The notes under the pieces are model-generated. The model searched no databases. It saw nothing but the letters and a program-made list of their open reading frames with translations, and was not told the origin of the DNA. DNA of 64,000 nucleotides from Ensifer adhaerens (GTDB lineage Bacteria > Pseudomonadota > Alphaproteobacteria > Rhizobiales > Rhizobiaceae), in NCBI RefSeq assembly GCF_013283195.1, contig NZ_JABEKT010000004.1, forward strand, positions 1 to 64,000. The letters are read 5' to 3'. A program made the position numbers and the translations under genes. Positions within the stretch are counted from its first letter, which is position 1. Each line of letters begins with the position of its first letter. Shown in pieces: positions 1 to 64,000 of the stretch.

Positions 1-188
1 TCGACCTCGGCCGTAACCACCCGCATGCCGAAATCGAACTGCCGCCAGAACGCACCACAACACAGGACCGCGCAAGGGTCGCGTTCCGACCGACAAAGTG
101 GAAACTGTTCAGGGACGGGCACGCTCTCGCCACGCCGAAGCAGGACGGTGCTGCGGCTGAAGAACCGCAACTGGTCGCGCAAGCCTGA
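1..188 (+). CDS. C-terminal fragment of a probable ABC transporter ATP-binding protein (TOBE-like tail), cut by the window edge
   Basis: An open frame enters from the left edge (first full codon at base 3) and stops with TGA at 186-188, leaving about 61 residues. The tail contains VAFRPTKWKLFRDG, which resembles the closing beta-strands of TOBE domains in PotA/UgpC-type importer ATPases, followed by an Ala/Gln-rich end. No Walker motif is inside the window, so the assignment rests on weak tail similarity. The gene converges with the leftward amidohydrolase/Aap-like operon, so it is not part of that operon. An inverted repeat follows about 10 bp after the stop, as expected at a gene end. It could be another protein altogether. 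Confidence 0.35.
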   Translation, partial: DLGRNHPHAEIELPPERTTTQDRARVAFRPTKWKLFRDGHALATPKQDGAAAEEPQLVAQA

Positions 189-196
189 AACACGAA

Positions 197-217
197 AGCG
201 CCGGCACTGCCGGCGCT
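197..217. terminator. Bidirectional hairpin between converging genes
   Basis: Perfect 9-bp stem AGCGCCGGC / GCCGGCGCT with a 3-nt ACT loop. It lies between the stop of the left-edge gene and the stop of the amidohydrolase. Read leftward, the stem is followed by a TTT run; read rightward by a C run. It is therefore a better intrinsic terminator for the leftward operon. Confidence 0.6.
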
Positions 218-250
218 CCCCCAGTTCATGTTCGCGGATCGCTCCGCTGC

Positions 251-1693
251 CTACTGCCCGACGGGCAGCGACAGCGGCGCCAGGTCGCGCATCGGCCGTT
301 TCTTCGGATCGTTTTCCGGCGCCTTGCGACACGCGTAATCCTGGGCTTCCTGCAGCAGCGCCACGGCGCCGTCGTAGTCGATCATGGTCGGACGTCCATC
401 ACGCACGACGCATTGCCCGTCGACATAGACCTCCTCGACCGCCCGTTCGGCCGCGCAATGCAGCAGGTTGCGCAAGGGATCATAGACCGGCTGCATCGCG
501 TGGTGTTTCAGATCGACGACAAGAAAGTCCGCCTTCGCGCCGACCGCAACCCTGCCAATATCGTCACGGCCAAGCGCACGGGCGCCTGCAAGCGTTGCCG
601 TCTCGAGAATATCCGCGGTCGAGACGTCGAACACCGATTTGCCGGAAAGCCTGGCGCAGATCATCGCCTGGCGCATCTCTTCCAGCATGTTGAAGGGATA
701 GCTGTCGGTGCCGAGCGCAACGTTGACGCCGGCGCGGCGATAGCGGCCGACCGATTCCAGCGCCATGCCGCTTCGCGAAAAGGTGACGGGGCAATGGCCC
801 ACAGTGGTGCGCCGTGCCGCCAGCAGGCCGAGATCGATGTCGGTGCGCTGGCGTGTCCAGGAATGGCTGTCGACGAAGATGCAATGGCCAAGGATCAGGT
901 TGTCGCCGAGGACGCCGAGGCTTTCCAGATACTGCACCGCAGTCAGGCCGGTCCGGCGCAGAAGTTCTTCATGCTCCGCCATCGTCTGGGCGGAGTGGAT
1001 GGTGATCGGCATGCCGCGCTTGCGCGCCTCGGCTGCCGCGTCCTGCAGCAATTCGGCCGAACAGGTTTCGATCTGCGATGGCGCCACCACGCCACCAAGG
1101 CGGCCTGAGGGATGGCTTGCGGCCGCATCGACGACATCGAGCGCCCGGGCGAACGCATCGCGGCCGCGCGCCTTGTCCCAGATGAAGTCGAGGCGATGGC
1201 TGTCTTCGACGTGCCACTGCGCTTCGCGGAAACCGGGAGCGACGAAGGCGCGGGCGCCGCTTCGCGCCAATGTCGGCAGCCAGCTTTCATGGGGTCCGGC
1301 AATATCGAGCAGCGTCGTCACGCCGCTGCGCATCAGGTCGCCCAGCATCACGGTCAACGACGCCTCGATGGCACCGTCGTCGATCTCCAGCAGGTTGGAG
1401 TATTCGTAGAGAGCATTGCCCCAAAGCGCTGACGTCCCTGCATCTTCGAAGATGCCCTTGGAGATCGGCTCCTCGCCGGAATGGCAATGCACATTGACGA
1501 AACCGGGCATCACCATGCGGTCAACGCCTGAGTTTTCGCTGGTGAAGGCACCGTCGTAGTGTCCGCCGACATGCACGAAGCCGGTCTCGTCATAGGCGAC
1601 GTCGGCGTCGTAGAGGTAGACATGGCTCTTCGCTTCGGCATTGAAGCCGACGACGGTGTGCGCCTTGCGGATGACGTGAACTGACTTAGTCAT
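251..1693 (-). CDS. Amidohydrolase-superfamily protein (TRZ/ATZ/guanine-deaminase-like)
   Basis: A 480-residue cytoplasmic metal-dependent hydrolase or deaminase. Metal ligands typical of the family are visible: HCH at residues 69-71 after MPGFVNV, His233 (TIHSAQT), His270 (LGHCIFV), His300 (VGHCPVTF) and Asp330 (LGTDSYPFN). A C-terminal strand block (GRVAVGAKADFLVVDL) closes the composite beta-sandwich. It is the last gene of a leftward operon with an Aap-like amino-acid importer. Its ATG lies inside the end of the upstream permease gene (8-bp overlap), with AGGA 6 bp before it, suggesting translational coupling. The context suggests it acts on the imported compound, perhaps a modified amino acid or an N-heterocycle. 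The substrate cannot be read from the sequence. Confidence 0.85.
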   Translation of the reverse strand: MTKSVHVIRKAHTVVGFNAEAKSHVYLYDADVAYDETGFVHVGGHYDGAFTSENSGVDRMVMPGFVNVHCHSGEEPISKGIFEDAGTSALWGNALYEYSNLLEIDDGAIEASLTVMLGDLMRSGVTTLLDIAGPHESWLPTLARSGARAFVAPGFREAQWHVEDSHRLDFIWDKARGRDAFARALDVVDAAASHPSGRLGGVVAPSQIETCSAELLQDAAAEARKRGMPITIHSAQTMAEHEELLRRTGLTAVQYLESLGVLGDNLILGHCIFVDSHSWTRQRTDIDLGLLAARRTTVGHCPVTFSRSGMALESVGRYRRAGVNVALGTDSYPFNMLEEMRQAMICARLSGKSVFDVSTADILETATLAGARALGRDDIGRVAVGAKADFLVVDLKHHAMQPVYDPLRNLLHCAAERAVEEVYVDGQCVVRDGRPTMIDYDGAVALLQEAQDYACRKAPENDPKKRPMRDLAPLSLPVGQ

Positions 1694-2792
1694 GCGTGGT
1701 CCTGAAATATTGCTCGAGGAAACGACTGTAAGCGCCCATCAGTGCGCTGAAAAAGAAGTAAACGACCGCGGCGAAGACGTAGCCTTCGAGCACGGCGATG
1801 CCCTGCCATTGCGGGTCGCGCATGGCGGTACGCACGGTATCGAGGAAATCAAGCAGGCCGACGATGGTTACCAGCGTCGTATCCTGGAAGAAGCCGATGA
1901 ACAGGCCAACAAGCGGCGGGATGACCTTCTTCAACGCCTGCGGCAGCACGATCTTGGACATGATCTGCCAATAGTGCAGCCCGAGCGAATGGCCAGCTTC
2001 GATCTGCCCCTTGGGCACTGCCTGCAGGCCGCCGCGCACGATTTCGGCGATATAGGCGGCGGCAAAGAGAATGATCGCCACCTGGGCCCGCAGCAATTTG
2101 TCGATGGTGATACCGTCGGGCATGAACAGCGGCAGCATGACGGTTGCCATGAACAGGATGCTGATCAACGGGACGCCGCGGACGATCTCGATGAAGCCGA
2201 CGCCGAGGACACGGATCGCCGGCAGGCTCGAAGCGCGCGCAAGGGCAAGGGCGATCCCCAGCGGCAAGGCACAGGCGAGCCCGACGAAGGAGAGCATGAA
2301 GGACAGCGGCAGGCCGCCCCATTGCGTGGTCGGCACCGGTGTCAGGCCGAACATGCCGCCGGCCATCAGCGTGTAGAGCGTCGGCAGGATCACGACGATC
2401 CAGGCAACGGCAAGTACCCTGCCCCAGGTCCGCGGCACCATCGAGGCACCGCAGGCGCCGAGGAACAGAAGCATCGCCGTCAGCGGCCGCCACTGCTCGT
2501 CGAAGGGGTAGAAGCCGAAGAAGATATAGCGCAGCTTGGCAGACAGGAACGGCCAGCACGCGCCGCTGGACGCCTTGCACTCCGCCGGCGTGCCGGCAAA
2601 GATCGCATCGACGAACAGCCAGCCGATCGCGAGCTTGGCAAGGCCGAAGATCGTGCCGAGGCAGACGATCGTAATCAGGGCGTTGCCTGGCGTTCCGAAA
2701 TAGGCCGAAAGCCAGGTGCGGTTGTGGGCGGGCGGCCGGGCAGCGGGCGCCATCAGGGTCGGGTCGGCAACGAAGCCTTCGAACTGGGCCAT
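1686..2792 (-). CDS. Amino-acid ABC transporter permease, AapM/BztC-like
   Basis: A 368-residue inner-membrane permease of the HisMQ family. The N-terminal half carries several hydrophobic segments (for example residues 34-60). The C-terminal BPD_transp_1 domain (about 155-365) contains the EAA-type coupling loop around IEAGHSLGLHYWQIMSKIVLPQALKKVIPP. The long N-terminal extension before the permease domain is typical of AapM/BztC rather than HisM. It starts 3 bp after the stop of the partner permease gene and overlaps the amidohydrolase gene. It should pair with the AapQ-like protein as a heterodimeric channel. No cognate ATPase gene is in this operon. Confidence 0.9.
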   Translation of the reverse strand: MAQFEGFVADPTLMAPAARPPAHNRTWLSAYFGTPGNALITIVCLGTIFGLAKLAIGWLFVDAIFAGTPAECKASSGACWPFLSAKLRYIFFGFYPFDEQWRPLTAMLLFLGACGASMVPRTWGRVLAVAWIVVILPTLYTLMAGGMFGLTPVPTTQWGGLPLSFMLSFVGLACALPLGIALALARASSLPAIRVLGVGFIEIVRGVPLISILFMATVMLPLFMPDGITIDKLLRAQVAIILFAAAYIAEIVRGGLQAVPKGQIEAGHSLGLHYWQIMSKIVLPQALKKVIPPLVGLFIGFFQDTTLVTIVGLLDFLDTVRTAMRDPQWQGIAVLEGYVFAAVVYFFFSALMGAYSRFLEQYFRTTHD

Positions 2793-2795
2793 GGC

Positions 2796-3944
2796 TCAGC
2801 GCTCCCTCAGCGCAACGCGTGCGTTGTACCAGTTCATCACCAGCGAGATCAGGATGGACAGGCCGAGATAGACGGCCATGAAGATGGCGATGGCTTCGAT
2901 CGCCTGGCCGGTCTGGTTCATGATCGTGTTGGAGACCATCACGAGATCGGGGTAGCCGATGGCAATCGCGAGCGAGCTGTTCTTGAAGACCGTCAGATAG
3001 GTATTGGTCAGCGGCGGCACGATGATGCGCAACGCCTGCGGCAGGATGACGAGCTTCAGCGTGCGCGAGCGCGGCAGGCCGAGGGCGGTTGCCGCCTCCC
3101 ATTGTCCCTTGCTGACCGCTTGAATACCGGCACGGACGATTTCGGCGACGTTGGCCGAAGCGCTCAGTGTCAGGCCGATCAACAGTGCCACGAATTCCGG
3201 GCGCACGTGGTAGCCGCCGGTCAGGCGGAACCGGCCGAGCTCGGGGACGTCAAGAGACACCGAGATGTCGGCGAAGAGCAAGGTTGCCGCAAGCGGCAGC
3301 AGCAGGGCGAGCGCGGCGAAGGTCGCAATCGGCATGTCCTTGCCGGTCGTAATCCGGCGGCGAGCAAGGATGCGCTCGATCACCACGGCGGCAACGATGC
3401 CGACGACAACGGCGACAAATAGCGCCTCGAAACCGCTTGCCCAGCGCATGGCCGGCATCACCAGGCCGCTATTGGACAGGAAGACGCCCGGCAACATCTC
3501 GATCGCCTGCTTGACGGGCGGAAACACCGAGATGATCAGCGAATACCAGAGCAGGAGATAGAGGAGCAACGGAACGTTGCGCAGCGCCTCGACATAGGCA
3601 AGCATCAAGCGCGACAGCACCGGGTTGTGCGAGAGACGGCCGATGCCGACGAGCACGCCGAGGATCGTTCCGAAGAAAACGGCGAGCGCCGAAACCTTCA
3701 CCGTATTGGCGATACCGACAAGGATGGCACGGCCGAAGGTATCCGTCGGCTCGTAGGCGATCGCGGTCTCGGTGATGACGAAACCCGCCTGGCGCGCCAG
3801 GAAGCCGAAGCCGGTGGCGATATCCTGCTTGGCAAGGTTGGCGCTCGCCGTACTGAACATCGCCCAGGCGACGAAGACGACGGCGCCGATCGCGACCAGT
3901 TGGTAGAGGAACGCGCGGATGCGCGCGTCATAAATCAGGGACAT
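2796..3944 (-). CDS. Amino-acid ABC transporter permease, AapQ/BztB-like
   Basis: A 382-residue HisMQ-family permease, second gene of the operon after the binding-protein gene. It has a TM segment near the N terminus, a long periplasmic stretch (about residues 40-75), and the permease domain with coupling loop GQWEAATALGLPRSRTLKLVILPQALRIIVPP near residues 280-312. I chose the ATG giving MSLIYDARIRAFLYQ; an in-frame TTG seven codons upstream (position 3965) is an alternative. A very stable hairpin lies between this gene and the preceding binding-protein gene and may lower permease expression relative to the binding protein. Confidence 0.9.
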   Translation of the reverse strand: MSLIYDARIRAFLYQLVAIGAVVFVAWAMFSTASANLAKQDIATGFGFLARQAGFVITETAIAYEPTDTFGRAILVGIANTVKVSALAVFFGTILGVLVGIGRLSHNPVLSRLMLAYVEALRNVPLLLYLLLWYSLIISVFPPVKQAIEMLPGVFLSNSGLVMPAMRWASGFEALFVAVVVGIVAAVVIERILARRRITTGKDMPIATFAALALLLPLAATLLFADISVSLDVPELGRFRLTGGYHVRPEFVALLIGLTLSASANVAEIVRAGIQAVSKGQWEAATALGLPRSRTLKLVILPQALRIIVPPLTNTYLTVFKNSSLAIAIGYPDLVMVSNTIMNQTGQAIEAIAIFMAVYLGLSILISLVMNWYNARVALRER

Positions 3945-3986
3945 GGCGACACGTCTGCCGGGCAAGGGGAACGTCGAAGACGGAAA

Positions 3987-4008
3987 GGCCCGCGCCTAGG
4001 CGCGGGCC
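3987..4008. repeat. Intra-operon hairpin between binding-protein and permease genes
   Basis: The 22 bases are a perfect inverted repeat: GGCCCGCGCCT followed directly by its complement, folding as a stem of about 9 bp with a CTAG loop. It sits 8 bp after the stop of the AapJ-like gene and 43 bp before the permease start. A partial terminator or an mRNA 3'-end stabiliser is likely, as commonly found after abundant periplasmic binding proteins. Confidence 0.6.
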
Positions 4009-4016
4009 GACGAATA

Positions 4017-5045
4017 TCAACGGAACGGCGGTGCGTAGAGCAGGCCGCCTTCGCTCCAGCGGGTGTTCGGCCCACGGGTCAGGCCAAGCGCCGTCTTGGT
4101 GCCGAGGTTGCGCTCGAACACTTCACCGTAGTTGCCCACACCCTTGACGATGTTGTAGCCCCACTTGTTGTCGAGGTTGAGCATCTTGCCGAGCTCTTCG
4201 CTGACGCCGAGCATGCGCTGGATTTCCGGATCCTCGCTCTTGGCCATCTCGTCGACATTGGCCTGAGTGATGCCGCGCTCTTCAGCCGCCATCAGCATCC
4301 AGACCGACCAGGAGACGATATCGCGCCAGTTGGAATCGTTCTGTCGGACGGACGGCGCAAGCGGCTCCTTGGAGATCGTCTCGGGCAGAACGACATAGTC
4401 GTCCGGGTTGTTGGCGACGGCGCGGATCGATGCCAGGTCAGAGCGGTCGGACGAGATCGCCTCGCAACGGCCGGAGAAGAAGGCGTTGCGGTTTTCATCC
4501 GGGCTTTCGAAGACGACCAGCTCGAACTTGCCGCCGATCGAGCGGAAGAAGTCGCTGAGGTTCTGGGCAGTGGTCGTGCCGGGCAGCGTGCAGATTGCCG
4601 CGTCCGTCAATTCCTTGGCGCTGTTGACGCCGAGCGACTTCGGCACCATCAGGCCCTGGCCGTCGTAGAACACAGTCGGACCGAAATCGAGACCGAGCGA
4701 GACTTCACGCGAAAAGGTGTGGGTGGTCTGGCGCGACAGCATGTCGATTTCGCCTGACTGCAGCGCCTGGAAGCGGGTGTTGATGTTCGTCAGGACGAAA
4801 TCGACCTTTTCCGGATCCCCGAAAACCGCCGAAGCAACGGCACGGCAGACGTCGACGTCGAAGCCCTGCATGTGACCCTTGGCATCTGCTGTGGCAAAGC
4901 CGGGCGTGCTCATCGAGACGCCGCAGATCAGCTTGCCGCGCGCCTTGACCGTTTCAAGCGTGGTCGCAGCGTTGGCGGCAAACGCCGTCAGGCCGATCGC
5001 CATGCCGGCTACCGTGGCGCAGAGTTGCAGAATTCTTTTCTTCAT
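4017..5045 (-). CDS. Amino-acid ABC transporter periplasmic binding protein, AapJ/BztA-like
   Basis: A 342-residue solute-binding protein of the PBP3 (AapJ/BztA) family, first gene of the leftward operon. It begins with a signal peptide (MKK, a hydrophobic core, then an AANA-type cleavage site near residue 26). The mature start TTLETVKARGKLICGVS and the motif GFDVDVCRAVASAVFG near residue 61 are characteristic of the family, as is the length. A GGGAGGGG ribosome site lies just before the ATG. The family imports general or acidic L-amino acids; which one is bound here is not clear. Operator-like palindromes for the divergent GntR regulator lie upstream. Confidence 0.9.
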   Translation of the reverse strand: MKKRILQLCATVAGMAIGLTAFAANAATTLETVKARGKLICGVSMSTPGFATADAKGHMQGFDVDVCRAVASAVFGDPEKVDFVLTNINTRFQALQSGEIDMLSRQTTHTFSREVSLGLDFGPTVFYDGQGLMVPKSLGVNSAKELTDAAICTLPGTTTAQNLSDFFRSIGGKFELVVFESPDENRNAFFSGRCEAISSDRSDLASIRAVANNPDDYVVLPETISKEPLAPSVRQNDSNWRDIVSWSVWMLMAAEERGITQANVDEMAKSEDPEIQRMLGVSEELGKMLNLDNKWGYNIVKGVGNYGEVFERNLGTKTALGLTRGPNTRWSEGGLLYAPPFR

Positions 5046-5156
5046 TTTCCCCTCCCGATGACTACGACAATCTCGACCTCTTGCGGGTCACGCGATCCTC
5101 TTCGCATGCCTCCTCCCGCATGGGCCGGCACCAAGGGTGTACCACCGGCGCCATCA

Positions 5157-5204
5157 ATTGCATACGATAGTCGGATACAAATGGCAACATTATTGTATAC
5201 AATA
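5157..5204. promoter_or_regulatory. Predicted GntR (FCD type) operator cluster between the aap-like operon and its regulator
   Basis: A perfect 14-bp palindrome TATTGTATACAATA lies at 5191-5204. It fits the TnGT-N2-ACnA pattern known for FadR/FCD-type GntR proteins. An imperfect copy ATTGCATACGAT is at 5157-5168 and a half-site GGATACAA at 5173-5180. The cluster sits between the divergent starts of the binding-protein gene and the gntR gene, so it probably mediates autoregulation and operon control. Binding by this particular regulator is inferred. Confidence 0.6.
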
Positions 5205-5285
5205 TTGACGCGCATGGCTGGGGGCGCTATCGAAGTCATGGGACATGTTTTGCCGACCGCATTCGGCTTGCTTGGGGAGGCAACC

Positions 5286-5972
5286 TTGTCTGAGAGATCT
5301 AGCCGCAGCGAGGTCGTCTATCGGTTGTTGCGCCAGGCAATCCTGGAGCAGGCCCTGAAGCCAGGCACCAAACTTTCCGAAGACACGATCGCCGATCATT
5401 TCAAGGTCAGCCGCACCAGCGTGCGCGGTGCGCTCGTGCGCCTGAACGCCGAGGGGATCGTCGATCTCAGAGCCAACAAGGGCGCATGCGTGGCCGAACC
5501 GACGCTGGAAGAGGCGCGCGACATCTTCTCGCTGCGCCGCATGCTGGAGGCGGAGGTCATCCGGCGCCTCGTGGCGGACCTCGGCACTACAGGCTTCAAG
5601 CGCCTTGAGCAGCATGTGCGCGAGGAGCAGGCGGCGCTTTCCGATCACGGACCGCTGTCGATACGTCTTGCCGGCGAGTTTCATATTCTGCTCGCGGAAT
5701 TGACGGGCTCCCAGGCGCTGACACGGTTTGTGCGTGAAGTCGTCTCGCGCTGCTCGCTGATCCTCGCCCGCTTTGCCCGCCTGCACTCGCCAGAATGCGC
5801 GGTCGACGAACATATTCAGATCATTCGCGCGCTGCGGTCGAAGGATATTGCCGCGGCCGAAAAGATCATGCTTGAGCATCTCGACGCCGTCGAGCTTCGC
5901 GCCGAACTCAACCCTGACAAGGCCGAGCCGGATATTTCCGAGATCCTGAAACGCTACGCCGGCGAGAGCTGA
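5286..5972 (+). CDS. GntR-family transcriptional regulator, FCD (FadR-like) subfamily
   Basis: Winged-helix DNA-binding domain at about residues 5-72 (GTKLSEDTIADHFKVSRTSVRGALVRLNAEGIVDL) and a C-terminal FCD ligand domain at about 85-215. I chose the TTG at 5286, which gives 228 residues, because GGGGAGG lies 5 bp before it. The open frame runs much further upstream, but that extension reads across the operator region and antisense to the binding-protein gene. The gene is divergent from the Aap-like/amidohydrolase operon, which it probably represses until the substrate or a breakdown product binds. Confidence 0.88.
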   Translation: MSERSSRSEVVYRLLRQAILEQALKPGTKLSEDTIADHFKVSRTSVRGALVRLNAEGIVDLRANKGACVAEPTLEEARDIFSLRRMLEAEVIRRLVADLGTTGFKRLEQHVREEQAALSDHGPLSIRLAGEFHILLAELTGSQALTRFVREVVSRCSLILARFARLHSPECAVDEHIQIIRALRSKDIAAAEKIMLEHLDAVELRAELNPDKAEPDISEILKRYAGES

Positions 5973-6067
5973 CAGCCGTTACAGCGCCGTTGTTGGCGTT
6001 CAACAGCCTCCTCGCTTACAGGCGGCATCACCATCGACCTGAGGCGCGAACCGCGCGACCGACGCAG

Positions 6068-6160
6068 GATCAAGTCTATTCGATCTCCCATCTGTCGATG
6101 GCCGAGTTGAACGACACCCGCTTTCTACGCGAAGACTTCGTCGAGCTGATCCCTGCCGCC
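6068..6160 (+). pseudogene. Possible DUF1127-like remnant
   Basis: One frame reads SISHLSMAELNDTRFLRED, which lines up with the DUF1127 pattern (Leu-Ser-x-x-Glu-Leu-x-Asp, four residues, Arg-x-Asp) found in many short rhizobial proteins. The usual N-terminal Arg/Tyr-rich helix, a ribosome site and a plausible stop are missing. It may be decayed or chance similarity. Nothing else in the 370 bp between the gntR gene and the HAD gene looks coding. Confidence 0.2.
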
Positions 6161-6239
6161 CACGGCGAACTCGACGAGGGCGGCGGCTGGATCGACGATC
6201 CGAATGGCGAACTGACGGGGGGCCACGGCCAGGTTCGTC

Positions 6240-6278
6240 AAAAGGAAAAGCCGGAGGCCCTGGATCAGGCTCTCCGGC
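6240..6278 (-). terminator. Intrinsic terminator downstream of the HAD gene
   Basis: Read leftward, a strong hairpin (outer stem GCCGGAG/CTCCGGC, inner stem CCTG/CAGG, one mismatch) is followed by TTTTCCTTTT. It lies about 60 bp past the stop of the HAD hydrolase gene. Confidence 0.7.
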
Positions 6279-6339
6279 AATCATCAGCGTCTTGGCTTAA
6301 GCAGCTCTCGCACCGGCGAGCGCCGCCCGATGCCGACGC

Positions 6340-7011
6340 TTAGCGGCGGCGCAGCGACAGCATGCCGTCGTCGGCAATACCCGCTTCGATATCGTTGTAG
6401 CGGGCGAGCGTCATGTGCTGCGTGTCGGCTGCGGCGTCATGCGCACCGGTGATGACGATGACTTCCGCGCCGGCTGCCCTGCCGGCGAGAATTCCGGCCG
6501 GTGCGTCTTCGAAAACGATGCAGTCTTCCGGGCGAACACCCAGTTTCTCGGCAGCCAGGAGATACCCTTCCGGATGGGGTTTTCCGACAGACACATCTTC
6601 GCCGGTGATCATCAGCTTCGGCGTCGGGATGCCGGCGGCCGCGAGGCGGCGAACGGCGAGGTCGAGCGGCGCCGACGTGACGATCGCCCACTTCTCCGCC
6701 GGCAATGAATTGAGAAAGGCAATGGCGCCCTCGATCTCGATGATGCCTTCGACGTCGGCGATTTCAGCGAGCGCAAGCTCGTGGGCTTCATGCTCCGGAT
6801 CAACGCCCGGCAGTTCAAGTGTGCGGATCGTGTCCACGGCGCGAACGCCATGGACCGTCTTCATCATTTCCACGGGATCGAGACCGTTGCGCACGGCCCA
6901 TGCACCCCAGACGCGTTCGACGACGGCCATAGAGTTGAGCAGCGTGCCATCCATATCGAAAAGGAGAGCAGCAAAATTCTTGGCGAAGAGAGATGAAGGC
7001 GCGGTATCCAA
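6340..7011 (-). CDS. HAD-superfamily hydrolase (sugar-phosphatase/beta-phosphoglucomutase-like)
   Basis: Cytoplasmic HAD subfamily IA phosphatase, about 223 residues. Motif I FDMDGTLLNS carries the nucleophile Asp near residue 17. Motif II is IVTSAP, motif III lysine lies in VGKPHPEGYL, and motif IV is IVFEDAPAG. The likely substrate is a phosphorylated sugar or polyol, but it cannot be assigned. I prefer the TTG start (LDTAPSS) because AGGGG lies upstream. An in-frame start at 7071 would add a 20-residue Arg/Cys-rich tail with no family character. It is a single gene with its own terminator. Confidence 0.85.
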   Translation of the reverse strand: MDTAPSSLFAKNFAALLFDMDGTLLNSMAVVERVWGAWAVRNGLDPVEMMKTVHGVRAVDTIRTLELPGVDPEHEAHELALAEIADVEGIIEIEGAIAFLNSLPAEKWAIVTSAPLDLAVRRLAAAGIPTPKLMITGEDVSVGKPHPEGYLLAAEKLGVRPEDCIVFEDAPAGILAGRAAGAEVIVITGAHDAAADTQHMTLARYNDIEAGIADDGMLSLRRR

Positions 7012-7138
7012 CGGTGATCCCCTGAAGCTGCGATAATGGGCGGGAAAGCCAGCCCGACAGTTTCGGCACACCTACAGCCTGCCGGGCAGGCGCACAACGC
7101 AATTCGGCGAACCCTTGATCATCTTCCGCAACGCCAAG

Positions 7139-7804
7139 TTACAAACGGTCACCGCCGCCAACGCTCAGAAAACCGATGGGGCCGCCCGGAATGTCGTCGT
7201 CAAAGATGGCGCAGGAAAGACTGCCGCCGAACACGGCAGCCGAATCCACATTTGTGCGGTTGCCAACCGTCGAAGGGTTTCTTCGGCTCGGCGTGTGGCC
7301 GTGGCAAAGATGTTTGCCCCAATAGTCACCCGAATAATGATCCGGGCGCCGGATCCAGAGGAAGATTTCGTCGCCCTGCCGCTCCAGCGGCATGGTCTCG
7401 TCGACGCCCGCATGCACGAAGATGCGAAACGGCTCGACGATAATGGAAGGAAGCTGCATCAGCCACTTCAGATGGGTTCCGGGAATGACGTTGTCGTAGG
7501 ATGCCAGTGTCTCTTTGCCACCGTTGAATAACCACCAGTCGACATCGCTCTCGCCGCTACGGGCACCGAGCAGCATTTCCTCATGGTTGCCCTTGAGTGC
7601 CAGCCAGCTCCAGCCCTGCTTCTGCGGACCTGCCATGATCAACTCGACGACGCCACGGCTATCGGGGCCGCGATCGATCATGTCGCCAAGAATGATCACC
7701 CTGCCCTCAGGCGCATAAGCTTCGATCTGAAGCAGAAGCGCCTGTAGCTCGGCCAGGCAGCCATGGATATCGCCGACGGCAAAGGTCAAATGCTGCGCAC
7801 ACAT
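7139..7804 (-). CDS. Metallophosphoesterase (PrpA/ApaH-like serine/threonine phosphatase family)
   Basis: A 221-residue calcineurin-like phosphoesterase. The dimetal motifs appear in order: GDIHG near residue 11, GDMIDRG near 40, GNHEE near 74, VHAG near 136 and GHTP near 174. The start at 7804 has GGAGGA 7 bp upstream; the frame continues 14 codons further without a ribosome site. Relatives act on phosphoproteins, dinucleoside polyphosphates or small phosphate esters. The precise substrate is unknown. It lies upstream of the HAD phosphatase on the same strand with a gap of about 130 bp. Confidence 0.85.
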   Translation of the reverse strand: MCAQHLTFAVGDIHGCLAELQALLLQIEAYAPEGRVIILGDMIDRGPDSRGVVELIMAGPQKQGWSWLALKGNHEEMLLGARSGESDVDWWLFNGGKETLASYDNVIPGTHLKWLMQLPSIIVEPFRIFVHAGVDETMPLERQGDEIFLWIRRPDHYSGDYWGKHLCHGHTPSRRNPSTVGNRTNVDSAAVFGGSLSCAIFDDDIPGGPIGFLSVGGGDRL

Positions 7805-8001
7805 GCGCCAGTCCTCCGGCGTTCGACGAACACATAGACGCCGCAACGGATGTCCGACGTTTGAATGCGAACGCCGATAGACTGCACGGATGGCGGAAAC
7901 ACGGCAAGGCCGCCAATCGCAGCGCCGGCAAAACAGACGACCCGCCGGTCAGGAATGACGCCTCGTCTCAGGTTCGAACTGGAGCACGGAAATCGTCGTC
8001 G

Positions 8002-10291
<2,290 letters not shown>

Positions 10292-10573
10292 CAAAACAGT
10301 CTTCTCCTGCTGCGACTGCCGGGCCGATTTTTGGCATGCGGCCAACGTTGTCGCGGGCATCCATTAGAGGCGGAGGCCGCGTCATGCGGGGTCGCCGGTT
10401 CGATTGCAGCCTCCTCCTGCCCTGTCGAGATACGCCCGGTAAGCTGTCGAAACCCCGTCAAGATTGCCTATTGGCTCTTCGACACCCGTTTTGGTTGGCC
10501 CCGGCGAAGGAGTTGGCAGCCGCGGAGAAAGCCCATATGGTCGGGCCAAGAATGGTCATACCGAGACGACTCG

Positions 10574-11248
10574 ATGCGCCTGCTCCTGGTTGAAGACAGT
10601 CCGCGACTGGTAGAACTGGTCGGAGAAACCATGCGCGACGCCGGCTGGCGGCTCGACGCGGTCTCGAGCGTTTCGGACGCTGAAGCCGCCATCGCGGCTC
10701 AGGAGCACGATCTGATCCTGCTGGACCTCGGCCTGCCGGATGGCGATGGACTGGCGCTGTTGCGCCGCGTTCGCCAGGAGTATCCTGGTCTGCCCGTCTT
10801 GATCATCACCGCTCGGGGATCGGTCGACGAGCGGATTGCCGGTCTGGATGCCGGCGCCGACGACTATCTGGTCAAGCCCTTTCACCATCGCGAGCTATTG
10901 TCGCGGTGCCGCGCCATGCTGCGGCGAAATCCGCAAGCCGTGCAGCCGGTGCTCGAGGCGGGCACTCTGCGCTACGACCCTGCAACCGCAGACCTGACCT
11001 GCGACGGCGTCGTCGTCCCGCTGCCGCCACGCGAACGTTCGCTGATCGAGATCCTCATGCGCGAGGTCGGTCGCGTCGTGCCCAAACGGAAGCTCGAAAC
11101 CGCCCTCTCGGAGTATGGCCAGGAAGTCAGCCCCAACGCACTTGAACTCGCGGTTTCTCGGGTGCGCAAGCGGCTGCAGGCCTACGAGACCGGCATCCAG
11201 ATCGAGACCGTGCGCGGAATTGGTTATCTTCTCAGGCGCGCTTCATGA
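10574..11248 (+). CDS. OmpR-family response regulator, PmrA/QseB-like
   Basis: A 224-residue response regulator. The receiver domain (1-120) has the acidic pair ED at 7-8, phospho-acceptor Asp51 (LILLDLGLPDGDG) and the conserved Lys in DYLVKPFHHREL. The winged-helix DNA-binding domain (about 125-222) ends with SPNALELAVSRVRKRLQAYETGIQIETVRGIGYLLR, typical of OmpR/PhoB. The start MRLLLVEDSP was chosen by domain alignment; the upstream extension is intergenic. Its stop overlaps the kinase start (ATGA). The divergent EptA-type gene is the obvious target. Confidence 0.9.
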   Translation: MRLLLVEDSPRLVELVGETMRDAGWRLDAVSSVSDAEAAIAAQEHDLILLDLGLPDGDGLALLRRVRQEYPGLPVLIITARGSVDERIAGLDAGADDYLVKPFHHRELLSRCRAMLRRNPQAVQPVLEAGTLRYDPATADLTCDGVVVPLPPRERSLIEILMREVGRVVPKRKLETALSEYGQEVSPNALELAVSRVRKRLQAYETGIQIETVRGIGYLLRRAS

Positions 11249-12618
11249 CGAAGCCGAACCCGTCGCTGATCGGTATCGTCTCCCGTCGCATCCTCGCCTT
11301 TTCCCTGCTCGCGATGGCAATCCAGATCGGCGTTGTCTTTGCGGACTACTGGTTCGACGACGACAAGCTCAGCGTCCTCATGCTGCAGCAGGAAACGGAA
11401 GCGCTTTCCAGCGCCATCCATGTCCGCAATGGCATTGCGAGTTTCGAGCCGGACCGCGAACTGAGTGAACGTTACCTGGACCGCCATGACCGCGATGGTT
11501 CGATCTTCCTGAGGGTGCGAACGGCGTCTGGCGCTTTGCTCTACTCAAACTGCACAACGGAATGTGCCGAGCATTTTTTGCCGCTCAGCATCGATGCGCC
11601 GAATTTCTGGAAGCGCGAAATTCAGCCGGGCAAGCCGTTCAGCGTCGCCGGAGGGCAGACCTTCGAGCGTGCTGGCGCGACGGTCCTGGTCGAACTGGCC
11701 ATCCTGAAAGATCCGAATGGCTTCATGTACGGCGCGCTGCTGCACGAGATGTTTGATTCGATGATCGTGCCGATGACCTTGATGTTCTGCCTCGTCATCG
11801 GCGCGACGATCTGGTCGATCCGAAGCGCACTGAAACCGGTGGCCATGGCGGCGGCGGCGGCGGATCGGCTGGATCCGCGCGACAGCAGTGCACGCCTGCC
11901 GCTCACCCGCATGCCGGAGGAGATTGCGCGTCTGGTCACGGCCGTCAACCGTATGCTGGCCCGGGTTGCCGACCTCATCCAGTCCCAGAAGCTGTTCTCC
12001 TCTTCCATCGCGCACGAGATCCGCACACCTGTTTCGATCGCGAAGATGGAACTCAGCCATATCGACGACCCGCGCGCCCGCAACGCCGAGCGGGATCTCG
12101 ACGCCCTCACGCATATTCTCGAGCAATTGACCTCTCTTGCCCGCGCCGACGCCGTCGATCCGTCGGCCTATCAGGCGGCGGATCTTTCTCAGATCGGTGC
12201 TGGCCTTGCGGAGGCGATCGCGCCCTTTGTCTTCGATCACGACAAGTCGCTGGAATTCGTCGACGAGGGAACGCCCACTGTCACGGTCATCCCGGCGCTC
12301 GTCGAAAACATGCTGCGCAACCTGATCGAGAACGCGGTCAAGCATAATCCGCCGGGCACCCGTATCGTGCTAGCCTGCGGCCCGGGCGCAACGGTCAGCG
12401 TCGAGGATGATGGCCGGGGGCTGGTCGACCTCCCCGAACATCATGAAGATCTTGGCTACATCAAACGATCGGGTCAGATTGGTCTCGGGTTGAAAATCGT
12501 CCAGCGTATCAGCGAGTTGCATAATGCCCCGATCACGGTCGAGACTGCGCCCGACAAAGGGACGAAGATTACCATCGACTTCTCAGCGGCGCGGTCTGAC
12601 GGCATGACGGTTTCATGA
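11245..12618 (+). CDS. Sensor histidine kinase, PmrB/QseC-like
   Basis: A 457-residue membrane kinase: TM1 about 12-34, a periplasmic sensor of about 130 residues, TM2 about 170-192 (MIVPMTLMFCLVIGATIWSI), and HAMP about 193-245. The H-box is FSSSIAHEIRTPVS. The catalytic domain has N-box NLIENAVKHNPP, G1 VEDDGRGL and G2 GQIGLGLKIV. It is cotranscribed with the response regulator through a 4-bp overlap. The sensor has a possible disulfide (SNCTTECAEHF). The inducing signal is unknown; related PmrB proteins sense cationic peptides, metals or mild acid. Confidence 0.9.
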   Translation: MTKPNPSLIGIVSRRILAFSLLAMAIQIGVVFADYWFDDDKLSVLMLQQETEALSSAIHVRNGIASFEPDRELSERYLDRHDRDGSIFLRVRTASGALLYSNCTTECAEHFLPLSIDAPNFWKREIQPGKPFSVAGGQTFERAGATVLVELAILKDPNGFMYGALLHEMFDSMIVPMTLMFCLVIGATIWSIRSALKPVAMAAAAADRLDPRDSSARLPLTRMPEEIARLVTAVNRMLARVADLIQSQKLFSSSIAHEIRTPVSIAKMELSHIDDPRARNAERDLDALTHILEQLTSLARADAVDPSAYQAADLSQIGAGLAEAIAPFVFDHDKSLEFVDEGTPTVTVIPALVENMLRNLIENAVKHNPPGTRIVLACGPGATVSVEDDGRGLVDLPEHHEDLGYIKRSGQIGLGLKIVQRISELHNAPITVETAPDKGTKITIDFSAARSDGMTVS

Positions 12619-12775
12619 TCAGCGGCTGCGCGGCTTGCGCCCACAATGCTTCCGATGCAGGCGCCATGCATATATTTTAATCCGTCGCGTTTTTTTGGAT
12701 GCAGATTCCCTGCCCAATCCATCGCCATATGCTATTGGACTGAGCAATCAGTGATCCAGTCGCCCGCGAGTTTCC

Positions 12776-13942
12776 ATGTCGAAGGCCAGCGCTTATCTCA
12801 AGCGTTTCATCCCATCGCTCGTTCCGATCAGCCATACGGAGCGGCTACGCGCGTCGCTTGGCGCGCTTGTCGGCATTCTTCTGACCGGCCTCGTCAGCAC
12901 GCTGGCACTTGGCGCCGATGCCAACCTGCCGCTGCTGATAGCCCCCATGGGCGCGTCCGCAGTCCTGCTGTTTGCCGCGCCGTCCAGCCCGCTGGCGCAG
13001 CCCTGGTCCATCCTCGGGGGCAACATCGTCGCGTCCGTGATCGGGGTTACCTCGGCCCTTCTCATTCCGGAACCGGTCATTGCCGCGGCAGTCGCCGTCG
13101 GGCTTGCAATCGCGATCATGCTGTTGCTCGGCTGTCTTCACCCACCAAGCGGCGCGGTCGCCTTGACTGCAGTGCTTGGCGGCACATCAATCCATGAGGC
13201 CGGCTACTGGTTCGTACTGTCGCCGGTCGCGATCAATTCCGCCCTCATCCTCGTCGTCGCCCTGTTGTTCAACAACGCGACGGGCCGGCGCTACCCTCAC
13301 CTGGCGCCCGCCGGCAACACGCACCGCACCGACGATCCCCTGCCGACGCACCGTCTCGGCATCGTCCCGGACGACTTGCAGGCAGTGCTGGCGCAATATG
13401 GCGAGGTTGTCGATATCAGCCCTGACGAGCTCGATGCGCTCATCCATCAGGCGCAGATCCGCGCCTTCAATCGACGCTCGGGCGAAATCACCTGCGGCGA
13501 AGTCATGTCGCGCGACGTGGCGACTGCAACGCCGGAGACCTCGCTGCGCAAAGCCTGGCAGACCTTGCTCGAACACGACATCAAGGCCTTGCCGGTTGTG
13601 ACAGAAAAGGATGGCCTCGTCGGCATCATCACCCAGACCGACTTCATCAAACACGCGATGCTGGCACCGCATGCCGGCTTCACGCAACGGCTCGGCAGCG
13701 TCATCGGCTTTGGACCGAAAGCCCCCCGGCTCGTTTCCGAGATCATGACACGTCGCGTGCAATCGGCACTGCCGGAAACGATGATCGCCAAACTCGTCCC
13801 ACCGATGGCCGACATGGGGCTGCACCACATGCCCGTCGTCGACGCCGACAACCGGTTGGTCGGCATCGTCACGCAGTCCGATCTGATTGCCGCACTCTTC
13901 CAGCGCAGGCTGGAGAATGACGACGAGCGCGACGTCGCCTGA
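12776..13942 (+). CDS. HPP-family membrane protein with C-terminal CBS pair
   Basis: A 388-residue protein. The N-terminal half (about residues 20-175) is an HPP domain with four or five TM helices, including LPLLIAPMGASAVLLFA and the signature LGCLHPPSGAVALTAVLGG. The C-terminal half carries two CBS domains: GEVMSRDVATATPETS...GLVGIITQTDF and VSEIMTRRVQSALPET...RLVGIVTQSDL. HPP proteins have been linked to nitrite transport in plants and cyanobacteria. The bacterial HPP-CBS form is uncharacterised, and the CBS pair probably senses an adenine nucleotide. It is monocistronic, about 160 bp after the kinase gene. The upstream gap shows no clear promoter. Confidence 0.85.
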   Translation: MSKASAYLKRFIPSLVPISHTERLRASLGALVGILLTGLVSTLALGADANLPLLIAPMGASAVLLFAAPSSPLAQPWSILGGNIVASVIGVTSALLIPEPVIAAAVAVGLAIAIMLLLGCLHPPSGAVALTAVLGGTSIHEAGYWFVLSPVAINSALILVVALLFNNATGRRYPHLAPAGNTHRTDDPLPTHRLGIVPDDLQAVLAQYGEVVDISPDELDALIHQAQIRAFNRRSGEITCGEVMSRDVATATPETSLRKAWQTLLEHDIKALPVVTEKDGLVGIITQTDFIKHAMLAPHAGFTQRLGSVIGFGPKAPRLVSEIMTRRVQSALPETMIAKLVPPMADMGLHHMPVVDADNRLVGIVTQSDLIAALFQRRLENDDERDVA

Positions 13943-14052
13943 CATATTCCGAGTTCGCTGCCTGTAAGAGCGCTACCAAGCCGAGTCTGAGCGAATAGTG
14001 CGCCGGGCTTGCCAGCGGCAGGCGTCACCCGAGCCATCATAAATTCATTCGA

Positions 14053-14081
14053 TTGACTTAATTGCTTGGCTGTCGTAATAT
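14053..14081 (+). promoter_or_regulatory. Sigma-70-type promoter giving a predicted leaderless cecR transcript
   Basis: A TTGACT -35 element (14053-14058) and a TAATAT -10 element (14076-14081) are separated by exactly 17 bp. Transcription would start about 7 bp after the -10, at or next to the ATG at 14088. No ribosome site precedes that ATG. Confidence 0.65.
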
Positions 14082-14087
14082 GCGCAC

Positions 14088-14792
14088 ATGATGAAAAACA
14101 AGAACTCCCCATCCGGCCCCAAACCCGATCGCGGCGACGCCACGAAAGAGAAGCTGCTTTCGACATCGATCGATGTCTTCGGACGCTATGGTTTCGACGG
14201 CGCAAGCACCCGCAAGCTCGCGGATGCCGCTGGCGTCAACCTGCAGGCGATCCCCTACTATTTCGGCGGCAAGGAAGGTCTCTACATTGCTGCGGCCGAG
14301 CATCTGGCGGCGATCATCGGCGGGCACGTCGCCGACCTGCGAACGGTCATCCTGGAGCGACTGGCACGGCTTGATGCGGAAGGTGTCGCAATGAGCGCCA
14401 AGGAGGCACGTGCCCTGCTGACGCAGATGGTCCAGCGCATGGTTGGTTTGTTTGTCAGCCGGCAATCCGAGAGTTGGGCACGCTTCATTATCCGCGAACA
14501 GATGGAGCCGACGGAAGCCTTCGCGCGGGTCTATGACAACATCATGGGACCGATGATCTCAATGGCCGGCCGGCTGGTCGGCACGATCCTGGGTGAAGAT
14601 CCGGCATCGGAGCGCGTGCGGCTGAAGACACTGTCCTTCGTCGGCAGCATCCTCGTCTTCCGCATGGCGCACGCCGCAGTGTTGCGGCAGATGCGGTGGG
14701 ACGCCGTCGGCCCCGCCGAACTCGAAATACTGAAAAGCCACGCAGCCGGGCTCGTCGAAGGGCTCGGCGACAATACGGACCGCCAGCCATGA
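14088..14792 (+). CDS. cecR: TetR-family regulator, CecR/YbiH-like
   Basis: A 234-residue repressor. The TetR helix-turn-helix lies at about residues 20-66 ([42 protein letters not shown]). The C-terminal ligand domain resembles DUF1956 ([22 protein letters not shown]). E. coli CecR (YbiH) controls the ybhGFSR efflux genes, and the same four genes follow here, which makes the assignment strong. It overlaps the downstream membrane-fusion gene (ATGA). Tandem ATGs at 14088 and 14091 are both possible. The promoter places the 5' end of the RNA at the start codon. Confidence 0.88.
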
Positions 14793-15799
14793 GCCGGAAA
14801 ATTCCCATCGCCATCGCCGTGCTTGCCGGAGCCGCAGCCGCCGGCTGGTGGTTCGAGCTTCCTGCACGGTTCGGATGGTTGGAGCAGCGGCCGGCCTCGG
14901 TGCTCTACGGCAATGTCGATATCAGGCAGGTGTCTCTCGGCTTTCGCGTCAGCGGGCGCATAGCCAAACTGGCCGTCGACGAAGGCGACCCGGTCAAGAC
15001 CGGTGATCTTCTTGGCAACCTCGATCCCACGCCTTTTCAGCAGGCAGTGGACGCGGCGGATGCTGATCTTGGTGCACTGCGCGCCAATCTTGAAAAGCTG
15101 AAGGCCGGCGCACGCAAGAGCGAGATCGCTCAGGCGCGGGCCGTCCACGAGGAGCGGATCGCCGAACTCCAGAATGCTGACCTTGCCTATGAGCGGGCCG
15201 TGCAGTTGCGGCCAAACGGCACGATTTCGCAGGCGAACCTGGATGAAGCGAGTGCGGCACGCGCAGCGGCCGCCGCCCGCACCACCTCCGCCCGCGAAGC
15301 GCTCGCGTTGCTCGAGGAGGGAAGTCGGGTCGAAGACATCGCCGCTGCCGCCGCGCAGGTCCAGGCGGCGGAGGCAAGGCTCGCCAGTGCGCGCACCTCG
15401 CTTTCCGACACTCGGCTGCTGGCGCCCGACGATGGCATCGTCCTTTCCCGCGTTCACGAAACTGGCGCGATGATTGCGCCGTCGGACACAGCCTATGTGA
15501 TTTCCTTGAACCAGCCCGTATGGGTGCGCGCCTACATCGCCGAACCCGACCTCGGACGCGTCCATCCCGGCATGAAAGTCGAGATCGTCTCGGATACGGC
15601 CCCGGACCGGCCGTACGAGGCAACGGTGGGCTTCATTTCTCCCGTTGCCGAATTCACGCCGAAGTCGGTGGAAACACCGGAACTGCGGACCGATCTCGTC
15701 TATCGCCTGCGTATCGTCGTGGCGAAGCCGGGAGTGGATCTGCGCCAGGGCATGCCGGTTACCGTTCGCCTGCCAAGCGCTGCGGGAGGCACATCATGA
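14789..15799 (+). CDS. ybhG: HlyD-family membrane-fusion/adaptor protein, YbhG-like
   Basis: A 336-residue periplasmic adaptor anchored by an uncleaved N-terminal TM helix (about 5-20). A biotinyl-lipoyl half-motif ([26 protein letters not shown], about 50-75) is followed by a long alpha-hairpin (about 80-210, rich in Ala/Glu/Gln). The second half-motif and beta-barrel follow ([20 protein letters not shown]...[14 protein letters not shown]). It is second in the cecR-ybhGFSR operon with ATGA overlaps on both sides. It should link the ABC exporter to an outer-membrane channel that is not encoded nearby. Confidence 0.9.
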
Positions 15800-17535
15800 T
15801 CGCCGACGAGCGCTTCGTGCAGATCTCCGGTGTCGTCAAGCGTTTTGGCAAAGAAGCGCCCGCGCTTGATCATGTCGACGGAGACATTCTCGGCGGTCGC
15901 ATCACCGGTCTTGTCGGCCCCGACGGCGCGGGAAAGACGACGCTGATCCGGCTGATGACCGGCCTGATGCTTCCCGACGAAGGGACAGTGACGGTATTGG
16001 GCTTCGACACCGCCAAGGACGCCGCCAGCATTCAGGCATCCATCGGCTACATGCCGCAGCGCTTCGGGCTTTACGAAGACCTGAGCGTGCAGGAAAACCT
16101 CGATCTTTACGCCGACCTGCGCGGCCTTCCGCTCGTTGAACGCACGGCGACATACGACGAACTGCTGGAATTCACCGACCTCAAGCGCTTTACATCCCGG
16201 CTGGCCGGCAAGCTTTCCGGAGGCATGAAGCAGAAACTCGGGCTTGCCTGCGCTTTGCTGCGCAAACCGCGTCTTCTTCTGCTCGACGAACCGGGCGTCG
16301 GCGTCGACCCCATATCCCGGCGAGACCTGTGGAAAATGGTCGAAAACCTGACCGCTTCCGGTATCGGCGTTGTTTGGTCGACGGCCTATCTCGACGAGGC
16401 GGAAGCCTGCGACAGGGTGTTGTTGCTGAACGAAGGCAAATTGCTTTTCGAGGGTGCGCCCGCCGAGTTGACAGGACGGGTCGCCGATCGCGTCTTCAAG
16501 ATTTCCGGCACGACCGGACGAAAACGCGAGGCCCTTGCGCACTACCTTGACGGGGACGGTGTCGTCGATGGCGTTATCCAGGGGGACGCCATTCGGCTCG
16601 TCATAGCGCCGGGGTTTGCCCCCCCTGAAGAGCCGGCCGACACGACCGGAACCGCGCCATCGGCAACCGTGGCGCCGCCGCGGTTTGAAGACGCATTCAT
16701 CGATATGCTGGGTGGTGGTCCCGGCGGCCGTTCGAAGCTGGCGGAAGCCCAGACGCCGTTTGCCAACGAGGATGGCAAGCCAGTGATCGAGGCGCATGGG
16801 CTGACGAAGCGCTTCGGCGATTTCACCGCAGCCGACGACATAAGCTTCGACATTCCACGCGGCCAGATTTTTGGCCTGCTCGGGCCGAATGGCGCGGGAA
16901 AGTCGACGACGTTCAAAATGCTGTGCGGACTGCTGAAGCCGAGTGCCGGCGAAGGCCGGGTCGCCGGCTTCGACCTTCGCCGTGATGCCGCCGAAGCCCG
17001 CAATCGCCTCGGATATATGGCACAGAAGTTCTCGCTCTATGGCGATCTCAGCGTCGCGCAGAACCTGAATTTCTTTGCCGGGGTCTATGGTTTGTCCGGC
17101 GAACGCAAGCGGGAGCGGACGCGGCTGATGGTCGAGATTTTTGGGTTTGGTCGCCTGCTCGACATGTCTGCCAAGGACCTGCCGCTCGGCCTCAAGCAGC
17201 GCCTCGCGCTTGCCTGCGCCGTTCTGCACGAACCGGAAGCCCTGTTTCTCGACGAGCCTACCTCCGGCGTCGACCCGATCACGCGGCGTGAATTCTGGAC
17301 CCATATCAACGGCCTCGTCGAAAAGGGCGTGACGGTGCTGGTCACCACTCACTTCATGGACGAGGCCGAATACTGCGATCGCATTTCGCTCATCTATCGC
17401 GGCCGCTCGATTGCGCTCGGCTCGCCCGACGACCTGAAAAAGCAGGTGGCCACTGCGGCGCTCCCCGACCCGACGATGGAGGACGCCTTCATCGCGCTGG
17501 TGCAGGGATCGGAAGAGAGGCAGGCGGCGGCATGA
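15796..17535 (+). CDS. ybhF: Efflux ABC transporter ATPase with two fused nucleotide-binding domains, YbhF-like
   Basis: A 579-residue tandem ATPase. NBD1 (about 1-235): Walker [10 protein letters not shown], signature LSGGMKQ, Walker [14 protein letters not shown]. Its H-loop reads STAYLDEAE, so the switch histidine is replaced by Ala. A linker (about 236-325) follows. NBD2 (about 330-560): Walker [10 protein letters not shown], signature altered to LPLGLKQ, Walker [15 protein letters not shown]-loop TTHFMDEAE intact. Thus one composite ATP site looks canonical and the other degenerate. It energises the two YbhS/YbhR-type permeases that follow. E. coli YbhFSR exports toxic compounds and has been linked to Na+/H+ exchange; the substrate here is unknown. 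Confidence 0.92.
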
Positions 17536-18680
17536 CGACGCCTGCGCAAATCGAGACACCGACATCCGGACGAGGACGCCGCTTTGCTGCACTGGTACGC
17601 AAGGAAAGCTACCAGATCGTCCGCGATCCCAGCAGCATTCTCATCGCCTTCGTCCTGCCTCTGATCCTTTTGTTCCTGTTCGGCTACGGCGTATCGCTCG
17701 ACACGACGCAGACGCGCATCGGCCTCGTGGTGGAACAGGAGACGCCACTGACGCGCGATCTCGCGGCCGGCTTCCAGGCATCGCGCTATTTCTCCGTCAG
17801 CCTCGGCCGAGACCGCCGCGATTTCGAGGACGATCTCGTGCTCGGGCGGCTCCGCGGGATCGTCGTCATCCCTGCCCGCTTTACGGCCGACCACGCCGCC
17901 GGACGGCATCCGGCATTGCAGGTCCTGGTCGACGGCTCAGACCCGAACACGGCCAACTTCGTGCAGAATTACGCCCAGGCGACAGTCGCCAACTGGGAGC
18001 GCCAGCAACGCGGGCAAGACGCCGGCCCGCCACCGGCGATCTCGGCCGAACAACGCTTCTGGTTCAACCCGGAGCTGACCAGCCGCAATTTCCTCGTGCC
18101 CGGCTCGATCGCCATCGTCATGACGCTCGTCGGCACGCTTTTGACCTCACTGGTGGTCGCGCGCGAGTGGGAGCGCGGCACGATGGAGGCGATGATGGCG
18201 ACGCCGGTATCGGCAGCAGAACTGCTCGCCGGCAAGCTCCTGCCCTATTTCCTGCTCGGGCTGGCGTCGATGACGCTCTGCGTGCTCCTGGCCGTCTTTC
18301 TCTTCGGCGTGCCGTTCCGGGGCTCGGTTGCGGCACTCTATGCGCTCTCGGCGACATTCCTGATGCCGGCACTCGGTCAGGGCCTTTTGATTTCAGCGGC
18401 GACCAAGAACCAGTTCCTGGCGTCGCAACTTGCGCTGATCTCGGCCTTTCTGCCCGCCTTCCTGCTCTCCGGCTTCCTGTTCGAGATCAACTCCATGCCG
18501 ACGGTCATTCAGTGGATCACCTTCATCGTGCCGGCGCGCTATCTCATCCCGAGCCTGCAGACGGTGTTTCTGGCTGGCGACATCTGGCCGATGTTCCTGC
18601 AGGCGATTGCCGTCATGCTTTTGATCGGCTGCGTCTTTTTCGCGCTCGCGGCACGAAGCACCCGCAAAAGGATCGGCTGA
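17532..18680 (+). CDS. ybhS: ABC-2 type efflux permease, YbhS-like
   Basis: A 382-residue ABC2 permease: TM1 about 37-57 (SSILIAFVLPLILLFLFGYG), a large extracytoplasmic domain to about 185, then five TM helices to the C terminus. FNPELTSRNFLVPGSIAIVMTL just before TM2 is characteristic of this family. The start codon overlaps the ATPase stop (ATGA). With YbhR it probably forms a heterodimeric channel. Confidence 0.9.
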   Translation: MTTPAQIETPTSGRGRRFAALVRKESYQIVRDPSSILIAFVLPLILLFLFGYGVSLDTTQTRIGLVVEQETPLTRDLAAGFQASRYFSVSLGRDRRDFEDDLVLGRLRGIVVIPARFTADHAAGRHPALQVLVDGSDPNTANFVQNYAQATVANWERQQRGQDAGPPPAISAEQRFWFNPELTSRNFLVPGSIAIVMTLVGTLLTSLVVAREWERGTMEAMMATPVSAAELLAGKLLPYFLLGLASMTLCVLLAVFLFGVPFRGSVAALYALSATFLMPALGQGLLISAATKNQFLASQLALISAFLPAFLLSGFLFEINSMPTVIQWITFIVPARYLIPSLQTVFLAGDIWPMFLQAIAVMLLIGCVFFALAARSTRKRIG

Positions 18681-18681
18681 C

Positions 18682-19794
18682 ATGTGGTGGACACGGCTGA
18701 AAGCGCTGATCGTCAAAGAACTGCTGGCGGTGCTGCGCGATCCCAAGGGTCGGGCGATCCTGATCGGACCGCCGATCCTCCAGCTTCTGGTCTTTTCCTA
18801 TGCGGCCACGCTCGAAGTGACGAACGTCGACGTCATGGTTCTCAACCGTGACAGTGGCCATTGGGGCCACGAACTCGTCGAGCGGATCGACGGCTCCCCA
18901 ACGTTTCGAAGCATCGCGTTCACCGATAATCAAAACGAGGTTCGCGACGCAATCGACAGGCAACGTACGATTGCCGCCCTGGAGATCGGCCCGACCTTCT
19001 CGCGTGACATCGAAGCCGGCCGGCCCGCCGAGGTCCAGATTATCCTCGACGGGCGCCGATCGAACGCGTCGCAGATCGTCTCGGGCTATCTGGGACGCAT
19101 CGTCGCCGCGCTTGCCGCCGATACGCCGGCCGGCAAACGCTCGGCCTCCGCGGCGATCGCGGTCATCGCACGAAACTGGTTCAATCCCAACCTCACCTAT
19201 CAATGGTTCATGGTGCCCAATCTGGTGGCCAGCATCGCATTGTTGATTGGCCTTATCGTTACCGCACTGTCGATCGCGCGCGAAAGGGAACTGGGCACCT
19301 TCGACCAGCTAATGGTTTCGCCGCTCAGAACACATGAGATCCTGATCGGCAAGTTGATACCGCCAATGATGATCGGGATGTTCCACATCACGGTCTACAT
19401 TCTCGCCGCGGTCTTCATCTTCGGCGTGCCGCTGCGCGGGTCGCTGTTCCTGCTTTATGGCAGCGCGGTCTTCTATCTTGCGGCGGTGGTTGGTCTCGGG
19501 CTGTTCATTTCAGCGTTGTCGATGACGCAGCAGCAGGCGATCCTTGGCGCCTTCCTGTTCATGGTGCCGGCAATGTTGCTCTCGGGCTTTGCGACACCGA
19601 TCGAGAACATGCCTGCCTGGCTGCAGCCGGTGACGCTCGTCAATCCGCTGCGCTACTTCCTGGTGATCGTGAAGGGGGTGTTCCTGAAGGATATCCCGCT
19701 GGCCGAGGTCGTGCGCCAGACGATACCGCTTTGCGTCATCGCCCTCGTCACGCTCTCGGCCGCTTCGTGGTTGTTCCGCCGCCGGCTGGAGTAA
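18682..19794 (+). CDS. ybhR: ABC-2 type efflux permease, YbhR-like
   Basis: A 370-residue paralogue of the preceding permease with the same plan: TM1 about 24-44, an extracytoplasmic domain to about 170 ending NWFNPNLTYQWFMVPNLVASIALLIG, then five TM helices and a short basic tail. It begins 1 bp after the ybhS stop and ends the cecR-ybhGFSR operon. Its stop codon is only 3 bp from the stop of the converging esterase gene, leaving no room for a separate terminator. Confidence 0.9.
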   Translation: MWWTRLKALIVKELLAVLRDPKGRAILIGPPILQLLVFSYAATLEVTNVDVMVLNRDSGHWGHELVERIDGSPTFRSIAFTDNQNEVRDAIDRQRTIAALEIGPTFSRDIEAGRPAEVQIILDGRRSNASQIVSGYLGRIVAALAADTPAGKRSASAAIAVIARNWFNPNLTYQWFMVPNLVASIALLIGLIVTALSIARERELGTFDQLMVSPLRTHEILIGKLIPPMMIGMFHITVYILAAVFIFGVPLRGSLFLLYGSAVFYLAAVVGLGLFISALSMTQQQAILGAFLFMVPAMLLSGFATPIENMPAWLQPVTLVNPLRYFLVIVKGVFLKDIPLAEVVRQTIPLCVIALVTLSAASWLFRRRLE

Positions 19795-19797
19795 CTT

Positions 19798-20400
19798 TCA
19801 GCCCCTGACGAAGCGCTCGACTGCGGAGATTTCATTCTGGCGGATGTCGTGGCCACCGGCATGCCATTCGATTTCGGTGTCGGTGGCCTGCGCCGTGAAA
19901 TAGTCCGCCAGCGCCTGCGTCTGGGGCGCCGGGCAAATCGGGTCGCGTTCGCCGGCCGTGATCAGGACGTGGCGCCCTGCAAGCCCCGCATTGTCCTTCG
20001 GCCGGAACGGGATCAACGGATGCATCAGCACCGCCTTGTCGAAAAGGCCATACTCGATCAACACGTTGGCAAGAATGTTTGCCCCATTCGAGTAACCGAG
20101 GCCAACGATCTCAGACGCCTGGTGTTCGTCGGCAAGGGCCTTGACGAAATCGGCCATCTTCTTCGTCGCTCGGGACAGGTCCGCCATGTCGTAGACGCCC
20201 TCGCCCGTCCGCTTGAAGAAGCGGGCAGCGCCATGCTCCGACACGTCGCCACGCGGCGACACGATGGTCGCCTCGGGCATGAGTTGCGCGCCGAAGGTGA
20301 AGAACTGGTTCTCGTCGCCGCCCGTGCCGTGGAAGACGAGGAAAATGGGATTGCCGGGCTGACCGGCTTTCAGTTTGTGGACGTAGCCGTGATCGGCCAT
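19798..20400 (-). CDS. Alpha/beta hydrolase, MhqD-like phospholipase/carboxylesterase
   Basis: A 200-residue cytoplasmic serine hydrolase. The triad is visible: Ser in GLGYSNGAN (near residue 104), Asp in AGERDPICP and His in GGHDIRQNE. The oxyanion region is VFHGTGGDENQFF. A strong AAGGAGA ribosome site supports the ATG at 20400 over the upstream in-frame start. It follows the VOC dioxygenase-like gene by 66 bp on the same strand. The pair mirrors mhqO/mhqD of Bacillus subtilis, used against hydroquinones and other quinone-like electrophiles; that role is inferred. Confidence 0.85.
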   Translation of the reverse strand: MADHGYVHKLKAGQPGNPIFLVFHGTGGDENQFFTFGAQLMPEATIVSPRGDVSEHGAARFFKRTGEGVYDMADLSRATKKMADFVKALADEHQASEIVGLGYSNGANILANVLIEYGLFDKAVLMHPLIPFRPKDNAGLAGRHVLITAGERDPICPAPQTQALADYFTAQATDTEIEWHAGGHDIRQNEISAVERFVRG

Positions 20401-20466
20401 GGAGATCTCCTTGTTTCTTGCGGGGTGTCGCATCGGCGGCGGGGCATCGCCCGACCGCGCTGCGCC

Positions 20467-21399
20467 CTAAGCTTCAAGCTTCTGCAGTTGGCTTTCGAGA
20501 ACCGGGCGCAGGTGCTTGTGTTGTTGCGGCAGCTTCAGCGCTTCGCCGAGATGGGCGAGTTCTTCGTCGCGGCTGAAGCCCGGTTCGTTGGTGGCGATTT
20601 CGAACAGGACGCCGCCCGGCGTGCGGAAGTAGATCGCCCAGAAGTAGTCGCGATCGATCACCGGGGTCACCTGATAGCCGGTGTCCATCAGCGCCTTGCG
20701 CACTTCGAGCTGCTTTTCGCGATTGTCGACCGCAAAGGCGATGTGATGCACGGAGCCTGCGCCCTGGGCAGCGCGATTGAGGTTCGGCATGGTCTCGAGG
20801 TCGATCAGACCCGCGCCATTGCCCCCAGGCAGGATCAGTCGTGTAACGCCATCCTTGCGATCCAGCTCCTCGTAGCCCATGAACTTCAGAAGCTCCGCTG
20901 TCGCGCCTTCGTCGCGCAGCCGCATCGCCGCCGAATGAAAGCCGCGGATCGCGTGGTCCCCCGAAACACCGCCATCTGTCCAGGGCGCCCGCTTGTCGTC
21001 GCGCACTTCGACAAGCGCGAAGCCGTCGCCATCAGGGCCTGCGAAATTCAAGCGCTTTTCACCGAAGGTCTGTTCCTCCTTGAGGCCGGTGACACCGAGT
21101 TTTGCGAGCCGCTCGCGCCAGAAGCCGAGCGCACCTTCAGGAACGGAAAAGACCGTTGTGCCGACTTCGCCGGTGCCGGCACGCCCGCGCGGCATCTGTG
21201 GAAACGGAAAATAGGTCATGACCGTGCCGGGGGTTCCGGCCTCATCGCCATAATAGAGGTGATAGACGTCAGGGGAATCGAAGTTCACCGTTTTCTTGAC
21301 GCGGCGCATGCCGAGTGTCTTGGTGAAGAACTGGTTGTTGGTGAAGGCATCGTCGGCCATCGAGGTCACGTGATGCAGGCCCTTGATCTGATTGAGCAT
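20467..21399 (-). CDS. VOC-family ring-cleaving dioxygenase, MhqO-like glyoxalase
   Basis: A 310-residue two-domain vicinal-oxygen-chelate protein. Metal ligands can be assigned to His in GLHHVTSMADD (residues 8-9), His in VHHIAFAVDN (near 215) and Glu in GGVLFEIATNEPGF (near 266). Length and both half-domains fit the MhqO/LinE-like ring-cleaving dioxygenase group. The start MLNQIKGLHH matches where the family begins and follows AAAGGATC. It is the first gene of the pair with the MhqD-like hydrolase and divergent from the histidine kinase. An aromatic quinol substrate is likely but unproven. Confidence 0.85.
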   Translation of the reverse strand: MLNQIKGLHHVTSMADDAFTNNQFFTKTLGMRRVKKTVNFDSPDVYHLYYGDEAGTPGTVMTYFPFPQMPRGRAGTGEVGTTVFSVPEGALGFWRERLAKLGVTGLKEEQTFGEKRLNFAGPDGDGFALVEVRDDKRAPWTDGGVSGDHAIRGFHSAAMRLRDEGATAELLKFMGYEELDRKDGVTRLILPGGNGAGLIDLETMPNLNRAAQGAGSVHHIAFAVDNREKQLEVRKALMDTGYQVTPVIDRDYFWAIYFRTPGGVLFEIATNEPGFSRDEELAHLGEALKLPQQHKHLRPVLESQLQKLEA

Positions 21400-21647
21400 T
21401 GCCTTGATCCTTTCCGCCCGCCGAGACGGGGCTTTGTCATGACGCATAGATGCGCTCATCCCGGTCGTTGCGAAAGACAGTCGCCACCAAACGCATTGTC
21501 TACGTTTTGTTGACGACAAGGGAAAATCGTTGAACGAACAGTGAGGACATAGCCGACGCCTTGTGGGTGGGCCGGCGCCTGCTTAAGATTGGTATCAGCC
21601 ACAGCGTGGCTATCGGGAGCGAGCGGGAGGAGGAGCCCAGACATTCC

Positions 21648-23474
21648 GTGAAATACCGCCTGATCTTTGCCGTCCTCCTGCTGCCGCTGGCGGTTGCCGT
21701 CCTTGCCTGGCAGGGCAATGCCGTGGCGACGCGCAGCTATCTCGACGAAGCATCTGCCCAGGCAAACACCGCCCTGCGGCTCGCGGTGGCGGCGCTGGAC
21801 GGCCACCTCAACCGATACCAGGCCCTGCCCGCCCTGATCGCCGATCACGACGATATCAAGGAGCTTGCCACGCGGCCCCGCGACCGGCGTCTGCGGGAAT
21901 CGGTCAACGCCTATCTCAAGGATATCAATGGGCTGCTGCACTCCTCCGATATCTATGTGATCACACCCGGCGGCGATACCATCGCCGCCAGCAATTATGA
22001 CGGCCCGACGAGCTTCGTCGGACAGAACTTCAGCTATCGCCCCTATTTCCAGGAGGCGTTGCAAGGGCGGCAGTCCAGGTTCTACGCGCTTGGCACGACC
22101 TCGCTGAAGCGTGGCTATTTTTTCGGCGCTCCCATCCGCGTCGGCGAGGATATCCGCGGTGTCATCGTCTTCAAGGTCGATGTCGAAAGCATTGAGGCGT
22201 CCTGGCAGGGCGGTGAGTACAAGATTTTTGTCTCCGATCCCGAGGGCATCATTTTCATGACCGGGACGCCGGAGTGGCTCTATACGGCTATCCTGCCCCT
22301 GACGGAGGAGCGGCGCGCCCAGACGGTGGCTTCGAGGCGCTATGCGGATGCCACCGTTCGCCCCTTGCCTCTGACGCGCCACGACAGCGGCGACCACCAC
22401 TTGATGCGCATATCCTCCGGTCAGTCCGGCCGCGAATATCTTGTCGTGTCGCAATACATGACGGACGCCGACTGGACCGTGAACGTGCTGGCGGACACGG
22501 CCTCGGTGAAAACGCAGGCCCTTACGACGACGATTGCGGCGCTGCTGCTGATCTGCCTTGCCGGACTGGCGGCCGGGATCCTATGGCAAAGACGTGCGCG
22601 GCTCAACGAACGTATCTCGATGCAGGCCGAGGCACAGGCGGAACTGGAACGGCGCGTGGATGAACGAACGGCGGATCTCGCACGCGTCAACGCGCAGATC
22701 GAGGAGGAGATAGCCGAGCGCCGCCTGACCGAGCAACAACTGCGCCGCACCCAGGCCGATCTCATCCAGGCCGGCAAGCTTGCGGGCCTCGGGCAGATGT
22801 CGGCGGCGTTGTCGCACGAGTTCAATCAGCCGCTGGCGGCCGCAAAGACCTATGCTGACAGTGCAACCTTGCTGATTGAGCGCGGGCGAACCGATGAAGC
22901 CAGCGACAATGTCAGGCGGATCTCCGGCCTCGTCGACCGCATGGCCGCCATCAGCCGGCACTTGCGCAATTTTGCCCGTAAGCCCAACGAGAAGCTCGGA
23001 CCAGTGCTGATCGAGGATGTCGTGCGCGACACGATGGAAATCGTCACGGTCAGGCTCAAGGCGGCGGCCGCCGACATCGACATCGATCTCGGGCCGGAGC
23101 CGCTGGTGGTTCGCGCCGGTTCCGTTCGCCTGCAGCAGGTTCTGGTCAACGTGATCTCCAACGCGGCCGATGCGGTCGAGGGACTGGAGGATCGCCACAT
23201 TCGGCTTCGTGCCTGGCGCGACGGAGACAAGGTTGTGCTTGCGGTCAGCGACCACGGCCCCGGCGTGCCGGCGGCAATCGCCGAACGGATCTTCGACCCG
23301 TTCTTTTCGACCAAGGGGGTCGGCAAGGGGCTAGGCCTTGGCCTGTCGATTTCCTATAACATCGTCAAGGACTTCGGCGGCAGCCTTGTTGCCACGAACC
23401 TCGCTGAAGGCGGTGCGGAATTCCGCATCGAACTTCCCGTTGCAGACGACCTGGGCCAGGAGGCCGCCGAATGA
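21648..23474 (+). CDS. DctB-like sensor histidine kinase
   Basis: A membrane sensor of about 608 residues: TM1 about 4-20, a periplasmic double-PAS (dCACHE-like) domain about 22-285 typical of C4-dicarboxylate sensors, TM2 about 295-315, and a coiled coil about 320-380 (RISMQAEAQAELERRVDERTADLARVNAQ). The H-box is ALSHEFNQPLAAAKTYAD, the N-box VISNAADAVEG, and the G boxes SDHGPGVP and GKGLGLGLSIS. I prefer the GTG at 21648, which follows GGAGGAGG and starts directly at the membrane helix; an ATG at 21561 is in frame. No dctA-type transporter is adjacent, so it may be a DctB paralogue with another ligand. It overlaps the regulator gene (ATGA). Confidence 0.85.
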   Translation: MKYRLIFAVLLLPLAVAVLAWQGNAVATRSYLDEASAQANTALRLAVAALDGHLNRYQALPALIADHDDIKELATRPRDRRLRESVNAYLKDINGLLHSSDIYVITPGGDTIAASNYDGPTSFVGQNFSYRPYFQEALQGRQSRFYALGTTSLKRGYFFGAPIRVGEDIRGVIVFKVDVESIEASWQGGEYKIFVSDPEGIIFMTGTPEWLYTAILPLTEERRAQTVASRRYADATVRPLPLTRHDSGDHHLMRISSGQSGREYLVVSQYMTDADWTVNVLADTASVKTQALTTTIAALLLICLAGLAAGILWQRRARLNERISMQAEAQAELERRVDERTADLARVNAQIEEEIAERRLTEQQLRRTQADLIQAGKLAGLGQMSAALSHEFNQPLAAAKTYADSATLLIERGRTDEASDNVRRISGLVDRMAAISRHLRNFARKPNEKLGPVLIEDVVRDTMEIVTVRLKAAAADIDIDLGPEPLVVRAGSVRLQQVLVNVISNAADAVEGLEDRHIRLRAWRDGDKVVLAVSDHGPGVPAAIAERIFDPFFSTKGVGKGLGLGLSISYNIVKDFGGSLVATNLAEGGAEFRIELPVADDLGQEAAE

Positions 23475-24838
23475 TCGAAAGCCGTGTCCTGCTCGTCGAT
23501 GACGAAGAGGAACTGCGCCATTCGAGTGCGCAGGCGCTGGAGCTTGCCGGCTTCCGCGTCGAAACGTTTGCCAGCGCCGAGCGCGCCCTGGAATTCATCG
23601 GGTTCAGTTTTCCCGGCGTCGTCATCAGCGACATCCGCATGCCTGGCATGGACGGCATGACCTTCCTCCAGCGCATCCGCGAGATCGACGTCGAGGTGCC
23701 GGTGATCCTTGTTACCGGCCATGGCGACGTTCAGCTCGCCGTCCGCGCCATGCGCGAAGGCGCCTATGACTTCGTCGAAAAACCCTTCACCGCCCAGATG
23801 CTCGCCGGCACCATTCGCCGCGCGCTCGACTGGCGCGCGCTGGTGCTTGAGAACCGTCGGCTCAAGGCAGTTGCCGGCAAGCGCGACGACATCGAGCAGC
23901 GACTGCCCGGCCGCAGCCAGGTCATGGTCGACCTGCGTTACCGCATCCGTGCTATCGGCGCTTCCGATGCCGATACGCTGATCATCGGCGAGACCGGTGT
24001 CGGCAAGGAGGTCGTGGCTCGTACCCTGCACGATCTGAGTGCTCGGGCGAACAGTCCCTTCATCGCCATCAACTGCGCAGCCCTGCCGGAAAACCTGATC
24101 GAGAGCGAACTTTTCGGCCATGAGCCAGGCGCTTTTCCCGGCGCGATCCGTCCACGCTACGGCAAGTTCGAACATGGACGCGGCGGAACCATTCTGCTCG
24201 ACGAAATCGGCTCGATGCCGATCGACCTGCAGGCAAAATTTCTGCGCGTTCTGCAAGAGCGCGTGATCACGCGGCTGGGCTCCAACGAGGTTGTGCCGCT
24301 CGACGTCCGTTTCATCGCCACCAACAAGGTAGATCTGGAGCTGGAAGTGGCAGCAGGTCGCTTCCGGCCCGACCTTCTCTATCGCCTCAATGTCGCGACG
24401 CTGCGCGTGCCGCCGCTCGCGCAACGCCGCGCCGACATTCCGCTCCTGTTCCTGCAACTCGCGCGCGAATCCGCTGCGCGTTATGGCCGAGACGAAGTCG
24501 AGGTGTCACAAAACATGCTGGCAGAGATGGCGGAACGCAACTGGCCGGGCAACGTGCGCGAACTGCGCAATGCTGCCGAAAGGCTTGTGCTTGGGCTGGA
24601 CTCCACATCGAGCGAGGCCGCCTCGCCCATGACGACCGGCACCCGCCTGGCAGACAAGGTCGCAGCCTTTGAGAAGGGGCTGATCGCCAACGCCATCGCC
24701 ACCCATGGCGGCGCGCTAAAACCGGTCTATGAATCGCTCGGCATCTCGCGCAAGACGCTCTATGAAAAGATGCAGAAGTTCGGGCTCGACAAGAAGCTGG
24801 TGGCCGCCGACCTGTCCAGCGACGGTGACAGTCTCTAG
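23471..24838 (+). CDS. DctD-like sigma-54-dependent response regulator with a GAFPGA variant loop
   Basis: A 455-residue NtrC-family activator. Receiver domain 1-120 with Asp54 (VVISDIRMPGMDG) and Lys104 (VEKPF). AAA+ domain about 145-375 with Walker A GETGVGKE (173-180) and Walker B GGTILLDEIGSMP. A Fis-type helix-turn-helix ends the protein (AIATHGGALKPVYESLGISRKTLYEKM). The loop that normally reads GAFTGA and touches sigma-54 is GAFPGA at residues 220-225 (codon CCC at 24137-24139). The position after sensor I reads ATNKVDL, as in DctD-type proteins. It may be an unusual activator or one using an altered sigma-54 contact. The target operon is unknown. Confidence 0.87.
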   Translation: MIESRVLLVDDEEELRHSSAQALELAGFRVETFASAERALEFIGFSFPGVVISDIRMPGMDGMTFLQRIREIDVEVPVILVTGHGDVQLAVRAMREGAYDFVEKPFTAQMLAGTIRRALDWRALVLENRRLKAVAGKRDDIEQRLPGRSQVMVDLRYRIRAIGASDADTLIIGETGVGKEVVARTLHDLSARANSPFIAINCAALPENLIESELFGHEPGAFPGAIRPRYGKFEHGRGGTILLDEIGSMPIDLQAKFLRVLQERVITRLGSNEVVPLDVRFIATNKVDLELEVAAGRFRPDLLYRLNVATLRVPPLAQRRADIPLLFLQLARESAARYGRDEVEVSQNMLAEMAERNWPGNVRELRNAAERLVLGLDSTSSEAASPMTTGTRLADKVAAFEKGLIANAIATHGGALKPVYESLGISRKTLYEKMQKFGLDKKLVAADLSSDGDSL

Positions 24839-24863
24839 GCCTGTCGTTTACCCCCAACCAAAA

Positions 24864-24890
24864 GCAGGGGCGCGAAAATCGCGCCCCTGC
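24864..24890. terminator. Bidirectional terminator between the response regulator and opp operon
   Basis: Perfect 12-bp stem GCAGGGGCGCGA / TCGCGCCCCTGC with an AAA loop. Read leftward it is followed by TTTTGG, so it mainly ends the opp operon; it also lies 26 bp past the regulator stop. Confidence 0.8.
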
Positions 24891-24914
24891 AAAGCTGTAA
24901 CAGGACTGGTGGCC

Positions 24915-26516
24915 TCAAACGTTGAAGGCCGCGCCGATCAGCGTCCTGGTATACGGCTCCTTCGGAGCATCGAAGATCCCGTCGGTATCGCCTTCTTCGA
25001 CGATCTTGCCGTTTTTCATGACGATCACGTAGTCCGACATCGCCTTCACCACGGACAGATCGTGGCTGATGAAGATGTAGGACAGGCCGTGTGAGCGCTG
25101 CAGATCTCGCAGAAGCTCGATCACCTGCCCCTGGACCGAGCGGTCCAGCGCCGATGTCGGTTCGTCGAGAATGACGACCTTCGGCTTCAGGATCATGGCG
25201 CGAGCAATCGCGATGCGCTGCCGCTGGCCACCCGAAAACTCGTGCGGATAACGGTTGCGCGAAGCCGGATCGAGCCCGACTTCCTTCAGCGCTTCGATGG
25301 CGCGACGGTCGCGATCGGCGCGGCTGAGCGCCGGCTCGTGCACGTGCAGACCTTCGGTGATGATTTCACCGACGGTGCGGCGTGGCGACAGCGAACCGTA
25401 GGGATCCTGGAAGACCAGCTGCAGCGCACGCCTGAGCGGACGCATCTGGCCGCGATCGAAGCCGGAAATGTCAGTCGTTCCGAAGCGGTAGTAGCCGCTG
25501 CTCGGCAGAAGCCGCAACAGCGCCCGCCCGAGCGTCGATTTGCCGGACCCGGATTCGCCGACAACGCCGATGGTCTGGCCTTCGCGGAGCTTCAGGGTGA
25601 CCTTGTCGACGGCACGGAAGACGGCGTTGCCGCGGGTGAAGAAGCCGCCGCCGATCGCGTAGTCGACACAGACGTCCCGGCCTTCAAGGATGATCGGTGC
25701 ATTGTCTGTCGGGGGAGCCTTGCGACCGCTCGGTTCTGCCGCGAGCAGCATCTTCGTGTAGTCGGCCTGCGGCCGCTCGAAGATGTCAGCGGTGGTGCCC
25801 TGCTCCACCACTTCGCCGCGGCGCATCACTGCCACCCGTTCAGCGAAATGCTTGACGATGCCGAGGTCGTGCGTGATCAGCACGATCGCCATGCCGAAGC
25901 GCTTCTGCAGCGACTTTAACAGATCGAGGATCTGCGCCTGGATCGTCACGTCAAGGGCCGTCGTCGGTTCGTCGGCGATCAGAAGATCCGGTTCGTTGGC
26001 AAGCGCCATCGCGATCATCACACGCTGGCGCTGGCCGCCCGAAAGCTCGTGCGGATAGCTGTCGATGCGCCGACCCGGCTCGGGAATGCCTACCAGTTCG
26101 AGCAGTTCCAGCACGCGCTTGCGCGCCTGCTTGAATGTGCCGCCGCGGTGATGAACGATCGGTTCGGCAATCTGCCGGCCGATCGTATAGAGCGGATCGA
26201 GCGAGGTCATCGGCTCCTGGAAGATCATGGTGATCTTGGAACCGCGCACGCCATTGAGCGCCTTGGGCGAGAGGCCCACCAGTTCCTGACCGCGATAGCG
26301 GGCAGAACCGGTGACGGTGCCGTTCTTGGCGAGCAGGCCCATGATGCCCATCATCGTCTGGCTCTTGCCCGAGCCAGACTCGCCGACGACGGCAAGCGTC
26401 TCGCCGGTGCGCACATCGAGATCGATGCCCTTGACCGCTTCGACCGTACCGTCCGGCGTCGAGAAGTTCACCTTGAGGCCGCGGACGGCCAGAATGGTTT
26501 CGTTTGTGTCAGCCAT
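24915..26516 (-). CDS. Oligopeptide/dipeptide ABC transporter ATPase, OppD-OppF fusion
   Basis: A 533-residue tandem ATPase carrying both OppD and OppF functions. NBD1 (about 5-260): [33 protein letters not shown]2 (about 280-525): [30 protein letters not shown]. Both carry intact signature and H-loop residues (LITHDLG, FISHDLS), so both ATP sites should be active. C-terminal oligopeptide-type extensions ([26 protein letters not shown]) follow each NBD. It starts 1 bp after the permease stop and is the last gene of oppA-B-C-DF, similar in plan to YejABEF/DdpD-F-type importers. A 12-bp terminator follows. Confidence 0.9.
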
Positions 26517-26517
26517 A

Positions 26518-27648
26518 TCAGCGGTCCTTCGGGTCGAGCGCGTCGCGCAGGCCGTCGCCGACGAAGTTCAGCGAGAACAGCGTCAGAACAAAGAAGATGG
26601 CCGGGAAGATCAAGAGCCAGGGGTACGACTGGATATTCTTGGCGCCTTCCGAGATCAACGCGCCCCAGCTCGTCAGCGGCGCCTGGACGCCCAGGCCGAG
26701 GAAGGAGAGGAAGCTCTCGAGCAGGATCACCTTCGGCACGACGACGGTGACGAAGACGATGACGGGACCGATGGTGTTCGGAATGATGTGCCGACGGATG
26801 ATCTGCCAGTCAGTCAGACCGAGCGCCTGCGCTGCGCCGACGAATTCCCGCCGTTTCAGCGCCAGGGTCTGACCGCGCACGATGCGGGCCATATCCAGCC
26901 ATTCGACCGCGCCGATCACCAGGAAGATCAGGATGAACGAGCGCCCGAAGAAGACGGCGAGAACGACGACGAGGAAGACGAAGGGCAGAGAATACATGAT
27001 CTCCACCAATCGCATCATGACGTTGTCGACGCGGCCGCCGATATAACCCGACGTCGCGCCATAGACGACGCCGATGCCGAGCGACACGAGACTGGCGAGC
27101 AGGCCGACGGCGATCGAGATCTGGCCGCCGAGCATGACGCGGACCAAGAGGTCGCGACCGTTCGAATCGGTGCCGAACGGGAAGTATTCGCGGTCGACCT
27201 GGCCGGTCACCTTGAGGGTGCGGCCTTCATCCTCGGTCGCCACGACCTGTGTGTCGCGGAACTCATTGGCACGATCGAAGTAGCGCGTCGCGCGTGCATC
27301 GATCGGCTGCTCGGAGGTGATGGTCGCGGTGAAGGTCTCCCCCTCGACGTTGAACTCCTTCAACGTGACGCGGGCACGTGTCGCGATCCCTTCCATGACC
27401 CCTTGCAGGGTGGACGCATCCGGACGAGGCTCGAGGCTCGGCCCGATATTCACATAGGACGGGAACACCTGATCATAGGTGTGCGGCACGAACAGCGGCC
27501 CCAGGAACGAGAAGATCGCGATCAGGGCAAGCATGACGCAGCCCGCCATGGCCGCACGGTTGCGCTTGAAGCGCATGGCAGCCAGTTGGAAGAGGCTACG
27601 CCCCTTGGTTTCCGGCGTTGCCGCCGGTGTCTGGACGATATCAGTCAT
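26518..27648 (-). CDS. Oligopeptide ABC transporter permease, OppC-type
   Basis: A 376-residue permease. An N-terminal OppC_N segment with TM1 (about 34-56) is followed by a large periplasmic region (about 58-165). The BPD_transp_1 domain (about 170-370) has coupling loop REFVGAAQALGLTDWQIIRRHIIPN. FPFGTDSNGRDLLVRVMLGG is the usual OppC landmark before the channel domain. The ATG at 27648 overlaps the end of the oppB-type gene by 8 bp and follows GAGGG, so the upstream in-frame start is rejected. It should pair with the OppB-type permease. Confidence 0.9.
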   Translation of the reverse strand: MTDIVQTPAATPETKGRSLFQLAAMRFKRNRAAMAGCVMLALIAIFSFLGPLFVPHTYDQVFPSYVNIGPSLEPRPDASTLQGVMEGIATRARVTLKEFNVEGETFTATITSEQPIDARATRYFDRANEFRDTQVVATEDEGRTLKVTGQVDREYFPFGTDSNGRDLLVRVMLGGQISIAVGLLASLVSLGIGVVYGATSGYIGGRVDNVMMRLVEIMYSLPFVFLVVVLAVFFGRSFILIFLVIGAVEWLDMARIVRGQTLALKRREFVGAAQALGLTDWQIIRRHIIPNTIGPVIVFVTVVVPKVILLESFLSFLGLGVQAPLTSWGALISEGAKNIQSYPWLLIFPAIFFVLTLFSLNFVGDGLRDALDPKDR

Positions 27649-28564
27649 GGCGAACCCTCGGATCGAGCAGGCCGTAAAGAATGTCGACCAAAAGATTGAA
27701 AACGATAACGAAGATGGCAACGAGAATGACCGTGCCCATCACCAGCGTATAGTCGCGGTTGATCGCCCCGAGGACGAAGTAGCGGCCGACGCCAGGAATG
27801 GTGAAGATCGTCTCGACCACGGCGGAGCCCGTCAGCAACGCCGCCGCGCAAGGTGCGAGGTAGGAGACGACAGGCAGCATCGCCCCGCGCATGGCGTGGG
27901 TGACGACAACCGTTCTTGCGGGAAGACCATAGGCCTTGGCGGTGCGGATATGATCGGTGTGCAGCGCCTCGATCATCGAACCGCGGGTCAGGCGCGCGAA
28001 GACTGCCAATTGCGGCAGGGCGAGCGCGATCATCGGCAGGATCAGGTAGCGCATCGAACCGTCACCCCAGCCACCGGCCGGCAGCCAGGCGAGGAAAATG
28101 GCGAAAATCAGCGTCAAGACTGGGCCGACGACAAAGTTCGGCACGGTGACGCCGAGCGTCGAGACTGACATGATGGTGAAGTCGAGGATGCTGTTCTGCC
28201 GAAGTGCAGCGATCGTGCCGGCGATGACGCCGCCAATTACCGCGAACAGCAGCGCATACAGGCCGAGTTCTATCGAATAGGGCAAGCCCTTGCCGATCAA
28301 CTGCGCAACGTTGTTGTCCTTGTAGATGTAGCTCGGGCCAAAGTCGCCGGTCACTGCATTGCTGAGGTAGTGAACATACTGGCGCCACAGGGGCTGGTCG
28401 AGCTGATACGTCGCCATCAAGTTCGCCATCGTTTGTGGCGGAAGGGGACGCTCAAGGTTGAAGGGGCCGCCTGGGGCAAACCGCATCAGGAAAAAGGAAA
28501 TGGTGACGACGATAAACAAGGTCGGCACCGCACTCGCCAATCGGCGAAGGATGAAGGAAATCAT
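27641..28564 (-). CDS. Oligopeptide ABC transporter permease, OppB-type
   Basis: A 307-residue permease beginning with the hallmark OppB N-terminal helix MISFILRRLASAVPTLFIV and the following RFAPGGPFN segment. Six TM helices are expected. The coupling loop is TDHIRTAKAYGLPARTVVVTHAMRGA, and the C terminus reads VDILYGLLDPRVR. It lies 54 bp downstream of the binding-protein gene, separated by a strong hairpin, and overlaps the oppC-type start. Confidence 0.92.
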   Translation of the reverse strand: MISFILRRLASAVPTLFIVVTISFFLMRFAPGGPFNLERPLPPQTMANLMATYQLDQPLWRQYVHYLSNAVTGDFGPSYIYKDNNVAQLIGKGLPYSIELGLYALLFAVIGGVIAGTIAALRQNSILDFTIMSVSTLGVTVPNFVVGPVLTLIFAIFLAWLPAGGWGDGSMRYLILPMIALALPQLAVFARLTRGSMIEALHTDHIRTAKAYGLPARTVVVTHAMRGAMLPVVSYLAPCAAALLTGSAVVETIFTIPGVGRYFVLGAINRDYTLVMGTVILVAIFVIVFNLLVDILYGLLDPRVRHD

Positions 28565-28580
28565 GGACGTACTCCGGAGG

Positions 28581-28608
28581 CGACGCGCGGCATTTTCGCC
28601 GCGCGTCG
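28581..28608. repeat. Intra-operon hairpin between oppA-type and oppB-type genes
   Basis: Perfect 11-bp stem CGACGCGCGGC / GCCGCGCGTCG with an ATTTTC loop, placed 10 bp after the binding-protein stop. There is no T tract on the coding strand, so mRNA 3'-end protection or partial attenuation is more likely than full termination. Confidence 0.6.
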
Positions 28609-28618
28609 TCCCTGTTCG

Positions 28619-30217
28619 TTATTCGGCGACGCTCAGGAACCGGCTAAGGTGCTGGTTCGGCGAGTTGTCCTGCCAGCCCTTGACGCGGTCGGAAACCAGC
28701 CAAAGGTCGGCCTGGGTCAGAAGCGGAGCGATCGGCTGTTCCTTCATCAGCAGAGCTTCGGCTTCATGCAGCAGCTTGGAGCGCGCTGCCGGATCCTGCT
28801 CCTCGTAGGACTTCTTCATCAGGCCATCGAATTCAGCGTTTTCGAAGTGGCCGTAGTTGAAGGTCTTGTTGGAGCTGAGGCTGAGAGCGAGGAAGTTCTC
28901 GGCATCGGCGTAGTCGGCAACCCAGCCGGCGCGCGCCACGTTGAACTTGCCGCCTTCCTGCAGGTAGGCGTAGTGCGAAGACACGTCGAGGTTCACCAGC
29001 GACACCTTGGCGCCGAAGGTGTTCTTCCACATGTCAGCAACGGCAGTTGCAACGCGCTCGTGGTTCGGATTGGTGTTGTAGCGCAGCTCGATTTCGAGCG
29101 GCTTGCCACCTTCGCCGTAACCGGCTTCCTTCATCAGGGCCAGTGCCTTGTCTTCACGATCGAGCTGCGACAGGGTGCCGAACTCGGCCTTGGACGGCTC
29201 ACCGTAGCTCTCGATGCCCGGGGGCACCATCGAGTAGGCCGGAAGCTGCGAACCAGCGTAGATTTCCTTGGCAAGGAAGTCGCGGTCGACGGCCATGGAC
29301 AGCGCCTGACGGACGCGAACGTCGCTATAGGGCTCCTGGCGGGTGTCGAAGGCATAGTAGTAGGTCGCGAGCGTCGGCGACACGTGGACCTGATCGCCAT
29401 GGGACTTGCGCAGACGATCGAGCTGATCGGCCGAGAAGTTGTAGGCGAGATCCATTTCCTTGGCTTCGAAGCGGCGGACCGAAGCGGCCTGGTCGTCGAT
29501 CGGGTAGAAGATGACCTTGTCGAGCTTGACGTTAGCGGCATCCCAGTAGTTGGGGTTCTTGACGGCGGTCAGGCTGTCGTTCGGAACGTGGGCGGCAAGC
29601 GTGAACGCACCGTTCGAAACCATAACGCCGGGCTTGACGAAGTCCGCGCCGTTCTTTTCGACGCTGGCCTTGCTGACCGGAAGTGCAGTCTGGTGCGCAA
29701 GCAGTTCGAGGAAGAACGGGGTCGGGCGCTCAAGCGTGATTTCAAGCGTCTTGTCGTCGACGGCCTTCATGCCAAGCTGGTCGGTCGGCAGTTCGCCCTT
29801 GTTGACCTTTTCGGCGTTCTTGATCGGGAAGAGAATGTTGGCGTAACCGGCCGCAACCTTCGGGTCTTCGACACGGCGGAACGAGAAGACGAAATCTTCG
29901 GCCGTCACCGGCGAACCGTCGGACCACTTGGCATCAGCGCGCAGCTTGAAGGTGTAGACCGTGCCGTCGTCCGAAAGCTCCCACGTTTCGGCTGCACCCG
30001 GGACGATCTTGCCCGATGCGTCATAGACGGTGAGGCCTTCGTAGAGATCCTTCAGGATGAACTCTTCGATGTTGATCGACGTATGGGCCTGGTCCAGCGT
30101 CTGCGGCTCACCGGCATTGCCACGATGCAGGACAGCTTCGGCAAGAGCCGGGCTTGCTCCGATGAGCAACGAGCCGATCAGCGCGGCAGCGCTAAGGTTG
30201 AGTTTCAGTGAGGCCAT
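28619..30217 (-). CDS. Periplasmic oligopeptide-binding protein, OppA-like
   Basis: A 532-residue family 5 solute-binding protein with a signal peptide (basic start, hydrophobic core, ALA cleavage site near residue 26). The mature protein begins EAVLHRGNAGEPQTLDQAHTS. The family signature AETWELSDDGTVYTFKLRADAKWSDG and the peptide-binding lobes follow. The ATG at 30217 has AAGGAGAG upstream; the longer in-frame start is rejected. First gene of oppA-B-C-DF. Its likely cargo is peptides of two or more residues, with no further specificity readable. Confidence 0.9.
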   Translation of the reverse strand: MASLKLNLSAAALIGSLLIGASPALAEAVLHRGNAGEPQTLDQAHTSINIEEFILKDLYEGLTVYDASGKIVPGAAETWELSDDGTVYTFKLRADAKWSDGSPVTAEDFVFSFRRVEDPKVAAGYANILFPIKNAEKVNKGELPTDQLGMKAVDDKTLEITLERPTPFFLELLAHQTALPVSKASVEKNGADFVKPGVMVSNGAFTLAAHVPNDSLTAVKNPNYWDAANVKLDKVIFYPIDDQAASVRRFEAKEMDLAYNFSADQLDRLRKSHGDQVHVSPTLATYYYAFDTRQEPYSDVRVRQALSMAVDRDFLAKEIYAGSQLPAYSMVPPGIESYGEPSKAEFGTLSQLDREDKALALMKEAGYGEGGKPLEIELRYNTNPNHERVATAVADMWKNTFGAKVSLVNLDVSSHYAYLQEGGKFNVARAGWVADYADAENFLALSLSSNKTFNYGHFENAEFDGLMKKSYEEQDPAARSKLLHEAEALLMKEQPIAPLLTQADLWLVSDRVKGWQDNSPNQHLSRFLSVAE

Positions 30218-30971
30218 TTCGTTTCTCTCCTTCCCCTTTTTTGGGTTTGTGATCGCAGGAGAGAAGTGCAAATCTTTCTCAAACGCAAGGCGGATTCTGC
30301 AGCCGGCTGCATCTTTATCTATAGAGCCGTAATTTTGTGAACTTTAAAGTTGTATTTCGTTTGCGATCGTTTTCGTCGTTTTTGCGACGCAGATATGACA
30401 GCGGCGCGGTAATCCACGCCTATCTCCTGTAACGTTTTAGATGCGACCGCCATTTTGCCGGATCGAGGCCAAGAATCAGCCGTCGTGCAAACTTCGTGAA
30501 TTCGAGGGGCAGTTTACGTAATGTGCGAAAAGAAACAGGGCCTTTGCCGCAATCTTCTTGCAGCACGTCCGCTGAACGGTCACGCCGCGCTTCCTCACAG
30601 GCCATTTCCAACTCGGTGCAGCTCGCCATCGGCGCGCGCAAAGGTAGCATTTAGCCCGATCGATCCGACCCGCGGTGACGCACCACTAGAAAGCGAAACG
30701 GTTAGATCCGTCCTGTTGCATCCAGTCCACAGTAAAATCGATTGAAGCGCGTCCGGCACCCCTCGCAGCCAGCCTGTCGCCCGTTGCCAAACCACTTTGA
30801 TGAACTATTGTGCGCCTGACTTCGGTGGGCGCGACCATTTCGCACGCGTTGTCACGTCGCACGACAAATCCGGCCATCGACTGGTGTCGATGAAACCACG
30901 TGCGGCGGCATGGCCGGACCATTTTCGTCGCGCACCAAGCTGCGCAGAGACATATAAAGGGAGATTATCGA
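30218..30971. promoter_or_regulatory. Non-coding region between oppA-type and fba genes, with a palindrome
   Basis: About 750 bp separate the divergent oppA-type and aldolase genes. An AT-rich patch at 30300-30390 contains a perfect 12-bp palindrome AACTTTAAAGTT (30340-30351) upstream of oppA, and a small CGTCG/CGACG repeat at 30374-30389. The remaining 500 bp show only short frames without ribosome sites or family features. I found no convincing promoter hexamers. Confidence 0.4.
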
Positions 30972-32015
30972 ATGGCATTGATCACATTGCGGCAACTGCT
31001 CGACCATGCGGCGGAGAACGACTACGCACTGCCGGCGTTCAATGTGAACAATCTCGAATACATTCAGGCCGTCATGCGCGCTGCAGACGCGACTGATTCT
31101 CCCGTTATCCTGCAAGCAAGCCGCGGCGCTCGCTCCTACGCGGGTGACGCCTTCCTGCGCCACCTCATCCTGGGTGCTGCTGAAGAATATCCGCATATTC
31201 CGGTTTGTCTGCATCTCGACCACGGCGACCAGCCGTCGACGTGCATTTCGGCGATCACCAACGGCTTTACATCGGTCATGATGGACGGGTCGCTGGAAAA
31301 GGACGGCAAGACCGTCGCGAGCTATGAATACAATGTCGCAGTCACCGCCGAAGTCGTGAAGATCGCGCACGCGGCCGGCGTTTCCGTCGAAGGCGAACTC
31401 GGCTGCCTTGGCAACCTGGAAACCGGCGCTGGCGACAAGGAAGATGGCCACGGCTTCGAGGGCAAGCTGTCGCGCGAGGAACTGCTGACCGATCCGGAGC
31501 AGGCTTTCGACTTCGTCACCAAGACCGGTGTGGATGCGCTCGCCGTCGCCATCGGCACCAGCCATGGCGCCTACAAGTTTACCCGTGAGCCGGATGGCGA
31601 CATCCTGTCGATCGAAACCATTGCCAAGATCAACAAGCGTCTGCCGAACACCCATCTCGTGATGCACGGCTCGTCCTCTGTTCCGAAGGATCTACAGGAT
31701 CTGTTCAACACCTATGGCGGCAAGATGAAGCCGACCTGGGGCGTTCCGGTCTCGGAAATCCAGAAGGCGATCCCGCTCGGCGTTCGCAAGGTCAATATCG
31801 ACACCGACCTGCGTCTCGCCATGACCGGCACGATCCGCAAGAACTTTGCCGAAAATCCGGAAAATTTCGACCCGCGCACCTACCTGAAGCCGGCGACGGC
31901 GCTCATGACCGAGGTTTGCCGCGAGCGCTTCGAAGCCTTCCGTACCGCCGGCAAGGCATCGAAGATCCGCACCCTGCGCCTGCCGGAAATGGCCAAGCGC
32001 TACGCCGCGGCCTGA
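30972..32015 (+). CDS. fba: Class II fructose-bisphosphate aldolase (CbbA/Fba type)
   Basis: A 347-residue zinc-dependent aldolase cleaving fructose-1,6-bisphosphate to DHAP and glyceraldehyde-3-phosphate in glycolysis, gluconeogenesis or the Calvin cycle. Zinc and active-site landmarks: HLDHGDQPS (near residue 82), [23 protein letters not shown] and [12 protein letters not shown], then [11 protein letters not shown] for phosphate binding. Length and the N-terminal motif [16 protein letters not shown] fit the CbbA-like class IIB group. The ATG follows GGGAG. No cbb genes are adjacent, so a role in central carbon flow is more likely than in CO2 fixation. Confidence 0.93.
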
Positions 32016-32026
32016 TCGGCATCAGG

Positions 32027-32055
32027 CACGCCGCCGTCAGAATGTCGGCGGCGTG
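32027..32055. terminator. Hairpin between converging fba and cupin-regulator genes
   Basis: 10-bp stem CACGCCGCCG / CGGCGGCGTG around a 9-nt loop, starting 12 bp after the fba stop and overlapping the last codons of the converging regulator gene. No T tract follows, so termination is only suggested. Confidence 0.45.
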
Positions 32056-32849
32056 TTGATCCACAGAAGGACCGTTTCGCCGTCATGCCGGTTTGTCCAG
32101 GCATGGCGGCGTTTGCTTTCGAAGTAGAGCGAATCGCCGACCCCAAGGTCGTAAAACTGGTCATTGTCGAGAATGAACTCGACGCGCCCCGAAAGCACAT
32201 AGACGAATTCCTCCCCCTCATGCCGGTAAGCGCCTTCGCTTGAAGCACCGGGCTCCAGCACGAAACGATGGCAGTCCATCTGGTTGCGACCGTCGGCAAG
32301 GAGCTGGACCGTGACGCCGGGCGTGGTCTTCGGCCAGGCCCGCCATTCTCCCGCCCGGACAACGGCGCGTGCGTCCGCCTCTTCCTCGCCCGACAGGCTC
32401 GAAACCGTCGATCCGAAATATGCGGCGATGTTGTGCAAAACGGCAACTGACACGCCTTGCGAGGTGCGCTCGAGCGTCGAGAGTACGGAAGCGGCAATCC
32501 CGATCTCGCCCGCAACCAGCTCCAGCGTCTTGCCGGCGGCATGGCGCAGACTGCGCAATTTGCGGCCGACCTGGTTGTCGATACCGCTCTCTCCCGGCGC
32601 AGGCGCGTCATCATCCGCAGCCACCTCGGCTTCGAGTGCTTCTCTGATAGCCGCCGGGTTGAGACCGCGTTCGACGCGAAACCAGGAAATGCGTTTCAGT
32701 CGCGCCAGATCGGCTTCCGTGTATTGCCGGTGGCCCGTCGGTGAACGCTCCGGCACGACCAGTCCTTGCGTTTCCCACAATCGGAGCGTCGAGGCGGACA
32801 CTCCCGCCAATCGTGCAGCCTCGGCAACCTTGTAGCGCACGCCGCTCAT
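32037..32849 (-). CDS. Three-domain regulator: MerR HTH + XRE HTH + cupin
   Basis: A 270-residue protein with an unusual order. Residues 4-72 are a MerR winged helix (YKVAEAARLAGVSASTLRLWETQGLV...RQYTEADLARLK). Residues about 94-150 are an XRE/Cro helix-turn-helix (RKLRSLRHAAGKTLELVAGE...SVLSTLERTSQG). Residues about 180-265 are a cupin_2 domain (FVLEPGASSEGAYRHEGEEFVYVLSGRVEFIL) that probably binds a small ligand. The ATG follows GGAAGAGA. It is divergent from gabT-gabD, which it likely controls in response to GABA, putrescine or a related amine. The XRE-cupin half resembles PuuR-type regulators. Confidence 0.85.
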   Translation of the reverse strand: MSGVRYKVAEAARLAGVSASTLRLWETQGLVVPERSPTGHRQYTEADLARLKRISWFRVERGLNPAAIREALEAEVAADDDAPAPGESGIDNQVGRKLRSLRHAAGKTLELVAGEIGIAASVLSTLERTSQGVSVAVLHNIAAYFGSTVSSLSGEEEADARAVVRAGEWRAWPKTTPGVTVQLLADGRNQMDCHRFVLEPGASSEGAYRHEGEEFVYVLSGRVEFILDNDQFYDLGVGDSLYFESKRRHAWTNRHDGETVLLWINTPPTF

Positions 32850-33079
32850 TTTCTCTTCCTTGTTACAACCGCCTGGTCCGGCAACGAATCTGCGCCGCAC
32901 CCGCGCGCTCACGAACTTATCCGCCCGACCTAAGCTTTTACAAGAATGCCTCATCAGCGCCGGTGTTCTCTCGATCACCAAATTTGATTTGCATTCCATT
33001 TTGAAAGATGTACCACTTCCCAAATAAACTTGCAGAAAAAATGCAACATATTGCCTTCGCCAGCAACAGGACACGCACC

Positions 33080-34348
33080 ATGACTAGCCTCACCGATCGT
33101 AAGAACGCTGCCATTTCCCGCGGCGTGGGCATGACCACGCAGATCTACGCCGACCGTGCGGAGAACGCCGAAATCTGGGACAAGGAAGGCAACCGCTATA
33201 TCGACTTCGCCTCCGGCATCGCCGTCGTCAACACCGGCCATCGCCATCCGAAGGTGATCGCCGCCGTCAAGGCGCAGCTCGATCGCTTCACCCACACCTG
33301 CCATCAGGTCGTACCCTACGAGACCTATGTGCATCTCGCCGAGCGCCTGAACGCGCTTGCGCCCGGCGATTTCGCCAAGAAGACGATCTTCGTCACCACA
33401 GGTGCCGAAGCCGTAGAAAATGCAGTCAAGATCGCCCGTGCGGCGACTGGTCGCCAGGCCGTGATCGCCTTTGGCGGCGGCTTCCATGGCCGCACATTCA
33501 TGGGCATGGCGCTTACCGGCAAGGTGGTGCCTTACAAGGTTGGCTTCGGCGCCATGCCGGGCGACGTCTTCCACGCGCCCTTCCCGATCGAACTTCACGG
33601 CATCACCGTCGAGCAGTCGCTGGCCGCGCTGAAGAAACTGTTTGCTGCCGATGTCGATCCTGGCCGGGTCGCTGCGATCATCATCGAGCCGGTGCAGGGC
33701 GAAGGCGGCTTCTACCCGGTTCCGCCAGCCTTCATGAAGGCACTGCGCGAAATCTGCGACCAGCACGGCATTCTTTTGATTGCCGATGAAGTCCAGACCG
33801 GCTTTGCCCGCACGGGCAAGATGTTTGCGATGGATCATCATGAGGTCGCAGCCGACCTGATGACGATGGCAAAGAGCCTTGCCGGTGGCTTCCCGCTCGC
33901 TGCCGTCACCGGCCGCGCCGAGATCATGGACGCGCCGGCCCCCGGCGGTCTTGGCGGCACCTATGGTGGCAATCCGCTCGGTATTGCCGCGGCGCATGCC
34001 GTGCTCGATGTCATCGCCGAGGAGAAACTTTGCGAACGGGCCGAACAGCTTGGCGGCCGACTGAAGCAGCGCCTTGCCGCGATCCGCGAGCAGGCGCCCG
34101 AGATCGTCGACATCCGCGGCCCGGGCTTTATGAACGCCGTGGAATTCAATGATGTGAAGACCAATCTGCCGAGCGCCGACTTTGCCAACAAGGTTCGGCT
34201 GATCGCGCTCGACAAGGGCCTGATCCTGCTCACCTGCGGCGTGCACGGCAACGTCATCCGGTTCCTGGCACCGATCACGATCCAGGACAACGTCTTTGCC
34301 GAGGCGCTCGACATCCTCGAAGCCTCGATCCTCGAAGCGCGCGGTTGA
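33080..34348 (+). CDS. gabT: 4-aminobutyrate aminotransferase
   Basis: A 422-residue PLP-dependent class III aminotransferase converting GABA and 2-oxoglutarate to succinate semialdehyde and glutamate. The PLP lysine lies in [35 protein letters not shown] and [16 protein letters not shown] are family signatures. The N terminus [18 protein letters not shown] is typical of GabT. AGGA lies 8 bp before the chosen ATG; an ATG further upstream lacks this. gabD follows 137 bp downstream and the MerR-XRE-cupin gene is divergent. A related 5-aminovalerate aminotransferase role is possible. Confidence 0.92.
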
Positions 34349-34485
34349 CGCCTTGCCGGGCGACCGCTAACGCGGTTGTCTGGGCCGATGAAATGGCTCC
34401 GGGCGTCGGGAGGAACGACGCCCGCAAGAACAAACAGGAAGCGGGCCGGTCGGCATGCGACGGGCATCGCTGGAGGATGCCCATC

Positions 34486-35961
34486 ATGAGCCTGACGCCC
34501 GCCTTGACCAGACACTTGCGCGATGCGGAATTGTTTTCCGCATTGGACGGTATTGCGCATACGGCCGGGGCCTGGGACGGCGAGACTTTCGACGTCTTCA
34601 ATCCGTCGACCGGAGAGCTGCTGGCGACCCTGCCGGATATGGGCATTGCACAGGCGAGCGCTGCGATCGATGCGGCCGCCGCCGCGCAAGCCCTTTGGGC
34701 AGCAAAACCGGCCAAGGACCGAAGTGCGGTGCTTCGGCGCTGGCACGACCTGATCATTTCCCATGCCGACGATCTCGCCGCCATCCTCACCGCCGAAATG
34801 GGCAAGCCGATCGGCGAATCGAAGGGCGAGGTGCTGCACGCTGCCGCCTATGTCGAATGGTACGCCGAGGAGGCGAAGCGCATCTATGGCGAAACCTTCC
34901 CGGCACCGGCCAATGACCGACGCATGCTGGTCATCAAGCAGCCGGTCGGCGTCGTCGGGACGATCACCCCTTGGAACTTCCCTGCTTCCATGGTCGCCCG
35001 CAAGATCGCGCCCGCGCTTGCCGCCGGCTGCGCCATCGTGTTGAAGCCCGCAGAACAGACACCGCTCGTTGCCGGCGCCATGTTCGTGCTCGCCGAGAAG
35101 GCCGGCTTCCCTGCAGGCGTCGTCAATCTGCTCTACGCTTCGGAAGGGGCTGCGATCGGGCGCGAACTCTGCAGCAACCCCAAGGTCCGCAAGATCAGCT
35201 TTACCGGCTCGACGGAAGTCGGCCGCCTGCTGATGCGCCAGTGTTCAGACCAGATCAAGAAGGTGAGCCTGGAACTCGGCGGCAACGCCCCCTTCATCGT
35301 CTTCGACGATGCCGATATCGACGAGGCGGTCGATGGGGCTGTCCAGGCGAAATTCCGCAACGCCGGCCAGACCTGCGTTTCGGCAAACCGCATCTATGTG
35401 CAATCGGCCGTGCATGACGCGTTTGCGGAGAAATTCGTGGCACGCGTCGCCGAACTCTCCGTCGGCGACGGCTTTTCCGCCGGCGTCACCATCGGCCCGA
35501 TGATCGACCGGCATGCGATCGAGAAGATCGAGGCCCACGTCGCCGACGCCGTGTCGAAGGGCGCTAAGGTGCGCGCCGGCGGTCATCGCATCGGCGCGTC
35601 GGGCACGTTCTTCGAGCCGACGGTCCTCACCGGCATCTCGACCGACATGCGCGTCGCGCAAGAAGAGACATTCGGCCCCATCGCTCCGATCATCCGCTTC
35701 GAGACCGCCGAACAGGTGATCGCCGAGGCGAACGATACGATCTATGGCCTCGCCGCCTATTTCTACGCCGAGAACCTCAAGCGCGTATGGCATGTGGCCG
35801 AGGCGCTCGAATACGGCATGGTCGGCATCAACACCGGCCGCATGTCCTCGGAGGCTGCCCCCTTCGGCGGCATCAAGCAGTCGGGTATCGGCCGCGAAGG
35901 CTCCCGCCACGGGCTCGAGGACTATCTGGAGATGAAGTATCTCTGCATGGGCAACATCTGA
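34486..35961 (+). CDS. gabD: Succinate-semialdehyde dehydrogenase (NADP+)
   Basis: A 491-residue aldehyde dehydrogenase oxidising succinate semialdehyde to succinate, the step after GabT. Motifs: TPWNFPASMVARKIAPALAAG, FTGSTEVGR (cofactor), LELGGNAPFIVF (general-base Glu), AGQTCVSANRIYVQ (catalytic Cys) and the FGGIKQSGIGREGSRHG tail. Length fits GabD. The ATG at 34486 has GGAGG 9 bp upstream; the longer open frame reads through intergenic sequence. The closeness to gabT and the shared divergent regulator support GABA catabolism. A glutarate semialdehyde substrate is also possible for this family. Confidence 0.92.
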   Translation: MSLTPALTRHLRDAELFSALDGIAHTAGAWDGETFDVFNPSTGELLATLPDMGIAQASAAIDAAAAAQALWAAKPAKDRSAVLRRWHDLIISHADDLAAILTAEMGKPIGESKGEVLHAAAYVEWYAEEAKRIYGETFPAPANDRRMLVIKQPVGVVGTITPWNFPASMVARKIAPALAAGCAIVLKPAEQTPLVAGAMFVLAEKAGFPAGVVNLLYASEGAAIGRELCSNPKVRKISFTGSTEVGRLLMRQCSDQIKKVSLELGGNAPFIVFDDADIDEAVDGAVQAKFRNAGQTCVSANRIYVQSAVHDAFAEKFVARVAELSVGDGFSAGVTIGPMIDRHAIEKIEAHVADAVSKGAKVRAGGHRIGASGTFFEPTVLTGISTDMRVAQEETFGPIAPIIRFETAEQVIAEANDTIYGLAAYFYAENLKRVWHVAEALEYGMVGINTGRMSSEAAPFGGIKQSGIGREGSRHGLEDYLEMKYLCMGNI

Positions 35962-35984
35962 CGTTTCAAGCGTGATCCTGGCGA

Positions 35985-36770
35985 TCAATCGATGATGTGG
36001 TAGCCGCCGTCGACATAGAGAACCTGCCCGGTTATCAGCCGCGCGGCATCGTGAGCGAGAAATGCCGTAGCGGCACCAACGTCGTCGATGTCCACAAGCT
36101 CGCGGGCCGGCGACTTGACCTTGGTCTTTTCAAGCAGCGCATCGAATTCCGGGATGCCGGAGGCGGCACGGGTCGCAAGTGCGCCAGGCGAAATGGCGTG
36201 AACGCGGATGCCCTTCGGGCCAAGTTCGGCGGCGAGATAGCGGACGGCACTTTCCAGTGCCGCCTTGGCGACACCCATGATGTTGTAATTTTCCACCACG
36301 ACCTGCGAGCCGTGATAGGTCATGGTGAAGAGCGTGCCGCCATTCTTCATCAGTGGTTCGGCCAGATGCGCCATGCGGATGAACGACCAGCAGGATATGT
36401 CCATGGTCTTCAGGAAGCCCTCGCGCGGCACGTCGACGACGCGTCCGCCGAGCGTATCCTTCGGCGAAAAGGCGATGGAATGCACGACGAAGTCGAGCTC
36501 TCCCCAGCTCTTCGCGATCTCCTCGAAGACCGCTTCCATCTGACCGGGAATAGCAACGTCGAGCGGGAGGAAGATCGGCGCTTCGAGCTCGCGCGCCAAC
36601 GGCTCCACATGGGGCTTGGCCTTGTCATTGAGATAGGTGACGGCGACTTCGGCCCCGAAGGCGCGGAAGGCGCGAGCGCAACCCCACGCAATCGAGCGGT
36701 CGTTGGCGATGCCAACGATGAGGCCTTTGCGGCCTTCGAGAAGCTTGGCCTTCGCGGCGGGAATGGACAT
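35985..36770 (-). CDS. fabI: Enoyl-[acyl-carrier-protein] reductase (NADH), FabI-type
   Basis: A 261-residue SDR-fold enoyl reductase. The Gly-rich cofactor segment is VGIANDRSIAWGCARAF. The FabI catalytic pair lies in YNIMGVAKAAL (Tyr-x6-Lys), and the C terminus ends GQVLYVDGGYHI. The start follows GGAGG. It is the last gene of the leftward DUF3141-pta-ackA-fabI operon, 17 bp after ackA. This setting suggests a special role beside any housekeeping copy, for example reducing crotonyl- or enoyl-thioesters when acetyl-CoA flux changes under low oxygen. That role is inferred from context only. Confidence 0.9.
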   Translation of the reverse strand: MSIPAAKAKLLEGRKGLIVGIANDRSIAWGCARAFRAFGAEVAVTYLNDKAKPHVEPLARELEAPIFLPLDVAIPGQMEAVFEEIAKSWGELDFVVHSIAFSPKDTLGGRVVDVPREGFLKTMDISCWSFIRMAHLAEPLMKNGGTLFTMTYHGSQVVVENYNIMGVAKAALESAVRYLAAELGPKGIRVHAISPGALATRAASGIPEFDALLEKTKVKSPARELVDIDDVGAATAFLAHDAARLITGQVLYVDGGYHIID

Positions 36771-36787
36771 GGATTGCCTCCGTTGGG

Positions 36788-37972
36788 TCAAGCTGCAAGG
36801 GTTTTCAGAAGTGCCAGCGTGTGGCGCGCGATCATCAATTCCTCATCGGTCGGAAGAACGTAGAGCGCGACGCGGCTTGAAGCCGTGGAGATCAGGGTGG
36901 CTCCGCTGTCGTTGGCGACTGGGTCGAGTTCAGCTCCAAGCCACGCGAGACCTTCCGCGATCCGAGCACGGATCGGGGCGGAGTTCTCGCCGACGCCTGC
37001 GGTGAAGACGAAGGCGTCGATGCCGCCGAGCGCGGCCGCAAGCATCCCGGCGTTGAGCCCGCAGCGATAGACGAAGTGATCGATGGCGAGTTTGGCATGC
37101 GGATCGTTGCTTGCCAGGAGATCGCGCATGTCGTTCGACACCCCGGAGAGCCCCTTGAGTCCGGCGTCATGGTAGAGCAGATCCGATACCGCCTTCGCAC
37201 TCATGCCGCGCTGGAGGATCAGGTAAAGCACGACGCCCGGATCGAGCTGACCCGGCCTGGTACCCATCGGCAGGCCATCGAGCGCAGTGAAGCCCATGGT
37301 CGTCTCGACGCTGTGCCCGTCGCGCAGGGCACACATCGAAGCACCGCTGCCAAGATGAGCAACAATCACCCTGCCCCGCGCATCGCGCGGCGCTACCTCG
37401 CCGAGGTGCTCGGCTATGTACTCGTAGGAAAGGCCATGGAAGCCATAGCGCCGCACGCCCTCGTCATAGAAGCGGCGCGGCATCGCATAGCAGTTCACCT
37501 CTTCGGGGTGCCCGTGATGGAAGGCGGTATCGAAGCAGGCGACCTGCGGCACGTCGGGATTGATTGCCATTGCCTGACGAATGGGCGCGAGGTTGTTGGG
37601 CTGGTGCAAAGGCGCCAGATCCTGATAGCTCGCCAGCCGGTCAAGCACGGCCGCGTCGATCAGCACGGGCGCGGCATAGTCCGGTCCGCCATGCACCACC
37701 CGATGGCCGATTGCGCGCAAAGTGAAACCCTCAAGCGTCAGCAGCCAATCCCGCGCCGCCGCAATTGCTGCTGGCAAATCGCGAACAGCATCTGCCTCGT
37801 AGCTCCGGTCGACGAGTACGGCACCGTCGGCACTCTTCGCCTGCAAGCGCGGACGTGTGCCGATACCACCAATCTGGCCTTTGATCTGACGTATGAGGCC
37901 TGCGTCGGCAATCCCGAACAACTGAAACTTTAGACTGGACGACCCGGCATTGACGACGAGGAGTGCGTCCAT
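36788..37972 (-). CDS. ackA: Acetate kinase
   Basis: A 394-residue ASKHA-fold kinase interconverting acetyl phosphate + ADP and acetate + ATP. Family motifs: [16 protein letters not shown] at the N terminus, [66 protein letters not shown] and [13 protein letters not shown]. An ATG at 37972 and a GTG two codons upstream (37978) are both possible. The GTG overlaps the pta stop, so the two genes are translationally coupled. It is third in the DUF3141-pta-ackA-fabI operon. Confidence 0.95.
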
Positions 37973-37974
37973 GA

Positions 37975-38931
37975 TCACACCGCTGCAACTTGTGCGACCC
38001 GCCGCCGTGCCGCGTAGAGCGCGGCTACGGCACAGGAAGCGAGACGCGTACGAACCGTATCCGCCCGCGATGTCAGCACGATCGGCACGCGTGCGCCAAG
38101 CACGATGCCGGCGGCGTCGGCATGGGAAAGGAAGGTAAGGTTCTTGGCGAGCATGTTGCCGGCCTCGAGATCCGGCACCACCAGGATCTGGCCACGGCCG
38201 GCGACCGGCGAAACGATGCCCTTGATGCGGGCGGCCTCCGGGTCAATCGCGTTGTCGAAGGCGAGCGGGCCATCGAGCAGGCCGCCGGTGATCTGGCCGC
38301 GCTCTGCCATCTTGCAGAGCGCCGCTGCTTCGATCGTCGACGGTATTTTCGTCGTTACAGTCTCCACCGCCGACAGAATGGCGACACGCGGCTGGCCGAG
38401 GCCGATCGTCACCCAGAGATCGATCGCGTTCTGCACGATGTCGCGCTTGGCCTCGAGGTCCGGAAAGATGTTGATCGCGGCATCGGTGATGAACAACGTC
38501 TCGGCATGGCCAGGCACATCCATGATGAAGACGTGGCTGATCCTTCGGTCGGTCCTGAGCCCGGTTGCGGAGGCCGCAACTTCCTTCATCAGCTCGTCCG
38601 TGTGCAGGCTCCCCTTCATCAGGAGCTCGCCGCAGCCCTCTCGGATCATTGCTACGGCCTTGGCGGCGGCCGCATGGCTGTGCGGCACATCGACGATCTC
38701 GCGCCCGGCGAGGTCGAGGCCGTGCTCCGCGGCGACAGAGCGGATCTTCGCTTCCGGCCCGACGAGAACGGGCGCGATCAGGCCCATGTGGGAAGCTTCC
38801 AACGCACCGCGCAACGAAGTCTCGTCGCAAGGATGCGCCACGATCGTGACAGCCGGCGTTTCGTCCCGCGCGGCTGCGATCAGGCGGTCGTATTTGGACA
38901 GTTCAGGCGTCGGTGTGCTTGCTTCGGACAC
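37975..38931 (-). CDS. pta: Phosphate acetyl/butyryltransferase (short form)
   Basis: A 318-residue PTA_PTB-domain enzyme making acyl phosphate from acyl-CoA and phosphate. It lacks the N-terminal regulatory domains of long enterobacterial Pta. Motifs: [45 protein letters not shown] and [20 protein letters not shown], which are typical of the short Pta/Ptb group, so acyl chains longer than acetyl are possible. It starts 20 bp after the DUF3141 gene and overlaps the possible ackA GTG start. With AckA it can recover ATP from acetyl-CoA or activate acetate. Confidence 0.92.
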
Positions 38932-38951
38932 GTCGGAAACTCCCTCGTCGA

Positions 38952-41156
38952 TCAGGATGCCTTGCGATTGCGAACGGTCTTGCCGGCAGTGATCGAGACC
39001 GGTGGTTCGCCGCCGAGGCGAAAGAGCGTCGCCACCCGTTGCAGCCGCTCGGCGGCGACGCCCGTCACCGCACCGGACGCTTCGAGGACTTCCCGCAGGG
39101 CGGCAAAAGCCGATCGCCGCTCCTCCATCGCCTCCGGCAACAATGCCGGAAGGGCCGCAAGCGCGGCATCTTCGTCGATCAGCAGCATGAAGTATTGCTC
39201 CCGCATCACCGCCTTGAACGCGGCAAGATCCAATTGCCGCGTTTCCGGACGAGCCTGCCGCAGCCGGCGCACAGCCTCGAATCCGCGCTCGTCGGCGCCG
39301 CCGCGCGCCATGCCGACGAAAGTCAGTGCTCTGGCGAGACCTTCACAGGTCCCGCCCTGCTCCATTCGGGATCGAAGTTCGCCGATCCGCGCCTCGACGA
39401 GTTCCTGATGCAGAAGGCTTTTTGCTGCCTTGCGCGGTTTCCCGGCGCGCGCATCGATGCCGAGCGCCGCCTGCAGGGTCGGAGAGCCGTAAATGGCGTG
39501 AAAGCTCTGTTCCGAAAGATACTCGGCCGTCCGCCGCCATCCCTCGAACCCGTCGACGATCTGTTGAGACAAGGCCTCCTGCCATGCGACGAAAGGGTTC
39601 TCCGGGGCTACCGGCTCGCGGGTTTCACGGACCTGCTCTGCAAGAGCCCTCGCCCAATCCATGAAGGGATTGTCAGGCCCGAACAGCGCATATTGCAGGC
39701 GCAGCGGATGCAGATTCCGCATCGCCGCGGCCACCGACGGCGTCACCGCCGCCTTGACTGCTGGCTGCAGGTAGGTGCGGTAGAGCGCGAGATTGACTTC
39801 CGAGAGCTTCGCCGCGGTGGCGAAACGGCGTTCATCCTCGGCGTCGTTGCCACCAAGCGCGCGGATATCGTCGAGCGTGCGTGGTTCGCAGCGCATCAGC
39901 CATTCGCCGGAAGCGAACTCCCTGCCTTCGGCGACCTCTCCTGCCGGTGTCAGCACGGCTTCGTACAACCCAGGGGGCAACACATCGATCAGGTCGATGT
40001 TGGAAGCGAATTCGTCGTGCTCCTTGCGCGCAACACCGGCCGACACGAAGATGCCGAGATGCCCGATCGTCTCATGGACGGTGTAGACGATGGTCTGGCC
40101 ATAGGCGCGGATCTCGTCGACGCTGTCATAGAGATCGAGGATCCAGTCGAGTGCCTGCTGCGGCGGCGTAATGTTGTCGCCCTTCGAGCAGAAGACCACG
40201 ATTGGAGAATTTACGTTGCGCAGATCGATAGCGGTTCCATCTGATGTCCGGATCTCGCCGGCCGCAAGCTTGTTGCCGACAAAGAGTTCATCGACGATGA
40301 ACTGCATTTCCTCAGCGTTCAGCGTCACATGGCCGCCCCACCAGCGCTCAAAGCCGAGATAGCGCGCCGCTTCGGTATCGATCTTCGAATAGAGATTGTA
40401 CTGCTTGGTCCAGAGCGTGTTGGCCGGGTTCTGGTTTTCGAAGTTTTGCACCAGCCAGGCGCCATCGAAGATACCGGCGCCGAGATCGCCGGTCAGCGCC
40501 GTCAGCCAGCTGCCGCCGAGAAGTCCGCCGGAATAGCGCATCGGGTTCTGCCCCTTCACGCCGGCCCAATAGGAAAGCGGCGCGCCGGCGATAATGATCG
40601 GGCCGAACAGCTCTGGTCTGAGCGCGGCGACGATCATCACGGCCCACCCGGCCTGGCAATTGCCGATCACGCAGGGCTTGCCGTCCGCAGACGGATGGCG
40701 CGCAATGACGGTTTCGAGAAAGTTCGCTTCGGCAAGAGCAATATCCTCAATGGTCTGACCGGGCACGGGATCGGGAAGAAAGCCGATGAAATAGCAGGGA
40801 TGGCCCGCCTTCAGCGCCACGCCGATTTCGCTATCGGCCTTGAAGCCGCCAATTCCGGGACCGTGGCCGGCACGGGGATCAACCACGACAAAAGGCCGTT
40901 TCGACAGGTCAACCGCCACACCTTCGGGCGGAACGATCTTGACCAGTGCATAGTTCACCGGCCGCGCGAGCGTGCGCCCGTCATGAATGAGTTCGACCTC
41001 GAATTCCAGCACGTTTGGAGCGGTTTGCGTGCGGTGTTCCTCGTATTGCGCGCCGCGCTCACGCATGACGTCGAGAAACAGCACCGAACGCTGCCACGCG
41101 TCCAACGAATAGGCGTAAGCGTCAGCAAATGTCGGAATGCTGGTTGGCTTGGGCAT
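38952..41156 (-). CDS. DUF3141 protein: PHA-synthase-like alpha/beta hydrolase
   Basis: A 734-residue cytoplasmic protein. Residues about 60-400 form an alpha/beta-hydrolase core with PHA-synthase features. The lipase-like box GNCQAG (165-170) puts a Cys, not a Ser, at the nucleophile (Cys167). Asp327 (CSKGDNITPP) and His366 (ETIGHLGIFVS) complete a PhaC-type Cys-Asp-His triad with spacing close to that of PhaC. Residues 400-734 are a helical extension absent from PhaC. The start at 41156 has GAGGAG 8 bp upstream. First gene of the operon with pta, ackA and fabI, read from an FNR-type promoter. An acyl-CoA polymerase, thioesterase or acyltransferase role is possible; no activity is known to me. 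Confidence 0.85.
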   Translation of the reverse strand: MPKPTSIPTFADAYAYSLDAWQRSVLFLDVMRERGAQYEEHRTQTAPNVLEFEVELIHDGRTLARPVNYALVKIVPPEGVAVDLSKRPFVVVDPRAGHGPGIGGFKADSEIGVALKAGHPCYFIGFLPDPVPGQTIEDIALAEANFLETVIARHPSADGKPCVIGNCQAGWAVMIVAALRPELFGPIIIAGAPLSYWAGVKGQNPMRYSGGLLGGSWLTALTGDLGAGIFDGAWLVQNFENQNPANTLWTKQYNLYSKIDTEAARYLGFERWWGGHVTLNAEEMQFIVDELFVGNKLAAGEIRTSDGTAIDLRNVNSPIVVFCSKGDNITPPQQALDWILDLYDSVDEIRAYGQTIVYTVHETIGHLGIFVSAGVARKEHDEFASNIDLIDVLPPGLYEAVLTPAGEVAEGREFASGEWLMRCEPRTLDDIRALGGNDAEDERRFATAAKLSEVNLALYRTYLQPAVKAAVTPSVAAAMRNLHPLRLQYALFGPDNPFMDWARALAEQVRETREPVAPENPFVAWQEALSQQIVDGFEGWRRTAEYLSEQSFHAIYGSPTLQAALGIDARAGKPRKAAKSLLHQELVEARIGELRSRMEQGGTCEGLARALTFVGMARGGADERGFEAVRRLRQARPETRQLDLAAFKAVMREQYFMLLIDEDAALAALPALLPEAMEERRSAFAALREVLEASGAVTGVAAERLQRVATLFRLGGEPPVSITAGKTVRNRKAS

Positions 41157-41202
41157 GATGTCCACTCCTCGGTGCGATTGAGGGTCGGGCCTGTTCCCGA
41201 AG

Positions 41203-41244
41203 GCTATAGGGCAGTGCAAGTGGTCAAGTGTTGATTTACGTCAA
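41203..41244 (-). promoter_or_regulatory. Predicted FNR/FixK class II promoter of the DUF3141-pta-ackA-fabI operon
   Basis: TTGATTTACGTCAA at 41231-41244 matches the FNR/FixK anaerobox TTGAY-N4-RTCAA in every conserved position. On the operon strand a TATAGC -10 hexamer lies at 41208-41203. The box centre (41237.5) is 32.0 bp from the -10 centre, which puts the box at exactly -41.5 from the predicted start near 41196, the classical activator position. The leader would be about 40 nt. Confidence 0.75.
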
Positions 41245-41436
41245 AAACGACATGCGTAGCGCGACCCGAAACGCCTCATCGGGGCCATAGGAATATATCT
41301 GCGGAGTGTTGCCGCGAATTCTCACCGTTGCGATATGCTAGGCTCGCACCCGGTCGACGGCGTCCACTTCTCACCTGTAGTCTCGTCTTCTTCGCACTGC
41401 AGCATCGTACAGAAACATGCACTCCACAAGACAACC

Positions 41437-41465
41437 CTTGAAATTTGAGACGCAGCTTGCCAATT
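41437..41465 (+). promoter_or_regulatory. Possible RpoH-type promoter for htpG
   Basis: CTTGAA at 41437-41442 and CCAATT at 41460-41465 are 17 bp apart, roughly like alphaproteobacterial heat-shock promoters (CTTGAA ... CCAnAT). The position about 30-60 bp before the htpG start fits a heat-shock gene. Confidence 0.4.
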
Positions 41466-41495
41466 GGGGCGAAACCCAAAGGAGGTCCCACCGCG

Positions 41496-43385
41496 ATGAG
41501 CGAAACTGAAATGTCCGTAGAGAAACATGTCTTCGAAGCCGATGTAGCCAGGCTGCTCCATCTCATGGTGCACTCGGTCTATTCCGACAAGAACGTCTTC
41601 CTCCGCGAACTGATTTCCAACGCCGCGGACGCCTGCGAGAAGTTGCGATACGAGGCGATCGTCTCGCCCGAGCTTTTGGCCGGCGACACGAGCCCCGGCA
41701 TCAAGCTGACGCTCGACGAGGAAAACAACCGCCTCGTCGTCGAGGACAACGGCATCGGCATGAGCCGCGACGAGCTCGTTGAAGCGCTCGGCACCATCGC
41801 CCGCTCGGGCACGCGCGCCTTCATGGAGCGCATCGAGGCCGCCCAGGGCAAGGAAGGCGCGCAGCTCATCGGCCAGTTCGGCGTCGGCTTCTATTCCGCC
41901 TTCATGGTCGCCGACAAGGTTGACGTCATCTCGCGCCGAGCCGGCTCCGATCACGCCTGGCTCTGGTCGTCCGACGGCAAGGGCAGCTACACGGTGGCAG
42001 CAGCCGATCTCGCAGACGCGCCGGCGCGCGGCACGCGCATCACCCTGCACCTGATGGACGATGCCAAGACCTACACCTCGCGCTGGACGGTCGAGCGCAT
42101 CGTCAAGGATCAGTCCGGCCATGTGCCCGTGCCGATCTCAATCGTCGAGAAGCCCGGCGCCGAGCCGGTCTCCGTCGGCGATGGCACGGCGCTCTGGACA
42201 AAGCAGAAGAGCGAGATTTCCAAGGAAGACTACGCCGATTTCTACCGCGGCGTTTCCGGCCAGTACGACGACCCGGCATTGACGGTGCATTTCCGTGCCG
42301 AGGGCCGGCACGAATATACCGCACTTGCCTTCGTACCTGGCTCCAAGCCCTTCGACCTCTTCGATCAGGACCGCAAGGGCCGGATGAAGCTCTACGTCAA
42401 ACGTGTCTTCATCACCGACGAGGCGGAGTTGCTGCCGCGCTACCTGCGCTTCGTGCGCGGGCTCGTCGACACTTCGGATCTTCCGCTCAACGTTTCGCGC
42501 GAGATGATCCAGGAAAGTCCGCTGCTGTCGAGCATCCGCAAGGGTCTCACCAACCGCGTGCTGACGGCGATCGAAAAGCTGGCCGAGAGCGACAAGGAAA
42601 CGTTCGACAAGGTTTGGGAAAACTTCGGCAGCGTGCTGAAGGAAGGCATCTACGAGGACTTCGAACGCCGGACGCAGCTGATTGCGCTTTCCCGCTTCCG
42701 CACGACCGTGTCCGAAGACGGTCATCGCGGCCTTGCCGACTACGTCAAGGACATGAAAGACGGCCAGTCGGCGATCTATTACCTAACGGGTGACAACCTT
42801 GCCCAGCTCAAGGCCTCGCCGCAGCTCGAAGGTTTTCGCGCCCGCGGCATCGAGGTGCTGTTGCTGACCGACCCGGTCGACAGCTTCTGGGTGACCTCGG
42901 CACCGGACTTCGACGGCAAGCCGATGAAGTCGATCACGCAAGGCTCAGCCGATCTCGGCAGTGTCGCGAAGCCGGAAGGCAGCACCGACAGCGCGCCGGA
43001 AACAAGCCAGGCCGTAACGGACTTCGTCACCTTCGCCAAGGAAACACTGGGCGAGGCCGTATCAGAGGTTCGCACGTCGGATCGCCTCACGGAAAGCGCT
43101 GTCTGCCTGGTGGCGCCGGAGCATGGCCCCGACCGTCAGCTTGAGAAGATGCTACAGGGCGCCGGTCGCCTCGATGGCGCGGCCAAGCCGATCCTCGAGA
43201 TCAACCCCGGCCATGCGCTGATTGCGGCAATCGCCGCTTGCCCGGCCGACGACAGCGCCTTCAGGACCGACGCCGTTCAGCTTCTGCTCGACCAGGCGCG
43301 CGTGCTCGATGGTGACAAGCCGCAGGACCCGCGCGCCTTCGCTGAGCGCCTGTCGCGCGTCTTCAACCGCGCGCTCAAGGTTTAA
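41496..43385 (+). CDS. htpG: Molecular chaperone HtpG (Hsp90)
   Basis: A 629-residue cytosolic Hsp90 that folds and remodels client proteins using ATP. The N-terminal GHKL ATPase domain holds LRELISNAADACEKLRY, VEDNGIGMSRDEL, IARSGTR and LIGQFGVGFYSAFMVAD. The middle domain includes YVKRVFITDEAELLPRYLRFVRGLVD and LNVSREMIQ. The C-terminal dimerisation domain lacks MEEVD, as expected in bacteria. The ATG at 41496 follows GGAGG. It is monocistronic and divergent from the DUF3141-pta operon. Confidence 0.96.
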   Translation: MSETEMSVEKHVFEADVARLLHLMVHSVYSDKNVFLRELISNAADACEKLRYEAIVSPELLAGDTSPGIKLTLDEENNRLVVEDNGIGMSRDELVEALGTIARSGTRAFMERIEAAQGKEGAQLIGQFGVGFYSAFMVADKVDVISRRAGSDHAWLWSSDGKGSYTVAAADLADAPARGTRITLHLMDDAKTYTSRWTVERIVKDQSGHVPVPISIVEKPGAEPVSVGDGTALWTKQKSEISKEDYADFYRGVSGQYDDPALTVHFRAEGRHEYTALAFVPGSKPFDLFDQDRKGRMKLYVKRVFITDEAELLPRYLRFVRGLVDTSDLPLNVSREMIQESPLLSSIRKGLTNRVLTAIEKLAESDKETFDKVWENFGSVLKEGIYEDFERRTQLIALSRFRTTVSEDGHRGLADYVKDMKDGQSAIYYLTGDNLAQLKASPQLEGFRARGIEVLLLTDPVDSFWVTSAPDFDGKPMKSITQGSADLGSVAKPEGSTDSAPETSQAVTDFVTFAKETLGEAVSEVRTSDRLTESAVCLVAPEHGPDRQLEKMLQGAGRLDGAAKPILEINPGHALIAAIAACPADDSAFRTDAVQLLLDQARVLDGDKPQDPRAFAERLSRVFNRALKV

Positions 43386-43419
43386 CGCGCCGGCCCAACA
43401 GACTGTAATTGCAGGAGAT

Positions 43420-43455
43420 GAAGGGGTGAGAGGGTGAAATCCCTCTCACCCTTTC
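43420..43455. terminator. Hairpin terminator after htpG, overlapping the converging gene end
   Basis: 11-bp perfect stem GGGTGAGAGGG / CCCTCTCACCC around a TGAAAT loop, extended by four further pairs including one G-T. Its right arm contains the stop codon of the converging CoA-transferase gene. The T tract is short, so efficiency is uncertain. Confidence 0.6.
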
Positions 43456-44639
43456 GCTTGTTCGGGCACAGGCGTCATATCGATCTCGGCCAGCACCTCG
43501 GCCGTATGTTCGCCGAGACGCGGAACACCGCGGTCGAGCACCAGCGAGGCGTCGGAAAAGCGGATCGGCGTTCGGACGCCCGGCGAAGTTCCTCCAGCCG
43601 CGCCGGAATGCGGGGTGTCGATCTGCATCTGCCGATGCACGATCTGCGGATCGGCAAAGACGTCGGCGACCGTGTTGATCGGGCCGCCGGGAACCCCGGC
43701 CTCTTCCAGCAGCGTCAGAAGCGTATCTCGCTCGAACCTTGCCGTTTCCGCGCTGAGCGCCGGTGTCAGGCTGTCGCGATTCTGAACGCGGGAGGCGTTG
43801 GTCAGATAGCGCTCGTCTGTCGCCAGATCAGCGCGACCAAGCAGGTTGCAGAATTTCACGAACTGCCGGTCGTTGCCGACGGCAACGATCAGATGTCCGT
43901 CAGCCGTCGGAAAGACCTGATAGGGCGCGATATTCGGATGGGCGTTGCCAAGGCGGCGTGGCGCCTTTCCCGAGACCAGAAAATTGAGCGCCTGGTTGGC
44001 AAGCACGCCGGTCATGCAGTCAAGCAACGCCATATCGATCTGCTGGCCCTTGCCGGTGCGCTCACGCTGCGCCAAAGCTGCCTGTACGGCGATGACGCCG
44101 TAGAGCCCTGTGAAGATGTCGGCAAAGGCGACGCCGATCTTCTGCGGCTCGCGGTCCGGCTCGCCTGTCAGGTCCATGATCCCGCTCATGCCCTGGACGA
44201 TATAGTCGTAGCCGGCGCGATGGGCGTAGGGTCCATCCTGGCCAAAGCCCGTCACCGAGCAATAGATCAGGCGCGGGTTGACCTTCTTCAGGCTCTCATA
44301 GTCGAGGCCATATTTCTCGAGGCCGCCGACCTTGAAATTCTCGAGCAACACGTCGGATTGCGCCACCAGCCGGCGAACGGCTTCCTGCCCTTCCTCGGTG
44401 GTGAAATCGAGCACGACCGAGCGCTTGCCGCGGTTGCAGGCGTGGAAATAGGCGGCATCGAGCTTCTCGCCGTCCTCGCCCTCCACGAAGGGAGGCCCCC
44501 AAGTGCGGGTGTCGTCACCCGCCGGGCTTTCCACCTTTATGACGTCGGCGCCGAGATCGGCCAACGTCTGGCCGATCCAGGGGCCCGCGAGAATGCGGGC
44601 GAGTTCCAGAACACGAATACCCTTCAGTGGCGCTTCCAT
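43446..44639 (-). CDS. CaiB/BaiF family CoA-transferase, probable succinyl-CoA:glutarate CoA-transferase
   Basis: A 397-residue family III CoA-transferase. Typical N terminus LKGIRVLELARILAGPWIGQTLADLGADVIKVE. The catalytic Asp is expected in GQQIDMALLDC near residue 200. Glycine-rich and CoA-contact segments follow (CNRGKRSVVLDF, LGNAHPNIAPYQVF). It lies 10 bp after the glutaryl-CoA dehydrogenase gene on the same strand. In that pairing the enzyme usually activates glutarate to glutaryl-CoA. Glutarate is an intermediate of lysine and 5-aminovalerate breakdown, which also links to the nearby gabT/gabD locus. The substrate is inferred from context. Confidence 0.88.
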   Translation of the reverse strand: MEAPLKGIRVLELARILAGPWIGQTLADLGADVIKVESPAGDDTRTWGPPFVEGEDGEKLDAAYFHACNRGKRSVVLDFTTEEGQEAVRRLVAQSDVLLENFKVGGLEKYGLDYESLKKVNPRLIYCSVTGFGQDGPYAHRAGYDYIVQGMSGIMDLTGEPDREPQKIGVAFADIFTGLYGVIAVQAALAQRERTGKGQQIDMALLDCMTGVLANQALNFLVSGKAPRRLGNAHPNIAPYQVFPTADGHLIVAVGNDRQFVKFCNLLGRADLATDERYLTNASRVQNRDSLTPALSAETARFERDTLLTLLEEAGVPGGPINTVADVFADPQIVHRQMQIDTPHSGAAGGTSPGVRTPIRFSDASLVLDRGVPRLGEHTAEVLAEIDMTPVPEQAKG

Positions 44640-44649
44640 GACCGGCGGC

Positions 44650-45837
<1,188 letters not shown>

Positions 45838-46039
45838 GTCTCTCTCCCATCGGATTTTTCCACTTGCGGTTATGGCAAGCAGAACCAAGGCTTTCAAACG
45901 AAATTGAGGCACCGGCTCATGCGTCTGCGGAATGGCCCAGGCGGTCGGGGCGATCTTAACCTTGTTTAGAGACGCCTTATGGACCAGGCTTTATGGTTGC
46001 CATATCCTTAACGGGACATTTTATGGGAGTGCGTCCGTC

Positions 46040-46810
46040 ATGGATCGTCGAATCTGCAATGTCCGTTTGACACCTTTCATCTGGTTCATCGCGCTGATGG
46101 TTGCCTGTCTGATCGCCATTCATTGCTTCGTCATGGTTTGCTGGACGATGAAGAGCTGCGGTCCCCTCACCGCATCGGTGACGAGTTTCGGCCACCTCTT
46201 CGATCTCAATCGCGAGCTCAACATTCCAAGCTGGGCAAGCTCCGTCCTGATCGTCCTGGTCGGCGCCGCTTGCATGCTGGTCGGATTGGCCGAACGGCAA
46301 CAAGGCGGTTCAGCGTGGCCGTGGTGGGGGCTCGGCGTCGTGTTCGCCTACATGTCTCTGGATGAAGCGGCAGAGCTTCACGGGTTACTCGCCACCGACA
46401 AATTGGCATTGCCGGGCATGACGGGCGCCGGATTCGCCTGGATCGTGCCAGGGCTTGTGCTCGCCGCCATCATCGCCCTGGCCTATCTGCGCTGGGTGTT
46501 GAGGCAACCCGCAGAAATACGCAACCTCTTCTTCATCGCCGGCACCATCTATGTCACAGGTGCTCTCGGCTTCGAAGCAGTGGGCGGCCTGCTGGCCGAT
46601 CCGACCTACTTCAACCCCGCCTATCTCGTTGCCTCCACGATCGAGGAAGCACTCGAGTTTCTCGGCATGCTGATCATGCTCTATGCCGTGCTGCGCCGAC
46701 TGGACATGTCAGGCCTTGCCTTCGAGTTTGCCACGCCTCGGCCAGGCCAAATCGCGGTGGCGAAGAATGACATTCCGCGGAAAGGCCTGGGCGGAGCAAC
46801 GACCGGGTGA
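46040..46810 (+). CDS. Hypothetical multi-pass membrane protein
   Basis: A 256-residue protein with about six hydrophobic segments: 13-33 (FIWFIALMVACLIAIHCFVM), 63-80, 92-105, 128-150, 163-185 and 200-220. A charged motif SLDEAAELHGLL between TM3 and TM4 and STIEEALEFLGML before the last helix place acidic residues near the membrane. I do not recognise the family. The ATG at 46040 has GGGAG 11 bp upstream; the ORF can be extended but without a ribosome site. It is divergent from gcdH and has no obvious partner. Confidence 0.7.
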   Translation: MDRRICNVRLTPFIWFIALMVACLIAIHCFVMVCWTMKSCGPLTASVTSFGHLFDLNRELNIPSWASSVLIVLVGAACMLVGLAERQQGGSAWPWWGLGVVFAYMSLDEAAELHGLLATDKLALPGMTGAGFAWIVPGLVLAAIIALAYLRWVLRQPAEIRNLFFIAGTIYVTGALGFEAVGGLLADPTYFNPAYLVASTIEEALEFLGMLIMLYAVLRRLDMSGLAFEFATPRPGQIAVAKNDIPRKGLGGATTG

Positions 46811-46992
46811 CCTTTCTCATGGGTAGGAATGGCCACCCGTCGCGGCGTGCTCTATCCGGCCGTACGCTCCGCTGCCTGCGTCTTGCAAATCACCTGCAAT
46901 ATGACGACAAGGCTAAAGGATGATCGGCGGAACGGCCCTTCCAGCCAGGCTGCCGGTTACCATCCACCGATAAAGGTCCAAGTAATCCATCC

Positions 46993-47949
46993 ATGGCCAA
47001 CGACCGTCTGGAACGCTTCGCGCATAACCTCGACTGGAATCTGCTACGCACCTTCGTCGTCGTCGTGGAGGAAGGCAGCATCACCGCCGCCGCCAACAGG
47101 CTGCTGTTGCAGCAGCCTGCTGTCAGCATGGCGCTCAAGCGGCTCGAACAGACTGTCGGGCAAAAGCTGATCGATCGCCGTCCGGGCCGGTTCGACCTGA
47201 CAGACGCCGGAGCGAGGCTGCACGCACAGTGCCGCGACATCTTCGCCGCCGTCATCCGCCTTCCGAACGTCCTTGAAACGGCCGGCGAGGAAATCACCGG
47301 CCATCTCAACATTCATGTCGTCAGCCATGCCCACAATCCGGCCTGGGATCGCAAGCTCGAGAGTTTCTTTGCCAAGCACCCGAAGGCGACGATATCGGTG
47401 ACTGTCGCCACGACTGTCGACGTGCTGAGTGCCGTCGAGCGCAACATCGCGACGATGGGGCTTTGCGACGGCAACATCCCGGACTGGCTGAACAAGGCCT
47501 TTCACGTCCGCGAACGCTATGCGCTCTACTGCGGTCGCGATCATCCGCTGTTCGGCGTCGAGGGCGTCGATTTCAACGACTTGCGCGGCAATGCCTATAT
47601 CGCCTTCATCGCCGACGTGCTCGGCGGCCAGCACATGAACTCTGTTACAGCTGTGCGCGCCATCGGATCGTTCGGCCAGCAGGTTCGGGCCGTATCCTGC
47701 AATGTCGAGGAGGTTATGCGGCTGATCGCAGCCAATATCGGCATCGGTATGCTGCCGGACCATCTCGCCGCAGCCGGCGTTGCAGAGGGCCGGCTCTGGC
47801 AGCTTCCGCCCTACGACAACCTGCCGACGACAGACGTGTTTCGCATATCCAACCCCAACTCTATCCTCAACCCGGCGGAAGCTGCTTTCCTTGCACATGT
47901 GGCCGACACCGCCCCGCTTGACCACTGCCTCGAGCATCATCAAAATTGA
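46993..47949 (+). CDS. LysR-family transcriptional regulator
   Basis: A 318-residue regulator. The LysR helix-turn-helix spans about residues 14-73 (LLRTFVVVVEEGSITAAANRLLLQQPAVSMALKRLEQTVG). The substrate-binding domain spans about 98-300. The downstream FAD-dependent oxidoreductase begins 80 bp later on the same strand and is the likely target, an arrangement less usual than divergent LysR genes. The effector is probably the oxidoreductase substrate. The start MANDRLERFAHNLDWN gives the usual N terminus length. Confidence 0.9.
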   Translation: MANDRLERFAHNLDWNLLRTFVVVVEEGSITAAANRLLLQQPAVSMALKRLEQTVGQKLIDRRPGRFDLTDAGARLHAQCRDIFAAVIRLPNVLETAGEEITGHLNIHVVSHAHNPAWDRKLESFFAKHPKATISVTVATTVDVLSAVERNIATMGLCDGNIPDWLNKAFHVRERYALYCGRDHPLFGVEGVDFNDLRGNAYIAFIADVLGGQHMNSVTAVRAIGSFGQQVRAVSCNVEEVMRLIAANIGIGMLPDHLAAAGVAEGRLWQLPPYDNLPTTDVFRISNPNSILNPAEAAFLAHVADTAPLDHCLEHHQN

Positions 47950-48029
47950 TAGCGGCATTTCCCGTTATAAATTTGAACGCAGATCGCGCGTTGCATATGG
48001 TCCGGCCAAATCAGGAGTGAGGTCGGGAC

Positions 48030-49157
48030 ATGCGTGAATTTGATGTGGCTATCATCGGCGGCGGCGTCGCAGGACTATCACTTGCTTATTTCCTGGCACC
48101 GCACCGCTCCGTCGCTATCATCGAAAGGGAAGACGGGCTCGGCTATCACAGCACCGGCCGCTCCGCCGCGGAATTCGTACTGCGTTACAACGCGCCCGAA
48201 GTGTGCAAGCTCGCCGCGATCTCCAAAACCTTCTTCGATCAGCCGCCGGAGGGCTTTTCCGACGTGCAGTTGCTCAAGCAGCGCGGCGGCGTGATGATCG
48301 CCAACGCGGAAAAGGCGGCGCGGCTGGAGGCGGTGTTTGCCGAAGAGAGTGCGGCCAATCCCGACCTCAAGAGACTGACGGTCGACGAAGCGATCGCGCT
48401 CGTTCCGGTCCTGCGACGCGAGTATGTCGCCGGCGCCTTCTACGATCCCAATTTCTGGGACATCGAGGTCGAGAACCTCATGCAAGGTTACCTGCGCGGT
48501 GCCCGTCGCCATGGCGCCGAGGTGATCGAGCGCAGCGACGTCATCGCTCCGCGCCGTGAGGGCGACCGCTGGGTGCTCTCGACGAGTGCAGGCGACATTC
48601 GCGCGCAAGTCGTCGTCAACGCCGCCGGCGGCTGGGCGGATCCGGTTGCCACTCTCTTCGGCGTGGAGCCGGTCGGCATCGTGCCACATCGCCGCACCGC
48701 GATCACCGTGGACCTCCCCGCAGAGATCGACGCCCTGACCCTGCCCGAGATCAACGAGATCGACGAGGACTTCTATATGAAGCCTGAAGGTGGGAGGCTG
48801 CTTGCCTCCCCCGCCGATGCCACACCGTGCGAGCCGAGCGACGTCCAGCCCGAGGAGATCGATGTCGCGTGGGCCGCCCATTATGTGGAGGAGGCAACGA
48901 CCGTGCCCGTCCGCCGCATCTTCAAGAGCTGGTCGGGCCTGCGCAGCTTCTCGCCCGACAAGTTGCCGGTGATCGGTTATGCGAAGGGTCGGGCGGATTT
49001 CTTCTGGCTCGCCGGCCAGGGCGGCTACGGCATCCTGACATCACCGGCATTGGGCGCTTTTGCCGCCAACCTGCTGATCGGGGCGCCCGCACCCGAGAGC
49101 TTCGCCGCCAACGGCCTTGGTGCCACCATCTTTAGCGCGGAGCGCTTCCAGCAGTAG
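48030..49157 (+). CDS. FAD-dependent oxidoreductase (DAO family; D-arginine dehydrogenase/glycine oxidase-like)
   Basis: A 375-residue flavoprotein. The dinucleotide-binding motif VAIIGGGVAGLSLAYFLA is at the N terminus, with IIEREDGLGYHSTGRSAAEF after it. VVVNAAGGWADPVA lies near residue 190, and the C-terminal FAD/substrate region reads LPVIGYAKGRADFFWLAGQGGYGILTSPALG. The length and GQGGYG tail resemble DauA-type D-amino-acid dehydrogenases. The likely reaction is oxidative deamination of a D-amino acid or amine. It follows the LysR gene. A PhoB-type promoter for the next operon lies downstream. Confidence 0.85.
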   Translation: MREFDVAIIGGGVAGLSLAYFLAPHRSVAIIEREDGLGYHSTGRSAAEFVLRYNAPEVCKLAAISKTFFDQPPEGFSDVQLLKQRGGVMIANAEKAARLEAVFAEESAANPDLKRLTVDEAIALVPVLRREYVAGAFYDPNFWDIEVENLMQGYLRGARRHGAEVIERSDVIAPRREGDRWVLSTSAGDIRAQVVVNAAGGWADPVATLFGVEPVGIVPHRRTAITVDLPAEIDALTLPEINEIDEDFYMKPEGGRLLASPADATPCEPSDVQPEEIDVAWAAHYVEEATTVPVRRIFKSWSGLRSFSPDKLPVIGYAKGRADFFWLAGQGGYGILTSPALGAFAANLLIGAPAPESFAANGLGATIFSAERFQQ

Positions 49158-49221
49158 CAACGGGTCTTCCTGTCCCGCTGAATGTGTCACATTTTGTTAA
49201 CGACGTCCTTGAGGGTGTGAA

Positions 49222-49277
49222 CTGTAACACAAACGACAAGAAACTGACATTTCGCTTTCATGAAGCGCCGATATGGC
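49222..49277 (+). promoter_or_regulatory. Predicted PhoB box and -10 element of the phnCDEE operon
   Basis: CTGACAT-TTCG-CTTTCAT at 49244-49261 matches the Pho box (CTGTCAT-N4-CTGTCAT) in 12 of 14 conserved positions. Units in the same 11-bp register extend upstream to CTGTAAC at 49222. A TATGGC hexamer at 49272-49277 follows 10 bp later, the usual PhoB-promoter geometry. The phnC start is about 48 bp further on. Confidence 0.65.
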
Positions 49278-49324
49278 AGGTGTCATACCGATGACCGGTC
49301 TCCCCGTAAGAGGACCTGCTAGAA

Positions 49325-50167
49325 ATGTTTCAGTTGAAGAACGTAACCCGCCAGTTCGGCAAGAAGACAGCCGTGAGCTCGGTTACCTTCGACATCCCCC
49401 AGGGCCAGATGGTCGGCGTGATCGGTCGCTCCGGCGCTGGCAAGTCGACGTTGCTGCGCATGATCAATCGCCTGGTCGACCTGTCGTCCGGCTCGATCGA
49501 ATTCGCCGGCACGGAAGTCTCGTCGCTGCGGGGTGCCGCCCTTCGCAATTGGCAGCGCGACTGCGCGATGATCTTCCAGCAGTTCAACCTGGTGCCGCGC
49601 CTCGACGTGTTGACCAATGTGCTGCTCGGCCGCCTCAACCATCGTTCGACGGTGCTCAGCATCCTCAACATGTTTACCCGCGAAGAGCGCATCATGGCGA
49701 TCGGCGCGCTGGAACGCCTCGGCATCGAACAGACGGCATTGCAGGCAGCCGGCACGCTTTCCGGCGGACAGCAGCAGCGCGTGGCGATTGCCCGTGCCCT
49801 GATGCAGCAGCCGAAGGTGTTGCTCGCTGACGAACCGATCGCCTCGCTCGACCCGCTCAACGCCAAGATCGTCATGGATGCACTGCGCGACATCAACGAG
49901 CGCGACGGCATCACCGTGATCACCAACCTTCACACGCTCGATACCGCGCGCAACTACTGCGAACGCATCATCGGCATGGCCCACGGCCGCGTCGTCTTCG
50001 ACGGACAGCCAAAGGATCTGACGGCGGCCGCCGTCACCGAGATCTACGGCGCCGATACGGGCATCGAGGAATCGATGACCTCGACAAGCATCAACATTCC
50101 CGCGGCCGTCCCGCAGGAACAAACGGCATCTGCCGGCCTCCAGCCGCTGGCACTGGCCGGCATCTGA
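49325..50167 (+). CDS. phnC: Phosphonate ABC transporter ATP-binding protein PhnC (PhoC)
   Basis: A 280-residue ATPase. Walker [10 protein letters not shown], signature [17 protein letters not shown], Walker [13 protein letters not shown] and H-loop TNLHTLDTA. The stretch [21 protein letters not shown] is characteristic of PhnC. It energises PhnE1/PhnE2 for import of phosphonates or phosphate esters. First gene of a phnC-D-E1-E2 operon that corresponds to phoCDET of Sinorhizobium. The ATG has AGAGGA upstream and follows a predicted Pho box, so phosphate starvation should induce it. Confidence 0.93.
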
Positions 50168-50253
50168 CGCCCGCCAGGATCGAAGGCCCACGTCAAGGGC
50201 ACCTCTTTGAAACCGAATATCATCCGGCACAGCCGGAGAAACGGGAGAACCTT

Positions 50254-51159
50254 ATGCTGAAGAAAGCTCTTCTGGGCACTGTTGCCCTGCTCGCCCTCCT
50301 CGGCCACGCCCAGGCCGAAGACCTCAAGGAATTCCGCGTCGGCATCATCGGCGGCGAAAACGAAGCGGACCGCCTGCGCAACTTCCAGTGCATCGTCGAC
50401 AAGCTGCCGGCCGCAATCGGCGTCGAAAAGGTCTCGCTGTTCCCGGCCGCCGACTATGACGGCGTCATCCAGGGCCTGCTCGGCGGCACGCTCGACTACG
50501 CTGAACTCGGCGCGTCCGGCTTTGCCAAGATCTACCTCGCCAAGGCTGACGCGGTCGAGCCGATCCTGACGACGGTCCAGACCGACGGTTCGACCGGCTA
50601 CCACTCGATCATGGTCGCCCGCAAGGATTCGGGCATCACCAAGCTCGAAGACCTGAAGGGCAAGAAGCTCGGCTTCGCCGATCCGGACTCGACCTCGGGC
50701 TACCTGATCCCGCTCGTCACCCTGCCGGAATCGATCGGCGCGCCGGTCAAGGAATTCTTCGCTGAAACCGGCTTCGGCGGCGGTCACGAAAACCTCGTTC
50801 TCGAAGTCGTCAAGGGCACCTTCGATGCCGGCACGACCTTCGGTTCGGGCGTCGGCGAATTCAAGGACGGCTACACCTCGGGCAACCTGAAGAAGATGGT
50901 CGACAAGGGCATCCTCGACATGAACGACCTGGTCGAGCTCTGGAAGTCGCCGCTGATCCCGAATGGCCCGATCGTCGTCCGCTCGACGATGAACGACGAC
51001 ATGAAGGCCAAGTTCAAGCAGTTCATGCTCGACCTGCCGAAGACCGATGCCGCCTGCTTCTCCGCCATCCAGGGCGGCGATTTCACCGGCTTCACCGAAG
51101 TCAACGCCGACTTCTACAAGCCGATCATCGACGCCCGCAAGGCGACGATCGGCGGCTGA
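50254..51159 (+). CDS. phnD: Phosphonate-binding periplasmic protein PhnD (PhoD)
   Basis: A 301-residue solute-binding protein with a signal peptide (MLKKALLGTVALLALLGHAQA, cleavage near residue 21). Family motifs FRVGIIGGENEADRLRNFQC, YDGVIQGLLGGTLDYAELGASGFA and KKLGFADPDSTSGYLIP place phosphonate-ligand residues. It follows phnC by 86 bp. A strong hairpin with a T tract lies immediately after it, probably favouring phnC-phnD messages over the permease genes. Confidence 0.93.
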   Translation: MLKKALLGTVALLALLGHAQAEDLKEFRVGIIGGENEADRLRNFQCIVDKLPAAIGVEKVSLFPAADYDGVIQGLLGGTLDYAELGASGFAKIYLAKADAVEPILTTVQTDGSTGYHSIMVARKDSGITKLEDLKGKKLGFADPDSTSGYLIPLVTLPESIGAPVKEFFAETGFGGGHENLVLEVVKGTFDAGTTFGSGVGEFKDGYTSGNLKKMVDKGILDMNDLVELWKSPLIPNGPIVVRSTMNDDMKAKFKQFMLDLPKTDAACFSAIQGGDFTGFTEVNADFYKPIIDARKATIGG

Positions 51160-51178
51160 TCTTCCCGATCATTCAAGG

Positions 51179-51214
51179 ACGCTGGCCGCCAAAGCGGCCA
51201 GCGTTCGCCTTTTT
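51179..51214 (+). terminator. Intrinsic terminator-like hairpin between phnD and phnE1
   Basis: Perfect 11-bp stem ACGCTGGCCGC / GCGGCCAGCGT with a 4-nt loop, followed within 6 nt by five T residues. It sits 19 bp past the phnD stop and 52 bp before the phnE1 start, so transcription of the permeases must read through it. Confidence 0.75.
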
Positions 51215-51266
51215 GCTAGGGCGCTGGTAGCGCCTGTCGACAGAGGCCGGCACTGCCGGAACATTC

Positions 51267-52229
51267 ATGGCAACTTCCATGCTCCCGAAGCATCTGAGTG
51301 ACAATGGCGCGCTAGTGGAGCGTCACTGGCAGGAGCTGAATTCCCGCCGTCGGCTCTACTCCTGGCTCGGCTTCGCCGTGCTGATGCTCGCCCTTTCCGG
51401 CTCGCTCTGGTTTGCCAACGATTCCAATGCCGGCAAATTCTTCGACCGGCTGCCGCACTTCTTCGATTTCGTCGGCGATCTCGCGCCGCGCGACGGCCTT
51501 GAAATCTTCCGCGCCATGTTCGACCTGCCCTCGCCCTATGACGACGGCAGCTTCAAGTACAATTACCCCGAAGGTCGGCTCTACCTGACGGAAAGCTTCT
51601 ACATCCCCGAATATGTGCACAAGATGCTGGAGACCGTGAACATCGCGATCTTCTCCACCGTCATCGGCACCTTCTTCGGCTTCATCTTCTGTTTCCTCGC
51701 CGCCCGAAACCTGATGCCCAATCCGTGGATACGCGGATTTGTGCGGCGGTTGATGGAAATTCTGCGTGCGTTTCCCGAGGTGGTCATCGCCGGCTTCTTC
51801 CTAGCGATCCTCTCGCTCGGACCGATCCCGGCGATCGCGGCCGTCTCGATCCACACCATCGGCGCACTCGGCAAGCTGTTCTTCGAAGTGGTTGAAAATG
51901 CCGACATGAAGCCGGACGAGGGCCTGCGGGCTGCCGGCGGCAACTGGATCGAGCGGGTCTGGTTCGGCATGGTGCCGCAGGTCCTGCCCAATTTCGCCAG
52001 CTATTTCCTGCTGCGCCTCGAGATCAACGTGCGCGCCTCCACCATCATCGGCGCGGTCGGCGGCGGCGGTATCGGCGAGCTGCTGCGCCTGTCGATCGGC
52101 CAGGGCCACCAGGCGAAGACGCTGGCGATCGTCATCCTCCTGTTTGCGACGATCTTTGCCGTCGACCAGTTTTCCGCATGGCTGCGCCGTCGCCTCGTCG
52201 GCGACCAGGCCTTCCAGCTTGCCCAGTAG
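51267..52229 (+). CDS. phnE: Phosphonate ABC transporter permease PhnE1 (PhoE)
   Basis: A 320-residue permease. TM1 about 32-51, a periplasmic stretch to about 115, then a BPD_transp_1 domain to residue 310. The coupling region is DEGLRAAGGNWIERVWFGMVPQVLPNFASY, followed by the PhnE landmark NVRASTIIGAVGGGGIGELLR. The stop codon directly adjoins the phnE2 start region. It forms the channel with PhnE2. Confidence 0.92.
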   Translation: MATSMLPKHLSDNGALVERHWQELNSRRRLYSWLGFAVLMLALSGSLWFANDSNAGKFFDRLPHFFDFVGDLAPRDGLEIFRAMFDLPSPYDDGSFKYNYPEGRLYLTESFYIPEYVHKMLETVNIAIFSTVIGTFFGFIFCFLAARNLMPNPWIRGFVRRLMEILRAFPEVVIAGFFLAILSLGPIPAIAAVSIHTIGALGKLFFEVVENADMKPDEGLRAAGGNWIERVWFGMVPQVLPNFASYFLLRLEINVRASTIIGAVGGGGIGELLRLSIGQGHQAKTLAIVILLFATIFAVDQFSAWLRRRLVGDQAFQLAQ

Positions 52230-52238
52230 GTGCCCATC

Positions 52239-53756
52239 ATGACCTCCGCGAACAGACTAAGCCCGCTCGAAATGGATGCGATTGCGTCGCGCCACCCGCA
52301 CCTGCTGCAGGGCTCCTCGAACAAGCGCCTGCGCACCATCCTCATCAGCGCTGGCCTCGTGGTCTATCTCATCTTCAGCTGGTGGTTCTTCTCGATCGGG
52401 CATGTGCTCGGCAACGCCAACTGGGGCATCGCCGGAACCTATCTTGCCGACTGGGTCTCCTATGAGGTCCGCCCCGAGCTCAAGATCGCGCGCGACAAGA
52501 CGATGACGATCGACTTCCAGCGCAACTCACCGCTCGGCCCCAATCCCAATCCGTCGTGGGTGGAACTCGACAAGGAGACCGTGACCCGGACCGTCGAGAT
52601 CCCTGCGTCCGCCACACCGTCGGCAAAGCCGAAGGCAAGCTCGTCGTTCAGCTTCATGGCGCCCGGCTCGGCACTGGGCAGCACCGACGCCGCAAGCATG
52701 CAAAGCCGATCCGAGACCCGAACGGCTGAGGTCATTACGAGGGCGGTCATCACCCTGAACCGCTCGACGAAGATCGAAGTCGCCGACGGCCTGGTAACGG
52801 CCACACACAGGGGCGAAACCCTGACCATGGCCGTCGATGGCCAGGACACCGTCACGCCCCAAGGTACCCTTCCTGCCTGGGCCACACAAAAACGTCCCGG
52901 TGAAAAAATCACACTCGCTTTCGGCGCCACCGGCTGGGCGGAAGTCGAAGGCGACGACGTCTCGGTGCGCAACCGTTTCTTCGGCTGGGCCAATTTCCTG
53001 TTCGACACCAACTCGCCCTTCTTCGGCAAGAGCTCTGCCGAGGTGCTTTCGCTGATCACCAGCGGCGAGCGTATCGATCCGGCGCGATCAAACCTGGGGC
53101 TCGCCTGGAACAACGTTCTCTACAATGCAGAATGGCAACATCTTGATGTCTGGACCAAGCTGCTGCAGACGGTGGTCATGGCCTTCGTCGGCACACTTTT
53201 CGCCTCGCTGGTGGCGTTTCCGCTTTGCTTCCTGGCGGCGCGCAACATTACCCCGAATTTCCTGACCAACCAGATCGTCAAGCGCTTCTTCGACTTCCTG
53301 CGCTCGGTGGACATGTTCATCTGGGCACTGTTCTTCACCCGCGCCTTCGGCCCCGGGCCGCTTGCCGGCATGTCGGCGATCTTCTTCACCGACACCGGCA
53401 CGCTCGGCAAGCTCTACTCGGAGGCGCTGGAGAACATCGATGACAAGCAGCGCGAAGGCGTGAAATCCGTTGGCGCCACGCCGCTTGCCGTCCAGCGCTT
53501 CGGCGTGCTGCCGCAGGTACTGCCGGTCTTCGCCAGCCAGGCGCTTTATTTCTGGGAATCCAACACGCGTTCGGCCACGATCATCGGAGCCGTCGGTGCC
53601 GGCGGCATTGGCCTTAAACTCTGGGAGGCGATGCGCACCAATTCCGATTGGGAAAATGTCGCCTATATGGTGCTTCTGATCTTGCTGGTTGTGTTTATTT
53701 TCGACAGCATCTCGAACGCCCTGCGTTCGCGGCTGATTGGCCAGAAAGCGCATTGA
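52239..53756 (+). CDS. phnE: Phosphonate ABC transporter permease PhnE2 (PhoT), long form
   Basis: A 505-residue permease, far longer than the roughly 260-320 usual for PhnE. TM1 is at about 33-54 (TILISAGLVVYLIFSWWFF). A predicted periplasmic insertion of about 220 residues (75-295) is polar, rich in Ser/Thr/Ala (SATPSAKPKASSSFSF) and then beta-like (ITLNRSTKIEVADGLVTATHRGETLTMAVDG). The BPD_transp_1 channel domain follows (about 305-505), with coupling region KQREGVKSVGATPLAVQRFGVLPQVLPVFAS and NTRSATIIGAVGAGGIGLKLW. I prefer the ATG at 52239; a GTG at 52230 immediately after the phnE1 stop is possible. Confidence 0.9.
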   Translation: MTSANRLSPLEMDAIASRHPHLLQGSSNKRLRTILISAGLVVYLIFSWWFFSIGHVLGNANWGIAGTYLADWVSYEVRPELKIARDKTMTIDFQRNSPLGPNPNPSWVELDKETVTRTVEIPASATPSAKPKASSSFSFMAPGSALGSTDAASMQSRSETRTAEVITRAVITLNRSTKIEVADGLVTATHRGETLTMAVDGQDTVTPQGTLPAWATQKRPGEKITLAFGATGWAEVEGDDVSVRNRFFGWANFLFDTNSPFFGKSSAEVLSLITSGERIDPARSNLGLAWNNVLYNAEWQHLDVWTKLLQTVVMAFVGTLFASLVAFPLCFLAARNITPNFLTNQIVKRFFDFLRSVDMFIWALFFTRAFGPGPLAGMSAIFFTDTGTLGKLYSEALENIDDKQREGVKSVGATPLAVQRFGVLPQVLPVFASQALYFWESNTRSATIIGAVGAGGIGLKLWEAMRTNSDWENVAYMVLLILLVVFIFDSISNALRSRLIGQKAH

Positions 53757-53780
53757 CGAGATGAGCGTTTTGCAGCTTCG

Positions 53781-53798
53781 CCATCATGATGTTGTCAT
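53781..53798 (+). promoter_or_regulatory. Possible second Pho box before the DUF1045-phnM-phnN genes
   Basis: CCATCAT-GATG-TTGTCAT matches 11 of 14 Pho box positions with correct 4-bp spacing. It lies in the 117-bp gap after phnE2. The expected -10 position reads TAGCTG, a weak match, so an independent PhoB promoter is only suggested. Confidence 0.4.
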
Positions 53799-53835
53799 GG
53801 AAATCGGCTAGCTGCGCATCGCGTCCCGCGAACAA

Positions 53836-53864
53836 TCGACCCGCCGTCCCGGCGGGCCGGTCGA
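53836..53864. repeat. Hairpin just before the DUF1045 gene
   Basis: CCCGCC / GGCGGG stem around GTCCC, extended by TCGAC / GTCGA with a short bulge on the right side. It ends 10 bp before the GTG start and could influence translation initiation. There is no T tract. Confidence 0.4.
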
Positions 53865-53873
53865 TACAAGAAA

Positions 53874-54590
53874 GTGAAGACCGTGCGTTATGCAATCTAC
53901 TTCGCGCCGCCGGCGGATGACCGGCTGTCGCAGACGGCGGCCCGTTGGCTTGGCCGTGACGCCTTTACCGGCGAGACCAGTGAATTTCCGGCGCTGGCCG
54001 ATCTCGATGCCGACACGCGGCACGCATTGACCGCCGACCCCCGACGCTATGGTTTTCATGGCACCCTCAAGGCTCCCTTCGCCCTTGCCGATGGCCGCAG
54101 CGAAGCCGAACTGGTCGCAGCCTTTGAGGCGTTTGCCGCAGATCTAGAACCTTTCGAGATACCGGAACTGACACTGCATCAGCTCGGCCCCTTCTTCGCG
54201 CTCGTCTCTGCAACCCATTGCGAGCCGCTGCAGAATTTGGCGGCTCAAGCCGTGCAGTACTTCGAGCCGTTCCGGGCACCTCTGTCGGCGACTGACATGG
54301 CACGGCGCAATCCTGAAAAATTGCCGGAGCGACAGAGAGAATACTTGAAAAAATGGGGATATCCCTATGTTTTCGAAGAATTCCAGTTCCACTTGACGCT
54401 GACCGGGCCCGTCCCCACCGAGACAGCGAAAACCATGCGGGCCGTGCTCGAGAGCACTTTTGCCGATCATATCGGCGACCCGCTTGACGTTACGTCAGTT
54501 GCGCTCTTCGTCGAGCCGCACCGTGGCGCACCGTTCCTGGTCCATTCCCTGCTGCCGCTTGGCGGCGCGACACAACGAAAGATCGCATGA
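53874..54590 (+). CDS. DUF1045 protein, putative 2H phosphoesterase of phosphonate metabolism
   Basis: A 238-residue protein with the two His-x-Thr motifs of 2H phosphoesterases: YGFHGTLKAPF near residue 62 and FQFHLTLTGPV near 172. DUF1045 genes recur in phn clusters between the transporter and phnM. A cyclic phosphodiester hydrolase acting on a ribosyl phosphate intermediate is a reasonable guess, replacing PhnP. The GTG at 53874 lacks a clear ribosome site and sits after a hairpin; another GTG three codons later would begin VRYAIYFAPP. phnM starts 1 bp after its stop. Confidence 0.82.
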   Translation: MKTVRYAIYFAPPADDRLSQTAARWLGRDAFTGETSEFPALADLDADTRHALTADPRRYGFHGTLKAPFALADGRSEAELVAAFEAFAADLEPFEIPELTLHQLGPFFALVSATHCEPLQNLAAQAVQYFEPFRAPLSATDMARRNPEKLPERQREYLKKWGYPYVFEEFQFHLTLTGPVPTETAKTMRAVLESTFADHIGDPLDVTSVALFVEPHRGAPFLVHSLLPLGGATQRKIA

Positions 54591-54591
54591 G

Positions 54592-55731
54592 ATGAGCAAA
54601 GAACAAGTCCTGACCAACGCCCGCATCGTTCTCGAGGACAGCATCCTCGACGGTTCAGTGCTGATCCGCGACGGCAAGATTGCCGATATCTCGAAGGGCA
54701 CTGTAAGCACCGGCGAAGACTTCGAAGGCGACTATTTGCTACCGGGTCTCGTCGAACTGCACACCGACCATCTGGAGGCGCACTATTCGCCGCGCCCCGG
54801 CGTTCGCTGGCTGAAGATCGCGGCGATCCAGGCGCACGACGCGCAAGTGGTTACGTCCGGCATCACCACCGTGTTCGATTGCCTGCGCCTCGGCTCAGAC
54901 GAGGACGGTGGTTTCCAGAAGGGCGAGATGCGCAGCATGGCCGACGCGCTGGCGCAAGCCCAGCAAGAGGGTCGCCTGCGCGCCGACCACCTGATCCACC
55001 TGCGCTGCGAGGTTTCCACTTCGGACGTGCTCGATCACTACGAAGACTTCCAGAACGACCCGCAGGTCAAGCTGGTATCGCTGATGGACCACGCGCCGGG
55101 CCAGCGTCAGTTCCAGACGATGGACCAGTACACGCTCTACTACAAATCCAAGCGCGGCCTGTCAGATGCCGAGTTCGAAAAGTTCGTCGCGCGCCAGCAG
55201 GCGCTTTCGGCGAAGTATGCCGGCCCGCACCGCGACGCCCTTGCCAAGGCCTGCGCCGAGCGCGGCATCACCATCGCCAGCCACGACGACGCCACGATCG
55301 CCCACGTCGACGAATCGATCGGCTACGGCATCAAGCTCGCCGAATTCCCGACGAGTTTCGAAGCGGCCGAAGCCTCCCATCGCGCCGGTCTCAGCGTGCT
55401 GATGGGCGCACCCAACATCGTGCGCGGCAAGTCGCACTCGGGCAACATCGCCGCCCGCGATCTGGCTGACCGCGGTGTGCTCGACGTGCTTTCGTCGGAT
55501 TATGTGCCGTTCAGCCTGATCCACGCGCCGTTCGTACTGGCTGACGAACTTGAGGCCATCGACCTGCCGAAGGCGATTGCCATGGTCAGTGCGACACCCG
55601 CCCGCACCGTTGGCCTTGACGATCGCGGTCGCATCGCCGTCGGCCTGCGCGCCGATATCTCGCGGGTTCACCGACAGGAAGGCATTCCTGTCGTGCGTTC
55701 GGTCTGGCGTGAAGGCCGGCGCGTCGCATGA
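54592..55731 (+). CDS. phnM: Alpha-D-ribose 1-methylphosphonate 5-triphosphate diphosphatase PhnM
   Basis: A 379-residue amidohydrolase-fold enzyme that releases pyrophosphate from ribosyl methylphosphonate triphosphate in the C-P lyase pathway. Metal ligands: GLVELHTDHLEAHYSPRPGV (HxD form of the usual HxH), KLVSLMDHAPGQRQ, ITIASHDDATIAHVDE and LSSDYVPFSLIHAPF. Length equals the family norm. The start follows the DUF1045 stop by 1 bp. The stop overlaps phnN. The core lyase genes phnGHIJKL are not in this window. Confidence 0.93.
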   Translation: MSKEQVLTNARIVLEDSILDGSVLIRDGKIADISKGTVSTGEDFEGDYLLPGLVELHTDHLEAHYSPRPGVRWLKIAAIQAHDAQVVTSGITTVFDCLRLGSDEDGGFQKGEMRSMADALAQAQQEGRLRADHLIHLRCEVSTSDVLDHYEDFQNDPQVKLVSLMDHAPGQRQFQTMDQYTLYYKSKRGLSDAEFEKFVARQQALSAKYAGPHRDALAKACAERGITIASHDDATIAHVDESIGYGIKLAEFPTSFEAAEASHRAGLSVLMGAPNIVRGKSHSGNIAARDLADRGVLDVLSSDYVPFSLIHAPFVLADELEAIDLPKAIAMVSATPARTVGLDDRGRIAVGLRADISRVHRQEGIPVVRSVWREGRRVA

Positions 55732-56315
55732 GTGCGTTCGAAAGCAGGCGCGGCGCACTCGTCGTCGTGGTCGGCCCGAGCGGCGCGGGCAAGGACAGTG
55801 TCATGGGCTTTGCCGCCCAGCACTTTTCCGACTGTCACGACGTGCATTTCGTCCGGCGCGTCATCACCCGCCCGTCGGACGCCGGCAGCGAGGTGCATGA
55901 AAGCGTCTCGGAAGACGATTTTCTGGACATGCAGAAGGACGGCGCCTTCGCCGTCTTCTGGGATGCGCACGGCCTGAAATACGGCATCCCCTCAGCAGTG
56001 CTTCAGAATGTCAGGGCCGGCATGACGGCGATCGTCAATGGCAGCCGCGGCGCTCTGCCGGCGTTCAGGGAAACGTTCGGCGACATCGCCGTCGTCGTCG
56101 TCACGGCGGAAGCCTCGGTGCTCGCTAAGCGGCTTGCCGAACGCGGTCGTGAGAGCGAGGAAGAGGTGCTGCGACGTCTCAGCCGCCAGGCACCCGACGT
56201 CACCTCGGGCCCCGGCGTCAGCGTGATCGACAACAGCGGCAGGCTGGAGATCGCCGGCAACCGCTTTGTCGAACTCGTTGAGCGGCTGCGTATCGACGCG
56301 GATCATGCGGCCTAG
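55728..56315 (+). CDS. phnN: Ribose 1,5-bisphosphokinase PhnN
   Basis: A 195-residue P-loop kinase of the guanylate-kinase fold producing PRPP from ribose 1,5-bisphosphate, the last step of C-P lyase phosphonate use. Walker A is VVGPSGAGKDSVM (residues 15-27). VRRVITRPSDAGSEVHESV and FAVFWDAHGLKYGIP are PhnN-typical. It overlaps phnM (ATGA) and ends the operon, followed by an intrinsic terminator. Confidence 0.92.
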   Translation: MSAFESRRGALVVVVGPSGAGKDSVMGFAAQHFSDCHDVHFVRRVITRPSDAGSEVHESVSEDDFLDMQKDGAFAVFWDAHGLKYGIPSAVLQNVRAGMTAIVNGSRGALPAFRETFGDIAVVVVTAEASVLAKRLAERGRESEEEVLRRLSRQAPDVTSGPGVSVIDNSGRLEIAGNRFVELVERLRIDADHAA

Positions 56316-56410
56316 CGAGCACAGGATGGGAAGGCCACGCATTTGACCCGCAGCACGCATCGTCTCGTCAGAGCAATTCGGTAACTGCCGCGAACCAGAG
56401 ACAGAACGAA

Positions 56411-56445
56411 GCCCCGGCGCCCGTCGCGTTTCGGGGCTTTCTTCG
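56411..56445 (+). terminator. Terminator after phnN
   Basis: AAGCCCCG / CGGGGCTT stem with a 15-nt loop followed by TCTT, about 95 bp beyond the phnN stop. Confidence 0.7.
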
Positions 56446-56595
56446 TAACACACAAGCAACTTGCGGCCTTAGATCGGGACCTAAACATCAAGCCCAACCT
56501 GATGCAGCGCAAACCACAGGTGGCAAACGACATGAGGAGCGTTTGCAACGCATTCGACAAAGCTTTGCAGCAGCGAGCCGCCGGCTACCAACAGA

Positions 56596-56796
56596 TCACG
56601 ATTTTCTCAGATCATCGTAGAGAATGGCAATCCCGGTCGCCATGACGCCGATCGGCGCCATCCAGATCATGATTTTGACTGGCTCAACCACGAAGAAAAA
56701 CATCCATAGGAAGCCAGCTGCGCCGGCCAGCGCCATTGCGGCTCCCAAGGCAAGTGAAATCGCCTTCCTAGTCTGTGAGCGGTTATCGTTCTGCAT
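56596..56796 (-). CDS. Small hypothetical membrane protein
   Basis: A 66-residue frame: a short polar start (MQNDNRSQTRK), two hydrophobic helices at about 12-35 and 40-57, and a charged end (LYDDLRKS). Two-helix proteins of this size are common in rhizobia, but I recognise no family and no clear ribosome site precedes the start. An upstream in-frame start at 56811 is possible. It is isolated between phnN and the hut operon on the opposite strand. Confidence 0.4.
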   Translation of the reverse strand: MQNDNRSQTRKAISLALGAAMALAGAAGFLWMFFFVVEPVKIMIWMAPIGVMATGIAILYDDLRKS

Positions 56797-57200
56797 GTCG
56801 TGACCGTACACGACGGACGCGATTTATCAACCCTTGCTGGTGCCAGGCAACGGCATCCCCCCTAGCCGATCGCCCAATCAGGGAAGATGACGGCGATGAC
56901 TTCATCTCGGGTGATACCGCGTGCTTTGGCGAACCCGGCGTCTGTGGCCCGAGTCAGGTCGAGAGATCATCCGCGAAGTTCAGTAACACAAGGTGCTCAC
57001 CGAACTGACGGCGCCGCTCGCCAAGGCGCTGTTCGACCGCGATGTGCGGACTACTCTCCGGTTGGAGTCCGCCCGCCAAATGCAACGGGAATTCTCGCAA
57101 AGATCAAAAGGCTGGCGTCGCCAGTTCAACTTCGAAACGGTGGCCAAGGCCTCGTTTCCACGCCACGGTCTCTTTCCTTTTCAGCCGGCTTCCCAAATTT
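56797..57200. other. About 400 bp without a supported gene
   Basis: Only short frames occur on both strands, none with a ribosome site or family signature. One leftward frame reads DLTRATDAGFAKARGITRDEVIAVIF, which looks protein-like but is interrupted by stops on both sides. It may be a decayed gene that I cannot identify. Confidence 0.35.
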
Positions 57201-57204
57201 CCTC

Positions 57205-57234
57205 TTGTGAAGCAGGTTAATATGTATATACATT
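57205..57234 (+). promoter_or_regulatory. hutI promoter with HutC-type operator
   Basis: TTGTGA (57205-57210) and TACATT (57229-57234), 18 bp apart, are plausible -35/-10 elements. A perfect 12-bp palindrome ATGTATATACAT at 57222-57233 overlaps the -10. Its core GTATATAC fits the HutC-subfamily GntR consensus GTMTAKAC. Repression by HutC relieved by urocanate is expected. The repressor gene is not in the window. Confidence 0.65.
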
Positions 57235-57255
57235 ATATTCAGTGGAGGCGACCTT

Positions 57256-58500
57256 ATGAACGAACTCTCGACCCGCAAGCCGGCATCCGGACTCTGGCGC
57301 AACACGCGCCTTGTGACGCTCAGCGAAACCGCCGAAGGTGCTGGCCTCGTCGAGCACGCGGCCGTTGCAGTTGTCGATGGACGCATTGCTTATGTAGGGC
57401 CGGAGAACGCACTGCCCGCCGAACTCGCACACAGCCTTGAAGCGACCGATTGCGAAGGCCGGGTAATGACGCCCGGCCTCATCGACTGCCACACCCATCT
57501 CGTCCATGGCGGCAACCGTGCCCGCGAGTTCCAGATGCGGCTCGAAGGCGCTACCTATGAAGATATTGCCCGCGCCGGCGGCGGCATCGTTTCGTCGGTG
57601 AAGGCTACCAATGCACTGACCGTCGATCAGCTGGTCGAAAGCGCCCTACCGCGCCTCGACACGCTGCTTGCTGAAGGCGTTTCGACCGTCGAGATCAAAT
57701 CCGGTTACGGGCTGAACATTACGGCCGAACTCAATATGCTGCGCGCCGCCCGCAAGCTCGAAACGCTTCGACCGGTGCGCGTGGTCACCAGCTACCTCGC
57801 CGCCCATGCGACGCCGGCGGAATACAAGGGCTGCAACGGCGACTACATCACAGACGTGGTTCTGCCAGGCCTCGACGCGGCCCATGCCGAAGGTTTGGTC
57901 GACGCAGTGGATGGGTTCTGCGAAGGCATCGCGTTCTCGACCGCCGAGATCGCTCGTGTCTTCGATCGCGCCAGAGCACTCAGCCTGCCAGTCAAACTCC
58001 ACGCCGAACAGCTTTCCAACCTCGGCGGCGCTAAGCTCGCGGCGTCATACGGTGCGATCTCCGCCGACCATCTCGAATATCTCGACGCCGAAGGTGCAGC
58101 AGCGCTTGCCAAGGCCGGAACGGTCGCCGTGCTTTTGCCCGGTGCTTTCTATGCGTTGCGTGAAGAGCGTCTGCCGCCGGTTCAGGCACTGCGCGACGCC
58201 GGTGCGCGCATCGCAATCGCCACCGACTGCAATCCGGGCACCTCGCCGCTCACCTCGCTGCTCCTCACCATGAACATGTCGGCGACCTTCTTCCGGCTGA
58301 CCGTTGCCGAATGCCTCGCCGGTGTCACCCGCGAGGCGGCGCGTGCGCTCGGGCTTCTCGGCGAAACCGGCACCATAGAAGTCGGCAAGTCGGCCGACCT
58401 CGCACTCTGGAATATCGAAGACCCGGCCGAACTCGTCTACCGCATCGGCTTCAATCCACTTCATACGCGCATCTTTAGGGGCGAAAGGACCGGTCCATGA
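57256..58500 (+). CDS. hutI: Imidazolonepropionase
   Basis: A 414-residue zinc amidohydrolase opening 4-imidazolone-5-propionate to N-formimidoyl-L-glutamate, third step of histidine degradation. Landmarks: [67 protein letters not shown] and [11 protein letters not shown]. The ATG follows GGAGG. First gene of hutI-H-G-U; its stop overlaps the hutH start (ATGA). Confidence 0.95.
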
Positions 58501-60032
58501 CCATCATTCTGCATCCGGGCTCGGTTCCGCTTGAGGATCTCGAGACCATCTACTGGACCGGCGAACCTGCCCGCCTACATCCATCTTTCGACGCAGGCAT
58601 CGAAAAGGCCGCCAGGCGCATCGCCGAGATCGTTGCCGGCAATGCGCCGGTCTATGGCATCAACACCGGCTTCGGCAAACTGGCTTCGATCAAGATCGAT
58701 AGCGCCGACGTTGCCACCCTGCAGCGCAACCTGATCCTGTCGCACTGCTGCGGCGTCGGTCAACCGCTTGCCGAAAACATCGTCCGCCTGATCCTGTCGC
58801 TGAAGCTCGTCTCCCTCGGCCGCGGCGCGTCGGGCGTCCGGCTCGAACTGGTGCGTCTGATCGAGGCGATGCTCGAAAAGGGCGTGATCCCGGTGATACC
58901 GGAAAAGGGCTCGGTCGGTGCGTCCGGAGACCTGGCGCCGCTCGCCCATATGGCCGCCGTCATGATGGGCCATGGCGAGGCGTTCTTCGCCGGCACCCGC
59001 ATGCAGGGCGCTGAGGCACTGAAGCAGGCCGGACTGACGCCGGTCGTGCTGGCCGCCAAAGAAGGGCTGGCGCTGATCAACGGCACCCAGACCTCCACCG
59101 CTCTGGCGCTTGCCGGCCTCTTCCGCGCCCACCGCGCCGCCCAGGCAGCCCTTGTTACAGGCGCCATGTCGACCGATGCGGCGATGGGATCTTCGGCCCC
59201 ATTCCATCCCGATATTCACACACTTCGCGGCCATCAGGGCCAGATCGACACGGCCGCCGCCCTTCGCGCGCTCCTGTCGGGCTCGGCCATTCGCGAGAGC
59301 CATATCGAAGGCGACGAGCGGGTGCAGGATCCCTATTGCATCCGTTGCCAGCCGCAGGTGGATGGTGCCTGCCTCGACCTGTTGCGCTCGGTCGCGCGCG
59401 TGCTCGAAATCGAAGCCAATGCCGTCACCGACAACCCGCTGGTGCTTTCCGACAATTCCGTCGTCTCCGGCGGCAACTTCCATGCGGAGCCGGTGGCGTT
59501 TGCGGCAGACCAGATCGCGCTTGCCGTCTGCGAGATCGGCGCGATCTCGCAGCGGCGCATTGCGCTTCTTGTCGATCCGGCTTTGTCTTACGGCCTGCCG
59601 GCCTTTCTTGCCAAGAAGCCCGGCCTCAACTCCGGCCTGATGATCGCCGAGGTCACGTCGGCAGCATTGATGTCGGAAAACAAACAGCTGTCGCACCCGG
59701 CCTCGGTCGACTCCACGCCGACTTCAGCCAATCAGGAAGACCATGTGTCGATGGCCTGCCATGGCGCGCGCCGTCTGCTGCAGATGACCGACAACCTGTT
59801 CTCGATCATCGGCGTCGAGGCGCTGACGGCGGTGCAGGGCGTAGAGTTCCGCGCACCATTGGCGACAAGCCCCGAGCTTCAGAAGGCTGCCGCAGCCCTG
59901 CGTGCCGTCTCGGCGACGATCGAGGAAGACCGCTACCTGGCAGACGATCTGCAGGCTGCCGGCGAACTGGTCGCCTCTGGCACGCTGAATGCCGCGATTT
60001 CCAGCGGCATTCTGCCGAAACTGGGAGCCTGA
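58497..60032 (+). CDS. hutH: Histidine ammonia-lyase
   Basis: A 511-residue lyase converting L-histidine to urocanate and ammonia. The MIO cofactor arises from Ala142-Ser143-Gly144 within [28 protein letters not shown] near residue 53, [12 protein letters not shown] and the [14 protein letters not shown] segment are family hallmarks. Second gene of the operon, overlapping hutI by 4 bp and ending 1 bp before the hutG ATG. Confidence 0.96.
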
Positions 60033-60033
60033 G

Positions 60034-60852
60034 ATGAGCGTCTTCGAAGTTCGTCAGGGCACCTCGCCGGTCATTCTCGGCTTTCCGCATACCGGCACGG
60101 ATGTGCCGGCCGAGATCTGGGAGCGCCTCAACGACACCGGCCGCCTGCTCGCAGACACCGACTGGCACATTCACAAGCTCTACGAAGGGCTGCTGCCTGA
60201 CGTCACCGTCGTGCGCGCCACCTTCCACCGCTATGTCATCGACGCCAATCGCGATCCAGAGAATGTCAGTCTCTATCCCGGGCAGAATACCACCGGGCTC
60301 ATTCCCGAGACCGACTTTGACGGGTTGCCGATCTGGAAGGATGGCGCAGCCCCGACCGAGGCCGACACGGCAGAGCGGCTGCGCCAGTTCCATGCGCCCT
60401 ATCACGCCGCGTTTCTGGCGGAGATCGAGCGGGTGAAGGCCATCCATGGCATCGCCATCGTCTACGACTGCCATTCCATCCGCTCGCATATCCCGTTCCT
60501 GTTCGACGGCAAGCTGCCGGACTTGAACATCGGCACGGATATGGGCCTCACTTGCGCGCCTGAAATCGAGAAGGCCGCCGTCGATATCGCCGCTTCGGCC
60601 GAGGGCTACACAAGCATTCTCAACGGTCGTTTCAAGGGCGGCTGGACCACCCGGCACTACGGGCGGCCCGAAACCGGCGTGCACGCCATCCAGATGGAAC
60701 TGGCACAATCGACCCACCTTGCCGCCGAAGAGCCGCCGTTTGCGCTCGACGCGAGCAAAGCAGAACGCCTGCGTGTACCGCTTCGGGCCATCCTTCAACG
60801 CATCGAGAACACCGCATTCGACCTTAAAACGCTGACAGGGAGCGAGGCATGA
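60034..60852 (+). CDS. hutG: N-formylglutamate deformylase
   Basis: A 272-residue enzyme of the N-formylglutamate amidohydrolase (FGase) family releasing formate and glutamate. Landmarks: [57 protein letters not shown] and [13 protein letters not shown]. It is not the arginase-type HutG of enteric bacteria, so the pathway here needs HutF (formimidoylglutamate deiminase), whose gene is not in the window. GGGAG lies 8 bp before the ATG. It overlaps hutU by 4 bp. Confidence 0.93.
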
Positions 60853-62528
60853 ACATGAACAATCCGCGCCACAACATTCGCGACGTGCGCGCTCCGCAGG
60901 GCACCACGCTCAACGCCAAGAGCTGGATGACCGAGGCGCCGCTGCGCATGCTGATGAACAACCTCGACCCGAACGTCGCGGAAAACCCGCACGAGCTGGT
61001 GGTCTATGGCGGCATCGGCCGCGCCGCCCGTACCTGGGCCGATTTCGACAAGATCGTCGAGACGCTGAAGGACCTGAATGAGGACGAGACACTGTTGGTC
61101 CAGTCCGGCAAGCCGGTCGGCGTCTTCCGCACTCACAAGGATGCGCCGCGCGTTCTGATCGCCAACTCCAACCTGGTGCCGCATTGGGCGACTTGGGACC
61201 ACTTCAACGAGCTGGATAAGAAGGGCCTGGCGATGTATGGCCAGATGACCGCCGGCTCGTGGATCTATATCGGCACGCAGGGCATTGTCCAGGGCACCTA
61301 TGAAACCTTCGTCGAGGCCGGCCGCCAGCATTATGGCGGCAGCCTGAAGGGCAAGTGGGTGCTGACAGGCGGTCTCGGCGGCATGGGCGGCGCACAGCCG
61401 CTGGCAGCCGTCATGGCCGGCGCCTCGTGCCTTGCCGTCGAGTGCAATCCTGATTCGATCGACTTCCGTCTGCGCACCCGCTACGTCGATGAAAAGGCGG
61501 AAACGCTCGACGAAGCGATGGAGATGATCGCTCGCTGGACGAAGAACGGCGAAGCCAAGTCCGTCGGCCTGCTCGGCAACACCGCAGAAATCCTGCCGGA
61601 AATGGTCCGCCGCGGCATCCGTCCTGACATGGTCACCGACCAGACCTCCGCGCACGATCCAGTTAACGGCTACCTGCCCAAGGGCTGGACCATGGCCGAA
61701 TGGAAGGCCAAGCGCGAGAGCGATCCGAAGGCTGTCGAAAAAGCTGCGCGCGCTTCCATGCGCGAGCATGTGGAAGCCATGATCGCCTTCCAGGATATGG
61801 GCATCCCGACTTTCGACTACGGCAACAACATCCGCCAGGTCGCCAAGGAAGAAGGCCTCGAAAACGCCTTCGCCTTCCCCGGTTTCGTGCCGGCCTATAT
61901 CCGCCCGCTGTTTTGCCGCGGCATCGGTCCGTTCCGCTGGGCGGCCCTCTCGGGTGACCCGGAAGACATCTACAAGACCGATGCCAAGGTCAAGGAACTG
62001 ACCCCCGGCAACACCCATCTGCACAACTGGCTCGACATGGCGCGCGAGCGCATCTCGTTCCAGGGCCTGCCCGCGCGCATCTGCTGGGTCGGTCTCGGCG
62101 ACCGCCATCGCCTCGGCCTCGCCTTCAACGAAATGGTCAGGAACGGCGAACTGAAGGCGCCAGTCGTCATCGGTCGCGACCATCTGGACTCCGGCTCGGT
62201 CGCCTCGCCGAACCGCGAAACCGAAGCGATGAAGGACGGCTCGGACGCCGTTTCTGACTGGCCGCTGCTCAACGCACTGCTCAACACTGCGTCGGGTGCC
62301 ACCTGGGTGTCGCTGCACCATGGCGGCGGCGTCGGCATGGGCTTCTCGCAGCATTCGGGCGTGGTCATCTGCGCCGATGGCACCGACGATGCAGCCAAGC
62401 GGCTTGAACGCGTTCTCTGGAACGACCCGGCGACCGGCGTCATGCGCCACGCCGATGCCGGTTACGACATCGCGCTCGACTGCGCCAAGGACAAGGGCCT
62501 GCGCCTGCCGGGCATCCTCGGCAACTGA
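60849..62528 (+). CDS. hutU: Urocanate hydratase
   Basis: A 559-residue NAD+-containing hydratase converting urocanate to imidazolonepropionate, second step of histidine degradation. Landmarks: [46 protein letters not shown] (NAD binding), TDQTSAHDP and the C-terminal [17 protein letters not shown]. Length matches the family. Last gene of the hut operon, followed by a strong terminator. Confidence 0.96.
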
Positions 62529-62536
62529 CGAACGAC

Positions 62537-62566
62537 AAGGGGCGCCCGAAAGGCGCCCCTTTCTTT
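62537..62566 (+). terminator. Terminator of the hut operon
   Basis: 10-bp stem AAGGGGCGCC / GGCGCCCCTT with a 5-nt CGAAA loop followed by TCTTTT, 9 bp after the hutU stop. Confidence 0.88.
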
Positions 62567-62612
62567 TGAGCAAGATGAACTTTCAGCCATAGGCGGCTGA
62601 AATTTCGAAATT

Positions 62613-63827
62613 TTACGCCGCGGCGTTACCGGTCTTACGATTGCCGTCGAGCACCAGCAAAAGCGCCAGGCCGGCAAGTCCGGCGACACCGCCAAGCAGC
62701 GCAGTGCCCGAGTAATTGCTGATCCTCGTGCCCAGTGCAAAAAGTCCGGCGCAAAGCCCGCCGCTCAGGAAGATGTTCACAGCGATCAGAGAACTTCCCA
62801 GTCCCGGCCGGTCGGCAATCAACTCCTGAAGATAGCTGATCGGGATGGTAATCAATGCGGCGGCGCCGAAGGCGCTGATCAGACTGAGAGCGTAGATGTG
62901 CCACGTGGCCGTCGAGAATCCGAGCAACACCATATAGCCGATATAGATAACCGTCCCCAGCGCCAAAGCCTTGAACGGAGCAAGGTCCATCTGGATGCGC
63001 GCCCACACGAGGATGAAAACGACTTCGAGTAAGGCGACGATGCCGACGATGATGCCTATGTCGGTGACGCTTCCGCCGATCTCGTCGGTCATGATCAACG
63101 GCAGAACGGCGCCATTGACGTGAAGGGTCGATGTGATGGTTGACACGGCGATCACGCGCAGGAAAATGCGCGGCGCCAGGATCTCCCGGAACGACGTCCA
63201 ATAGGAAAGCCGCTTGCCCAGCGCCGGATCGGCGCCGCCTTCATTGGGGAGCGAAAAGAAGACGATCAGCAGATTAACGGCACAGCCGAGACAGGCGAGC
63301 AGATAGGCGGGCAGCATGCTGTCTCCGCCGGCCAGCGCAAAACCGACCAGTCCGGGGACCAAAACCCATGCGAGCGAGATGGCGGCCCGCGCACCCGTCG
63401 TCAGTGATGCCGCATCGTGGCCGCTCATCCGCCGGGCGATGCTGCGCACATTGGCGAAAAGCAGCGTATAGACCGCGCCATAGATCGGCAGCAGCAACAG
63501 GACGCTGACGACAAAACTCGTCTGGTTCGGCATCGCATAGACAATGCCGTAGCCGACGACGCCGAACAGGATCGCCAACGACATCAGCAGCCGATAGTTG
63601 CCGACACGGTCGGCCAGGATGCCGATCGAGACACTGACCACGACATTCACCGTCGAGGCAACGAGGATCAGCAGCGAATAGAGCGCATCGCTGAGGCCAA
63701 GCTCGTTGATGCCGACCACCGACTGATAGGGCGAGGTCGCAGCACCGGCGAAACCGAACAGGAAGATCGCCAGCATGCTGACGCGCATGGCCGGGTTGCG
63801 CATGGCGCTGAGAAGCGTGGAAGTCAT
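62613..63827 (-). CDS. Major facilitator superfamily transporter (sugar-efflux/SetA-like)
   Basis: A 404-residue protein with about 12 TM helices split by a central loop near residues 195-215 (SLPNEGGADPALGKRLSYW). The loop between TM2 and TM3 reads GILADRVGNYRLLMSLA, a version of the MFS motif DRxGRR. N-terminal GFAGAATSPYQSVVGINELGLSDALYSLL resembles sugar-efflux (Set) MFS members. Direction and cargo are uncertain. It lies downstream of a partial gene on the same strand with a 7-bp hairpin (63874-63894) in the 87-bp gap. Confidence 0.82.
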   Translation of the reverse strand: MTSTLLSAMRNPAMRVSMLAIFLFGFAGAATSPYQSVVGINELGLSDALYSLLILVASTVNVVVSVSIGILADRVGNYRLLMSLAILFGVVGYGIVYAMPNQTSFVVSVLLLLPIYGAVYTLLFANVRSIARRMSGHDAASLTTGARAAISLAWVLVPGLVGFALAGGDSMLPAYLLACLGCAVNLLIVFFSLPNEGGADPALGKRLSYWTSFREILAPRIFLRVIAVSTITSTLHVNGAVLPLIMTDEIGGSVTDIGIIVGIVALLEVVFILVWARIQMDLAPFKALALGTVIYIGYMVLLGFSTATWHIYALSLISAFGAAALITIPISYLQELIADRPGLGSSLIAVNIFLSGGLCAGLFALGTRISNYSGTALLGGVAGLAGLALLLVLDGNRKTGNAAA

Positions 63828-63914
63828 GATGATGCACGTCCGCGAAGGATGCGATTTCTGAAGGAGGGCTTGGCGCCGGCGGATCTCGCCGGCGATTGGA
63901 TCATGGCAAACCGC

Positions 63915-64000
63915 TTAGACCGATTCCGCCCACCGCGCCGAGAGCTTTGCCTCGGGCGAAAACGCGAACTCCTCGTCGAAGGGAAAGACGGGGCGCTGAC
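63915..64000 (-). CDS. C-terminal end of an unidentified protein, cut by the window edge
   Basis: A leftward frame enters from the right edge and ends with TAA at 63915-63917, giving 28 visible residues (ending ...EAKLSARWAESV). Continuous frame, codon use and position before the MFS gene suggest a real gene. Too little is visible to name a family. Confidence 0.4.
   Translation of the reverse strand, partial: QRPVFPFDEEFAFSPEAKLSARWAESV

Follow-up and report, generated by a model that had tools for sequence, protein, structure and literature searches.

We describe a four-gene operon from Ensifer adhaerens that may join acyl transfer by a cysteine enzyme with the PhaC fold to ATP gain via a phosphotransacylase (Ptb) and acetokinase (Ack) and to re-oxidation of NAD(P)H by an enoyl reductase (FabI), under low oxygen. 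We hold this functional reading tentatively, as a serious possibility that falls somewhat short of being probable. The identity and order of the genes, the conservation of a catalytic triad, and the conservation of an upstream FNR/FixK box are established by sequence. The first gene of the operon belongs to an enzyme family that is still listed as a DUF in Pfam, and two genes of the operon are reported to be steeply induced in bacteroids of NGR234. Once the reaction of DUF3141 is fixed, it would show how polymer, acyl-CoA and ATP are linked in rhizobia and soil bacteria that are short of oxygen, and a probable TerB-like domain and the FNR/FixK box are direct handles for tests.

The four genes and their products

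The window (the whole stretch of 64,000 nucleotides that was analysed) encodes, on the minus strand and in this order, a DUF3141 protein of 734 amino acids with a PhaC-fold catalytic domain and a helical C-terminal part (38952..41156); a Ptb-type phosphotransacylase of 318 amino acids (37975..38931); a kinase of the acetate/propionate family with 396 amino acids (36788..37978); and a FabI-family enoyl reductase of subfamily PRK07533 (35985..36791). The list of open reading frames bears out the tight spacing described in an earlier, sequence-only reading of this DNA: 20 bp separate the end of the DUF3141 gene (38952) from the start of the next gene (38931), and the transferase/kinase and kinase/fabI junctions are overlaps of 4 bp each. 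(For fabI, the list gives the TTG at 36791 as the start; counting by hand, we place an in-frame ATG at 36770.) Pfam identifies the four products as DUF3141, PTA_PTB, Acetate_kinase, and a FabI-type SDR.

The transferase passes the cut-off of NF008852 (526 bits), a model that is named phosphate acetyltransferase. It scores 264-309 bits against three butyryltransferase models, versus 67 bits for TIGR00651 (pta), and its best match in the PDB is a phosphate butyryltransferase (7vg9, 218 bits), with Pta at 61-67 bits. It is closer to Ptb than to Pta and, by similarity, is of the butyryl (Ptb) type, in line with the short Pta/Ptb-type transferase of the sequence-only reading, with a score below the equivalog cut-off for Ptb (TIGR02706, 298.4 vs. 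410.5 bits). A separate canonical Pta is encoded elsewhere in the genome (TIGR00651, 350 bits).

The kinase matches TIGR00016 at 348 bits (cut-off 293.4) and is the sole match to PF00871 in the genome. Because it resembles acetate kinases and not butyrate kinases (38-65 bits), acetate or propionate fit better as substrates than longer acyl groups do. The FabI protein matches NF005717 (444 bits, cut-off 337); the two other FabI proteins of the genome are 47-48% identical to it and fit PRK08159 and PRK06505.

The DUF3141 protein resembles PHA synthases

The first protein of the operon matches PF11339 over its full length (937.6 bits with a cut-off of 29.7; profile positions 1-581 of 582). Numbered from the ATG at 41156, it contains Cys167 (codon at 40656..40658, minus strand) in the box GNCQAG, Asp327 (40176..40178, minus strand), and His366 (40059..40061, minus strand) in the sequence GHLGIFVS; the box and these three positions are exactly those that were first read from the sequence. 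The three residues are invariant in a first set of 12 DUF3141 proteins and in all 86 proteins of a larger set, which comprises the window's protein, 80 named loci, and 5 loci on plasmids. Loci were found with two search patterns, and one of these, [IV]GHLGIFVS, contains His366, so only the conservation of Cys and Asp is free of this bias.

Furthermore, when we searched with a predicted model (pLDDT 83.6), the best matches in the PDB were PHA synthases (E = 6.9e-8), and profile comparison gave 98.9% for class III PhaC and 96.1% for class I PhaC. The protein has a Cys-Asp-His triad in an alpha/beta-hydrolase fold, as PHA synthases do, and its description as a PhaC-like cysteine hydrolase holds up. 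This kinship and the triad were already in print: PMC11878206 places DUF3141 and the PHA synthase 5hz2 in one cluster. We did not find an activity described for any DUF3141 protein in the excerpts of the literature that we consulted.

We also compared the protein to the thiolytic depolymerase PhaZ, and dropped PhaZ as the nearest family: only the C-terminal stretch matched, with a probability of 1.2%. The PhaZ set was crude (12 chosen open reading frames, several of them perhaps in the wrong frame), so this result says little against a depolymerase role.

A probable TerB-like domain

The sequence-only reading had noticed about 330 additional helical residues, and the C-terminal ~300 residues are indeed mostly helical in predicted models. 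Within them, residues ~604-717 (39006..39347, minus strand) probably form a TerB-like domain that was previously unrecognised, judging from profile and model comparisons. With hhalign, the match to a TerB profile scored 33.8, with probabilities of 77% and 73%, while the best of 60 column shuffles scored 16.0; the probability drops to 4-27% if small subsets of TerB are used as the profile. The top Foldseek match of the C-terminal part, 2h5n, is weak (E = 0.83), and a TerB profile finds 2h5n at E = 3e-5. When four pieces of the C-terminal part were searched against Pfam with E allowed up to 10, TerB (PF05099) was not among the matches listed.

Conservation of the gene set

In 38 of the 80 named loci, all four genes lie within 7 kb on one strand, and in 34 of these they are in the window's order; this answers the earlier call for a survey of co-occurrence. 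Other arrangements were DUF-PTA-FABI-ACK (3 loci), PTA-DUF-FABI (2), and PTA-ACK-DUF, ACK-FABI-DUF-PTA, and DUF-FABI-PTA (1 each). The 38 full sets together with several other gene orders indicate that the set is kept together despite rearrangement. DUF3141 lacks any partner in 26 loci, 7 of which have less than 3 kb of contig left downstream, and it accompanies FabI without Pta or Ack in 5 loci (in one of these, the contig stops 618 bp after DUF3141). The operon recurs across Alphaproteobacteria and Betaproteobacteria, and also in some Proteobacteria outside these two classes.

Full-length DUF3141 is present in 12 of 289 genomes, including the window's own. All 12 of the Alphaproteobacteria with full-length DUF3141, the window's genome among them, also have canonical PhaC, and in one genome (G236) the two matches are ~2.5 kb apart. 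Of 50 comparison genomes that lack full-length DUF3141, 38 have PhaC_N as well. The comparison genomes were chosen and are not a random draw, which makes the co-occurrence uninformative, and we dropped it as evidence.

An FNR/FixK box upstream of the operon

The sole strict match in the window to the FNR/FixK/Anr-type pattern (TTGAY-N4-RTCAA) is TTGACGTAAATCAA at 41231..41244 on the minus strand. It begins 88 bp before the ATG of the DUF3141 gene, with 74 bp between box and ATG. The box is present in 14 of 15 orthologues from the genus and is seen in an alignment of 21 upstream stretches. Among the 80 named loci, 27 have a box at most 400 bp from the ATG, as compared to 0.07 expected and a maximum of 2 in 200 rounds of shuffling; 16 of the 27 are from Bradyrhizobium or Achromobacter. 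In the survey of gene sets, the box accompanies 22 of 38 full sets, 6 of 16 partial sets, and 1 of 26 DUF3141 genes that stand alone. The whole genome has 38 sites (5 of them one repeated palindrome) versus 4 for the reversed pattern, and one site lies ~300 bp before ccoN. The operon has a conserved box in its promoter region, as a member of an FNR/FixK regulon should, and it most likely belongs to a low-oxygen setting under predicted FNR/FixK control. This agrees with the low-oxygen role that was proposed at the outset.

Because the corresponding operon of Sinorhizobium meliloti is reported to be controlled by PhoB, we also searched for PHO boxes (CTGTCA-N5-CTGTCA, up to 3 mismatches). There were none upstream of the window's operon, where the best site had 5 mismatches in 12 positions; across the whole window, we found 37 matches to this pattern versus 37.06 expected. 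In the alignment of 21 upstream stretches, a second block is kept in relatives from the genus and is degenerate in the window. This second block might correspond to PhoB half-sites.

Proposed function and alternatives

As oxygen falls, an FNR/FixK-type regulator would turn the operon on. The DUF3141 protein, with its Cys-Asp-His triad, would most likely transfer acyl groups (of the 3-hydroxyacyl type, probably) from CoA to an acceptor or back, with polyesters, oligomers, and other thiols as candidate acceptors, and in this way load or unload an acyl-CoA pool. Judging from their families, the Ptb-type transferase and the acetokinase would convert short acyl-CoA via acyl phosphate to ATP and a carboxylate, and the third FabI would use NAD(P)H on enoyl thioesters. 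Together, the four proteins could conserve energy and get rid of excess reductant while respiration is restricted. Several observations count against this low-oxygen model: 53 of the 80 loci show no box over this distance from the ATG (400 bp), and 16 of the 27 loci that do are from just two genera, Bradyrhizobium and Achromobacter; the operon of S. meliloti is reported to be under PhoB control, and its box has one mismatch; DUF3141 lacks partners at 26 loci; the excerpts consulted describe no activity for a DUF3141 protein; and the kinase is of the acetate type instead of the butyrate type.

Alternatively, Pta and Ack might do the work, in acetate overflow, ATP formation, responses to phosphate stress, or supply of acetyl phosphate to response regulators, with DUF3141 and FabI as accessories or passengers. 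We consider this unlikely, though the strongest of the alternatives. The reported induction of the S. meliloti operon by phosphate starvation via PhoB (cited in PMC8231600) and the location of the genome's sole acetokinase fit this explanation. In contrast, the five loci with DUF3141 and FabI alone, the separate canonical Pta, and the lack of a good PHO box upstream in the window argue against it.

It is more doubtful that DUF3141 is a paralogue of PHB synthase that tunes storage, by making a special short polymer or by altering canonical PhaC. The PhaC fold, the triad, the shared cluster with 5hz2, and the presence of canonical PhaC alongside DUF3141 would agree with this, as would the report of a DUF3141-domain protein encoded within the Pseudomonas umsongensis phaCAB cluster (PMC8601165). 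However, Pfam finds no PhaC_N in the window's protein, where DUF3141 is the sole match; TIGR01836 scores 22.7 bits against a cut-off of 365.3, and no other class model is among the matches listed; and most of the comparison genomes that lack full-length DUF3141 carry PhaC_N all the same. The precedent for such tuning is the heterodimer model proposed for PhaC2 (bll6073, also phbC5) of B. diazoefficiens. We dropped this model for DUF3141: bll6073 is described as remarkably similar to PhbC2 and PhbC3 (PMC4029623), so the result does not transfer.

Just as doubtful is a function in the envelope, with DUF3141 acylating a lipid or protein, the extra FabI supplying saturated chains when oxygen or phosphate is scarce, and the TerB-like domain as a tie to membrane stress. 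A dedicated third subfamily of FabI, the DUF3141-FabI pairs, and the probable TerB-like domain are consistent with this idea, but it leaves Ptb and Ack unexplained, and no lipid acyltransferase family is among the Pfam or NCBIfam matches.

Least likely, by a little, is a fermentation of stored PHB that would take up electrons and yield ATP in nodules and soils poor in oxygen. Here, DUF3141 would be a CoA-dependent (thiolytic) depolymerase yielding 3-hydroxyacyl-CoA, a hydratase would form enoyl-CoA, FabI would reduce it with NADH, Ptb and Ack would make ATP, and the TerB-like domain would place or sense the enzyme at the granule or membrane. Among the papers listed for this wider idea, none concerned the four-gene operon by its title.

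Comparison with known systems

The sequence-only reading offered the module as a candidate undescribed one, which is not supported: the operon has already been published as orf-pta-ack-fabI of S. meliloti, which is reported to be co-transcribed, controlled by PhoB, and induced by phosphate starvation (Summers et al. 1999, cited in PMC8231600). The S. meliloti operon has four orthologues on one strand, with short gaps and in the window's order. This gene order is also found on S. meliloti pSymA and on pNGR234b; the pSymA copy, which we infer is the published operon, is 76% identical to the window for DUF3141 and 82-89% for the other three proteins. Upstream, the S. meliloti operon has an FNR/FixK box with one mismatch, while the window has a perfect box and no recognisable PHO box. 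In nodules of NGR234, AckA and Pta (NGR_b13640 and NGR_b13630) were up 118-228-fold (PMC3732241); pNGR234b has a single such place for pta, and it is in the four-gene operon. From gene order, blr3456 appears to encode a DUF3141 protein.

Clusters of the form phaC-pta-ack(-fabI) are described in Burkholderia sensu lato, and phaC2-pta-ackA in Herbaspirillum (PMC8231600, PMC8222739). As in the window, a PhaC-like gene lies beside pta, ackA, and often fabI; unlike in the window, phaB and a phaJ-pta fusion are among the genes found there. Since the authors report just 2-24% identity to the S. meliloti ORF, the PhaC of these clusters may not be DUF3141. The lxa locus of Burkholderia cenocepacia, in which M0298 (a putative phosphate acetyl/butyryl transferase) and M0296 (phbB) were among the altered proteins (PMC6127331), is a lead for a related system.

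As compared to PhaC of classes I and III, DUF3141 shares the fold and the Cys-Asp-His triad, but it lacks PhaC_N, falls below the family cut-offs, and has an extra C-terminal part with the probable TerB-like domain; its box in the window is GNCQAG. The match to TerB (PF05099) runs from end to end of the profile, but the candidate DUF3141 version is missed by Pfam and is fused to an enzyme with a hydrolase fold. What our analysis adds is the conserved FNR/FixK box, the probable TerB-like domain, the invariance of the triad in 86 of 86 proteins, the Ptb type of the transferase, and the finding that the kinase is the sole acetokinase.

The four-gene operon and its conservation

The DUF3141 gene (minus strand; ATG at 41156, stop at 38952) is followed on the same strand by genes for a short PTA_PTB-family protein (38931-37975), an acetokinase (37978-36788), and a FabI-family protein (36791-35985). 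The first two genes are 20 bp apart, and the next two junctions are 4-bp overlaps. The observation made in the sequence-only reading was real, conserved, and sensibly interpreted, and its residue numbering was exact. The genome is 7.07 Mb, and among the listed matches, from which very near records may be missing, the closest locus of a named relative is that of Ensifer sp. LC11 (89% identity in DUF3141), followed by that of E. sesbaniae (87%).

We compared 80 named loci, which are the best 80 of at least 564 confirmed relatives and are hence biased towards close ones. All four genes lie within 7 kb on one strand at 38 of the 80 loci, and 34 of the 80 have exactly the window's order. At least one partner is beside DUF3141 at 54 loci; the other 26 have no partner, and at 7 of these, less than 3 kb of contig is left downstream. 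Because the gene order is rearranged at 8 of the 80 loci, we suggest that the four genes are kept together by function and not by descent alone. A near full-length DUF3141 protein is encoded by 12 of 289 evenly drawn Alphaproteobacteria (including the window's genome) and by 15 of 16 genomes in the genus.

One genus genome has a second DUF3141 copy (L127, G296:C5:15850-17484; 37% identical) without the FNR box described below. On S. meliloti pSymA (L140), the intact operon is flanked by an annotated short DUF3141 gene and by a piece that is 44% identical to residues 3-97 (L140:7496-7792 and L140:15994-16302); perhaps these are remnants of duplication. A small charged protein (~150 amino acids) is encoded near DUF3141 at 14 of 80 loci (L143:11336-11812, L142:14232-14687, L060:7205-7681, and relatives); it looks like a coiled coil and has no match in Pfam above the cut-off. 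Phosphoketolase genes are close to the operon at 4 of the 80 named loci and at L140, and are a possible further source of acetyl phosphate. CBS-domain genes are close to it in several rhizobia (the phosphoketolase/CBS loci are L140, L034, L036, L039, and L062).

A conserved FNR/FixK box upstream of the operon

The entire window contains one strict FNR/FixK box (TTGAY-N4-RTCAA), which starts 88 bp before the ATG of the DUF3141 gene. Taken alone, this proves little, because one or more boxes also turned up in 14 of 100 shuffled versions of the window. The evidence for the box is its conservation: it is found in 14 of 15 genus orthologues, and when 21 upstream stretches (two of which duplicate others) are aligned, 18 have it at the identical column. 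The S. meliloti and L124 boxes have one mismatch each, and the box of L120 is found only further upstream.

At 27 of the 80 named loci, a box lies no more than 400 bp from the first in-frame ATG, versus 0.07 expected, and 200 rounds of dinucleotide shuffling never gave more than 2 loci with a box. Counting from the first aligned residue instead, 32 of 80 loci have a box, versus none in the reversed sequence. The box accompanies the full gene set: between -400 and +20, it is present at 22 of 38 loci with all four genes, 6 of 16 with a partial set, and 1 of 26 with DUF3141 alone. There are fewer than 27 independent events, because the boxed loci cluster in Bradyrhizobium (11) and Achromobacter (5), and none of 6 Duganella or 4 Bordetella loci has a box within 400 bp.

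Genome-wide, there are 38 boxes versus 4 matches to the reversed pattern, and ccoN has one ~300 bp before the gene. (A palindrome, TTGACAGCTGTCAA, occurs in five identical copies in ~7 kb at G000:C12:225741-232549; these are perhaps operator sites for another regulator, not FNR boxes.) AckA and Pta were reported to be up 118-228-fold in NGR234 nodules (in the excerpt of PMC3732241). Because the single such pta place on pNGR234b is in this operon, the induced proteins are presumably encoded by the operon's locus-tagged genes, and the published expression agrees with low-oxygen control.

A second upstream block, similar to CGACAAATCGCCGTAACA, is conserved in genus relatives (TGTCAAACCGCCGTAACA in S. 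meliloti). Its position relative to the start is -184 to -214 in several relatives; in the window, it is at ~41306-41324 and is degenerate. Possibly, it represents two PhoB half-sites with 11-bp spacing.

Transferase, acetokinase, and FabI

The best model for the transferase is NF008852 (526 bits), which is named phosphate acetyltransferase. By sequence comparison, the transferase is nevertheless Ptb-like: butyryltransferase models score 264-309 bits, versus 67 for pta, and in the PDB it matches phosphate butyryltransferase 7vg9 at 218 bits and Pta chains at 61-67. A canonical Pta (TIGR00651, 350 bits) is encoded elsewhere in the genome. The acetokinase is the sole one found in the genome and resembles acetate kinases, not butyrate kinases. 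The operon's FabI belongs to a third subfamily; the other copies in the genome are PRK08159 and PRK06505.

The Caballeronia and Azospirillum transferases (L144:12254-13615 and L143:11825-12784) are annotated as bifunctional enoyl-CoA hydratase/phosphate acetyltransferase; in Pfam, the Caballeronia protein matches PTA_PTB only. Both records have a gene for polyphosphate kinase 2 or ADP-polyphosphate phosphotransferase within ~10 kb.

The DUF3141 protein

All 86 proteins compared have Cys167, Asp327, and His366. The best PDB matches of a full-length predicted model (12 sequences, mean pLDDT 83.6) are PHA synthases: Aeromonas caviae PhaC (9knk, E = 6.9e-8, 15% identity) and C. necator PhaC (5t6o, E = 8.6e-8, 16% identity). 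Profile-profile probabilities are 99.4% for a group of ~400-residue relatives, 98.9% for class III PhaC, 96.1% for class I PhaC, and 1.2% for a crude PhaZ set. The cysteine chemistry is probably similar to that of PHA synthase. Because the protein lacks PhaC_N and scores below the PHA synthase cut-off, it is not filed as a PHA synthase.

In the C-terminal part, Pfam has nothing above a cut-off, and the last ~115 residues look TerB-like by eye. A TerB profile made from related genomes aligned end to end with residues ~604-717 (probability 77%, and 73% on repeat). The score was 33.8, versus a maximum of 16.0 over 60 column shuffles and 11.2 reversed; domain-free stretches scored 8-17, and residues 500-640, which overlap the domain, 23.5. 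Small TerB subsets alone gave probabilities of only 4-27%. When residues 400-734 were modelled separately (59 sequences, pLDDT 84.5, pTM 0.51), the top two PDB hits were chains of 2h5n (probabilities 0.92 and 0.85, with weak E values of 0.83 and 1.5). The TerB profile itself finds 2h5n (E = 3e-5) and TerB 2jxu (E = 8e-5), with a designed knot protein above them and many calmodulins below. The profile and fold-search lines, each moderate, agree on a probable TerB-like domain at residues ~604-717. About 140 helical residues separate it from the catalytic domain; residues ~487-623 match Legionella Dot/LnaB chains at E = 0.02-0.1 only.

Proposed function

We propose that low oxygen would raise FixK/FNR activity and so transcription of the four genes. 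DUF3141 would move acyl groups to or from CoA, Ptb and Ack would convert acyl-CoA to ATP and a carboxylate, and FabI would use up reducing power on enoyl thioesters. The observations extend only to the gene identities, their conservation, and the box; we infer the direction and acceptor of the DUF3141 step and a single path common to all four products. In the boldest and less likely version, PHB would serve as an electron sink and a source of ATP without oxygen.

Comparison with known systems

The sequence-only reading proposed an undescribed module. This is not borne out: as cited in the excerpt of PMC8231600, Summers et al. (1999) found that ORF-pta-ack-fabI of S. meliloti is co-transcribed and is induced by phosphate starvation via the phoB regulon. 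That review also covers phaC-pta-ack-fabI clusters of Burkholderia sensu lato, and in Herbaspirillum, phaC2 is in one operon with pta-ackA (excerpt of PMC8222739). S. meliloti pSymA (as annotated) and pNGR234b have the four genes in the window's order.

As for the DUF3141 protein, PMC11878206 groups DUF3141 with the PHA synthase 5hz2 in a cluster that has a C-D-H triad. In P. umsongensis, a DUF3141-domain protein is reported from the phaCAB cluster (PMC8601165), and PMC8050969 enters a DUF3141 protein as phaZ. The excerpts of these three papers report neither a test of DUF3141 function nor a TerB domain. Many members of the DUF3141/5hz2 cluster are described as having an N-terminal PhaC_N, in contrast to the window protein, from which it is absent. 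The window operon is an instance of one that, as cited, has been known since 1999; the present analysis adds the conserved low-oxygen box, the probable TerB-like domain, and the Ptb-like nature of the transferase.
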